Shown: piece after piece, positions 1-32,478 of the stretch
Layout of the letters: each line of letters opens with the position of its first letter
How positions within the stretch are numbered: the stretch's first letter is position 1
IMG/VR virus record: IMGVR_UViG_3300033233_000120
Coordinates: 1-32,478 of that record
Origin: a virus
Strand: one strand, 5' to 3'
Length of the DNA: 32,478 nucleotides
The notes under the pieces: model-generated
What the model saw: only the letters and a program-made list of their open reading frames with translations
What the model was told of the DNA's origin: nothing
Database searches by the model: none
Program-made: the position numbers and the translations under genes

Positions 1-652
1 GAATCCGAACTTGACAAGTGCAAGCAGTGGAGATGATACGTTTTTGCTCTTTGATGATTTTCTGGGGAGTTCATTAAATACAAATAAATGGACTTTAGCA
101 AGAACCTATGGCTCGGGAAATTATTCTGCAACCGTCTCGAATGGATATGTCGAGATATCTGCAGATACCACTACATCGGCAGCAATAGTCTCAAAACTTG
201 GGACATCTTTCCCTTTTGCTATAGAAGGGGTATGGAAAAATAATACTGGCGAGAATTGGCACGCTTTTACACAGACAGTCGGCGGAAGCGATAGCGACTG
301 GGTAAGAGTTGGATATTCAAGTGGAACTTTCTATTATCAGAAAAAAGTAAGTGGAACTTCAACTACTTATCAGTCTTTTTCTCGAAGCGCTCCAACCTCT
401 TGGACAAGAATATCTGTTCAGGTGACATCGAGTTCCGTAAAATATTTTGAAAACGGCACGCAAGTAAATACTACGACTACACAAGACAGATACACGAGTG
501 GAACAAACTATCCGCAGTTTACGGTGTATTACTATTCTGGAACTGCTAAATCTGATTACGACTGGATAGCACTGCGAAATTTTACACCCACAGAGCCTAC
601 TGTGACTGTAGGAAGCGAGGTTAATTTTACACAGACTTTAAGGGTTAAATGA
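1..652 (+). CDS. DUF2341/concanavalin-like tail adhesin, 5'-truncated copy
   Basis: The frame is open from base 2 (N-P-N-L-T...), so the gene begins outside the window; the TTG at 11 is only an internal Leu. It matches the C-terminal two thirds of the complete gene at 30621-31592, starting at the YYGNP end of the DUF2341 domain. The rest is a Gly/Ser/Thr/Tyr-rich beta-sandwich of LamG/concanavalin type (DDTFLLFDDFLGSSLNTNKW is a typical DUF2341-LamG junction). By family it is a carbohydrate-binding tail fibre or adhesin. Its TGA overlaps the next ATG (ATGA), so translation is probably coupled. It differs from the right-end copy by many, often silent, substitutions and is 9 bases longer net. 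Confidence 0.85.
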   Translation, partial: NPNLTSASSGDDTFLLFDDFLGSSLNTNKWTLARTYGSGNYSATVSNGYVEISADTTTSAAIVSKLGTSFPFAIEGVWKNNTGENWHAFTQTVGGSDSDWVRVGYSSGTFYYQKKVSGTSTTYQSFSRSAPTSWTRISVQVTSSSVKYFENGTQVNTTTTQDRYTSGTNYPQFTVYYYSGTAKSDYDWIALRNFTPTEPTVTVGSEVNFTQTLRVK

Positions 653-1478
653 CACAAGAGGAATTTGATTTATTATATTGGCTTGGAGTTGTAGACTTGA
701 TTGACCTCGCACTTGTTGAGGCGGGTGTAAATATATTTATTTCTGATTCTCTTTCAGGAAGCGAGAGCATAGGAATTTTAAATTCTTTCGGAGTTTCTGA
801 TTCAGGTTTAGGTGTTGAGAGCGGAGACTTCTCAAACTCGTTTAGTCTCCAAGATTCAGCAGTTGGAACGGAACTTTTATTACTTACTTTGCTTAAAGAG
901 ATTTCAGACTCAGTCGGTGGGCTTGACAACTTAACAATTCAAAACGCATTTAACTTATTAGATTCTGGAAGCGGGAATGATGATATAGCCTTACTCTTAG
1001 AAAAACTAATCTCAGATTCAGCGACTGGAGCGGACTTACTAAATATACTAAACAGTTTAAGTGTTTATGACCTTGCAAATGGAATTGAAAATGTAATACA
1101 AATTCTTAACAACCTCAATGTTTTAGACGCTTCAGCAGGTATTGAAATAATTAACTTAATCGTGAATCTCGGACTTTTAGACTCAGCAGTCGGAAGTGAA
1201 GCGTTTTCAATTCTTTCAACCGTAGCGATAAGTATAGCAGATGCAGTTTTAGGTTCAGAGAGTTTAAGTATTTCAAATACATTACAAGTTAATGATTCAG
1301 CAAGCATTTATGAGATTATTGAGGTTCTCAACTCATTAGAATTAAACGACTTTGTTGTAGGTTCAGAAATTCTTTCAGTCCTAAATGACTTAAGAATTCA
1401 AGACCATGCAACGGTAACGGAAATAATTGGAATACTTACGACTTTATCAATCTTAGACAACCTTATCGGACTTGACAA
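1..1478. repeat. Left copy of diverged terminal repeat (adhesin locus)
   Basis: Bases 1-1478 are collinear with 30950-32478. The first ~100 bases are almost identical; later stretches carry scattered substitutions. Indels are in frame: a net 9 bases around 528-545 of this copy, and a 60-base unit that is present in the right copy and absent here near 1350. It is either a variant allele at the ends of a circular assembly or a genuine duplication. Confidence 0.9.
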
Positions 1479-1656
1479 ACTATTTGTAAGCGGAATGCCT
1501 GGCGAAATCGAAGGAAAAATGAAAGTCTTGCTTAACAAGTTCAGAGGCACGGACTTGAATAAGGACGGACTTCTTTTGAATAAGACACGGGAGACAACGA
1601 GATTAAATAAAAATAAACTTAGTAAGAATAAAAATCGGGAGGTGAAACTTGATTGA
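649..1656 (+). CDS. 18-residue-repeat tail/adhesin protein
   Basis: 335 residues. After a short hydrophobic head (residues 1-27) the protein is built of about 14 imperfect 18-residue units with consensus D-S-x-x-G-x-E-x-L-x-I-L-N-x-L-x-V-x, from roughly residue 30 to 275. The Asp, Gly and acidic positions are regular, and aliphatic residues alternate, which suggests a solenoid or fibrous fold. A basic Leu-Asn-Lys-rich tail closes the protein (residues 285-335: LLNK, DLNK, LLNK, RLNK, KLSK). No enzyme motif is visible. It sits between the DUF2341 adhesin and a BppU-like protein, so a role in the tail tip or fibre is inferred. It starts inside the upstream stop (ATGA) and overlaps the next gene. 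A longer allele begins at 31589. Confidence 0.8.
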   Translation: MTQEEFDLLYWLGVVDLIDLALVEAGVNIFISDSLSGSESIGILNSFGVSDSGLGVESGDFSNSFSLQDSAVGTELLLLTLLKEISDSVGGLDNLTIQNAFNLLDSGSGNDDIALLLEKLISDSATGADLLNILNSLSVYDLANGIENVIQILNNLNVLDASAGIEIINLIVNLGLLDSAVGSEAFSILSTVAISIADAVLGSESLSISNTLQVNDSASIYEIIEVLNSLELNDFVVGSEILSVLNDLRIQDHATVTEIIGILTTLSILDNLIGLDKLFVSGMPGEIEGKMKVLLNKFRGTDLNKDGLLLNKTRETTRLNKNKLSKNKNREVKLD

Positions 1657-1942
1657 AATTTTTCAAGGGAATGTTCTAAATATCCCTGTCACGATTATGG
1701 AGGACAACAAAATTAAAGACTTGACAGGTTTACAAGTCAGAGCAGGGATAAAAAGAATGTCAGACAACACATTATTCACAGTTAATTGCACTATTGAAGG
1801 CGATACTGTATTAGTGCCGATAACTGCTGATATAACCTCGACACTCGGCTTGTATGTCGTAGAGATTCAAGTCTACGGGGATGGCTATGTTGAGACTTGG
1901 GGGACATTTGCGTTCCGTGTCGTGGATTCAGTATTTTTATGA
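1649..1942 (+). CDS. BppU-like baseplate/fibre N-terminal domain protein
   Basis: 97 residues, TTG start preceded by GGGAGGTGAAAC. The pattern (FQGNVLNIPVTI, then D-L-T-G, ...V-P-I-T-A-D-I...G-L-Y-V-V-E-I-Q) resembles the immunoglobulin-like N-terminal domain of phage baseplate upper proteins (BppU family), which anchor receptor-binding proteins to the tail tip. The assignment is by eye and moderate. It lies between the fibre genes and the endolysin, a usual place for the last baseplate gene. Confidence 0.6.
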   Translation: MIEIFQGNVLNIPVTIMEDNKIKDLTGLQVRAGIKRMSDNTLFTVNCTIEGDTVLVPITADITSTLGLYVVEIQVYGDGYVETWGTFAFRVVDSVFL

Positions 1943-1950
1943 GGTGGCGA

Positions 1951-2685
1951 ATGTATAAAGTAGAAAGAATTTTGTTTTACATAATCGTTTTTGTGTTAAT
2001 CATATCTGTCGCAATACTTGTATTCAAAATTCAAGACTTATCTAAAGAGGTGAGTATCCCTGAAAAAACAGCGATTCAACTCGCACAGACGATTACGGTG
2101 CTTAGACCTTCTTTTATAACTGCACAAGATATAGATAAATATATGCAGGGGACACCTCTCTATGGCATTGGTGAGTATGTTATGGAAGCAGAAAAAGAAT
2201 CTGGTATTGGTGCAGACTATTTACTTGCAATCATAATTCACGAAAGCGGTTGGGGAAGAGGACCTTGGGCGGTAGAGCCTTGGCACAATTTATTCAGTTG
2301 GGGGATAACAGATTCAGGTCCAAACTCAGAAGCATACAAAATAAGGGATACAATGACACGAGAACAGGCTATTATTTATGTTGCAAACCGACTAAAAGCA
2401 TTATATCTCACAAAAGGCGGTCCATACTATAGAGGAGAAACTCTTGGGGCTATTGGTTATTACTATGCCTCTGATGGTTCTTGGGCCGTAGGAGTTATTA
2501 GCAATCATAATGAATTTGTAGCAACTCTTCCTGAAGAAGTGAAAGCCAAAGAGTGGGTTATGGAGACAGGAATTCTAAAAGGTGATTTACCAAGCCCGCA
2601 ATACTTTACAAGCGATTACTGGTCTACACAGATATCTAAGAACGACTTAGCGATAATCCTTTACAGAATAAACAAATCGAGGTAA
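1951..2685 (+). CDS. Endolysin, GH73-type N-acetylglucosaminidase with N-terminal membrane anchor
   Basis: 244 residues. ATG 1951 is chosen because GAGGTGG lies 4-9 bases upstream; an in-frame ATG at 1939 and earlier codons lack one. Residues ~6-30 form a transmembrane or signal-anchor helix (ILFYIIVFVLIISVAILVF). Residues ~75-195 match the Mannosyl-glycoprotein endo-beta-N-acetylglucosaminidase (GH73) fold, with predicted catalytic Glu98 in IHESGWGRG and the Y-Y-A-S-D-G-S-W-A motif near the end. The last ~45 residues (AKEWVMETGILKGD... DLAIILYRI) resemble half an SLH or short wall-binding module of phage lysins. The reaction is hydrolysis of peptidoglycan glycan strands. The signal anchor suggests export, with the membrane proteins downstream triggering release. 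Confidence 0.85.
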   Translation: MYKVERILFYIIVFVLIISVAILVFKIQDLSKEVSIPEKTAIQLAQTITVLRPSFITAQDIDKYMQGTPLYGIGEYVMEAEKESGIGADYLLAIIIHESGWGRGPWAVEPWHNLFSWGITDSGPNSEAYKIRDTMTREQAIIYVANRLKALYLTKGGPYYRGETLGAIGYYYASDGSWAVGVISNHNEFVATLPEEVKAKEWVMETGILKGDLPSPQYFTSDYWSTQISKNDLAIILYRINKSR

Positions 2686-2688
2686 AAG

Positions 2689-2832
2689 GTGAATAAATTG
2701 ATTAAAGACATACTTGACTATATCGGTTTTTGGTTAAGTATCTTTTTCATTTTTGGAGTTCCTATCGTGCTTGTTTTCTTAATTTGGTGGTTAATAGACA
2801 TAATATCTTCAAAATTTGGAGGTAAAAAATGA
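2689..2832 (+). CDS. Small single-span membrane protein (holin-like)
   Basis: 47 codons from GTG 2689 (GAGG at 2679-2682), or 44 from TTG 2698 (AAGGTG just before); both starts have a ribosome site. One long hydrophobic helix, roughly residues 13-36 (GFWLSIFFIFGVPIVLVFLI), is followed by WWLID and a Lys tail. Its TGA overlaps the next ATG. Size, topology and position after the endolysin suggest a holin or lysis accessory role; there is no family match I can name. Confidence 0.65.
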   Translation: MNKLIKDILDYIGFWLSIFFIFGVPIVLVFLIWWLIDIISSKFGGKK

Positions 2833-3020
2833 CCTGGCAACAATTTTTGCAACTTTTAAGTAAAGAAAAAGACGAGGACATTCTTGCAGCGTATATTCAT
2901 ACGAAAAACAATTATTATGAGTTTTCACAAAAAGAAGTAAATATTATTTTCGGTAAAGACGAGGACACAAAAACATATACTACAACTTACACGGGAGGTG
3001 TAAAATGGGTTCAGAAATGA
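2829..3020 (+). CDS. Small hypothetical protein of the lysis block
   Basis: 63 residues, GGAGGTAAAAA ribosome site, start overlapping the previous stop. Mixed and soluble-looking: a helical N-terminal half (WQQFLQLLSKEKDEDILAAY) and a Thr/Tyr-rich C-terminal end (TYTTTYTGG). The 3' end overlaps the holin-like gene by 16 bases and supplies its GGGAGGTG site, so the two are probably translationally coupled. Function not recognised. Confidence 0.6.
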   Translation: MTWQQFLQLLSKEKDEDILAAYIHTKNNYYEFSQKEVNIIFGKDEDTKTYTTTYTGGVKWVQK

Positions 3021-3376
3021 AGTTGACAGGAATTCTTTTAGTCGGTTTTTTGGGTTTTATTGACCAGTTGCTAACACAAATCTCAACTAATTGGAGTTGG
3101 TTTAAACAGGATACACCGTTAACTCAGAATGTAAAACAGTTAGTCTCTATTATCTGGGGCGAGGTCTTATCAGTGGCTATTCTCATCTGGTCACCAGATA
3201 AGACACAAATACTTGAGATGTTTGGAGCGAATGTCGGAGTTTATGTTGATGCCGTTCTTTCAGGACTTCTTTATTCTTTCGGAGGCAATTTAGCACACAC
3301 GATTATGGAGTGGATAAACGCAAATAAAGAAATCAAGGTAACGCAGGCACAGATTACAAAGTCAAAGGTGGAATAG
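3005..3376 (+). CDS. Holin-like membrane protein
   Basis: 123 residues, ATG after GGGAGGTGTAAA. Three hydrophobic segments are visible: residues ~8-25 (GILLVGFLGFIDQLL), ~45-65 (QLVSIIWGEVLSVAILIW) and ~78-105 (VGVYVDAVLSGLLYSFGGNLAHTI), then a charged C-terminal tail. Length, number of spans and position next to the endolysin fit a multi-span phage holin that opens the inner membrane at lysis. Membrane location is clear; the holin function is inferred. Confidence 0.7.
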   Translation: MGSEMKLTGILLVGFLGFIDQLLTQISTNWSWFKQDTPLTQNVKQLVSIIWGEVLSVAILIWSPDKTQILEMFGANVGVYVDAVLSGLLYSFGGNLAHTIMEWINANKEIKVTQAQITKSKVE

Positions 3377-3377
3377 T

Positions 3378-3536
3378 ATGAAAATAGGAGAAGGATTCAG
3401 AATAAAAGACTGGAGCGACTTGTATTTAGTTTTGAGAATTATACTTGTTTTGATAATCATAATCCTTCTCCTCTTGCGAGTTTTCAATTTTACATTCTTA
3501 ATAAACTTATTCAATTTAATGTTTCAATCGAGGTGA
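3378..3536 (+). CDS. Small membrane protein
   Basis: 52 codons. After a charged 15-residue head there is one very hydrophobic helix (LVLRIILVLIIIILLLLRVF, residues ~17-36) and a short amphipathic tail. GGTGGA sits 7 bases before the ATG. It could be a second holin, antiholin or spanin-like subunit; nothing in the sequence decides this. Confidence 0.6.
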   Translation: MKIGEGFRIKDWSDLYLVLRIILVLIIIILLLLRVFNFTFLINLFNLMFQSR

Positions 3537-3539
3537 AAT

Positions 3540-3719
3540 ATGGTGAGACGAGATAAAGTTTACTTAAAAGAAATTATAACAGGGGCAATACTTCTGATTA
3601 TTTTATTGAGTTCCCTCAGGGTTACTAAGTTACCTCAGGGGGTAAAAAGTTTAAACATAAACAATGTCGGATTACCTCAAAGTGCAGTTGACAAGTTAAA
3701 AGATTTGCTCAAACCTTGA
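3540..3719 (+). CDS. Small membrane protein with exposed C-terminal tail
   Basis: 59 codons from ATG 3540, with GAGGTGAA at 3530-3537 overlapping the end of the previous gene. A basic head (VRRDKVYLKE) is followed by one membrane helix (IITGAILLIILLSSL, residues ~12-27) and a ~30-residue polar tail (LPQGVKSLNINNVGLPQSAV). The tail would lie outside the cytoplasm by the positive-inside rule. This layout resembles inner-membrane lysis accessory proteins. No lipobox is seen. Confidence 0.55.
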   Translation: MVRRDKVYLKEIITGAILLIILLSSLRVTKLPQGVKSLNINNVGLPQSAVDKLKDLLKP

Positions 3720-3735
3720 CGAAAGGAGAAAGGAG

Positions 3736-4467
3736 ATGAGAAGGGTGATTACAATCCTCGCCGTGTTGAGTATTGTTTTGAGTCTTGGGCTTGTTTATCT
3801 CGGAGTAAAAGCAAGAACAAGCGGAATATCAATTTTTAGTAGTCTGTATGTGATAAATGAAAAATATTTTGGAGAGCCTGCAGACATACGATTCTGGGTT
3901 ACACCAGAGCAATACGCTATTAAAAAACAAGCGGAGGAATTTAAAACCGATAATGAGATTGCAACGATAACAAAGACATATAACTGGCTTGAGAATGGAT
4001 ATCATTACGAAGAAGACGACCTTGTGATTTTAAACAATGGACATATTGTATTGCGAGGCGGTGCGGATTCATGGAATTTACCTATTTTTACACTTGCTAT
4101 AAAACATCAAAACAACGGCGAGGCGTGGCTTGATTGTGAAGACGGCTCTTTTCTCCTTGCAAGTCTTCTAAGGGCAAACGGAATTGATGCCTGGGTAAAC
4201 ATCGGGACAGTGTCAATTAACGGAAGTCTCTACGGACACGCCTGGGTAACAGTGAACACAAATGGGAAAGAATACCTTTTAGAAACGACACTCGGACAGT
4301 CGCTTTCGGAACTTAGACCTGTGCCGAGTTTTTATAAGACTGCGGTCAAGTTTAACGAAAAAGATGTTATTGCAGTTACAGGTGAAGACATAAATCAAAC
4401 AATCTATCCTCCTCTCCCGCCAGCAAAAGTGCAAGACCTAAAAAATCTCTTAGCCTCGCAACCATGA
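3736..4467 (+). CDS. Membrane-anchored transglutaminase-like (papain-fold) protein
   Basis: 243 residues, start set by AAAGGAGAAAGGAG. The N-terminus is a signal anchor (residues ~4-25, ITILAVLSIVLSLGLVYLGV). The core domain (residues ~65-195) has the order of the bacterial transglutaminase-like superfamily: Cys134 in LDCEDGSFLLASLLRANGID, His168 in YGHAWVTV, and an acidic third residue, probably Glu183 in YLLETT. Such proteins hydrolyse or exchange amide bonds. An extracytoplasmic domain beside a lysis cassette suggests action on wall peptides or surface protein, but the substrate is unknown. Confidence 0.7.
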   Translation: MRRVITILAVLSIVLSLGLVYLGVKARTSGISIFSSLYVINEKYFGEPADIRFWVTPEQYAIKKQAEEFKTDNEIATITKTYNWLENGYHYEEDDLVILNNGHIVLRGGADSWNLPIFTLAIKHQNNGEAWLDCEDGSFLLASLLRANGIDAWVNIGTVSINGSLYGHAWVTVNTNGKEYLLETTLGQSLSELRPVPSFYKTAVKFNEKDVIAVTGEDINQTIYPPLPPAKVQDLKNLLASQP

Positions 4468-4510
4468 ATGTTAAAAACATGCATTTAAACGCAAAAAATG
4501 GGGGCGAAAA

Positions 4511-4891
4511 TTGAAAAAAGGTATAATACATCAAAGCAAAAAAACAGACCCCGAAAATGAGGCTTTAAATGAAAAAACCGAAGAAATTGAGTATATCAAA
4601 ATAGTTTGGGTTGATATTCAAAGCGAAAAAGCACAGAAGATGATAGATGAAGACGGAGTAGAAGCGGATATCGGGTTTAGGTTAAAAACTTTGCGAGGTA
4701 AACCTTTGACAGAGATAAGAATTGTAAACAAGACAGCGACAGCAGAATTGTTAGCACACGAGTTCGGACACTTCATACAGTTCTTGTTAGAGGAGAGAGG
4801 TTTTGAGTTTGAACACGAAGAAGAGATTAGTTTTCTCTTAGAAGATACGATTAAAAATTTGTTAAGAAAAAAACTTTACAATTTGAAATGA
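4511..4891 (+). CDS. HExxH zinc metallopeptidase-like small protein
   Basis: 126 residues, TTG start (GGGGGCGA upstream). It contains His83-Glu84-Phe-Gly-His87 within ELLAHEFGHFIQFLLEE, the zincin HExxH signature. Acidic residues 16-30 positions downstream (HEEEISFLLEDT) could give the third zinc ligand. At ~125 residues it is near the minimal size of an ImmA/IrrE or SprT-like peptidase domain, with no HTH attached. The substrate is unknown; there is no repressor gene here for an ImmA-type protease to act on. A structural zinc domain is also possible. Confidence 0.6.
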   Translation: MKKGIIHQSKKTDPENEALNEKTEEIEYIKIVWVDIQSEKAQKMIDEDGVEADIGFRLKTLRGKPLTEIRIVNKTATAELLAHEFGHFIQFLLEERGFEFEHEEEISFLLEDTIKNLLRKKLYNLK

Positions 4892-4939
4892 ATAATCAAA
4901 ATAAAAGTAAAGTAAAAATATTGACAATGGAGGTGAAGG

Positions 4940-5725
4940 TTGAAGTTAATTGAAAAAGTTGACTACTCAGATAAAGTTTACCTCGTGCCGTTAGGTGATA
5001 TTCATTTAGGTGCAAGAGGAGTTGACATAAACAAACTCAAAGGATATATTGATTGGATAAAGAACACACCAAGTGCGTATACGTTTTTGATGGGTGACTT
5101 ATGGGACGTCGCAACCATCGCATCTCCCTCAAATCCACATTATGCAGAAATGAACCTAAATGAAGCGATAAAGTTTGCATATGATTTATTTTCACCGATA
5201 AAAGACAGGATACTTGGTGGTGTTTCTGGCAACCATGAGGAAAGGTTGGAGAAATACGCAGGGTTCAATCCTTTACAAACATTTTGTGAAACTCTCGGGA
5301 TCCCTTATGCGGGTTATTCGGCAGTTTTGCGATTCAGAGTTGGAAAGTATGAAAGAAAAAGCGGTATGACTTCACCATTGATTGAGTACATCCTGTTTTC
5401 GCATCACTCGAATGGGGGCGGAAGTACGCTTGGTGGTAAGTTAAACCGTGCAGTTAAACTCGAAGAAATCTTTGAAGGAGCGGATGCCTACCTTATTGGC
5501 CACTCGCACGCTAAAATTTTAGGTGAAAAATCAATTGCTTATCTTTCAAAAAGCGGTAATGGCAAAGCAACAATCAAGTATAAACGAATTGCATATATAG
5601 ATTGTGGAAGTTTTCTTGAATATGATAACTCATATGCGGAAATGCAGATGTTATCTCCAAGCACCACAGGAGCAGTTCGCTTACGTATGGACGGAACGAA
5701 AAAAGACTTGCATATCAGTTACTAA
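4940..5725 (+). CDS. Calcineurin-like metallophosphoesterase
   Basis: 261 residues, TTG start after GGAGGTGAAGG. All dinuclear metal motifs are in order: Asp20-x-His22 (GDIHLG), Asp53 (GDLWD), Asn98-His99-Glu (GNHE), His155-type HH in FSHHSNGG, and His188-x-His190 (GHSH). The fold is the Mre11/SbcD/calcineurin superfamily, which hydrolyses phosphomono- or diesters. No capping domain or SbcC partner is visible, so substrates could be nucleic acid or small nucleotides. It is the last gene before the non-coding gap and early promoter. Confidence 0.85.
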   Translation: MKLIEKVDYSDKVYLVPLGDIHLGARGVDINKLKGYIDWIKNTPSAYTFLMGDLWDVATIASPSNPHYAEMNLNEAIKFAYDLFSPIKDRILGGVSGNHEERLEKYAGFNPLQTFCETLGIPYAGYSAVLRFRVGKYERKSGMTSPLIEYILFSHHSNGGGSTLGGKLNRAVKLEEIFEGADAYLIGHSHAKILGEKSIAYLSKSGNGKATIKYKRIAYIDCGSFLEYDNSYAEMQMLSPSTTGAVRLRMDGTKKDLHISY

Positions 5726-5964
5726 TCCGCATTTTTATCGGTGTTTAATGACTTGCTAAACAAAGCAAGTAAATATCTATATTTCAAGAATTATACATTA
5801 TTAAGAAAGTTTTAAAAAAGTCTATTGCGATAAGGTTATTATTATATTCATTACATCTTAACAATTCAATTTTTCTAAAAATTCTTTGTATACCCTCTTG
5901 ACAAGTTTCAATATACATATTATAATATGTTAGAAGTAAAAAAATAAAAGATAGGAGGCTAAAG
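5726..5964. other. Non-coding AT-rich gap between late and early blocks
   Basis: 239 bases with no convincing gene. A weak 6-bp hairpin (ACTTGC 5751-5756 with GCAAGT 5765-5770) lacks a T-tract. The remainder is AT-rich, which could serve as UP-element DNA for the promoter at 5898. This is where late transcription would end and early transcription begin. Confidence 0.6.
5898..5926 (+). promoter_or_regulatory. Strong sigma-70 early promoter
   Basis: TTGACA at 5898-5903, a 17-base spacer, and TATAAT at 5921-5926: both hexamers are consensus and the spacing is optimal. The start point would be near 5933, about 32 bases before the ATG at 5965. It should be read by unmodified host RNA polymerase, as expected for an immediate-early phage promoter. 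Confidence 0.9.
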
Positions 5965-6246
5965 ATGACAGGATTCTCTTTAAAATTAGTTGAGATGTTA
6001 GACTCAGATGTTATAGAACTTTTATGGAGGCAGGCTACGAAGGAAGCAACAACAAGTGGCGATGAGGATACATTCGAATACGCAAGAAACGCTTTTATAG
6101 ATTTACTCTCGGACTTTGTATACGATGAAATCCTCGGAAAAATAGAAAGCGAGGATACCAGAGAACTTCTTGAATCCGCTTTCGAAGACGTAGACAAAGA
6201 GTATTTAGTAAACTACATTATCGTTAGTAAAAATTATCAAATATAG
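5965..6246 (+). CDS. Acidic small protein, first early gene
   Basis: 93 residues, start fixed by AGGAGG 8 bases upstream. No family recognised. It has about 22 Asp/Glu against 8 Lys/Arg and is predicted mostly helical with a hydrophobic pattern. Being first behind a consensus promoter, it is a candidate host-takeover or anti-defence factor; an acidic DNA-mimic role is only a hypothesis. The next gene follows after 10 bases. Confidence 0.65.
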   Translation: MTGFSLKLVEMLDSDVIELLWRQATKEATTSGDEDTFEYARNAFIDLLSDFVYDEILGKIESEDTRELLESAFEDVDKEYLVNYIIVSKNYQI

Positions 6247-6256
6247 GAGGTGTAAG

Positions 6257-6790
6257 ATGACAAACAAGACAAAGTTGTATGTAGAAGCAAAGGAGTTCGA
6301 AGGGAAGAAGTTCTTTTTCAAGGACTTCGGAAGCGAAGTCCACGGGAAGCCAAGTTTTAGGCTATGGATAAACAGGCAATTTGTGGAGAAAGACGAGCAG
6401 GGAGAATTTATTCAACTCCCGCTTAAGAACGCAAAGGTCGTGAAGACAGAGAAGGGGAATTTAGTCCTTAGACCAGAACAAGGCTGGAACACTTTCGCTG
6501 TCGGTGTCCCTTGCGGATACAGAGGAGAAAGTGGCCTCCAAGTCGAGGAAGACCACGAGGGCTATATGTACCAGATATACGCATCTGAGAGAGGAAGCCT
6601 CGGCATCTCCACCTATGCACTTATCTGCACTCAATCAGACAAGGTTACGATTGAGTGGTGGAGAACAGGGAGGTTATATGGAGACTCCCCGAGAGGCATT
6701 ACGGTGTATTACCTAGATGGACATGAAGAGACTTTGGATAGAACTGAAGATGGTGTAGAAGATTTAGAAAACAGTTTGGGCGGAGCATAG
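6257..6790 (+). CDS. Hypothetical early protein
   Basis: 177 residues, GGAGGTGTAAG ribosome site. Not recognised. The composition suggests a beta-rich fold: many aromatic and Gly residues (FFFKDFGSEVHGKPSFRLW, GWNTFAVGVPCGYRG, VTIEWWRTGRLYGDSPRG) and an acidic C-terminal tail (ETLDRTEDGVEDLENSLGG). There is no membrane helix. The stop codon lies inside the stem of the terminator at 6787, so this gene ends the first early transcript. Confidence 0.6.
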   Translation: MTNKTKLYVEAKEFEGKKFFFKDFGSEVHGKPSFRLWINRQFVEKDEQGEFIQLPLKNAKVVKTEKGNLVLRPEQGWNTFAVGVPCGYRGESGLQVEEDHEGYMYQIYASERGSLGISTYALICTQSDKVTIEWWRTGRLYGDSPRGITVYYLDGHEETLDRTEDGVEDLENSLGGA

Positions 6791-6815
6791 GGCTTCCGCC
6801 CTATATTTATTTTTC
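6787..6815 (+). terminator. Intrinsic terminator after first early genes
   Basis: Perfect 7-bp stem ATAGGGC (6787-6793) and GCCCTAT (6798-6804) with a TTCC loop, followed by ATTTATTTTTC. The stem includes the TAG stop of the upstream gene. There is no new promoter before 6828, so read-through must feed the genes behind it; the terminator probably only lowers their expression. Confidence 0.75.
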
Positions 6816-6827
6816 AAGGAGGCAAAG

Positions 6828-7118
6828 ATGAACAAAGAAAAAATTAAAGAAATTGCAGAGGAATTTTTGCAGGACATCGACGAAGGTTACTTATTTATAA
6901 CTTGGGCCGACATCAGAAGTACTTTGAGAAACGAAGAAGAAATGGACGAGGGAATGCTTGAAATTCTTACAGACAAAGTTTTAGATATGATTGAGGATTT
7001 AGCACAAAAGAAAGGAGCAGAATACTATTATCCAGGAGAGACATATATATACGAAAGCGAATACAAGAGAGCAAGAACTGGTGGCATTACAGTTATAAAA
7101 CGCAATCAGGAGGAATAA
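6828..7118 (+). CDS. Hypothetical early protein
   Basis: 96 residues, AAGGAGG ribosome site. A strongly helical, acidic N-terminal two thirds (KIKEIAEEFLQDIDEGY ... MLEILTDKVLDMIEDLAQKK) is followed by a Tyr-rich basic end (EYYYPGETYIYESEYKRARTGG). No family recognised. The stop is two bases before the next ATG, so it belongs to an operon with 7120. Confidence 0.55.
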   Translation: MNKEKIKEIAEEFLQDIDEGYLFITWADIRSTLRNEEEMDEGMLEILTDKVLDMIEDLAQKKGAEYYYPGETYIYESEYKRARTGGITVIKRNQEE

Positions 7119-7119
7119 A

Positions 7120-7572
7120 ATGGAAGACAGAAGCGAATATACAATCACAGAACAAATTTTGGATAGAATAGACATTACAACACTTTTTGATTATCCTGAT
7201 TTATATTTAGTAAATCAGGAGTTGAAGGGCGGGGCTACACACTTCGTTACTCTTTATCGGATGTTTGGAATTCCAGAGATGTTCGAGGTCTTGGAAAAAT
7301 ACTTTTCCGAAGAATTATTAAGATTCAAGACCTACGATGTTATAAGTTCATTTACAGTTGTTGTCTATGACACTCACATAAAGGTCATAGACGATAGCTG
7401 GCAAAATCCGAGACTTGCAAGCACCTATGGACTTTATAAGGCTGATGGCACAATCCCTGATTATATTTTGTGGCTATCTGGCTTGAAAAAACCAGATGGC
7501 ACATATGATGACAGGATGTTATCAGAAGTTTATAAGGTATTGCAGGAGGCATGGAAACAATGGGACTTGTAG
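7120..7572 (+). CDS. Hypothetical early protein
   Basis: 150 residues, CAGGAGG ribosome site. Mixed alpha/beta composition with no catalytic signature I can identify (SSFTVVVYDTHIKVIDDSW and GLYKADGTIPDYILWLSGL are the most distinctive stretches). The 3' end overlaps a 35-codon membrane gene that uses its GCAGGAGGC as ribosome site. Confidence 0.55.
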   Translation: MEDRSEYTITEQILDRIDITTLFDYPDLYLVNQELKGGATHFVTLYRMFGIPEMFEVLEKYFSEELLRFKTYDVISSFTVVVYDTHIKVIDDSWQNPRLASTYGLYKADGTIPDYILWLSGLKKPDGTYDDRMLSEVYKVLQEAWKQWDL

Positions 7573-7658
7573 ACTTTATTCTCAGAGTTTTGGAAGTAGT
7601 AGTGATGTTATTTATCGTCTATAGTTTTATTATAGAAGTTATTAAACCAAAAAATTAG
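7551..7658 (+). CDS. Tiny single-span membrane protein
   Basis: 35 residues, ATG 4 bases after AGGAGG, overlapping the previous gene by 22 bases. It is essentially one hydrophobic helix (LVDFILRVLEVVVMLFIVYS) with a basic IKPKN end. Phage micro-proteins of this shape often modulate host membrane proteins, but nothing here defines a target. The good ribosome site is the main reason to believe it. Confidence 0.45.
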   Translation: METMGLVDFILRVLEVVVMLFIVYSFIIEVIKPKN

Positions 7659-7688
7659 CCGACGGGCTTGAAAACGCAGGAGGAAAGC

Positions 7689-8087
7689 ATGGCTACAATT
7701 AAAATCGACAGCCTTGAGAAAAAGGCAAAACAAGATGGAAGACCTTATTGGGTTGTAAAGTCAAACGGTGTAACCTATTATTGTTTCGACACAAAAATCG
7801 GTGAGAAAAAAGTCGGCGATGAGATTGAGGTTGATGTACGAGAAAAAGACACAACAGACTCACAAGGGAATGTAAGCAAGTGGTTTTATATCCAATTTCC
7901 AAGAGAAAACAAGTCCTTCGGAGGTCCAAAGGTTGTAAACACAAACGCTATGATTCTTGCATATGCAAAAGACTTAGAGATTGCGATTATGGAAAAAAGT
8001 AAAGAGACTAAAACATTACAGCAAACGCTTGAGGAGATACAATTCATTTATGAAACTTTCAAAAATCTTATTGGAGGTGAAAAATGA
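7689..8087 (+). CDS. OB-fold-like, possible ssDNA-binding protein
   Basis: 132 residues; ATG 7689 is preferred over an in-frame TTG at 7668 because CAGGAGG precedes it. Residues ~10-75 (PYWVVKSNGVTYYCFDTKIGEKKVGDEIEVDV... WFYIQFP) show the strand pattern of an OB-fold as in phage single-strand-binding proteins. Residues ~90-128 form a helical tail (AMILAYAKDLEIAIMEKSKETKTLQQTLEEI). It lies upstream of the replication genes, which fits a role in replication or recombination. The assignment is by pattern only. The TGA overlaps the next ATG. Confidence 0.5.
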   Translation: MATIKIDSLEKKAKQDGRPYWVVKSNGVTYYCFDTKIGEKKVGDEIEVDVREKDTTDSQGNVSKWFYIQFPRENKSFGGPKVVNTNAMILAYAKDLEIAIMEKSKETKTLQQTLEEIQFIYETFKNLIGGEK

Positions 8088-8602
8088 AAAATCTTATAAA
8101 CGCAAGCGAAATAGAAAAAGAAATGTTATACGATTTGTATTGGAATAAGGGAATGTCAAGACGCCAGATAGCAAAGAAGTTGGGTGTAAGCAAAACAGTT
8201 ATTGAAAATAGAATGGAAAAATATAATATCCCGACCAGAAGCAGAGAAGAAGGCTTTCGGTTAAGAATGAGCCGAGACCAAAAGCACCTCCTTGCGAGCA
8301 AAGCAACGCTTCAAGAACTTTACTGGGATAAAAAGATGTCGACTGTCGAGATAGGCAAGAAATTGGGAGTATCTCCTTACACAGTATGGCAATGGTTAAA
8401 AAAATACAACATCCCCACTCGAAGCATGGATGAGGGTTTAAGGTTAAGTCTTCAAAAAAGACAAGCCACGATTGACCCACCGCAAGACATCGAAAAAGAA
8501 AAACAGATATTGTATTTACAAGGTTTACGAGACGGCAAAAAAATAATCTTAAATGAACTCAAACAATTTATTGAGAAACACAACATCGGAGGTGAAAAAT
8601 GA
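8084..8602 (+). CDS. Tandem helix-turn-helix DNA-binding protein
   Basis: 172 residues holding two homologous ~48-residue units, each an HTH plus extension: residues ~15-62 (LYWNKGMSRRQIAKKLGVSK...KYNIPTRSREEGFRL) and ~78-125 (LYWDKKMSTVEIGKKLGVSP...KYNIPTRSMDEGLRL). The unit resembles the Hin/resolvase-like HTH domains found attached to phage HNH endonucleases, but no nuclease domain follows; the C-terminus is a charged helix. It is likely a sequence-specific binder, either a phage transcription regulator or a degenerate homing-type protein. It is coupled to the neighbours by ATGA overlaps. Confidence 0.7.
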   Translation: MKNLINASEIEKEMLYDLYWNKGMSRRQIAKKLGVSKTVIENRMEKYNIPTRSREEGFRLRMSRDQKHLLASKATLQELYWDKKMSTVEIGKKLGVSPYTVWQWLKKYNIPTRSMDEGLRLSLQKRQATIDPPQDIEKEKQILYLQGLRDGKKIILNELKQFIEKHNIGGEK

Positions 8603-8793
8603 AGAATGTAGTTTTTAGTTGTGCTTTAGAAAATCTTAAAATCGACAGAGAGGGCGAGGCAAAACTTGTCCTCACAATACCCGCAAGCGATGTAGAAGAA
8701 ATAGCGAAATTTTATTCGCTAAACTTCGGAAAGTTGCTTGGTGGTGCATTGGTAGTAAGAGAAGAAAACGACGAGGAGGCAAAAGATGAATAA
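8599..8793 (+). CDS. Small hypothetical protein
   Basis: 64 residues, GGAGGTGAAAA site formed by the end of the upstream gene. Beta-rich first half (VVFSCALENLKIDREGEAKLVLTIP), then a helix and an acidic tail (EENDEEAKDE). The pattern (residue-level control of a small compact domain) resembles accessory proteins often found beside phage recombination genes, but no family can be named. Confidence 0.5.
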   Translation: MKNVVFSCALENLKIDREGEAKLVLTIPASDVEEIAKFYSLNFGKLLGGALVVREENDEEAKDE

Positions 8794-9091
8794 GCAAGAA
8801 AAACACGAGATATTGAACGAATTTGCTAAAAAGATTAAGAGCATATACGATGATGTTATAGACTTAAGCGAACAAGCCCAATTGGTTAATTATGCAACGA
8901 AAGATTTCATAGACGGATTTATAGATGGAGCACAAACTTTCAGAGACATGTTAATGGAAACAATCATAACAGACCATATATGCATAGAAGCAGATATAAA
9001 TGATATGAACGAATCACGGGAAGCATACCAGAAGTTTTTGAGTGTATACAAGGAGAATTTAAGGCGTATAAAGGACGGTGAATGGAAATGA
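8786..9091 (+). CDS. Small helical hypothetical protein
   Basis: 101 residues, GAGGAGG ribosome site, starting 8 bases inside the upstream gene. Predicted almost entirely helical, acidic, with no motif recognised (EFAKKIKSIYDDVIDLSEQA, GFIDGAQTFRDMLMETII). It is followed with overlap by an excisionase-like gene. Confidence 0.5.
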   Translation: MNKQEKHEILNEFAKKIKSIYDDVIDLSEQAQLVNYATKDFIDGFIDGAQTFRDMLMETIITDHICIEADINDMNESREAYQKFLSVYKENLRRIKDGEWK

Positions 9092-9288
9092 AGTGGGGAA
9101 ATGAAACAATTGATTTAACAAACTACCTATCAATTACGGACATTGTAAAACTTACAGGAATGCGAGAGTCGAAAATCAAGTATTACATTTACAGAGGGAA
9201 ATTAAAAGCCGTAAAGATTGGCTGGCAATGGTTTATAAAGAAATCTGACTTAGAGGAATTTTTAAAGAATTTTGAAAATGATAGGTAA
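9082..9288 (+). CDS. Excisionase/MerR-like winged-HTH protein
   Basis: 68 residues. The core YLSITDIVKLTGMRESKIKYYIYRGKLKAVKIGWQWFIKKSDLEEFL is the compact MerR-type HTH (HTH_17, excisionase family), with the recognition helix at residues ~25-36 and a W-W-F wing. Xis proteins bend DNA for excision, but no integrase is visible here, so a transcription-regulator role is at least as likely. It lies directly before the promoter and leader of the replication operon, which it could control. Confidence 0.7.
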   Translation: MEMKWGNETIDLTNYLSITDIVKLTGMRESKIKYYIYRGKLKAVKIGWQWFIKKSDLEEFLKNFENDR

Positions 9289-9294
9289 AAGGTC

Positions 9295-9322
9295 TTGGAT
9301 TTGTAGAAAACTTGAGTATAAT
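9295..9322 (+). promoter_or_regulatory. Promoter of the replication operon
   Basis: TATAAT at 9317-9322, with TTGGAT at 9295-9300 as -35 after a 16-base spacer. The -10 is part of ACTTGAGTATAAT (9310-9322), which recurs with one change at 15276-15288. Initiation would fall at about 9329-9331, exactly where the leader's first stem begins. Confidence 0.65.
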
Positions 9323-9330
9323 ATAAGTAA

Positions 9331-9394
9331 GAGTGAGGGAAGGGCTTGGGACTTGCCTCCTTCCCCCTTCCCCACTCCTAGGAAGGAAGGCAAG
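9331..9394 (+). promoter_or_regulatory. Structured leader RNA with two interlocking 13-bp helices
   Basis: Helix A: 9331-9344 with 9365-9377, 13 pairs and A9336 bulged. Helix B: 9352-9364 (in the loop of A) with 9381-9394, 13 pairs and A9387 bulged. Helix B contains the whole ribosome site AGGAAGGAAGG (9380-9390) of the gene starting at 9396. The 3-base gap 9378-9380 is too short to cross a 13-bp helix A, so both full helices should not coexist. That makes this a plausible on/off translation switch for the replication protein. The ligand or trigger is unknown. Confidence 0.65.
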
Positions 9395-9395
9395 A

Positions 9396-10364
9396 ATGGA
9401 TAACAAAAGCGAAGTTAACGAAGTCAAAGAGCCGTCAGAGAAGTATAACGGTAATCCTCAAGTAGAAGACGGGTTCACGAAAATCTCAAATGAACTTCTC
9501 GAGGCTTTATCTAAAGCGATGGCACAAGGTATTATCACGGCACGAGAGAGAGCGGTTATTGATTGGATAATCCGCTACACTTATGGATACCAACAAAAGA
9601 ATGGATACTTCCATACTTCTTTTATTGCAAAAAATCTTGGACTTTCAATGTCTTGGATATCGCAAATATTAAAAAGTTTAGAGAAGAAAAAAGTCATAAT
9701 TAGGAATGGAGAAGAAATTCAAATCAATAAGCATTATTTAGAATGGTCTAAATATTTAGAACCTTCTAAATGTTTAGAACACTCTAAACAGAATTTAGAA
9801 CATTCTAAACATTATTTAGAACCTTCTAAACAATCAGAGCCTACAAATTCAATTCTAGACAATGTTGAAGGGTTGCCTAAAGAAAACATATATAAAGAAA
9901 ACAATAATAAAGAAAACAAAAATCCGTATATACATACGGATAGCGATGTCTCAAATCCTTCTCTAACTGAAAAAGAAAAAGACTTAAAGGATACACCCCC
10001 CGTTGATATGCCCCCCTCAAAAGTGGCAAAGCCGAAAAAGGCGAAAGAGACTGGCGAAGTTCCTGGCACAGAGATTTTTAAACTCGTCAAAACTTTTTAT
10101 GAAATGGTGGGTTTAGTTTGGAATCAAAAAGACGCAATGGAAAAAAACTCAAGAGCGGCGTCAAAACTTCTTCACAAATATACTTATGATGATATCGTAA
10201 AATCTATAAGAATAGGTATCAAGGAATACAAGAATGAGAAAAAAGACCCAAAATATATGATGCCTACATTAGAAAGTGTTAATAAGCGTATACATGTTTG
10301 GCTCTCTGAAGAACAAGAGAACCAGCCTGAGCCCAAAAAGGAGGCAGGTTATGGCTACTTCTGA
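9396..10364 (+). CDS. Replication protein O-like origin-binding protein
   Basis: 322 residues; ATG 9396 follows AGGAAGGAAGG, and the upstream in-frame GTG/ATG codons lie inside the leader RNA. Residues ~25-110 (DGFTKISNELLEALSKA ... ARERAVIDWIIRYTYGYQQK ... FIAKNLGLSMSWISQILKSLEKKKVI) match the N-terminal winged-helix domain of phage replication protein O. The middle (residues ~114-150) is the translated iteron array (LEPSK/LEHSK repeats). A Lys/Glu/Pro-rich linker leads to a C-terminal helical domain (~225-310) that, by analogy with lambda O, would contact the helicase or loader. It overlaps dnaB by 14 bases. Confidence 0.85.
   Translation: MDNKSEVNEVKEPSEKYNGNPQVEDGFTKISNELLEALSKAMAQGIITARERAVIDWIIRYTYGYQQKNGYFHTSFIAKNLGLSMSWISQILKSLEKKKVIIRNGEEIQINKHYLEWSKYLEPSKCLEHSKQNLEHSKHYLEPSKQSEPTNSILDNVEGLPKENIYKENNNKENKNPYIHTDSDVSNPSLTEKEKDLKDTPPVDMPPSKVAKPKKAKETGEVPGTEIFKLVKTFYEMVGLVWNQKDAMEKNSRAASKLLHKYTYDDIVKSIRIGIKEYKNEKKDPKYMMPTLESVNKRIHVWLSEEQENQPEPKKEAGYGYF
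9737..9830. repeat. Five 16-bp palindromic iterons within the rep gene
   Basis: Copies of TTTAGAANNNTCTAAA at 9737-9752, 9755-9770, 9773-9788, 9794-9809 and 9815-9830; start-to-start spacing is 18, 18, 21 and 21 bases. Each is a near-perfect palindrome with a variable centre. The multiples of three keep the reading frame. Confidence 0.95.
9737..9941. other. Putative phage replication origin
   Basis: Origins embedded in the initiator gene with four or more iterons beside AT-rich DNA are the known arrangement in lambdoid O genes. Here the iterons (9737-9830) are followed by a very A-rich stretch (about 9875-9921), a candidate unwinding element. Then comes the inverted repeat ATCCGTA (9922-9928) / TACGGAT (9935-9941). 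The iterons are seen directly; the origin function is inferred. Confidence 0.8.
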
Positions 10365-11598
10365 ACTCAAACCGCTTCCGTATTCAGTCGAAGCGGAACA
10401 GTTTATTTTAGGTTGTATTTTGGCCTACGGTAAAGGTGGGGAAGAATTAAGCCCTCAAGACTTTTATTGGACAGAACATCAGACAATTTTCAAAGCAATT
10501 CAAAGTTTATGGTCTAAAAACATAGAACCCGACATTGTTTCGGTTATAGACGAACTTGGAGACAAACTCAAAGAAGTTGGTGGCGAATCGTATCTTATGC
10601 AACTTACTATGTCGATACCAACGGCGGTAAACCTACCTTATTATGTGAGAGTCGTAAAAGAAAAATCAGTCCTTAGACACGCTTTTGAACTCGGTGAAAA
10701 AATACAGGATTCAGCACTGTCTGGAGACTTAGATACTATAAGGCAAATCGGGTCGGAACTTTCAAATCTTTATATAGACGAGACTGAGAAACCTTTCGGA
10801 GAGACCCTAACTGAAGATGATTATAAACGGCTTGCAGAATCCAGACGCTGGACTTCAGACAACCTTTCGAAGTTAACTTATTTCATACCGTTTATGAGAG
10901 GCGAAAATATTTACATCGCTGGCAGGACGTCAACAGGCAAAACTCAAATCGCTTTAAATCTTGCGTTATCATTTCTTTTTCAAGGTGCGAAAGTTGGTTA
11001 TTTATCAATGGAACTTGGGAGAGAGCAACTTCTTATTAGACTAATCAATTGGGAATTTGGAGACGAACTTTCGCAAATCTCCCAGGGAACACCGCTTGCA
11101 AATATCAATTTAAAAGACAAAAAGTGGTGGGATGCTGGAATGGCTATTATAAATCAAGATGTGTTTAAGAATTTCTACTTCGTAGAAGAATACTCAGATT
11201 TAAGCGATATCGAAAATTGGATAGAGAGTCATAATTTCGATGTAGTTTTCATAGACTATATCCAACTTATTAAAACAAAAACCCGTTCAAGCCGTAATGA
11301 AGAGATGGAATATATCGCAAGAGAACTCAGGCGACTTTCAAAAAAGCGTTGTATTGTTATTCTCAGTCAGTTTAACAGAGCAAAAGAAGAAGACGAAACC
11401 GAGATTGACCTCTCAAGACTCCGAGACTCTGGGGCGTTAGAACAGACTGCGACTTCGGTTGTCCTTATTCGTAGAGATAAAGACGAGATAAACAAATTCT
11501 ATTACGCCGTTGCAAAGAACCAAACGCTTGGTGTTTTAAGCAACGGCTGGAAAAAGATGGTTTTAACTCCATCAGGGAAGTTTCAAGAGGACTTTTAA
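10351..11598 (+). CDS. dnaB: Replicative DNA helicase, DnaB family
   Basis: 415 residues from ATG 10351 (AAGGAGG upstream); the in-frame extension to 10276 lies inside the rep gene and is unlikely. Residues ~8-105 are the DnaB N-terminal domain (LPYSVEAEQFILGCIL). The RecA-like C-terminal domain has Walker A G191-R-T-S-T-G-K-T198, Walker B near residue 300 (VVFIDYIQLI), and the arginine and sensor region SQFNRAKEEDETEIDLSRLRDSGALEQTA. It forms a hexameric 5'-3' helicase that unwinds the phage fork and is probably loaded by the O-like protein. It is slightly shorter than host DnaB (~440-450). No separate loader gene is seen. Confidence 0.95.
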   Translation: MATSELKPLPYSVEAEQFILGCILAYGKGGEELSPQDFYWTEHQTIFKAIQSLWSKNIEPDIVSVIDELGDKLKEVGGESYLMQLTMSIPTAVNLPYYVRVVKEKSVLRHAFELGEKIQDSALSGDLDTIRQIGSELSNLYIDETEKPFGETLTEDDYKRLAESRRWTSDNLSKLTYFIPFMRGENIYIAGRTSTGKTQIALNLALSFLFQGAKVGYLSMELGREQLLIRLINWEFGDELSQISQGTPLANINLKDKKWWDAGMAIINQDVFKNFYFVEEYSDLSDIENWIESHNFDVVFIDYIQLIKTKTRSSRNEEMEYIARELRRLSKKRCIVILSQFNRAKEEDETEIDLSRLRDSGALEQTATSVVLIRRDKDEINKFYYAVAKNQTLGVLSNGWKKMVLTPSGKFQEDF

Positions 11599-11614
11599 CG
11601 AAAGGAGATAAGAA

Positions 11615-12004
11615 ATGAGAGAAATAAAGTTTAGAGCATGGGATAAAAGAGAAAAAAGAATGGTTATTGTGTTGGCTATCGCTTTTAATACCAATTTTTT
11701 GCATTATGCTCTTGATAACTCTTGGGGAGTAAAATATGGCAAATCTTATTGGAGCGACATTCATAATTTCGAACTTATGCAATTCACTGGGTCAAGAGAC
11801 AAGAATGGTAAAGAAATTTGGGAAGGTGATATAGTAAAAAATTCCTTCGGCTCTCTGTATATTATAAGGTGGGTTGGTTGTATGATGGGTTTTAAAGGCG
11901 AGCCGTTATATGTAAAGAACGAGGTCTCAGATGTGGAGGCTTCAGACCTTGAAGTCATAGGCAACATTTACGAAAATCCCGAACTTTTAGGAGGGCAACA
12001 ATGA
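11615..12004 (+). CDS. YopX family protein
   Basis: 129 residues, GAAAGGAGAT ribosome site. It begins REIKFRAWDKREKRM and has the F-E-L-M-Q-F-T-G-x-x-D-K-N-G-K-E-I-W-E-G-D-I-V stretch and IGNIYENPEL ending that define the YopX family of phage proteins. The molecular role of the family is unknown; the genes are usually in replication/recombination blocks, as here. The stop overlaps the next start. Confidence 0.9.
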   Translation: MREIKFRAWDKREKRMVIVLAIAFNTNFLHYALDNSWGVKYGKSYWSDIHNFELMQFTGSRDKNGKEIWEGDIVKNSFGSLYIIRWVGCMMGFKGEPLYVKNEVSDVEASDLEVIGNIYENPELLGGQQ

Positions 12005-12219
12005 GAACAGGCTATTTTATCGAAGACAACTTTTTCGTTTTTATCCACGCACCGAAGGAGTTAGAGAAAAAATTGAAAGATGAAGGCTTCGAGGTGTATC
12101 AGAGTTTTCAGTTATTAAGTGGAGACTATAAAATTGTAGTCAGGCTTCCGAAGTTAGACCAGAAAAAAGCAGTTAATAGACTTATCGAGATTTTAAAGGA
12201 GGTCAATAATGAACACTAA
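12001..12219 (+). CDS. Small hypothetical protein, paralogue A
   Basis: 72 residues, AGGAGGG ribosome site. The pattern F-x-A-P-K-E-L-E-K-K-L-K-D-E-G-F-E-V...YKIVVRLP...RLIEILKE is shared with the gene at 14045 (A-P-Q-E-L-E-Q-T-L-K-E-K-G-F-E-I...CTIVVRHK...LLDIFRE), so the two are paralogues. The predicted fold is beta-alpha-beta-beta-alpha. Function not recognised. The stop overlaps the nuclease gene's start region. Confidence 0.6.
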   Translation: MRTGYFIEDNFFVFIHAPKELEKKLKDEGFEVYQSFQLLSGDYKIVVRLPKLDQKKAVNRLIEILKEVNNEH

Positions 12220-12853
12220 AATTCATCAAGTTTATACCTTATCAAGTGGCGAAATTGTTCCATCAGTTACAACGATTATCGGACTTTTAAACAAGCCTCA
12301 ACTAATCGAGTGGGCTTGGAAAATGGGAGTTGGCGGGCAAGACATTCATAAGATAAAGAACTCTACCGCTGACGCTGGAAGTTTAGCACATCAGATGATT
12401 TTAGATTTTCTAAAACTCCAACGCACCGATACAAGCGAGTATTCAAAAGATATTATTGACCTTGCAGAAAATAGTTTTTTGAGTTTTTTGGAGTGGCAAA
12501 AACATAAAACAATTGAACCGATTTTAATCGAGGCTTCGCTTGTGTCCGAAAAATATAAATACGGCGGGACATTAGATTTTTACGGAAAGATTGACGGCAT
12601 TCTTACTCTTGCAGACTGGAAAACAGGCTCTGGAATTTATGATTCATACGTTTATCAATTGAGTGCTTATCGCAATTTGCTTATTGAAAACGGTTACGAG
12701 AATCCTGAACGGGTTATGATAGTCCGAATTAACAGAGAGGAAAATGAACGCTTTGAAGAACTTGTTAAAAAGAATACTGACACCGAATTTGAGATTTTTA
12801 AACGGCTTTGCGAGATTTATCATTTACAAAAACAACTTGGAGGCGAGGGGTGA
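12209..12853 (+). CDS. PD-(D/E)XK nuclease (RecB/Cas4-like)
   Basis: 214 residues, AAAGGAGG site. The active-site pattern is Glu108-type ESxLVSEKYKYGG, then Asp123 (GTLDFYGKIDG), Asp136-Trp-Lys138-Thr-Gly (DWKTG), and the QLSAYR motif about ten residues on. This is the RecB-like PD-(D/E)XK nuclease arrangement. In phages such proteins act in recombination or DNA end processing, consistent with the neighbouring helicase and HNH genes. There is no helicase domain and no Cys cluster, so it is not a typical Cas4. Confidence 0.8.
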   Translation: MNTKIHQVYTLSSGEIVPSVTTIIGLLNKPQLIEWAWKMGVGGQDIHKIKNSTADAGSLAHQMILDFLKLQRTDTSEYSKDIIDLAENSFLSFLEWQKHKTIEPILIEASLVSEKYKYGGTLDFYGKIDGILTLADWKTGSGIYDSYVYQLSAYRNLLIENGYENPERVMIVRINREENERFEELVKKNTDTEFEIFKRLCEIYHLQKQLGGEG

Positions 12854-13032
12854 GTATAAATCCTGTGTTGCAAATAATACTCGGTTTGTTAGGAACATCT
12901 ATTTTTCTGGTTTATGTAGGTGTTTCGTATTACAAGGATATTGACAAAAAGACAGGCATATTTCTTTTAGTAGTGTCGGCTGTGTGTCTTGTTTTTTATA
13001 TTGTTGCTTTGATTTGGATACTCAGGAGGTGA
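12850..13032 (+). CDS. Two-span small membrane protein
   Basis: 60 codons from GTG 12850 (GGAGGCGAGG just upstream; GTGA overlap with the previous stop). Two hydrophobic helices: residues ~5-24 (VLQIILGLLGTSIFLVYVGV) and ~34-57 (GIFLLVVSAVCLVFYIVALIWI), ending in RR. No family recognised. It forms a pair with the next gene, also a two-span membrane protein. Confidence 0.6.
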   Translation: MSINPVLQIILGLLGTSIFLVYVGVSYYKDIDKKTGIFLLVVSAVCLVFYIVALIWILRR

Positions 13033-13035
13033 GAG

Positions 13036-13263
13036 ATGATACTTTTGGGTAAAATTTTTCTTGTAATACTTCTCTTTTGTATCTGGGGAGTATTGGTAGC
13101 AATATTTTTCTGGGGTTTATCTGATGGTAAAGAAGTATTGGGGCGAAATTGTAAGGTCGAAACGCCTCTAAAAGTTTTGGTTGTATTTGCAAACATTATC
13201 GCTTTTATAACTATTATCGGGTTTGCTTTTTTATCGGTTTGGCTGGTGTGGTGGATAAAATGA
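13036..13263 (+). CDS. Two-span small membrane protein
   Basis: 75 residues, CAGGAGGTGAG ribosome site. Helices at residues ~4-28 (LGKIFLVILLFCIWGVLVAIFFW) and ~46-73 (LKVLVVFANIIAFITIIGFAFLSVWLVW) flank a basic loop (SDGKEVLGRNCKVETP). It probably acts with the previous gene in the host membrane, for example in superinfection exclusion; that role is only suggested by location outside the lysis block. Confidence 0.6.
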   Translation: MILLGKIFLVILLFCIWGVLVAIFFWGLSDGKEVLGRNCKVETPLKVLVVFANIIAFITIIGFAFLSVWLVWWIK

Positions 13264-13270
13264 AACGATT

Positions 13271-13332
13271 TCGGACATTTTATCGGACATTTATCCTTGC
13301 AATAAGGACAAAAAGTCGTAAAATTATCCTTG
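13271..13332 (+). promoter_or_regulatory. Promoter with operator-like direct repeats
   Basis: A TTGCAA (13297-13302), 16 bases, TAAAAT (13319-13324) promoter candidate lies in the 82-base gap before 13346. TCGGACATTT occurs twice, 12 bases apart (13271-13280, 13283-13292), and TTATCCTTG twice, 33 bases apart (13291-13299, 13324-13332). A short hairpin TCCTT/AAGGA overlaps the -35. The repeats could be binding sites for a phage regulator. Confidence 0.45.
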
Positions 13333-13345
13333 ATGGAGGGACGAA

Positions 13346-13558
13346 ATGAAAAAGGTTAATTTGCAAGAATTTTTTGAGGGGACTATGCCATTAGATATTA
13401 GCGATATCGGAACCTTGATACATCGTGAGATATCCGATTTTTTGTCTACTGAGACACCACATATCAATTGTAGATGTCCAATACTTTTCGAAGATAGTTT
13501 TAAAGACAAAGATTTTAAAGACAAAGATAAAACAAAGAAAAAAGGAGGCAATAAATGA
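13346..13558 (+). CDS. Small hypothetical protein with charged tail
   Basis: 70 residues, TGGAGGGACG ribosome site. The N-terminal half (LQEFFEGTMPLDISDIGTLIHREISDFL) may be helical. A Cys pair C-R-C is at residues 43-45, and the C-terminus is a near-repeat of charged residues (FKDKDFKDKDKTKKKGG). First gene after the putative promoter at 13297; the stop overlaps the HNH gene. Function unknown. Confidence 0.5.
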   Translation: MKKVNLQEFFEGTMPLDISDIGTLIHREISDFLSTETPHINCRCPILFEDSFKDKDFKDKDKTKKKGGNK

Positions 13559-14052
13559 AAGAGACAACTAAAAAGAAAAAAGATTTGGACTTACTAATTG
13601 AGAATCACAAAATTCTCAATAGGGGCAAGGCAAAACAGAAGGTCGTAAAACAGAATGACGAGATTTGGAGTTTAATCGTAAGGCTTCGAGACAACTTTAC
13701 CTGTCGAATGTGCGGGAAGTCTACAAAATTCGTTGAGGCGGCACACATTATCGGAAGGGATAACTGGAACACTCGCTGGGACACCCGCAACGGGGTAAGT
13801 TTATGCTACTACTGTCATAGATTTAAAATTCATGGCGGTCGACTTACAGAAGAAGAAAAAATTGATTTTTACAAGAACGCAGTCGGTGAAGAGACTTATG
13901 AAAACTTGCTTGAACTGTCTAAACAACCTGTTAAACGAAATCTCACTTATGCACAGGCTTGGAACGAGTTATTGAGGAAGGAGTTCGTAAAATTGACTGG
14001 TATGAGTTTTGAAGAATTTAAAAAAGCAATGAAGGAGGCAAAAAATGACTAA
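13555..14052 (+). CDS. HNH endonuclease (NinG/Rap-like context)
   Basis: 165 residues, AAAGGAGG site. A Lys-rich head is followed by the HNH module: Cys50-x-x-Cys53, His64 in EAAHIIGR, Asn79, Cys84-x-x-Cys87-His88. This is a zinc-stabilised beta-beta-alpha-metal nuclease. The helical C-terminal half ends in LTGMSFEEFKKAMKEA. Position at the end of a replication/recombination block recalls lambda NinG/Rap, a structure-specific recombination nuclease. A packaging-associated HNH is the alternative, though those usually lie next to the terminase. Confidence 0.8.
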   Translation: MKETTKKKKDLDLLIENHKILNRGKAKQKVVKQNDEIWSLIVRLRDNFTCRMCGKSTKFVEAAHIIGRDNWNTRWDTRNGVSLCYYCHRFKIHGGRLTEEEKIDFYKNAVGEETYENLLELSKQPVKRNLTYAQAWNELLRKEFVKLTGMSFEEFKKAMKEAKND

Positions 14053-14314
14053 ATACATTAAAATGGGCTTTCATATCATTGATGCGAATACTTTCGAATT
14101 TAATTATGCACCGCAAGAACTTGAGCAAACTCTAAAAGAAAAAGGTTTCGAAATTGTAAGCAAGTCAGTTTATTATGATGGATACTGTACAATCGTCGTG
14201 AGACACAAGCCCGAAGATATTAGGATGCTATTAGACATTTTTAGAGAAAGAAACGCACAAGTAATTGAAGACTATAAAAAAGAGCGAAGTATGCTTGGCA
14301 ATTCTGGCAATTAG
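14045..14314 (+). CDS. Small hypothetical protein, paralogue B
   Basis: 89 residues, AAGGAGGC site, 8-base overlap with the HNH gene. Residues ~15-75 match the protein at 12001 by eye (F-N-Y-A-P-Q-E-L-E-Q-T-L-K-E-K-G-F-E-I, then TIVVRHKPEDIRMLLDIFRE). It carries an extra basic C-terminal extension (DYKKERSMLGNSGN). Function unknown; retention of two copies implies related but separate roles. Confidence 0.55.
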   Translation: MTKYIKMGFHIIDANTFEFNYAPQELEQTLKEKGFEIVSKSVYYDGYCTIVVRHKPEDIRMLLDIFRERNAQVIEDYKKERSMLGNSGN

Positions 14315-14346
14315 TTGGCAAAAATATTATGAAAGGAGAGGACAAA

Positions 14347-14547
14347 ATGAAAGAAAACAAAAACTTAGTTTTAGACGACGGGACGGTAATTCCTGAGAAG
14401 TTGAGGGCAAAATGCGAAATTTGGAGCAGACCTGTTGGCTACCTTAGACCTATTCAACATTGGAACAAAGGAAAAAGACAGGAATTTAAAGAACGTAAGG
14501 AGTTTCGAGTTGAAGAGTATACTTTAGAGTATACTGCTCACAAGTAG
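14347..14547 (+). CDS. Stand-alone NrdD C-terminal-like protein
   Basis: 66 residues from ATG 14347 (AAAGGAGAGG upstream; an in-frame ATG at 14329 overlaps this site). The core C-E-I-W-S-R-P-V-G-Y-L-R-P-I-Q-H-W-N-K-G-K-R-Q and the following EFKERKEF resemble the C-terminal segment of anaerobic ribonucleotide reductase NrdD. There R-x-x-G-Y-L carries the glycyl radical. The large catalytic barrel is absent, so it cannot be a reductase alone. Small free-standing NrdD-like proteins are known in databases as annotated fragments; the role is unclear. Confidence 0.65.
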   Translation: MKENKNLVLDDGTVIPEKLRAKCEIWSRPVGYLRPIQHWNKGKRQEFKERKEFRVEEYTLEYTAHK

Positions 14548-14563
14548 ACTATCGGAGGCAACG

Positions 14564-14716
14564 ATGGAGGCATTGACACAACTTTTATTTTGGCTAATCG
14601 TTTATCTTTTTATCATTATCGCAAGTTGGATCATCGACGCTTTTTGGGAATCAACAGACAGCGGGCTTCATTTCAAGTTTGAGAGTTTTAAAAAGAGATT
14701 TCGTGGCTACCTGTGA
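14564..14716 (+). CDS. Small single-span membrane protein
   Basis: 50 codons, ATCGGAGGCAACG ribosome site. N-terminal hydrophobic helix (LTQLLFWLIVYLFIIIASWI, residues ~4-23), then a polar to basic tail (FKFESFKKRFRGYL) predicted cytoplasmic. It has no recognised family. It ends 8 bases before the next GTG start. Confidence 0.55.
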   Translation: MEALTQLLFWLIVYLFIIIASWIIDAFWESTDSGLHFKFESFKKRFRGYL

Positions 14717-14724
14717 GGTGAACC

Positions 14725-15270
14725 GTGAAAAAGGTTTGCGTTATCTGTGGCAAGGAATTTGAAGGCAAAACAGACGCAAAATATTGCTCTGATGAGTGCA
14801 GAAAACAAGGAGAAGAGATACAAAGGCGACTTTATAACATTAAACGAAAACACGAGAGGCGATGGGTTGGCTGGTATAATAAACATAAATTGGAAGTCTC
14901 TATCAGACGCAAAGAATACTACTATAATGTCCAAAAGCAACGAGATGCGACTATGAGTTTACGCAAGGTAATGCGTCGAGATGGCGAGGGTAAGAAAATA
15001 CCAGAGATACAAGACTACGTAAAAGAACTTCATAAAGCAGTCAGGTTTTTAGATGGTGAAGACATTATTCTAAACGACATCGGACTTAGAATTGTAAACT
15101 TCCTGGATAGTTGCAGGCGGGCTTGGATATCAGTTGTTCCGATAGAAAACCAACACATTGACAGGGTTCTAAACTTTATCGAGGCAGAAAATCTGTCACA
15201 ACAGGAGCAGAACATTGTCATAGACTTTTTACAAAATCACGAAAAAAAGTTGACAAAAATTTTTGTTTGA
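14725..15270 (+). CDS. Zinc-ribbon, basic protein
   Basis: 181 residues, GTG start after GAGGTGAACC. The N-terminus has Cys5-x-x-Cys8 ... Cys21-x3-Cys25 in VCVICGKEFEGKTDAKYCSDEC, a treble-clef or zinc-ribbon finger. This is followed by a strongly basic helical segment (RRLYNIKRKHERRWVGWYNK, ~34-75) fit for nucleic-acid binding, then a helical C-terminal domain (~95-180). Such finger-plus-basic proteins in phages are often regulators. It is the last gene before the leader and terminator at 15295-15437 and may act on them, which is conjecture. Confidence 0.6.
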   Translation: MKKVCVICGKEFEGKTDAKYCSDECRKQGEEIQRRLYNIKRKHERRWVGWYNKHKLEVSIRRKEYYYNVQKQRDATMSLRKVMRRDGEGKKIPEIQDYVKELHKAVRFLDGEDIILNDIGLRIVNFLDSCRRAWISVVPIENQHIDRVLNFIEAENLSQQEQNIVIDFLQNHEKKLTKIFV

Positions 15271-15275
15271 CGATA

Positions 15276-15288
15276 ACTTAAGTATAAT
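15276..15288 (+). promoter_or_regulatory. -10 element of the packaging operon leader
   Basis: ACTTAAGTATAAT with TATAAT at 15283-15288, matching 12 of 13 bases of the box at 9310-9322. No good -35 lies at 16-18 bases upstream (only TTTTTG-like). TTGACA at 15250 is 27 bases away and TTGACG at 15267 only 10. It may need an activator or a phage-modified polymerase. Confidence 0.5.
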
Positions 15289-15294
15289 GTTATT

Positions 15295-15437
15295 GTGAAA
15301 GTTTCTGGGGAGTGCACCCTTTTTGGGTGCGGGACAAGAGGACTTTCGGTGGTGGGCTGTCCTCTTAACAAGAAAAGGAGTAGCGACGTCGATGCGGGGG
15401 AGTTCCTACCTCCTTCTCTCTCCCGCTGTTTTTATTT
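15295..15437 (+). ncRNA. Structured leader or small RNA
   Basis: Between the -10 at 15283 and the terminator is ~140 bases without a coding frame but with ordered helices. They are GCACCC/GGGTGC (15314-15319 with 15325-15330, T5 loop), AAGAGGAC/GTCCTCTT (15336-15343 with 15359-15366), and the terminator stem. GAAAGT near 15297 can pair with ACTTTC 15342-15347 instead. AAGGAGTAG (15375-15383) can pair with CTACCTCCTT (15406-15415), which would open the terminator. It could be a free small RNA or an attenuator leader for the genes at 15450 onward. Confidence 0.55.
15394..15437 (+). terminator. Intrinsic terminator before ParB-methyltransferase gene
   Basis: Nine-pair stem GCGGGGGAG (15394-15402) with CTCTCCCGC (15418-15426), one G-T pair, 15-base loop, then TGTTTTTATTT. 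It stands 13 bases before the next ATG, so it acts as an attenuator on the packaging operon rather than as the end of an isolated operon. Confidence 0.8.
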
Positions 15438-15449
15438 GTGAGGTGAGTA

Positions 15450-16778
15450 ATGCAGATAGAAAAACGCAAAGTTTCTGAACTGAAATTTTATCCTGGCAAT
15501 CCACGAAAGATTTCTCCTGAGACATTAGAGAAATTAAAAAATTCTATAAAAGAGTTTGGTATTGTTGACCCATTGGTTATAAATAAAAATAACGAAGTCA
15601 TTGGTGGCGATCAAAGACTAAAAGCAATTCGGGAATTAGGAATTACAGAAGTTGATTGTGTTGTAGTAGACCTTCCAAAATCTAAGGAAAAAGCACTCAA
15701 TATTGCATTAAACAAAATACAGGGCGAGTTTGACGAGGAACTGTTAAAGGCGTTTATAGAAGACATAGAGCCGATTGATTTAGAGCTTACGGGACTTGAT
15801 GATAGTGAACTTTATGTATTAGATTGGCAGAGACGATTCGACGAAAACACTAAAGGCAAATTACGAAAGGATTTTTTATATCCACCGTTTACGGTTATTG
15901 ATACGAGAAGTATGCAATGGAAACAATTATCAGCGTATTGGCAAGATAAATATGGGAATGAGTTAACGGAAACAAAAGATTATTTGCTGAGTAAGGGTAT
16001 GCTTGCAACCATTAATAAAGGCACATCAAAATTTGACCCAGTATTGGCGTCGGTAATATACAAATGGTTTATGCCAAAAGATGGCGGAATTATTTTGAAT
16101 CCAACGTGTGGTGAACCGACAACTGGCGTTGTTGCAGGCGATATGGGGTTTGGTTATTTGGGTGTTGATATTAGAGAAGAACAGGTAAATATTAACAAAG
16201 CGTTAATAGAAAAATACAAGTTGGAAAATGTGCAATATATAACATATGATGCGACAAAATTGAATGAACAAGTTGTTGGTGGGAGAAAGTTTGATTTGGT
16301 TTTCTTTTCGCCTCCGTATTATTCACTTGAAGTATATAGTTTAGAACAATCAGATATTTCCAATAAAAAAGGTTATTTAGATTTTATGAATGGTTTCAGC
16401 AAAATCATAAAGAATGCGGCACATTTGTTAAAAGAAAATAGATTTTATGTTATTAAATTAGGCGATATAAGAGAAGTCTTGGGACCAGAAACTGGCACAT
16501 TATTAAACTTTATTGGTGATACAGTCAATATTGCGAAGCAATATGGACTAAAGTATTATAATGATATTATTTTAGTTAATGCTGTAGGCACAGGAGCAGT
16601 GAGAGCGAGAAAGTATTTTCATAACAGAAAAATGGTTAGGGTGCATCAAAGAGTAGTAGTATTCTATAAAGGAGATTTTAATAAGATTCAGGAAGAGTTT
16701 GCACAAGAGTTTGATGAGGAGGCATATAACAAGTTTATTGGAGAGAAGATTGTTGATGATGAAGATATTGAGAGTTAA
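15450..16778 (+). CDS. ParB-like N-terminal domain fused to DNA methyltransferase
   Basis: 442 residues, GTGAGGTGAG site. Residues ~1-105 are a ParB/Srx-type domain (VSELKFYPGNPRKI ... VIGGDQRLKAIRELG). The methyltransferase part has a SAM-binding motif I at ~217-235 (NPTCGEPTTGVVAGDMGFGY, LGVDI) and catalytic SPPYY at ~286-290, so it should methylate adenine N6 or cytosine N4. Motif I departs from the usual D-P-F-x-G-x-G. Phage ParB-MTase fusions commonly protect DNA or mark packaging sites. Third positions are more AT-rich than in neighbouring genes, suggesting later acquisition together with the next gene. Confidence 0.85.
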   Translation: MQIEKRKVSELKFYPGNPRKISPETLEKLKNSIKEFGIVDPLVINKNNEVIGGDQRLKAIRELGITEVDCVVVDLPKSKEKALNIALNKIQGEFDEELLKAFIEDIEPIDLELTGLDDSELYVLDWQRRFDENTKGKLRKDFLYPPFTVIDTRSMQWKQLSAYWQDKYGNELTETKDYLLSKGMLATINKGTSKFDPVLASVIYKWFMPKDGGIILNPTCGEPTTGVVAGDMGFGYLGVDIREEQVNINKALIEKYKLENVQYITYDATKLNEQVVGGRKFDLVFFSPPYYSLEVYSLEQSDISNKKGYLDFMNGFSKIIKNAAHLLKENRFYVIKLGDIREVLGPETGTLLNFIGDTVNIAKQYGLKYYNDIILVNAVGTGAVRARKYFHNRKMVRVHQRVVVFYKGDFNKIQEEFAQEFDEEAYNKFIGEKIVDDEDIES

Positions 16779-17250
16779 TTTGTTAGAAAAGCAGTTGCGA
16801 GCACAAGTAATTAAAGAGTATTTAAACAGCTTAGGCACAAATGAATGTGTTTGTTTCACGTGTGGGAATGCAAGCAAAGCGTTGAGGGCTGTCGGGTTGG
16901 ATGTAGTTAGCGTAGGAATTAACGAGGAATTAAAACCGAACAAATGGTTTGAGCCAGAAGAAATTGAACGCACATTTAAAAGATTTAATGCAACCAGTGG
17001 TTATCTAAATATATTTTTACTTAATAGAATTGCTGACAGAATGCGGAGTGCGTTGGGCGAGTTGGAAGATAATGAATATTTAGTGCCAACTGGGAGTGGT
17101 GAAACAATTTTAGTGCTTACAATTGCTTACCCAGAAAAAAATTTTTATCCCTTGAGAGAAGGCACGCCTGAAACAAAGTATGATGAGGGTTGCCCTCTCA
17201 ATAGGTTAATTGAAGCAATTATTAATAAGCAGGGGCCATATGACACATGA
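16756..17250 (+). CDS. Hypothetical protein linked to the methyltransferase
   Basis: 164 residues from ATG 16756, chosen because GGAGAG lies at 16740-16745; TTG 16753 or ATG 16759 are possible. It overlaps the methyltransferase end by 23 bases. Distinctive stretches are CVCFTCGNASKALRAVGLDV and YLVPTGSGETILVLTIAYP. They faintly recall glycine loops of fold-type II PLP enzymes, but the protein is half the size and shows no clear PLP lysine, so I do not assign that. Shared codon use and overlap suggest it works with or beside the methyltransferase. Confidence 0.55.
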   Translation: MMKILRVNLLEKQLRAQVIKEYLNSLGTNECVCFTCGNASKALRAVGLDVVSVGINEELKPNKWFEPEEIERTFKRFNATSGYLNIFLLNRIADRMRSALGELEDNEYLVPTGSGETILVLTIAYPEKNFYPLREGTPETKYDEGCPLNRLIEAIINKQGPYDT

Positions 17251-17710
17251 TAAAGAAGCCATTATAGAGTATGCAAAAGAGTTGTTTTTAACACCAGATG
17301 AGCAAGGCAATCACAGATATTCGTTGCGTAATATTGCAACGCAGGTGCAACAAAAATTCAATAGAAGCATTAACGCTTCAACAATTTTGCGGTGGGCTGA
17401 AAAATACGGCTGGGACAAACTCTGGGACGAAGGAGTTCGGGAAGGTATAACAGAACTCATAGCAAAGCAAGAATCAGACAAGACAAAAGAGGAGCAATTC
17501 AAGGAAGCGATAGCAAAGGCGAAGAGAAATGATTTTGTTATCGCCTCGAATTTAAAGACATTAGGCTATCAGTATATCAAAGAACACGGTTTTGGTTCAG
17601 TTATGGAAGCATTAAAGGCAATCGAGACAGGTATGAGATACACACAGGACATTCAAGAACTTGATATGGACCAAGTTATCGTTGTGAGGATAAAGCGAAA
17701 TGGTGATTGA
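17240..17710 (+). CDS. terS: Terminase small subunit-like protein
   Basis: 156 residues; ATG 17240 follows CAGGGG, and an upstream in-frame start would deepen the overlap. The N-terminal domain (RYSLRNIATQVQQKFNRSINASTILRWAEKYGWDKLWDEG, ~25-65) is a DNA-binding HTH of the type found in small terminases that carry a W-x-x-K-Y-G-W motif. A coiled central part and a short C-terminal tail follow. It would bind pac or cos DNA and deliver it to TerL, whose gene overlaps its 3' end by 11 bases. Confidence 0.8.
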   Translation: MTHDKEAIIEYAKELFLTPDEQGNHRYSLRNIATQVQQKFNRSINASTILRWAEKYGWDKLWDEGVREGITELIAKQESDKTKEEQFKEAIAKAKRNDFVIASNLKTLGYQYIKEHGFGSVMEALKAIETGMRYTQDIQELDMDQVIVVRIKRNGD

Positions 17711-18875
17711 AATCGAGCAGGAAGTATTTAACCCTAAATATATAGACCTATTAGACAACAAGTCGAGATATTTAATTCTCTATGGCGGGGCAGGTGCTGG
17801 GAAGTCATATTTTGCAGCACAGAAAATTCTTATTCGGACTTTACAAGAGAAGAAGAGCCGTATTCTTGTAGTTCGTAAGGTTGCAAGGACATTGCGAAAT
17901 TCAAGTTTTCTATTATTGAAAGATTTAATTTCGGAATGGAACTTAACAAGCCTTTTTAAAATAAACGATGTCGAAATGAAAATCGTATGTCAGAACGGAA
18001 ATCAGATTTTATTTGCTGGTTTAGACGATGTTGAGAAACTAAAAAGTATTGCAGGTATAACTTCAATCTGGATAGAAGAAGCAACCGAACTTTCAGAAGA
18101 TGACTTTACACAAGTTGACTTGCGACTTCGAGACCCAAGCGAGTACCATCAAGTCATTCTGACCTTTAACCCTGTAAGTGCCTTGCATTGGCTGAAAAAG
18201 CGATTTTTTGATACGATAGACAACCGAGCAGAAATTCGCAAAACAACTTACCAGGATAACAAATTCATAGACCAATCGTATGTCGAGGTTTTGGAAGGCC
18301 TGAAAACACAGAACGAAAACTTGTATAAAGTCTATGCATTAGGAGAGTGGGGAACGCTTTCAGAGCTGATTTATACTAATTGGGACGTCAAGGAGTTTGA
18401 AACTAATTTCGACGAGATTATTGCAGGCGTGGACTTCGGATTTAATAACCCTTCCGCTGTAGCGTATGTCGGTATTAAGGACAACGAACTTTATATTTTT
18501 GATGAGATTTGCCAAAGTCATTTAAAGAACTCCGAACTCATAGAACTCTTAAAAGACAAACCGCAGGCGAGTGTTTATTATCCTGACCTTGCAGAGCCAG
18601 ATAGAATTGAGGAACTTGAGCAGGCGGGATTTGTAATCGGTAAAACTGATAAAGATGTCATACAAGGCATAAACTTTGTAAAGAACTTCAAAATTCACAT
18701 ACACCCACGCTGTGTAAATTTCATAAAAGAAATTCAAGGCTATTCTTACAGGAAAGATAAGGACGGGAATGTTTTAGAAGAGCCCGTCAAGTTTAACGAC
18801 CATTTGATGGACGCATTTAGATACGCAGTATATTCGCATTTAAAACGAGGAACACCAGAGGTGGTGATAATTTAA
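17700..18875 (+). CDS. terL: Terminase large subunit, PBSX family
   Basis: 391 residues. The ATPase domain has Walker A (GGAGAGKS, residues 29-36), Walker B SIWIEEATEL (~120-130) and the coupling motif VILTFNPVS (~155). The RNase H-like nuclease domain has Asp245 (AGVDFGFNN), an acidic residue in YYPDLAEPDR (~299) and Asp367/Asp371 (NDHLMDAFRY). It cuts concatemeric DNA and pumps it into the prohead through the portal encoded next. It is somewhat shorter than typical PBSX-type terminases (~420-430). Confidence 0.95.
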   Translation: MVIEIEQEVFNPKYIDLLDNKSRYLILYGGAGAGKSYFAAQKILIRTLQEKKSRILVVRKVARTLRNSSFLLLKDLISEWNLTSLFKINDVEMKIVCQNGNQILFAGLDDVEKLKSIAGITSIWIEEATELSEDDFTQVDLRLRDPSEYHQVILTFNPVSALHWLKKRFFDTIDNRAEIRKTTYQDNKFIDQSYVEVLEGLKTQNENLYKVYALGEWGTLSELIYTNWDVKEFETNFDEIIAGVDFGFNNPSAVAYVGIKDNELYIFDEICQSHLKNSELIELLKDKPQASVYYPDLAEPDRIEELEQAGFVIGKTDKDVIQGINFVKNFKIHIHPRCVNFIKEIQGYSYRKDKDGNVLEEPVKFNDHLMDAFRYAVYSHLKRGTPEVVII

Positions 18876-20852
18876 ATGGGACTTTTTGATTTTTTTAGAA
18901 AGCAGAAAAATTTTTCGTATGTAGGAACAGGGCTTCTGACAGGCGGTGTAAGTTCAGATATAAGTTCGCTTGAAGACGCTGCAATAAAAAATCCATATGT
19001 GAACCGAGCCTTGACCTTGAGAGCACAGGCGATTTCGGACTTGGAATGGGAAATCGTAAACGGAGACAAGCCAAATCAAAAACTCATGTCGTGGTTTGCG
19101 AATCCCGTGAACTTGACACCGAGACAGTTTTTACAGAAAATTCAATACTGGCGAGACATAACAGGAATTGCGTTTGTTAGAAAGTCCTTCCCACAACCCG
19201 AGTTATTAGACGGTGACCGTATAACACTTCTTGTAACTCCAAGCGAGATTAAAGTCTTGTATATGCGTGTCTTTTGGACTGATACTTATGATATTTCTGA
19301 AGTCGCACTTATAACAGGCCAGTCGCCGTTTGTGAGAATAATCAAAGATGTAAGTCCACTTTTAACTATCCTCGAAGACGCAAAAGCCCAATACAGGCAA
19401 ATGGAAGTTCTCTCGAATATGTTCCAAAACGGAGCGTTTTTAAACATAATTCTCACAACAGAAGACCACCTGACTAAAGACCAAGTTCAAACGATTTTAG
19501 ACCAAGTTAGAGAAAAATACTCAAGCCCGCAAAACTCGGGGAAGATTATGCTTTTATCCAATTCTAAATGGGAAGTCCACGATATTAAGACAAACCCAGC
19601 GGACTTCGGACTTCGAGACACTGATGAGTTTGCTATGAAACGAATTGCGGTTGCGTTTGGAATTCCAAGCGTATTTTTTAACGATATGCAGGGTGTGAAT
19701 AGGGCAGTCGCTCAAACGCAAGAATACATTTTCGAGAAGTATGTAACAAGACCTTTAGCAAACGATTTAGCAGAGCAGATTACAACGAAGTTATTAGATA
19801 ACAAAGCAGAGTTTAGATTTAAGTTTAATGAAAATCTTTCGTTAGAAGACCAGCAACTTTTAGCACAGATAAGACAAACTGAACTCCAGAGCGGGATAAG
19901 GTATATAAACGAGTTTAGACAAGAGGATGGACTTGACCCTGTGCCTTGGGGCAATGAGTGGTGGGGCAATTTGTCTATGACACCGCTTGGCACTGCGAAC
20001 CCGCAACCGAACCCTGAAACTGCAAAGATTTTAGAGAAACTTGAGAAGATTGAACGTAAACTTGATAACAAAGTCAAGTCTGTGGATAGAACGCAGATTT
20101 GGAAGAGTTATGTCGCTATGACCGAGCCGATGGAGAAGAGGCTTGCAAAAGAAGTTATGGACATCTTTAAAAAACAGGAGAAGGAAGTCTTAAAGCAGTT
20201 AGAGGCCTTGAAGTCTAAAAGCGATGTTGAGAAAAAAGACACCTTGAGACCGCAGGACATCGTGGCGATAAATGTTTCGGAGGAATGGAAGGATTATATT
20301 GTAAAACACCTGAAACCGTTCTTACTATCTTTTATGCAACAGGCAGGAGATAAAGTTTTGAACGATTTAGGCTTTGGTATTTCTTTTAACTTGCAAGTCC
20401 CAGGGATACAAGAAAAACTTTTAAAGTCGCTTGAGAAGTCGGCATCAGAAATTATTCAAACAACTCGTAAAGATGTGTATGACCAACTTCTCGAGGGTAT
20501 TCAAAACGGGGAAGGCATTCCAGACCTTGCGAATAGAATGAAGACTTTATTTGAGGAGACATATAAGAACAGAAGTGAAACGATAGCACGAACTGAAACT
20601 ATATCAGCAACGAACTATGCAAGCCTTGAGGCAGGCAAACAAGTCGGGATAACTAAAAAGCAATGGCTGACGGCTGAAGACGAGAGAACTCGTGAGTGGC
20701 ACGCCGAAGCCGATGGGCAGACAAAAGATATTGACGAACCTTTTATCGTGATGGGAGAGGAGTTAATGTATCCTGGCGATAAGAACGGAAGCCCAGAAAA
20801 CATCATCAATTGTAGGTGCTCCATCATTTTAATTCCAGAGGAGGGAGATTAG
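18876..20852 (+). CDS. Portal protein fused to MuF (SPP1 gp7-like) head morphogenesis domain
   Basis: 658 residues, GAGGTGGTGAT site, ATG directly after the TerL stop. Residues ~1-375 are an HK97-type portal (NPYVNRALTLRAQAISDLEW, GIPSVFFNDM). After a Pro/Lys linker (~370-400), residues ~410-655 carry a MuF domain, ending with the diagnostic RSETIARTETISATNYAS, AEDERTREWHAEADGQ and NCRCSIILIPE motifs. The portal is the DNA entry ring; MuF is a minor head protein, usually encoded separately. The fused form ties MuF to the portal in fixed stoichiometry. No toxin extension follows the MuF domain. Confidence 0.9.
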   Translation: MGLFDFFRKQKNFSYVGTGLLTGGVSSDISSLEDAAIKNPYVNRALTLRAQAISDLEWEIVNGDKPNQKLMSWFANPVNLTPRQFLQKIQYWRDITGIAFVRKSFPQPELLDGDRITLLVTPSEIKVLYMRVFWTDTYDISEVALITGQSPFVRIIKDVSPLLTILEDAKAQYRQMEVLSNMFQNGAFLNIILTTEDHLTKDQVQTILDQVREKYSSPQNSGKIMLLSNSKWEVHDIKTNPADFGLRDTDEFAMKRIAVAFGIPSVFFNDMQGVNRAVAQTQEYIFEKYVTRPLANDLAEQITTKLLDNKAEFRFKFNENLSLEDQQLLAQIRQTELQSGIRYINEFRQEDGLDPVPWGNEWWGNLSMTPLGTANPQPNPETAKILEKLEKIERKLDNKVKSVDRTQIWKSYVAMTEPMEKRLAKEVMDIFKKQEKEVLKQLEALKSKSDVEKKDTLRPQDIVAINVSEEWKDYIVKHLKPFLLSFMQQAGDKVLNDLGFGISFNLQVPGIQEKLLKSLEKSASEIIQTTRKDVYDQLLEGIQNGEGIPDLANRMKTLFEETYKNRSETIARTETISATNYASLEAGKQVGITKKQWLTAEDERTREWHAEADGQTKDIDEPFIVMGEELMYPGDKNGSPENIINCRCSIILIPEEGD

Positions 20853-21980
20853 ATGGATAAAATAATTAAGTCTTTTGTAGCGAAACAAATAGACACGATG
20901 AATCACATTGTAGAGGCTTACGCTTCTACAAAAGACGTTGATAGGGACGGGGAGATTATCCTTCCCACTGCTTGGGACTTAGAAGGGTACAATGGTGTTG
21001 TTATAAATTCTCACGATTACGAGACGATAGAGAACGCACTTGGTAAAGTAATTGAAGCACGAACCGACGATAAAGGTTTATTTGTTAAAATTCAATACTT
21101 CGTCGGTCAAGGCAACGAGACAGCCGATTGGGCTTGGGTATTAGCACAGAACGGGTTAGCAAGTTATAGCGTAGGCTTCATACCTGTCGAATCAGTCCCA
21201 GGCAGCGATAACGTTAAGAGGATTTACACAAAGGTTAAACTTTTAGAGATTTCACAGGTCTTAGTCCCTGCAAATCCTTATGCAGTGCAAGACAATTTAG
21301 TATATGAACCTTTAATAAAGGCTTTTAAAGAAATTAAGACAAAAGAGGTGACAAAAATGAACGAAGTTAAAAAAGGTGTAATTCCTTACAAGGAGACACC
21401 AAAAGCATCCGAGGACGAGCCTTGGGACGCTGGCAAAGAGGTAAAAGACGCAACAGTTGACGACTTGAAGATTATGTGTGCGTGGTATGATGAGAAAAAT
21501 CCAGATGTCAAGTCAAGTTACAAATTACCGCACCATCACGCAAGCGGAGGTCACGCCGTAGTTTGGCGAGGTGTTGCAGCAGCAATGGCAGCACTATTAG
21601 GTGCAAGGGGTGGAGTTGACATTCCAGACAGTGATAAGGAAGGCGTATACAATCATCTAGCAAAACACTATAAAGATTTTGATAAAGAGCCGCCTGAGTT
21701 TCACAAAGTCTATTATAGCGATGATGAGATTTACAAGGCTTGCGGTTTAGATGTTGAAGTCAAGTATGGACGAGTTTTGAGCGAAGCAAACAGACAAAAG
21801 ATTAAGAACGTCCTTGATGGCATAACTCAACTTCAGAAGGAACTTTCGGACTTGAAAGACCCGTTAAAAGAGTTGCTTGACCTGTCGGAGGTAGAGCAAA
21901 ATAGCACCTCATTAGAGGCGATTGCTCAAAAGTCCGATAGAATTATAGACATATTAAATGAATTAAAAAAATCACTTTAG
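20853..21980 (+). CDS. HK97-type prohead protease with C-terminal scaffold domain
   Basis: 375 residues, start directly after the portal stop, GAGGGAG site. The protease domain (~15-150) has His54 (NSHDY) and Ser106 (LASYSVGF), the catalytic pair of the herpesvirus/HK97 (U35/S78) family. Residues ~165-300 include the phage domain with the SYKLPHHHASGGHAVVWRGV stretch, then VDIPDSDKEGVYNHLAKHY. A coiled-coil C-terminus (~315-375: LDGITQLQKELSDLKDPLKE) is typical of scaffold. It is a fused scaffold and maturation protease that cleaves itself and the capsid's N-terminal region. Confidence 0.85.
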   Translation: MDKIIKSFVAKQIDTMNHIVEAYASTKDVDRDGEIILPTAWDLEGYNGVVINSHDYETIENALGKVIEARTDDKGLFVKIQYFVGQGNETADWAWVLAQNGLASYSVGFIPVESVPGSDNVKRIYTKVKLLEISQVLVPANPYAVQDNLVYEPLIKAFKEIKTKEVTKMNEVKKGVIPYKETPKASEDEPWDAGKEVKDATVDDLKIMCAWYDEKNPDVKSSYKLPHHHASGGHAVVWRGVAAAMAALLGARGGVDIPDSDKEGVYNHLAKHYKDFDKEPPEFHKVYYSDDEIYKACGLDVEVKYGRVLSEANRQKIKNVLDGITQLQKELSDLKDPLKELLDLSEVEQNSTSLEAIAQKSDRIIDILNELKKSL

Positions 21981-21992
21981 GAGGGTGATAAC

Positions 21993-23048
21993 ATGAACGA
22001 AGTAGAACAAGTAAAAAGCGAAATTATAGAGAAAACCGCACAAAAGGTTTTATCAGAACTCAATTCAAAATTCGTTACCTATGATGAACTCGTAAAAGCA
22101 ATGAAGGAGTTTACAGCAAACAAAGACACATACTCTGTCGAACCTGGCACGCTTGCGAAATCAATCCGAGAAATGGTAACAAAAGGCACACTCGTAGAAG
22201 GCACAGGTTCAGCGGGCGGGTATTTAGTTCCGCCCGAATACGTCAACCGTATTATTGATGTCGCAATCCAGCAATCTGTTGTTTATCCACGAGTTACACG
22301 AATTCCTGTCGCATCTAACCAGGTATATCTCACTGGTGTTTCAGCACCTGTGACAGTTTCTTATCCTGGCGAAGCAACAGCACCTACACCAACAACTCCA
22401 ACTGTTTATCAAAACTCAGTGCCGATTAAAAAGTTAATGGCATTAGTTGACATTTCAAACGAACTTCTAGCAGATGCCACTATCGGTGGAGCGGTTGATG
22501 CTTACATCGTGAACCTGATAGGTAGAGTTCTTGGCAAAGAGATGGACAGACTAATCTTGACAGGTAACACATCAAACGGCGACCCGTTCAACGGAATTTT
22601 AAACACTTCTGGTATAACGAATGTAGTTGAAGCGACAGGACACACTTCAGACGTCACTTATGAGGCACTTATTGATGCTATTAACGCAATTCCAAGCGAT
22701 TACAAATTAAATCCGTTTTGGGTTGCGCACAGGACATTCTATGCAAAAGCGTTCGAACTCAAGACAACCACAGGTTATCCTGTTCTAAATCCAGAATCCA
22801 AGACTCTCGTAGGCTATCCTTTTGAAAGAGTAGAGGTTATGCCTTCTGATTTCAGTGCCTCCAAACCAATCGCACTCTTCTGCGATCCTGCAAATGTTAT
22901 GTTTGGTATGAGACAAGAACTTCAGATTACAGCATCCAGGGAAGTAAAGTTCGACCAAGATTTGACTGAGTTAAAGGCTACTTTCAGGTTCGGCTTCTAT
23001 GTAGCATATCCAGCGACTTTCGTAGTATTAAAGACTTCAGCATCGTGA
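21993..23048 (+). CDS. Major capsid protein, HK97 fold
   Basis: 351 residues, AGGAGGGTGAT site. The delta/helical N-terminal region (~1-60) may be removed by the protease. The body has the HK97-fold signatures GSAGGYLVPPEYVNRIIDV (~72), PIKKLMALVDISNELLAD (~145), MDRLILTGN (~185) and the C-terminal VKFDQDLTELKATFRFGFYV. It forms the icosahedral shell. The gene is followed by an 8-bp hairpin at 23055-23075. Confidence 0.95.
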   Translation: MNEVEQVKSEIIEKTAQKVLSELNSKFVTYDELVKAMKEFTANKDTYSVEPGTLAKSIREMVTKGTLVEGTGSAGGYLVPPEYVNRIIDVAIQQSVVYPRVTRIPVASNQVYLTGVSAPVTVSYPGEATAPTPTTPTVYQNSVPIKKLMALVDISNELLADATIGGAVDAYIVNLIGRVLGKEMDRLILTGNTSNGDPFNGILNTSGITNVVEATGHTSDVTYEALIDAINAIPSDYKLNPFWVAHRTFYAKAFELKTTTGYPVLNPESKTLVGYPFERVEVMPSDFSASKPIALFCDPANVMFGMRQELQITASREVKFDQDLTELKATFRFGFYVAYPATFVVLKTSAS

Positions 23049-23054
23049 TAGTTC

Positions 23055-23075
23055 GAGGGAGGTTTATCCTCCCTC
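23055..23075 (+). other. Hairpin after major capsid gene
   Basis: Perfect 8-bp stem GAGGGAGG (23055-23062) and CCTCCCTC (23068-23075) with TTTAT loop, 7 bases after the capsid stop. No T-tract follows, so it is not a classical terminator. It more likely protects the 3' end of abundant capsid mRNA or marks a processing point. Confidence 0.7.
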
Positions 23076-23093
23076 TCAACTTGGAGGTGAATA

Positions 23094-23282
23094 ATGAAAG
23101 TAAGATTTAACGGAAATATATTTGTGAGAGGGCAAGACTTCAAAGCAGGTGAGATATATGTGATTGATGATGAACTTGCAGAGTGGTTACAAGGCTTTTA
23201 TGAGATTATAGAGGAAGAAAAAGCGATTGAAGAGCCGCCCAAAGACAAGATGATAAAGACTTCTAAAAAGAAAGGTGAATAG
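23094..23282 (+). CDS. Small hypothetical head-region protein
   Basis: 62 residues, TTGGAGGTGA site. A compact beta-rich half (VRFNGNIFVRGQDFKAGEIYVIDDELAEWL) precedes a charged tail (EEEKAIEEPPKDKMIKTSKKKG). Short proteins with this pattern are common between the capsid and connector genes of siphophages. Function unknown. Confidence 0.6.
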   Translation: MKVRFNGNIFVRGQDFKAGEIYVIDDELAEWLQGFYEIIEEEKAIEEPPKDKMIKTSKKKGE

Positions 23283-23284
23283 CG

Positions 23285-23602
23285 ATGTATATAACATATG
23301 CCGAGTTTAAAGTTTTGTTTCCAAACGTCAACGTAACCCAAGACGAGTTTAACATTTACGAGGCATATGCAGAAGATATAGTGAATGTCTATATCGGTAA
23401 TGTGTTTATAGACCCGACAAAAGACATTTCTTTTGCAACTGGCTTGATTATACAGCATATGAGAGGTTTAGGACTTCTCCCGCAAGGACTGACTTCCATT
23501 TCGGCAGGCGGTATAAACGCAAATCCTAATCAAGACTTTATGGAATACATACCTCAAAAAGCAAAAGAAATACTTGACAGACACAGGGAGATAGTTATAT
23601 GA
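23285..23602 (+). CDS. Head-tail connector protein (gp6/adaptor-like)
   Basis: 105 residues, AAGGTGAATAG site. Opens YITYAEFKVLFPN and is helical through residue ~70, then ends in YIPQKAKEILDRHR. Size, helical pattern and place after the capsid gene match the Phage_connect_1 / HK97 gp6-like adaptors that form a ring under the portal. ATGA overlap with the next gene. Confidence 0.65.
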   Translation: MYITYAEFKVLFPNVNVTQDEFNIYEAYAEDIVNVYIGNVFIDPTKDISFATGLIIQHMRGLGLLPQGLTSISAGGINANPNQDFMEYIPQKAKEILDRHREIVI

Positions 23603-24051
23603 ATTATTTCTTTTTCTGGCAACCAAGCCCTGAAGAATTTATACAAAAAGCACAAGAGCGAGTTCGGACTGCAGCGTATTATTCACTTCTTAGAGGTGGA
23701 TACAAAGTCCAAGGGAGAGCAAGATACTTTGTTCCTGTAAACACGGGATATTTGCGAGCTTCAATTGCGGTTGCAGGAGACATCTCAAGTCTTTCAGTTC
23801 AAGTAGGCTCGAGGTTAAAATATGCAGCACCAGTTGAATTTGGAAGCAGACCTCATACACCGCCATTCGAACCTATACGACGCTGGGGAGAACTTAAAGG
23901 AGTTCCAGCAGGGGCAGTATGGCAAAAGATAAGAACGCAAGGCACAGACCCACACCCTTATCTCTGGCCTGCTTTCACGGAAAATAAAGACTGGATTGTA
24001 GATGATTTAGCAAAAAGTATAGCGAAAGCGGTGATGGGCAATGGAAAGTGA
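23599..24051 (+). CDS. HK97 gp10-like head-tail completion protein
   Basis: 150 residues, ACAGGGAG site. The central signature (AAYYSLLRGGYKVQGRARYFVPVNTGYLRASI ... YAAPVEFGSRPH ... HPYLWPAF) is that of the HK97-gp10 family of head-closure/minor tail proteins. It sits between the connector and tail-terminator candidates, as usual for the family. Confidence 0.85.
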   Translation: MNYFFFWQPSPEEFIQKAQERVRTAAYYSLLRGGYKVQGRARYFVPVNTGYLRASIAVAGDISSLSVQVGSRLKYAAPVEFGSRPHTPPFEPIRRWGELKGVPAGAVWQKIRTQGTDPHPYLWPAFTENKDWIVDDLAKSIAKAVMGNGK

Positions 24052-24382
24052 ACTTTTAAGTTTATTAAACACAATCTGTCCGAGTTCTCAAGTCGGCACG
24101 GGACACGATACAGAAACGCCGTTTATTTTGTATTCGTATTCAGATAGCGTATTCAAATATAAACTTGGCTATCGAGCAGACATAACATTTTTCATAATCG
24201 ATTGGAATGAACAAGGGACTAATGAGAAAATAGCGAGTATAAAAGACTTGTTTGCTAACAGGCAAATGTGGACGACTGTAATAATTCGCAAAGTAGAATG
24301 GAATTTAAAAAACAGTCTTAGACTTCCAGACGGGAGATATATGCAAGAATTAAACGCAATAGTAATTTTTGAGGAGGTATGA
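24041..24382 (+). CDS. Tail terminator/completion-like protein
   Basis: 113 residues, overlapping gp10 by 11 bases. The shape (TICPSSQVGTGHDTETPFILYSYSDS ... ADITFFIIDWNEQGTNEKIASIKDLF ... LRLPDGRYMQELNAIVIF) follows the gp17/U-type tail-terminator proteins that cap the tail tube. The assignment rests on pattern and gene order. Confidence 0.6.
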   Translation: MESELLSLLNTICPSSQVGTGHDTETPFILYSYSDSVFKYKLGYRADITFFIIDWNEQGTNEKIASIKDLFANRQMWTTVIIRKVEWNLKNSLRLPDGRYMQELNAIVIFEEV

Positions 24383-24383
24383 G

Positions 24384-24719
24384 ATGGCAACAGAATTAAC
24401 AAGCCAGCCTTGTGATGCAAACGGTGTAGTGATAACTTTTACAGCAGCAGACGCAACAGGAAATTATTTCTCTAATAACGGGCGAAAGGTCTTAAGGGTC
24501 GTAAATGGCGGGACTTCTGATATAACGATTACAATTCAGTCTCCAACGCCTTGCGATCAAGGATATACACATAACATCGTTGCAACGGTTGCAGCAGGAC
24601 AGACAAAAGATTTCGGTCCTTTTAGAACTACGAGGTTTAACGATTCAAACGGACACGTAAACATAACTTATAGCAGCGTCACGAGTGTGACGGTTGCTTT
24701 AATAGAATACATACCTTAG
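24384..24719 (+). CDS. Structural protein, beta-sandwich (virion-associated)
   Basis: 111 residues; ATG 24384 is chosen because GAGGAGG lies 6 bases before it, while an in-frame upstream start at 24369 precedes that site. A Thr/Val/Gly-rich beta pattern (ANGVVITFTAADATGNYFSN, VNGGTSDITITIQ, AAGQTKDFGPF) suggests an Ig-like or decoration domain. It lies next to the tail tube gene, so a tail tube ornament or capsid decoration protein is possible. Confidence 0.6.
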   Translation: MATELTSQPCDANGVVITFTAADATGNYFSNNGRKVLRVVNGGTSDITITIQSPTPCDQGYTHNIVATVAAGQTKDFGPFRTTRFNDSNGHVNITYSSVTSVTVALIEYIP

Positions 24720-24733
24720 GGAGGTGAAAGAAT

Positions 24734-25084
24734 ATGGCATATCAGTATGGAATTGCAAGTTTTAGCGGAGGTGTGACGGGAGTCTGCAATGACTTTACCG
24801 TGAAAGCGACACCAGACAAAAAAGAGTTATCGGGCAATCCTGCATCGCAGATTGTTGATGTCCGAACTGGGAAGACAATTGAGACTATAACAGCAAACGT
24901 CGCTGTGACTGCTGTTGTAGAGCCGAGAACCTTAATCGGACAGACAGTTACAATTGCGATTACCTCTGAAGACGCAGGACAAGTTAGCATTAGTGGCAAA
25001 GTCGTTGATGCTGAGTTAAAAGGCTCTAAAGAGGACTGGTGGATTTTCACTATAACTGTCGAGTATGTTCCAACAACTCCGTAG
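24734..25084 (+). CDS. Probable major tail tube protein
   Basis: 116 residues, GGGAGGTGAAAG site. Beta-rich (FTVKATPDKKELSGNPASQIVDVRTGKTIETITANV ... WWIFTITVEYVP), compatible with the tail tube fold, and placed directly before the tail chaperone genes where the tube gene normally is. It is shorter than many tube proteins (~150-200), so it is a minimal version if correct. Confidence 0.55.
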   Translation: MAYQYGIASFSGGVTGVCNDFTVKATPDKKELSGNPASQIVDVRTGKTIETITANVAVTAVVEPRTLIGQTVTIAITSEDAGQVSISGKVVDAELKGSKEDWWIFTITVEYVPTTP

Positions 25085-25093
25085 AGGTGAATA

Positions 25094-25315
25094 ATGACTT
25101 TTAAAGAGTTAAAAGAAATCTACGACTTGACAGGCATAAACATCGCTTTAGCGATTGCAGGCAAAAAAATAGAAGAGGTTGACCCGAAAGTTATTCAGAT
25201 TTTAGTTTGGTGGAATAGAAAAAAGGAAAATCCCGAATTGAAACTTGATGATGTAAATGATTTTAAGTTTGTGGAGGCAGTAAAATCCTTTGACGAACTT
25301 TTTCGTGAGGAATGA
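25094..25315 (+). CDS. Tail assembly chaperone, upstream frame (gpG-like)
   Basis: 73 residues, AGAGGTGAATA site. Helical, acidic, with a central basic W-W-N-R-K-K. It is followed by an overlapping second frame and then the tape measure gene: the invariant G / G-T / tape-measure order of long-tailed phages. It keeps the tape measure protein soluble during tail assembly. The end of this frame contains CTTTTTC at 25298-25304. Confidence 0.7.
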   Translation: MTFKELKEIYDLTGINIALAIAGKKIEEVDPKVIQILVWWNRKKENPELKLDDVNDFKFVEAVKSFDELFREE

Positions 25316-25520
25316 AGCGACTGATTTCTTTACGAATGTCTATGCAAACTTTGCGATTTTGGGCTGGGGTAAAAAAGAGGTTGACGAGACAGAACTTCCA
25401 ATCTTGTTTGGAGTATTGGAAAAATTGAAGGGCGATAAAAAAGATGAAAACGTTTTGGAGAAGTTTGACCCTAAACAAGCAAAGGAGGTGTTTAAGAAGT
25501 GGCAGACAATGAAGCGATAA
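25290..25520 (+). CDS. Tail assembly chaperone, downstream frame (gpT-like), probably made by frameshift
   Basis: 76 codons open from 25290, in the +1 (equivalently -2) frame relative to the upstream gene. There is no ATG; the TTG at 25290 is 12 bases from a GGAGG, poor spacing. A slip at CTT TTT C (25298-25304) would join residue ~70 of the upstream protein to this frame (...VRNEATDFFTNVYANFAILG), giving a fusion of about 145 residues. Helical, acidic, with a basic end. It overlaps the tape measure start by 22 bases. Confidence 0.65.
   Translation: MTNFFVRNEATDFFTNVYANFAILGWGKKEVDETELPILFGVLEKLKGDKKDENVLEKFDPKQAKEVFKKWQTMKR
25298..25304 (+). promoter_or_regulatory. Candidate programmed frameshift site
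   Basis: Zero-frame codons CTT (25298) and TTT (25301) are followed by C. A -2 slip re-pairs TTT on TTT; a +1 slip moves TTT to TTC. Both enter the downstream chaperone frame. The zero-frame stop follows four codons later at 25313. Confidence 0.5.
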
Positions 25521-26743
25521 TTGAGATTAGAGCCGCTATTGAAGACGTTCAAAACAAAATGAATCAAATTCAAGGAATGATGCAAAACACCTCCTCTAAA
25601 TCAGAATTTGCGTGGACTTCGAGCCTAAAGAAAATCGCTGGCTGGTTTGGTATTGCATTCTCAGCGAAAGAAGTTATAAATTTTACAAAAGAATCCATAA
25701 ACGCATTTGCAGAAACAGAACGGTCGGCTGTCGTGTTGAATAACACATTGAAGAACTTCGGAGTATCAGACGAGGGAATAAAGTCTATTGAGGAGACAGT
25801 AGACAGGCTTGAAAAACTCACTTCTTTTGATGACTCACAAATCCGTTCAGCACTTTCAAACGCAGTCATAAAACTTGGTGATGTTAATCTTGCAATGAAA
25901 ACTGTCGAAGTCGGTATGGAAGTCGCAAGGGCAAGAAATCTTGACCTAAACGATGCCGTGCAAAGATTAAGTTTAGGACTTCTTGGCAACTCTCGAGGTC
26001 TAAAAGATTTAGGAATTAACATAAAAGACTTTGGAGACCAAGCACAGTTAACGGCAGAGCAAAAACTTGCAATCTTAGACACGGTTTTAAACAAAGTCAA
26101 GGGCTCAGTCGAGGAATTTAACAACACAACCGCTGGCAGTATGGAAAAAATGAAGACAAGTTTTGAGAACTTTAAAGAGGCCGTCGGCAGAGAACTCGCC
26201 CCTATGGTAAAAGACATCTCAGATGCAACCGCAACGATGTTAGATAAAATCACTGATGCTATGAATAAATCAATTGATGCTACCGAGAAAATGCAAAAAG
26301 AAGTTGCAGATTTGGGAGCGGAAGCATATACAGTCGTAGATACCTTTGGTGGAATGGACTTAAGTTCAAGAATTGAAGACACTACTAAAAAAATGGATTC
26401 TACAACTAAAGATTGGAAATCTAAAATCTATTCAAACATACACGATGCGAGCACAAAAGCGTGGGACGACTTCAAAAAGCAAGGGAAAAACGCAGGAGAC
26501 ACTGTTGGTGAGGATATTAAAAAATCATTTGAGTTTTGGAAGCCGATAAGTTTAATGGGTGGCAACCTTCCCGAGTTAGCGAAATTCGTTGGTAATTTAC
26601 GAAACGCAACGATAACAAAAAAGATTGTAATCGATGTGAATGTAAAAGATCAAGCGAGTAAGAATAATCAAATCGGTAAAGCCGTTGGTGAAACGATACT
26701 TGACGGACTTGCTTATGAATCTCACGGAACGGGAGGTTGGTGA
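25499..26743 (+). CDS. Tail tape measure protein (short)
   Basis: 414 residues, GTG start with AAAGGAGGTG ~10 bases before. Long helical stretches with Ala/Lys/Glu (QNKMNQIQGMMQN, GMEVARARNLDLNDAVQRL, KMKTSFENFKEAVGRELAPMV). The A-E-x-A-S-x-x-x-L-type phage minor tail motif is replaced by FAETERSAVVLNNTLKNFG and GLLGNSRGLKDLGI, which are typical of the TMP core domain. At roughly 0.15 nm per residue it predicts a tail near 60 nm, short for a siphovirus. There is no lysozyme or peptidase domain. Confidence 0.85.
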   Translation: MADNEAIIEIRAAIEDVQNKMNQIQGMMQNTSSKSEFAWTSSLKKIAGWFGIAFSAKEVINFTKESINAFAETERSAVVLNNTLKNFGVSDEGIKSIEETVDRLEKLTSFDDSQIRSALSNAVIKLGDVNLAMKTVEVGMEVARARNLDLNDAVQRLSLGLLGNSRGLKDLGINIKDFGDQAQLTAEQKLAILDTVLNKVKGSVEEFNNTTAGSMEKMKTSFENFKEAVGRELAPMVKDISDATATMLDKITDAMNKSIDATEKMQKEVADLGAEAYTVVDTFGGMDLSSRIEDTTKKMDSTTKDWKSKIYSNIHDASTKAWDDFKKQGKNAGDTVGEDIKKSFEFWKPISLMGGNLPELAKFVGNLRNATITKKIVIDVNVKDQASKNNQIGKAVGETILDGLAYESHGTGGW

Positions 26744-27045
26744 TGATTTCTATTATTCAAGACTCTGGAGATATACCTTTAGTCATAAGTGATGTCGCAC
26801 AAGGGATAAACGGCACGATTGCGTATGTTTTTAAAGGCTACACGAGAAGTATAACATTGCAGTGTCACTCGCAAACTGATAGGGATACGCTTCTAAACGG
26901 GATAGCGAGTAATAACGGGCTTTATACAATCAATAGCGTAAACTATCTTGTAAAATCTATTTCACTTGTAGAGCATTTTGTAGCAGACCAAGGCGACGCT
27001 TGGACTTATAGTCTGGAGTTATACAGAGATGATTACAGCGTATAG
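26743..27045 (+). CDS. Tail tip-region protein
   Basis: 100 residues from ATG 26743, whose A is the last base of the tape measure TGA; GGGAGG is 6 bases before. Beta-rich (GTIAYVFKGYTRSITLQCHS, GLYTINSVNYLVKSISLVEHFV, DAWTYSLELYRDD). It occupies the place of the distal tail (Dit) gene but is much smaller than Dit, so it is a minimal adaptor at best. Coupled to the next gene by a 17-base overlap. Confidence 0.55.
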   Translation: MISIIQDSGDIPLVISDVAQGINGTIAYVFKGYTRSITLQCHSQTDRDTLLNGIASNNGLYTINSVNYLVKSISLVEHFVADQGDAWTYSLELYRDDYSV

Positions 27046-28126
27046 GCAAGAGATACCACGAAATATTTATATTGCACCGTTTAACATACTCGGGAATACC
27101 GATGCGGATAATGTATGCTTGCCTGTTAATCAACAAACAACAGGAAATAAAAGGGCTTTGCTTGAACTTGAATATAGCGGAAATATTTTCGGGAGAGGCT
27201 CTGCAAAGTTCGTTTTCTACGAGCCGAATGGAACTTCTATGCTTGTAAATCTTGCGGAAAGTCAAGGCTTTACGGGTTTATGGGAGATTAAAGTCGGCAC
27301 TAATATGAAGTTTATAGGGTTTATGACTAATGTAGAAACTCAAAGGACGCAAGGCGGGTCAATTCGAACTTACACTTTAACTGATGTTTTACAGGGATGG
27401 GACGTTCTATTAACTAATATGATTTATCCAAAGACTGCAAATTCAAGTTATACAGTCCACAATCTTTTAAATGATTTAGCATACGATGCTTCAGTAGTCT
27501 CTGGAATTGCAGTTCGTAACAATCAAGTGCCAGCGAATAATACCTTATTGACTGATTTGTTTGAGGAAGGTAAATATGTAATCACAAATTCAACCTATCT
27601 TTCAGAGATTCAAAAAGTCTCTCAGATGATGGGCTATGTAGTCTTTTGTGATGTCGGCTTTGGAGATGTAACGATTGCAGACCCGTTTAACTTCGGGAGA
27701 GGGATTCTAAACTTTGATACTAATTCAGTAATTGATGCAAGTTATTCAGTTGACTATTTGAAAATGGCTTCAACCGTTTTAGTTAATGATGATGTTTCTT
27801 TGAAGGGCATTGCCTACGGGCATATGGGAACAGGCACGAATTTAGACGATTCAGTTTACAACACCTCGAAAATAAATAACTTGGCATTTGCAACGGTTTT
27901 TGGTGTAAAAGATACGCAGTTACCGGGGATAGCACAAAAACTTTTTAACATCGGTAAAAATCAATCACGAGTTCTAACAATTAAAAAGGCAGGAGACGAG
28001 TTTTCATCTTATGCACTCGGGTCGGACATCTTATGGGCTGGAAGTTATTATACAGTTTTTGAATACACAACGAGGATAACTCCGAGAGAATACACAACGA
28101 CATATAGGGCGTTTAAGAAGGTATGA
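27029..28126 (+). CDS. Tail tip / baseplate hub protein (Tal-like)
   Basis: 365 residues. Beta-rich hub pattern: GRGSAKFVFYEPNGTSMLVN, then FTGLWEIKVGTNMKFIGFMT, a T-L-T-D-V-L-Q-G-W-D segment, VSQMMGYVVFCDVGFGDVTI and a C-terminal ITPREYTTTYRAFKK. These resemble the gp27-like hub of Siphoviridae tail-associated proteins, with mean-of-family length (N-terminal ~370 residues of Tal). No C-terminal lytic domain is attached; the endolysin is separate. Confidence 0.65.
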   Translation: MITAYRQEIPRNIYIAPFNILGNTDADNVCLPVNQQTTGNKRALLELEYSGNIFGRGSAKFVFYEPNGTSMLVNLAESQGFTGLWEIKVGTNMKFIGFMTNVETQRTQGGSIRTYTLTDVLQGWDVLLTNMIYPKTANSSYTVHNLLNDLAYDASVVSGIAVRNNQVPANNTLLTDLFEEGKYVITNSTYLSEIQKVSQMMGYVVFCDVGFGDVTIADPFNFGRGILNFDTNSVIDASYSVDYLKMASTVLVNDDVSLKGIAYGHMGTGTNLDDSVYNTSKINNLAFATVFGVKDTQLPGIAQKLFNIGKNQSRVLTIKKAGDEFSSYALGSDILWAGSYYTVFEYTTRITPREYTTTYRAFKKV

Positions 28127-28440
28127 AAAAACAAGTTGAAAGACTTATACAAACTTCTATACATTCAAACCCGAAAATAGTTATTGCAGGCACGGTTGCA
28201 GACGCCTCGGGAGTTATAACTATTGACTGGTCTACTTCTCATAATCTTGTTTTCGTTTCAGAGCCGATAGTCATTGCGATTTATCCCGTTGCAACTCCAA
28301 CGGGCAAGACCTCACAACCGATTTGCTATCATCAGGAGTGGATACAAGATTCAAATAACTTTTATACCGGTATGAAAGTTTATTCGGAAGGCGTTGGGAC
28401 AGAAATTCACTGGGCTGTTATGGGAGTAGCGAGGAGATGA
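28123..28440 (+). CDS. Small tail protein
   Basis: 105 residues, ATGA overlap with the hub gene. Beta-rich (VIAGTVADASGVITIDWSTSHNLVF, ending TEIHWAVMGVARR). It is one of the tail-fibre-block genes; the function within the tip is not recognised. Confidence 0.55.
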   Translation: MKKQVERLIQTSIHSNPKIVIAGTVADASGVITIDWSTSHNLVFVSEPIVIAIYPVATPTGKTSQPICYHQEWIQDSNNFYTGMKVYSEGVGTEIHWAVMGVARR

Positions 28441-28441
28441 A

Positions 28442-28510
28442 ATGGATAATTGTAATTTTAATTTGTTTAAGTTCGATAGGATATGGAGGAAATACAATGA
28501 AAATATTTGA
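28442..28510 (+). CDS. Possible 22-codon leader peptide
   Basis: ATG 28442 lies 5 bases after GAGGAG and opens a 22-residue frame (MDNCNFNLFKFDRIWRKYNE, then NI) ending at TGA 28508-28510. It is nested over the start region of the propeller gene and overlaps its ATG 28497. It may only place ribosomes on the downstream start. Weak. Confidence 0.25.
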   Translation: MDNCNFNLFKFDRIWRKYNENI

Positions 28511-29819
28511 ACCGAGAATACTAACTGATGACCCGATTATTATTGATTATGGTCATTACCATCCTATATTTTCCCCAGATGATTTGATTCTATATTTTCC
28601 TTATGGAGGGATATTCACCAGTCCTTATAGTTATACTGACGAGCAGTTAAGCAAGTTATCAAAAGTTGTTCATAACTTCTCAGTAACTCAAAATAAGTTT
28701 TTCAGTGCCAATGTTGATGGTAGTCTTTCTATTTTTGATGCTCCGCAAGGATATGATTATTTTGATGTTCACACATCTTTTACAACAGATGGTAGAATTG
28801 CATTATGTTTTATGCCTCAAAATGATGGAAGTCTCCCGAGGTTGATGAGACTTTACAATTGGGATGAGGGGATTAAAGAAAATACTTTCCAAGATGTTTA
28901 TTATTCAGTAGTTACAGATAATTCTAATTTCTTTGATGATAAAACACTTGATACTTATTGGGTAAGTGACGGCTTTTTCGCAATGGGCTATGCAGTTGAT
29001 AGCGATGGAAATCCATTAGATAACTCAATGGTTGTTGCTAAATTTGACAAGCAAGGTAATAAATTATTTGATTTTACTATTACACTTAACATAACAGAAG
29101 ATAGTCAATGGTGGTATAACAAGCAAATCACATTAGAATTTATTTTAGGCAATAATGCCGATAAACTTTACTTGATAGAAACAAAAAGGGACATTAAAAA
29201 AGATTATAGCCAAACGATACTTCATTTTTACTTACATACCAGGAATTTAGACGGAACTTTTGTGAATGAAATACCTCTTAATTATAGCGGTGAGGTGACA
29301 GCCGAATTGTATCAAAAAATAGGCAATAAAATCTATATTTTTATAAATCCAGCAGACAGCTCACAGTCGGCATTTTTAAAAGTTTTTTCAACAGATACTT
29401 TATCGATAGAAGATACTTATTATTTCCCTTGGGAAAACATAGAGAATGCTATTATTCTTAATCTCAACCGCAAGGGGTTGTATTTAGTAGTTGGAAAGTA
29501 TATACCCGAACTTTCATCCTCATCTGTTGATATTCTAAAGTTTTACTATTTAAAAATTGGAGCAGATACCGATTTTCAAGATGCAGGGGAGAATGCTATT
29601 TATACACTGCCTGCTAATGGTAATGGGTTTGGATATTTAAACTCAACAAGTATGTTTTTTGTATATTGGAAAGCAGGGAAAGTCTCTGATTTTTTAAAAG
29701 GGAATTCTGATTATCAAGATAGCAATTTTGACACAACTGGGATAGGAACTTTCGAAGATTATAAAATCAAGCGTATGATGACTTTTAATCAATTCATACA
29801 AAATTTTATACGGAGGTGA
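28497..29819 (+). CDS. Probable beta-propeller receptor-binding tail protein
   Basis: 440 residues from ATG 28497, with TGGAGG 7 bases upstream. A longer in-frame start at 28437 adds 20 residues that look like a signal peptide (MKWIIVILICLSSIGYGG) but has its purine run directly against the ATG. Repeating blade-like units (FFDVHTSFTTDGRIAL-type, FAMGYAVDSDGNPLD, KLYLIETKRD, KIYIFINPAD, GLYLVVGKYI, SMFFVYWKAG) suggest a beta-propeller. Position after the hub and low-GC, GAT/TAT-rich codons unlike neighbours suggest an exchangeable receptor-binding gene. Confidence 0.6.
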   Translation: MKIFEPRILTDDPIIIDYGHYHPIFSPDDLILYFPYGGIFTSPYSYTDEQLSKLSKVVHNFSVTQNKFFSANVDGSLSIFDAPQGYDYFDVHTSFTTDGRIALCFMPQNDGSLPRLMRLYNWDEGIKENTFQDVYYSVVTDNSNFFDDKTLDTYWVSDGFFAMGYAVDSDGNPLDNSMVVAKFDKQGNKLFDFTITLNITEDSQWWYNKQITLEFILGNNADKLYLIETKRDIKKDYSQTILHFYLHTRNLDGTFVNEIPLNYSGEVTAELYQKIGNKIYIFINPADSSQSAFLKVFSTDTLSIEDTYYFPWENIENAIILNLNRKGLYLVVGKYIPELSSSSVDILKFYYLKIGADTDFQDAGENAIYTLPANGNGFGYLNSTSMFFVYWKAGKVSDFLKGNSDYQDSNFDTTGIGTFEDYKIKRMMTFNQFIQNFIRR

Positions 29820-29823
29820 AAGA

Positions 29824-30291
29824 ATGGAAGTAAAAGAAAGTTTGAAGTTAAAAGGACTTTGGAGAATTGAGAAGTATGACGAAAAAGGAAATCTAATCGA
29901 GACAAGCGAGTTTGAAAACTTATTTTTAAACTCGGGAATCAACGAAATCTGGAAACTCGTAACAGGCAACGGTGGGACGGCATTCACAAACGCAACCGCT
30001 CAAATCGGTGTTGGTGACTCGACAGTAGCAGAAGACCCGACACAAACTGACTTGCAGGCTACAACGAATAAGACTTATAAGGCTATGGATACAGGCTATC
30101 CGACTTCTGGCACGGGACAACAAGCGGTATTCAAAGCGACTTTCGGCGGGACTGATGCAAACTACTCGTGGAATGAATTCGTGATTAAGAACTCGACTTC
30201 GGGAATCTGCCTAAACAGGAAAGTCTCAAATCAAGGGACTAAGGCAAGCGGGCAGACTTGGGTGATAACAGTAACGCTTAGTCTGTCGTAG
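29824..30291 (+). CDS. Tail fibre-block structural protein
   Basis: 155 residues, CGGAGGTGAAAG site. The N-terminal part (LKGLWRIEKYDEKGNLIETSEFENLFLNSGINEIWKLVTG) is followed by AQIGVGDSTVAEDPTQTDLQ and KATFGGTDANYSWNEFVIKN, a pattern repeatedly seen in phage tail-fibre neighbourhoods. It is probably an adaptor or fibre domain. No catalytic residues. Confidence 0.6.
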   Translation: MEVKESLKLKGLWRIEKYDEKGNLIETSEFENLFLNSGINEIWKLVTGNGGTAFTNATAQIGVGDSTVAEDPTQTDLQATTNKTYKAMDTGYPTSGTGQQAVFKATFGGTDANYSWNEFVIKNSTSGICLNRKVSNQGTKASGQTWVITVTLSLS

Positions 30292-30300
30292 GAGTGACTT

Positions 30301-30624
30301 ATGGCTTATACGATTAAGAATTTAGCAAACGGACAGTTACCGAGTTCTTTAGGGGACTTGTATACTGTCCCGAGCGGAACGAGTGCGATAATCAGGTCAA
30401 TCACACTTGTAAATACAAATACAACTACGGAAACGATAAATATATACTATTTGCAATCAGGTGGCACTGCAAGACGAATTTTACCACAGAACTTGCAACT
30501 TGCGGCAGGGAACTCTTTGACAGTCGATGTAATCTTGACTTTAGGAGCAGGCGATAAGATACAAGGACAGACGACTACGGCATCAAAAGTGGACTATGTA
30601 ATCTCGGGAGTTGAGAGCACATGA
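30301..30624 (+). CDS. Small tail/virion beta-sandwich protein
   Basis: 107 residues, AGGAGTGACTT site. Pattern LYTVPSGTSAIIRSITLVNTNTTTETINIYYLQSGGTARRILP ... GAGDKIQGQTTTASKVDYVISGVE is a beta-sandwich typical of short phage structural proteins. The stop overlaps the DUF2341 gene start (ATGA). Confidence 0.65.
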   Translation: MAYTIKNLANGQLPSSLGDLYTVPSGTSAIIRSITLVNTNTTTETINIYYLQSGGTARRILPQNLQLAAGNSLTVDVILTLGAGDKIQGQTTTASKVDYVISGVEST

Positions 30625-31592
30625 GAATTTATGACTCAAACGGAAACTTACAATACTCGGACATTTTGGGAGAATTAAATCTCGGGAAATATGTAAGGAA
30701 TATAACAATTGACAACTCCTCTAATGCAAGTTCGCTTACAAATTATCAAGTTTTAATCACCGTAGACACTGCAACTCTAATCTCGGCTGGGAAAATGCGT
30801 TCTGATTGCGGGGATATAAGGTTTTATGATCAAGCGAATAATCTGAGTTACTGGATAGAAAGCGGAATAAATACATCATCAACAAAAATTTGGGTAAAGG
30901 TTCCTTCTATCCCAGCAAGTTCTACAAAAGTAATTCAAATGTATTATGGGAATCCGAACTTGACAAGTGCAAGCAGTGGAGATGATACGTTTTTGCTCTT
31001 TGATGATTTTCTGGGGAGTTCATTAAATACAAATAAATGGACTTTAGCAAGAATCTATGGCACAGGGAATTATTCTGCAACCGTCTCAAACGGGTATGTT
31101 GAGATATTTGGAGATACTAGCACATCGGTGGCAATAACCTCAAAACTTGGGACATCTTTCCCTTTTGCGATAGAGGGCTCGTGGAAAGAAAATACTGGCG
31201 ACAATTGGCATCATTTCACGCAGACAGCAGGTGGAAGCGATAGTGACTGGGTAAGGGTTGGATATTCAGGCGGGACTTTCTATTATCAAAAAAGAACAAG
31301 CGGGACTAACACTACCTATCAGTCTTTTTCTCGAACTGCTCCGACTGCCTGGACGAGAATATCTATTCAGGTGACATCGAGTTCTGTAAAATATTTTGAA
31401 AACGGCACGCAAGTGAACTCTACAACTACGCAAGACAGATATACGAGTGGAACAAATTACATAATGTTTTCTGTCTACAATAGTGCTAAATCTGATTACG
31501 ACTGGATAGCACTACGAAATTTTACACCTACCGAGCCTACTACAACTGTAGGGAGTGAGGTTAATTTTACACAGACTTTAAGGGTTAAATGA
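30621..31592 (+). CDS. DUF2341 / concanavalin-like tail adhesin, complete
   Basis: 323 residues, GGGAGTTGAGAG site. Residues ~25-125 are DUF2341 (YVRNITIDNSSNASSLTNYQ ... DIRFYDQANNLSYWIES ... IWVKVPSIPASSTKVIQMYY, GNP). Residues ~130-315 are a LamG/concanavalin-like domain ending in DYDWIALRNFTPTEPTTTVG. Both are linked to carbohydrate or surface binding. It is followed by the 18-residue-repeat gene with ATGA coupling. The 1-652 copy is its diverged counterpart. Confidence 0.85.
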   Translation: MRIYDSNGNLQYSDILGELNLGKYVRNITIDNSSNASSLTNYQVLITVDTATLISAGKMRSDCGDIRFYDQANNLSYWIESGINTSSTKIWVKVPSIPASSTKVIQMYYGNPNLTSASSGDDTFLLFDDFLGSSLNTNKWTLARIYGTGNYSATVSNGYVEIFGDTSTSVAITSKLGTSFPFAIEGSWKENTGDNWHHFTQTAGGSDSDWVRVGYSGGTFYYQKRTSGTNTTYQSFSRTAPTAWTRISIQVTSSSVKYFENGTQVNSTTTQDRYTSGTNYIMFSVYNSAKSDYDWIALRNFTPTEPTTTVGSEVNFTQTLRVK

Positions 31593-32478
31593 CACAAGAG
31601 GAATTTGATTTATTATACTGGCTTGGAGTTGTAGACTTGATTGACCTCGCACTTGTTGAGGCGGGTGTAAATATATTTATTTCTGATTCTCTTTCAGGAA
31701 GCGAAAATATAAATATTTTGAATTCTTTTGGAGTTTCTGATTCAGGAACAGGACTTGAAAGCGGGGACTTCTCAAACTCGTTTAGTCTCCAAGATTCGGC
31801 GGTTGGAACGGAACTTCTTTTACTCACTCTGTTTAAAGAAATTTCGGACTCAGTCGGGGGGCTTGACGACTTAACAATGCAAAATGCATTCGGACTTACG
31901 GACTCTGGAACGGGAAATGATGATATAGCCTTACTCTTAGAAAAACTAATCTCGGATTCAGCGACTGGAACTGATTTACTAAATATACTCAACAATTTAA
32001 GTGTTTATGACCTTGCAACAGGTATCGAAAATGTAATACAAATTCTTAACAACCTCAATATTTTAGATGCCTCAACGGGTGTTGAAATAATCAATCTAAT
32101 CGTAAACCTCGGGCTTTTAGATTCGGCAGTCGGAAGCGAAATATTTTCTATTCTTTCAAGCGTAGCGATAAGCATAGCAGATTCGGTTTTAGGTTCAGAG
32201 AGTTTAAGTATTTCAAATGTATTACAAGTTAACGACTCAGCAAGCGTTTATGAAATCATTGAGGCTCTAAATTTATTAAACTTAAACGACTTCCTTTCAG
32301 GTTCAGACTTCATAGATGTAAGCAGTTTGATTCAAAAACTTATTTCGGACTCAGCAGTCGGTTCAGAAATTCTTTCAGTTTTAAATGACTTAAGACTTCA
32401 AGACAATGCAACGATATCAGAGATAATCGGAATACTTACGACTTTATCAATCTTAGACAACCTTATCGGACTTGATAA
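30950..32478. repeat. Right copy of diverged terminal repeat (adhesin locus)
   Basis: Pairs with 1-1478 through the whole span. The coordinate offset is 30949 at the start and 31000 at the end, accounted for exactly by a net 9-base loss in the DUF2341 gene and a 60-base gain in the repeat gene. Confidence 0.9.
31589..32478 (+). CDS. 18-residue-repeat tail/adhesin protein, 3'-truncated allele
   Basis: Open to the window end (about 296 codons, no stop). It is nearly collinear with 649-1478. It holds one extra 20-residue unit (DFLSGSDFIDVSSLIQKLIS, about 32287-32350) absent from the left copy. Units again run D-S-x-x-G-x-E-x-L-x-I-L-N-x-L. The C-terminal Lys/Asn-rich end would lie beyond the window, or at 1479-1656 if the genome is circular. 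Confidence 0.8.
   Translation, partial: MTQEEFDLLYWLGVVDLIDLALVEAGVNIFISDSLSGSENINILNSFGVSDSGTGLESGDFSNSFSLQDSAVGTELLLLTLFKEISDSVGGLDDLTMQNAFGLTDSGTGNDDIALLLEKLISDSATGTDLLNILNNLSVYDLATGIENVIQILNNLNILDASTGVEIINLIVNLGLLDSAVGSEIFSILSSVAISIADSVLGSESLSISNVLQVNDSASVYEIIEALNLLNLNDFLSGSDFIDVSSLIQKLISDSAVGSEILSVLNDLRLQDNATISEIIGILTTLSILDNLIGLD

What the first reader, a model, noticed from the sequence alone, without database searches (positions are those of the whole stretch)
9331..9394. Interlocking helices that can hide the ribosome site of the replication gene
Two 13-bp helices, each with one bulged A, are arranged as a pseudoknot topology, with the loop of A containing one arm of B. A 3-base connector makes both together unlikely, so a switch is inferred. 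Helix B buries the full ribosome site of the O-like gene. This is a candidate undescribed riboregulator, perhaps temperature-, protein- or antisense-controlled.
Basis: partly seen in the sequence, partly recalled or inferred. Interest (0 to 1): 0.75.

Follow-up and report, generated by a model that had tools for sequence, protein, structure and literature searches.

The report
Knotted RNA leader on replication operon
The messenger RNA that starts this phage's DNA-replication operon begins with two interlocked RNA helices, one of which covers the ribosome-binding site, and related phages have rewritten both helices while keeping the base pairing, so this looks like a real, undescribed RNA control element rather than a chance fold.

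Summary
Helix A (9331-9344/9365-9377) and helix B (9352-9364/9381-9394), 13 bp each with one bulged A, are the only interlocked pair of that size in the window; shuffles gave none. Four related phages, all from one metagenome, keep the place and promoter but show three leader types. Helix B has 7 variable pairs, all double compensatory changes (39/39 cells Watson-Crick). Helix A has three compensatory pairs between types 1 and 3. The first gene downstream differs (O-like, DnaD-like, or a DUF559-like nuclease), so the leader belongs to the operon, not to one protein. A conserved TTGGAT/TATAAT promoter puts the inferred start at 9329-9330, so helix A caps the mRNA. Without pseudoknots, A is about 8 kcal/mol better than B and leaves the ribosome site open; deleting A's 5' arm lets B close it. 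A and B share no nucleotides; full A plus full B is sterically impossible, but partial combinations fit and are roughly as stable as A alone. Best reading: a cis-acting translational control pseudoknot, open early, throttled later. A thermometer, riboswitch or terminator is not supported; antisense control is untested. No Rfam family matches.

The parts
9295..9300 (+). -35-like hexamer TTGGAT (weak match to TTGACA)
   Evidence: identical in all five phages while the spacer varies; not listed by the stricter consensus scan
9317..9322 (+). -10 hexamer TATAAT, 16-nt spacer; inferred start of transcription at 9329-9330 (AAGA...)
   Evidence: identical in all five phages; start site inferred from spacing, not measured
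9331..9344 (+). helix A, 5' arm (bulged A9336)
   Evidence: pairs with 9365-9377; identical in four phages, re-written with compensation in L011
9365..9377 (+). helix A, 3' arm
   Evidence: as above; duplex -22.8 kcal/mol
9348..9361 (+). predicted upper stem of hairpin A (GGGA 9348-9351 / TCCT 9358-9361) with apical loop CTTGCC 9352-9357, which is the start of helix B's 5' arm
   Evidence: minimum-energy fold, with counterparts in types 2 and 3
9352..9364 (+). helix B, 5' arm
   Evidence: pairs with 9381-9394; 7 of 7 variable pairs are double compensatory changes across three leader types
9381..9394 (+). helix B, 3' arm, containing the Shine-Dalgarno stretch (AAGGA 9383-9387, AAGG 9387-9390; bulged A9387)
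9378..9380 (+). 3-nt connector; the only leader difference between window and L007 (T9379 to C)
9396..10364 (+). first gene of the replication operon, lambda O-like replication protein
   Evidence: PF04492 E 2.2e-18; phrog_277
10351..11598 (+). second gene of the operon, DnaB-like helicase (overlaps the end of the O-like gene)
9082..9288 (+). upstream small helix-turn-helix gene that ends before the promoter; conserved in the phages whose upstream DNA is held
   Evidence: PF12728; 94-96% identical

Best explanation
This is a cis-acting translational control leader at the 5' end of the phage replication-operon mRNA. The RNA starts at about 9329 and folds a strong hairpin (A) first, because both arms of A are made before the ribosome site. 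The apical loop and 3' flank of hairpin A are complementary to the ribosome site of the first gene (helix B), so A and B form an H-type pseudoknot with stems too long to be complete together. Full A plus the AUG-proximal 6-7 pairs of B, or the upper 8 pairs of A plus all of B, can coexist. The leader therefore moves between an open form (hairpin A alone, ribosome site free, favoured right after synthesis) and a closed form (pseudoknot, or B alone when A is damaged), which limits and times production of the replication proteins. Shown here: the helices, their co-variation, RBS overlap, position next to a conserved promoter, and independence from the identity of the first gene. Inferred: transcription start, pseudoknot formation in solution, and the effect on translation and timing.
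For: Unique interlocked pair, none in shuffles. Three leader types at the same place in five phages; helix B 39/39 cells paired with 7/7 variable pairs doubly changed, and lower helix A 3/3. Own arms pair at -16 to -22 kcal/mol against -10 to -16 for arms taken from different types. Type-1 leader 67/67 and 66/67 identical in L004 and L007 although the neighbouring gene is only 84-86% identical. The frame of the in-frame GTG extension is lost in L005 and the GTG is absent in L011, so the conservation is at RNA or DNA level and not coding. Strongest RBS complement of 51 ORFs. A folds before the RBS is made and leaves it about 90% unpaired; removing 16 nt from the 5' end drops this to 7%. Partial pseudoknots fit the loop lengths and score -27 to -31 kcal/mol with a 9.6 penalty against about -28 to -31 for A alone in the same leaders; for type 3 only the full-A plus B form does.
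Against: No experiment. Only three independent leader types, all from one metagenome. Pseudoknot energies rest on a generic penalty and an idealised helix, and differences of 1-3 kcal/mol decide which form wins. In nested models the RBS is open by default, so repression depends on the pseudoknot or on loss of A. Type-3 helix B is weaker (about 4% of shuffles reach it). The -35 hexamer is poor.
Confidence: 0.6

Rival explanations
1. Strict two-state switch as first proposed, sensing 5'-end integrity or a trans factor: hairpin A is the default ON state; when A is lost (5' trimming, a start site further downstream, a bound factor) helix B snaps shut on the ribosome site.
For: A beats B by about 8 kcal/mol in nested folds; deleting A's 5' arm closes the RBS at every temperature from 25 to 70 C in types 1 and 2; A sits at the inferred 5' end of the mRNA.
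Against: A and B share no nucleotide, whereas sequestor and anti-sequestor arms of classical switches overlap (general knowledge); the arrangement allows partial coexistence. No sensor domain or trans factor identified.
Confidence: 0.2
2. Allele-specific control: a trans-acting antisense RNA or similar factor recognises the loop, and leader types mark mutually non-interfering groups, as loops do in plasmid copy-control RNAs.
For: Discrete leader types: within type 1 the leader is 99-100% identical, but it is re-written between window and L005 although the flanks are about 95% identical. Loop-to-RBS geometry resembles the target hairpins of antisense-controlled rep mRNAs; in the IncK plasmids, which are controlled by such an antisense RNA, one nucleotide of it decides compatibility (PMC10724649).
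Against: No antisense promoter-like site across the leader in window, L005 or L011; no extended second copy in the window or the parts of L005 and L011 held (longest 11 nt); sequence downstream of ATG is not shared by L011, so a shared antisense promoter there is unlikely.
Confidence: 0.1
3. RNA thermometer: helix B melts as temperature rises.
For: Thermometers show little sequence conservation (PMC4166951), as here; nearest terminase is from a Thermoanaerobacterium phage (59% identity), so a hot habitat is possible.
Against: RBS exposure changes only 0.86 to 0.96 from 25 to 70 C in type 1, and B-only stays closed at 70 C; known thermometers use weak, imperfect helices; habitat unknown.
Confidence: 0.07
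4. DNA-level element: overlapping palindromes as operators or part of an origin, with the RNA helices incidental.
For: Inverted repeats lie just downstream of a promoter; each leader type could match its own DNA-binding protein.
Against: Arm lengths and bulges fit RNA helices ending exactly at the RBS; symmetry is not that of a dimer site; the neighbouring HTH protein is 94-96% identical across leader types; an origin-like repeat array lies elsewhere, at 9737-9838.
Confidence: 0.03

Closest known systems
Phage lambda cIII mRNA bistable leader
   Same: phage early mRNA with two alternative structures, one covering the ribosome site (PMC4166951)
   Different: here the helices share no nucleotides, form a pseudoknot topology, control a replication operon, and show little predicted temperature response; no sequence relation
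I-complex plasmid repZ/repA leaders (ColIb-P9 type)
   Same: replication-initiator mRNA in which a hairpin loop pairs with a distant RBS region to make a pseudoknot that sets replication (reference titles listed in PMC10724649; mechanism otherwise from general knowledge)
   Different: there the pseudoknot activates translation, needs leader-peptide translation and is antagonised by a known antisense RNA; here the loop covers the RBS itself, no leader peptide is conserved and no antisense RNA was found
timP mRNA pseudoknot; MS2 maturation leader and aapA3 transient structures
   Same: mutually exclusive or transient mRNA folds, including a pseudoknot, decide ribosome access (PMC11228461; PMC6733600)
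   Different: toxin or RNA-phage genes; no similarity of sequence or layout
Pseudoknot riboswitches that hide the Shine-Dalgarno site (preQ1-II, SAM-II; own knowledge)
   Same: H-type pseudoknot whose second stem contains the RBS
   Different: no conserved ligand pocket, sequence re-written between types, no Rfam match

Membership tests
SD-sequestering translational control leader (general class) | a helix covering the ribosome site, kept by compensatory change | tested here: met
SD-sequestering translational control leader (general class) | changes in the helix alter translation | not testable with these tools
   needs reporter or toeprint
lambda cIII-type bistable leader | two mutually exclusive structures of similar stability, temperature- or Mg-dependent | tested here: not met
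   nested energies differ by about 8 kcal/mol and hardly shift with temperature; pseudoknot forms not covered by this test
I-complex repZ-type leader | antisense RNA transcribed across the loop | tested here: inconclusive
   no promoter-like site on the opposite strand; consensus scan only
I-complex repZ-type leader | translated leader peptide coupled to rep | tested here: not met
   no leader ORF kept in all types; GTG9333 frame lost in L005, absent in L011
known riboswitch or other Rfam family | match to a covariance model at gathering score | tested here: not met
RNA thermometer | RBS helix opens over a physiological temperature range | tested here: not met
   nested predictions only
intrinsic terminator or attenuator | GC-rich hairpin followed by U-run | tested here: not met
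   no U-run after A or B; none predicted at the leader of the window
H-type pseudoknot | loop lengths can span the stems | tested here: met
   for partial stems only (8 nt over 8 bp; 10 nt over 13 bp); full A plus full B excluded by the 3-nt connector

The most novel reading that the evidence does not exclude
A phage replication-timing RNA that comes in discrete specificity types: loop and ribosome site diversify together so that a cognate trans-acting RNA or factor distinguishes co-infecting relatives, the phage counterpart of plasmid incompatibility groups.
Probability: 0.1. Interest if true: 0.8.

Novelty: new variant of a known kind. Interest (0 to 1): 0.52.

Why it matters
Replication-gene dosage decides phage burst timing, and RNA-level control of a lambda-like O/P-type operon by a covarying pseudoknot leader is not a described arrangement as far as the library and Rfam searches here show. 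The leader is kept while the replication gene behind it is swapped, which makes it a module. Its three natural variants provide ready-made compensatory pairs for testing over-long, mutually straining pseudoknot stems as a timing device.

Tried and rejected
Coding extension from GTG9333: rejected, because the frame is lost in L005 and the GTG is absent in L011. Terminator hits L006 and L008, found with the helix-A pattern: unrelated terminators. Known RNA families: none. More distant relatives by helicase, HTH, early-gene and replication-protein scans: only the same four contigs of one sample have the leader; genome contigs gave only 25-30% identical helicases, whose leaders were not examined. 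DNA search of named phages: none. Host and habitat: not resolved. Autoregulation by the first gene's product: unlikely, since leader type and gene type are shuffled (type 1 with O-like and with DnaD-like; O-like with types 1 and 2). The first version of the groove geometry had the sign of the strands in doubt; both signs were run and the conclusion does not depend on it.

Full report
OBSERVATION. Helix A is GAGUG-A-GGGAAGGG (9331-9344) with CCCUUCCCCACUC (9365-9377). Helix B is CUUGCCUCCUUCC (9352-9364) with GGAAGG-A-AGGCAAG (9381-9394). Each has 13 Watson-Crick pairs and one bulged A, the connector is 9378-9380, and ATG is at 9396. No other interlocked pair of 9 bp or more exists in the window under the same rules; 30 whole-window shuffles gave none at 11 bp or more and 3000 local shuffles gave none at 10 bp or more. 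The pairing is not explained by purine/pyrimidine composition alone in types 1 and 2, and 9396 has the strongest RBS complement of 51 + strand ATG ORFs.

CONTEXT. The window is a 32,478-base virus record with terminase, portal and capsid genes. The leader lies between a small HTH gene (9082-9288) and an O-like replication gene (9396-10364, PF04492), followed by a DnaB-like helicase (10351-11598). A TTGGAT-16-TATAAT promoter (9295-9322) is conserved in all five phages, with a variable spacer. It implies a start at A9329/A9330, so helix A begins 1-2 nt from the 5' end. This start is inferred, not measured.

RELATIVES. Scans of viral contigs with the O-like protein, the HTH, the helicase, an early gene, the alternative replication protein and two DNA patterns all led to the same four contigs of one metagenome, 3300033233. 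Three leader types exist. Type 1 is the window, L004 and L007: L004 has 67/67 leader bases identical and L007 66/67, the difference lying in the connector, while the HTH gene next door is 84-86% identical. Type 2 is L005 (the same contig as L002): helix A is identical and helix B is CUCACCGCCUUUCU / AGAAAGGC-AA-GGUGAG. Type 3 is L011 (the same contig as L162): both helices are re-written, AGAACAGGG..AGGG / CCCU..CCCUGUUCU and CGCCUCCUCUUU / AAAGA-UUG-GGAGGCG. In a hand-made structural alignment helix B has 39 of 39 Watson-Crick cells and 7 of 7 variable pairs doubly changed; the lower part of helix A has 3 of 3. Own arms pair far better than exchanged arms in most combinations (B: -21.7, -21.9, -16.1 against -10.2 to -15.7 kcal/mol, the type-1 loop with the type-3 RBS being close to type 3's own; A: -22.8, -20.8 against -11.9, -15.5).

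WHAT IS SHARED AND WHAT IS NOT. The first gene behind the leader differs: O-like in window and L005; a DnaD-like loader in L004 and L007; a DUF559-like nuclease followed by a DnaD-like loader in L011. Leader type and gene type are shuffled, so binding of the first gene's own product to a sequence in the leader is unlikely. The open frame from GTG9333 in type 1 is lost in type 2, and the GTG is absent in type 3, so the conservation is not coding.

MECHANISM. In nested folding, hairpin A (with a short upper stem and apical loop CUUGCC) forms as soon as nt 49 is made and beats any structure lacking A's 5' arm by about 8-12 kcal/mol at 37 C. The RBS is then about 80-96% unpaired at 37 C; deleting 16 nt from the 5' end reduces this to 7-13% in types 1 and 2 and to 40% in type 3. 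Taken alone, this would make A an anti-sequestor and the default state open, the reverse of 'hidden'. But A and B share no nucleotides, and A's apical loop is exactly the segment complementary to the RBS hexamer next to the AUG, so pairing of loop and RBS on top of A is the natural third state. An idealised A-form model shows that the 3-nt connector cannot cross 13 bp (33 A or more needed). Ten nt can (full A plus the outer 7 bp of B), and 8 nt can cross 8 bp (upper A plus full B), whichever groove is assigned. With a generic pseudoknot penalty of 9.6 kcal/mol these partial pseudoknots score -27 to -31 kcal/mol, comparable to A alone; in type 3 only the full-A form does. I therefore favour a translational control pseudoknot with over-long stems that compete end to end: A first and open, then closing by B pairs, giving limited and timed synthesis of replication proteins. 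The effect on translation is inferred.

RIVALS. A strict A/B switch that senses 5'-end integrity is the nearest rival. Temperature control is poorly supported. Allele-specific antisense control would explain the discrete types, but no antisense promoter or copy was found. Terminator, known riboswitch and coding explanations fail.

KNOWN RELATIVES BY MECHANISM. Closest in working principle are the lambda cIII leader (PMC4166951), the ColIb-P9/IncI repZ pseudoknot (cited in PMC10724649), timP (PMC11228461) and the transient folds of MS2 and aapA3 (PMC6733600). It fails tested defining features of the first two, so it is filed as a new variant of translational control leaders and not as a member of those families.

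LIMITS. There are three types, one metagenome, no experiment, generic pseudoknot energies and an unmapped transcription start. Host and habitat are unknown.

Noticed in passing
1-1475 and 30950-32475: The two ends of the record carry an 87-92% identical direct duplication (a tail-like gene and a repeat-rich gene, judged by eye); perhaps adjacent paralogous receptor genes in a circular genome, or an assembly effect.
   Followed up: partly
9737-9838: Inside the O-like gene lies an array of short inverted and direct repeats (TTTAGAAC..TTCTAAA), the place where lambda-type phages keep their origin iterons.
   Followed up: partly
9396-10350, compared with L004, L007, L011: The replication initiator/loader gene is exchanged between O-like and DnaD-like versions between a conserved leader and a conserved helicase; the first codons and the last few codons (KKEAGYGYF) are kept across the swap in several phages.
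   Followed up: partly
L007 8022-9299: L007 carries a more diverged DnaB-like helicase (54-56% identity) although its leader is of the same type as the window's.
   Followed up: no
L007 reverse-complement coordinates 13352-13439: A second, longer-range interlocked pair of 10-bp helices appears under the looser bulge rule; not examined and possibly chance.
   Followed up: no

Follow-up and report, generated by a model that had tools for sequence, protein, structure and literature searches.

A narrowly distributed leader RNA that ends in an intrinsic terminator precedes the late genes of nine related phages

What is the role of the non-coding gap that separates the last early gene of this phage from its packaging and head genes? 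In lambdoid phages, the last early gene encodes the antiterminator Q, and the PR′ leader ends at tR′. The window, by which we mean the whole stretch of 32,478 nucleotides analyzed here, is an IMG/VR virus record whose gene order parallels that of lambdoid phages: replication O, DnaB helicase, a NinG-like nuclease, small genes, p181, the leader, a methyltransferase, terminase, portal, protease and capsid. In this order, the leader follows the last early gene and comes before the packaging and head genes, within a gap of 180 bases that runs from the end of p181 (15270) to the ATG at 15450 and has ~50% GC, versus 37% GC in the neighborhood. A first-pass annotation of the sequence had described about 140 non-coding bases with three hairpins at this site. 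All three hairpins are present, and the region is laid out as follows.

14725 to 15270, + strand: p181, an ORF of 181 amino acids with an N-terminal CxxC...CxxxC zinc-ribbon-like motif (Cys5, Cys8, Cys21 and Cys25 invariant in nine relatives), the last gene before the putative promoter
15283 to 15288, + strand: −10 box TATAAT, invariant in 9/9
15295 to 15437, + strand: leader RNA or terminated transcript of ~143 nt, a sharp-bordered conservation block whose covariance model matches only the nine relatives
15314 to 15330, + strand: hairpin H1, GCACCC-5 nt-GGGTGC, stem invariant and loop variable
15336 to 15366, + strand: hairpin H2, AAGAGGAC-15 nt-GTCCTCTT, stem invariant and loop variable
15375 to 15383, + strand: linker AAGGAG(TAG), conserved, single-stranded and Shine-Dalgarno (SD)-like, the 5′ half of a proposed antiterminator
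15394 to 15437, + strand: intrinsic terminator, in 9/9 relatives; hairpin 15394–15426 with arms 15394–15402 and 15418–15426, then U tract TGTTTTTATTT (15427–15437)
15406 to 15415, + strand: CTACCTCCTT in the terminator loop, anti-SD-like; the loop varies outside its conserved CCTCCTT
15440 to 15445, + strand: SD sequence GAGGTG of the first late gene, at the 3′ edge of the conserved block and kept whichever gene comes next
15450 to 16778, + strand: ParB-domain DNA methyltransferase, the first late gene of the window, missing at this place in the relatives
17237 to 17710, + strand: small terminase subunit (TerS), directly after the leader in 7 of 8 relatives
17700 to 18875, + strand: large terminase subunit (TerL), Terminase_3

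Using neighboring-gene searches and DNA patterns, we located the same element in eight more phage contigs of IMG/VR; metagenome 3300033233 supplied seven of them and metagenome 3300043540 the eighth. In the nine phages, which form two subgroups, the block from the −10 box to the SD sequence is kept with sharp borders. In aligned windows, identity between the subgroups is ~0.9 at 15298–15397 and ~0.84 up to 15433, drops to 0.2–0.6 upstream of the −10 box and, in the comparison of the window with contig L012, is below 0.3 past the SD sequence. Since the relatives show indels of 1 and 5 bases, no conserved reading frame crosses 15295–15437, which agrees with the non-coding assignment. The coordinates first given for the region are correct.

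Searches for further copies came back empty. An Rfam scan of the leader, which the first-pass annotation had put forward as a check, gave no family match at the gathering score and nothing relevant at E values up to 10, and blastn against 50,697 phage records found no match to the element. Across 84,980 species genomes, the DNA pattern matched 20 times; the 13 matches that were read in context look like chance, in other and mostly GC-rich surroundings, and the covariance model found nothing convincing in any of the 20 (best E 0.09). Looser viral patterns gave two chance matches within coding genes, one in a helicase/primase-like gene (L101) and one in a terminase-like gene (L103). The covariance model detected no distant homologue at 65 TerL (terminase-related) loci, no second copy was found in the genome of the window, and a portal protein search in 398 genomes of one phylum returned only distant portal relatives (29%–38%). 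The leader is a real and new RNA family, narrowly distributed and in a known kind of regulatory position.

How strongly is this RNA constrained? Among the same phages, fourfold-degenerate sites of the TerL gene differ by 0.39 on average, whereas the value is 0.035 for the RNA stems, 0.000 for the H1 and H2 stems alone and 0.119 for the unpaired remainder of the RNA; these pooled figures are descriptive, since the compared pairs share ancestry, but the contrast is large. Variable columns avoid the stems (5/46 versus 33/107, Fisher p 0.008). The terminator hairpin, at −16.4 kcal/mol, is far more stable than shuffled sequences (z −3.8, 0/200), and H1 and H2 together are moderately so (z −2.3, 4/200). 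The complete 160-nt fold is not more stable than its shuffles (z −0.41, 71/200). A further pairing of the 5′ end with H2 (GAAAGU:ACUUUC) looked compensatory in contig L042 and was rejected because it fails in L012, L017 and L038.

The terminator itself has a 15-nt loop, and its U tract ends 12 bases before the ATG at 15450, one fewer than first counted; in other respects, the earlier call of a clear terminator ahead of this start codon stands. Its stem is GCGGGGGAG/CUCUCCCGC, with GCGGGGGAG/CUUCCCCGC in L013 and GCGGGAAAGG/CCUUUCCCGC in L042, the most diverged copy, where pairing is maintained. Pairing is thus kept through G-U/A-U/G-C and G-C/A-U changes, with 1 of 81 cells broken across copies. 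A covariation model built from relatives, another check proposed at the outset, shows a terminator stem that survives base changes and invariant H1 and H2 stems; a formal test on the nine copies was not significant, since only 3 of 29 pairs vary. For this reason, the terminator call is based on the shape and stability of the hairpin, on its U tract and on the upkeep of its stem, not on covariation statistics. It is well supported that a structured, selectively constrained RNA ends in a terminator right before the late/packaging operon.

If the leader is transcribed and terminated, what purpose would it serve? We favor, with a probability of roughly 0.6, a late-operon gate of the lambda PR′/tR′ type, in which a regulator or the leader RNA would carry polymerase through a promoter-proximal terminator. 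Transcription would begin near 15295, from a promoter whose −10 box is perfect but which has no good match to a −35 element 16–18 nt from it; polymerase would make the folded ~143-nt leader and would halt at the intrinsic terminator (15394–15437). Read-through into the terminase and structural genes would come late in infection, brought about by a phage factor (p181 being the most likely one) or by the leader RNA, and translation of these genes would then begin from the SD sequence at 15440. Since there is no good −35 element, an activator may be needed at this late promoter.

We read the locus in this way because of its gene order and because of the terminators in the corresponding gaps of lambda, HK022, phi11 and THSA-485A. 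A control scan for terminators, run in the same way on the gap after Q (lambda and HK022) or after RinA (phi11 and THSA-485A), found a terminator hairpin ahead of the late genes in all four: in the Q-S gap of lambda, in HK022, between rinA and terS of phi11, and between the RinA-family gene and the next gene of THSA-485A. The PR′ leaders of lambda (6S RNA), HK022 and phage 21, which end at tR′, share with the window a late promoter after the last early gene, a short leader, an intrinsic terminator and then the late genes (PMC6606751). At that promoter, Q binds polymerase and makes it terminator-resistant (PMC6606751; PMC6266700). The lambda leader nevertheless has no sequence relation to ours; the window leader contains invariant hairpins and precedes packaging genes, not lysis genes. 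Both phi11 (rinA-terS) and THSA-485A resemble the window in having a regulator gene, a gap of 175–190 nt with a terminator hairpin, and a late operon, but their regulators belong to another family and the covariance model found no similar RNA in THSA-485A. L044, a distant relative, carries an analogous arrangement: a −10 box, a short leader and, immediately ahead of an ORF upstream of TerL, a terminator. In phi11, the hairpin GGGTTGGCTGATTATAGCCAATCC is followed by TTTTTT (L152, 2841–3026, between rinA and terS), so a promoter-proximal terminator may also lie in the path of late transcription under RinA.

The p181 protein stands where Q stands in lambda and RinA in phi11, and from this position we infer that it is a candidate late regulator. 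It matches PHROG 2862, a family of unknown function, and is only 32%–36% identical in amino acids between the subgroups. Several observations count against a Q-type gate. No similarity was detected between p181 and lambda Q, RinA or the RinA-family protein of THSA-485A, and comparison with the PDB gave no fold match, the structure model being too weak for matching (pLDDT 68). A candidate for the −10-like pause element that Q needs, TATTGT at 15291–15296, occurs in subgroup 1 only and is not kept across both subgroups. The energy model of the isolated RNA prefers a non-terminator fold in six of nine copies, and a plain gate has no need of invariant H1 and H2 stems. Either these stems would be a recognition element for read-through, contacted by a conserved phage protein, by Nus factors or by host polymerase, or the terminated RNA would have a second task; we take them to be a candidate recognition or antitermination element. 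Since p181 shows no detectable relation to Q or RinA and its model is weak, we do not file the element as a member of the Q systems; at most, it works like one.

The genes on either side have changed far more than the leader. TerS is 53%–63% identical, and in L012 the whole terminase has been replaced (TerL 28% identical), with the element nearly unchanged (93%–100% in 40-nt windows). The replaced module of L012 (3662–5772) also encodes a queuosine-precursor transporter (TIGR00697, E 2.5e-25) and a 465-amino-acid protein weakly similar to DpdA (E 0.003), which makes 7-deazaguanine DNA modification possible. In the window only, the ParB-methyltransferase gene and the next gene, of 161 amino acids, are inserted between leader and terS (15450–17250); the closest methyltransferase homologues found were those of L002 and L003. 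Starts of TerS also differ. In contigs of the L008/L017 type (L008 4720–4780 and relatives), the TerS frame follows the SD sequence with no nearby ATG, GTG or TTG; ATT/ATA codons come after an in-frame stop there, pointing to a rare start codon. In L007 and L009, the GAGGTG is followed by an overlapping mini-ORF, ATG GTT GGA TAA, whose inner TTG would start TerS. Upstream in the window (14045–14314) lies a gene for an 89-amino-acid protein with a diverged paralogue (~37%) elsewhere in L012, L038, L039 and L041.

Could the leader switch its own terminator? The first-pass annotation had proposed that AAGGAGTAG (15375–15383) pairs with CTACCTCCTT (15406–15415) and breaks the terminator. The pairing can form with one C bulged, and its core of six pairs, AAGGAG:CTCCTT, is present and invariant in 9/9 copies, some of which add two or three pairs. 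Since CTACCTCCTT lies in the terminator loop and in neither arm, the pairing removes no terminator base pair directly, and a six-base-pair linker-loop complement is expected in ~22% of composition-preserving shuffles; as the pairs never vary, covariation is uninformative. The helices are probably largely exclusive, since both at full length would form a pseudoknot with a last loop of only 2–3 nt. With each helix enforced, the predicted energies for the window are −48.8 for the antiterminator versus −46.9 for the terminator, and over the nine copies the states lie 1–8 kcal/mol apart, with the antiterminator form favored in 6/9 and the terminator in 3/9. These properties would suit an attenuator in which AAGGAG:CUCCUU and a second helix, formed by 5′ GGGGAG with the 3′ arm of the terminator, make up an alternative fold and a ligand or protein shifts the balance. 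However, when the terminator stem changed in L042, 5′ GGGGAG did not follow, and there the terminator form is ahead by 5.6 kcal/mol. The pairing survives as a possible antiterminator, and we regard an attenuator of this kind as quite improbable. One driven by ribosomes on a leader peptide is also unlikely, since the nine copies hold no conserved leader peptide: the ATG at 15392, behind AAGGAG, is lost in L042 and displaced and out of frame in others. The CCUCCUU sequence might just as well serve as an anti-SD-like element, and AAGGAG as a contact site for a protein or the ribosome.

Another possibility is that H1, H2 and the linker form a put- or nut-like RNA that binds polymerase or Nus factors and causes read-through of its own and later terminators. 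In HK022, put RNA itself can antiterminate, and its two hairpins likewise lie near the transcription start, before terminators; the two invariant hairpins here, within ~75 nt of the start, resemble putL in this respect (PMC9378689). That the RNA is unchanged while the neighboring candidate regulator diverges to 34% is as expected if the partner is host polymerase, and the 3′ side of H2 continues into CTCTTAACA, a loosely boxA-like core found nowhere else in the window. However, this pattern was picked only after the sequence had been viewed, half of the core lies within the H2 stem, and TCCTCTTAACA departs from the boxA consensus GYTCTTTAANA (PMC5725501) in lacking one T and the first G; in a scan with the consensus, the best matches fell elsewhere. 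The leader matches none of the put, nut or boxA consensus sequences and no Rfam family. Its geometry also differs, as put has two long irregular stems with an RNA triplex and an A9-G35 contact (PMC9378689) and the leader has short regular stems of 6 and 8 pairs with a 5-nt joint and no long bulged stems. Moreover, an antiterminator that is always on would leave the terminator beside it without a purpose, unless it were regulated. We therefore hold this reading to be possible but doubtful. Its stronger form, that a new phage RNA family itself makes host polymerase termination-resistant at the late promoter and is kept while the neighboring protein regulator is swapped, we judge unlikely. It is also conceivable, though again we are inclined to doubt it, that the RNA, once terminated, acts in trans as a phage small RNA, its exposed CCUCCUU loop covering SD sequences for instance, with late read-through secondary. 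IsrK of the Gifsy-1 prophage, a short RNA with terminated and read-through forms beside and downstream of a Q-like regulator gene, indicates that terminated leaders of this type can become small RNAs (PMC4825925), although it has no sequence relation to our leader, for which trans action is only a candidate role. CCTCCTT is kept while the remaining loop varies, and predicted duplexes with the SD regions of early genes are as strong as −14 to −15 kcal/mol. But CCTCCTT suits nearly any SD sequence and could instead pair within the RNA, no extended complementarity was found, and the genome has no second copy. Least probable by far is a DNA element, a cos or pac packaging site beside the TerS gene. 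The site does lie just before terS in most relatives and contains inverted repeats, but loops vary and stems do not, a −10 box marks one edge of the element and a U-tract terminator with an SD sequence the other, and L012, where the terminase was exchanged, contradicts it.

Only for lambdoid coliphages have gates on late genes been studied in detail. That the leader has outlived exchange of both the neighboring regulator and the terminase suggests that part of the late switch works at the level of RNA, and it offers a small, self-contained element for testing. Finally, since phi11 and THSA-485A share this promoter-leader-terminator layout, late leaders with a terminator may be more widespread among Firmicutes phages than is usually stated.
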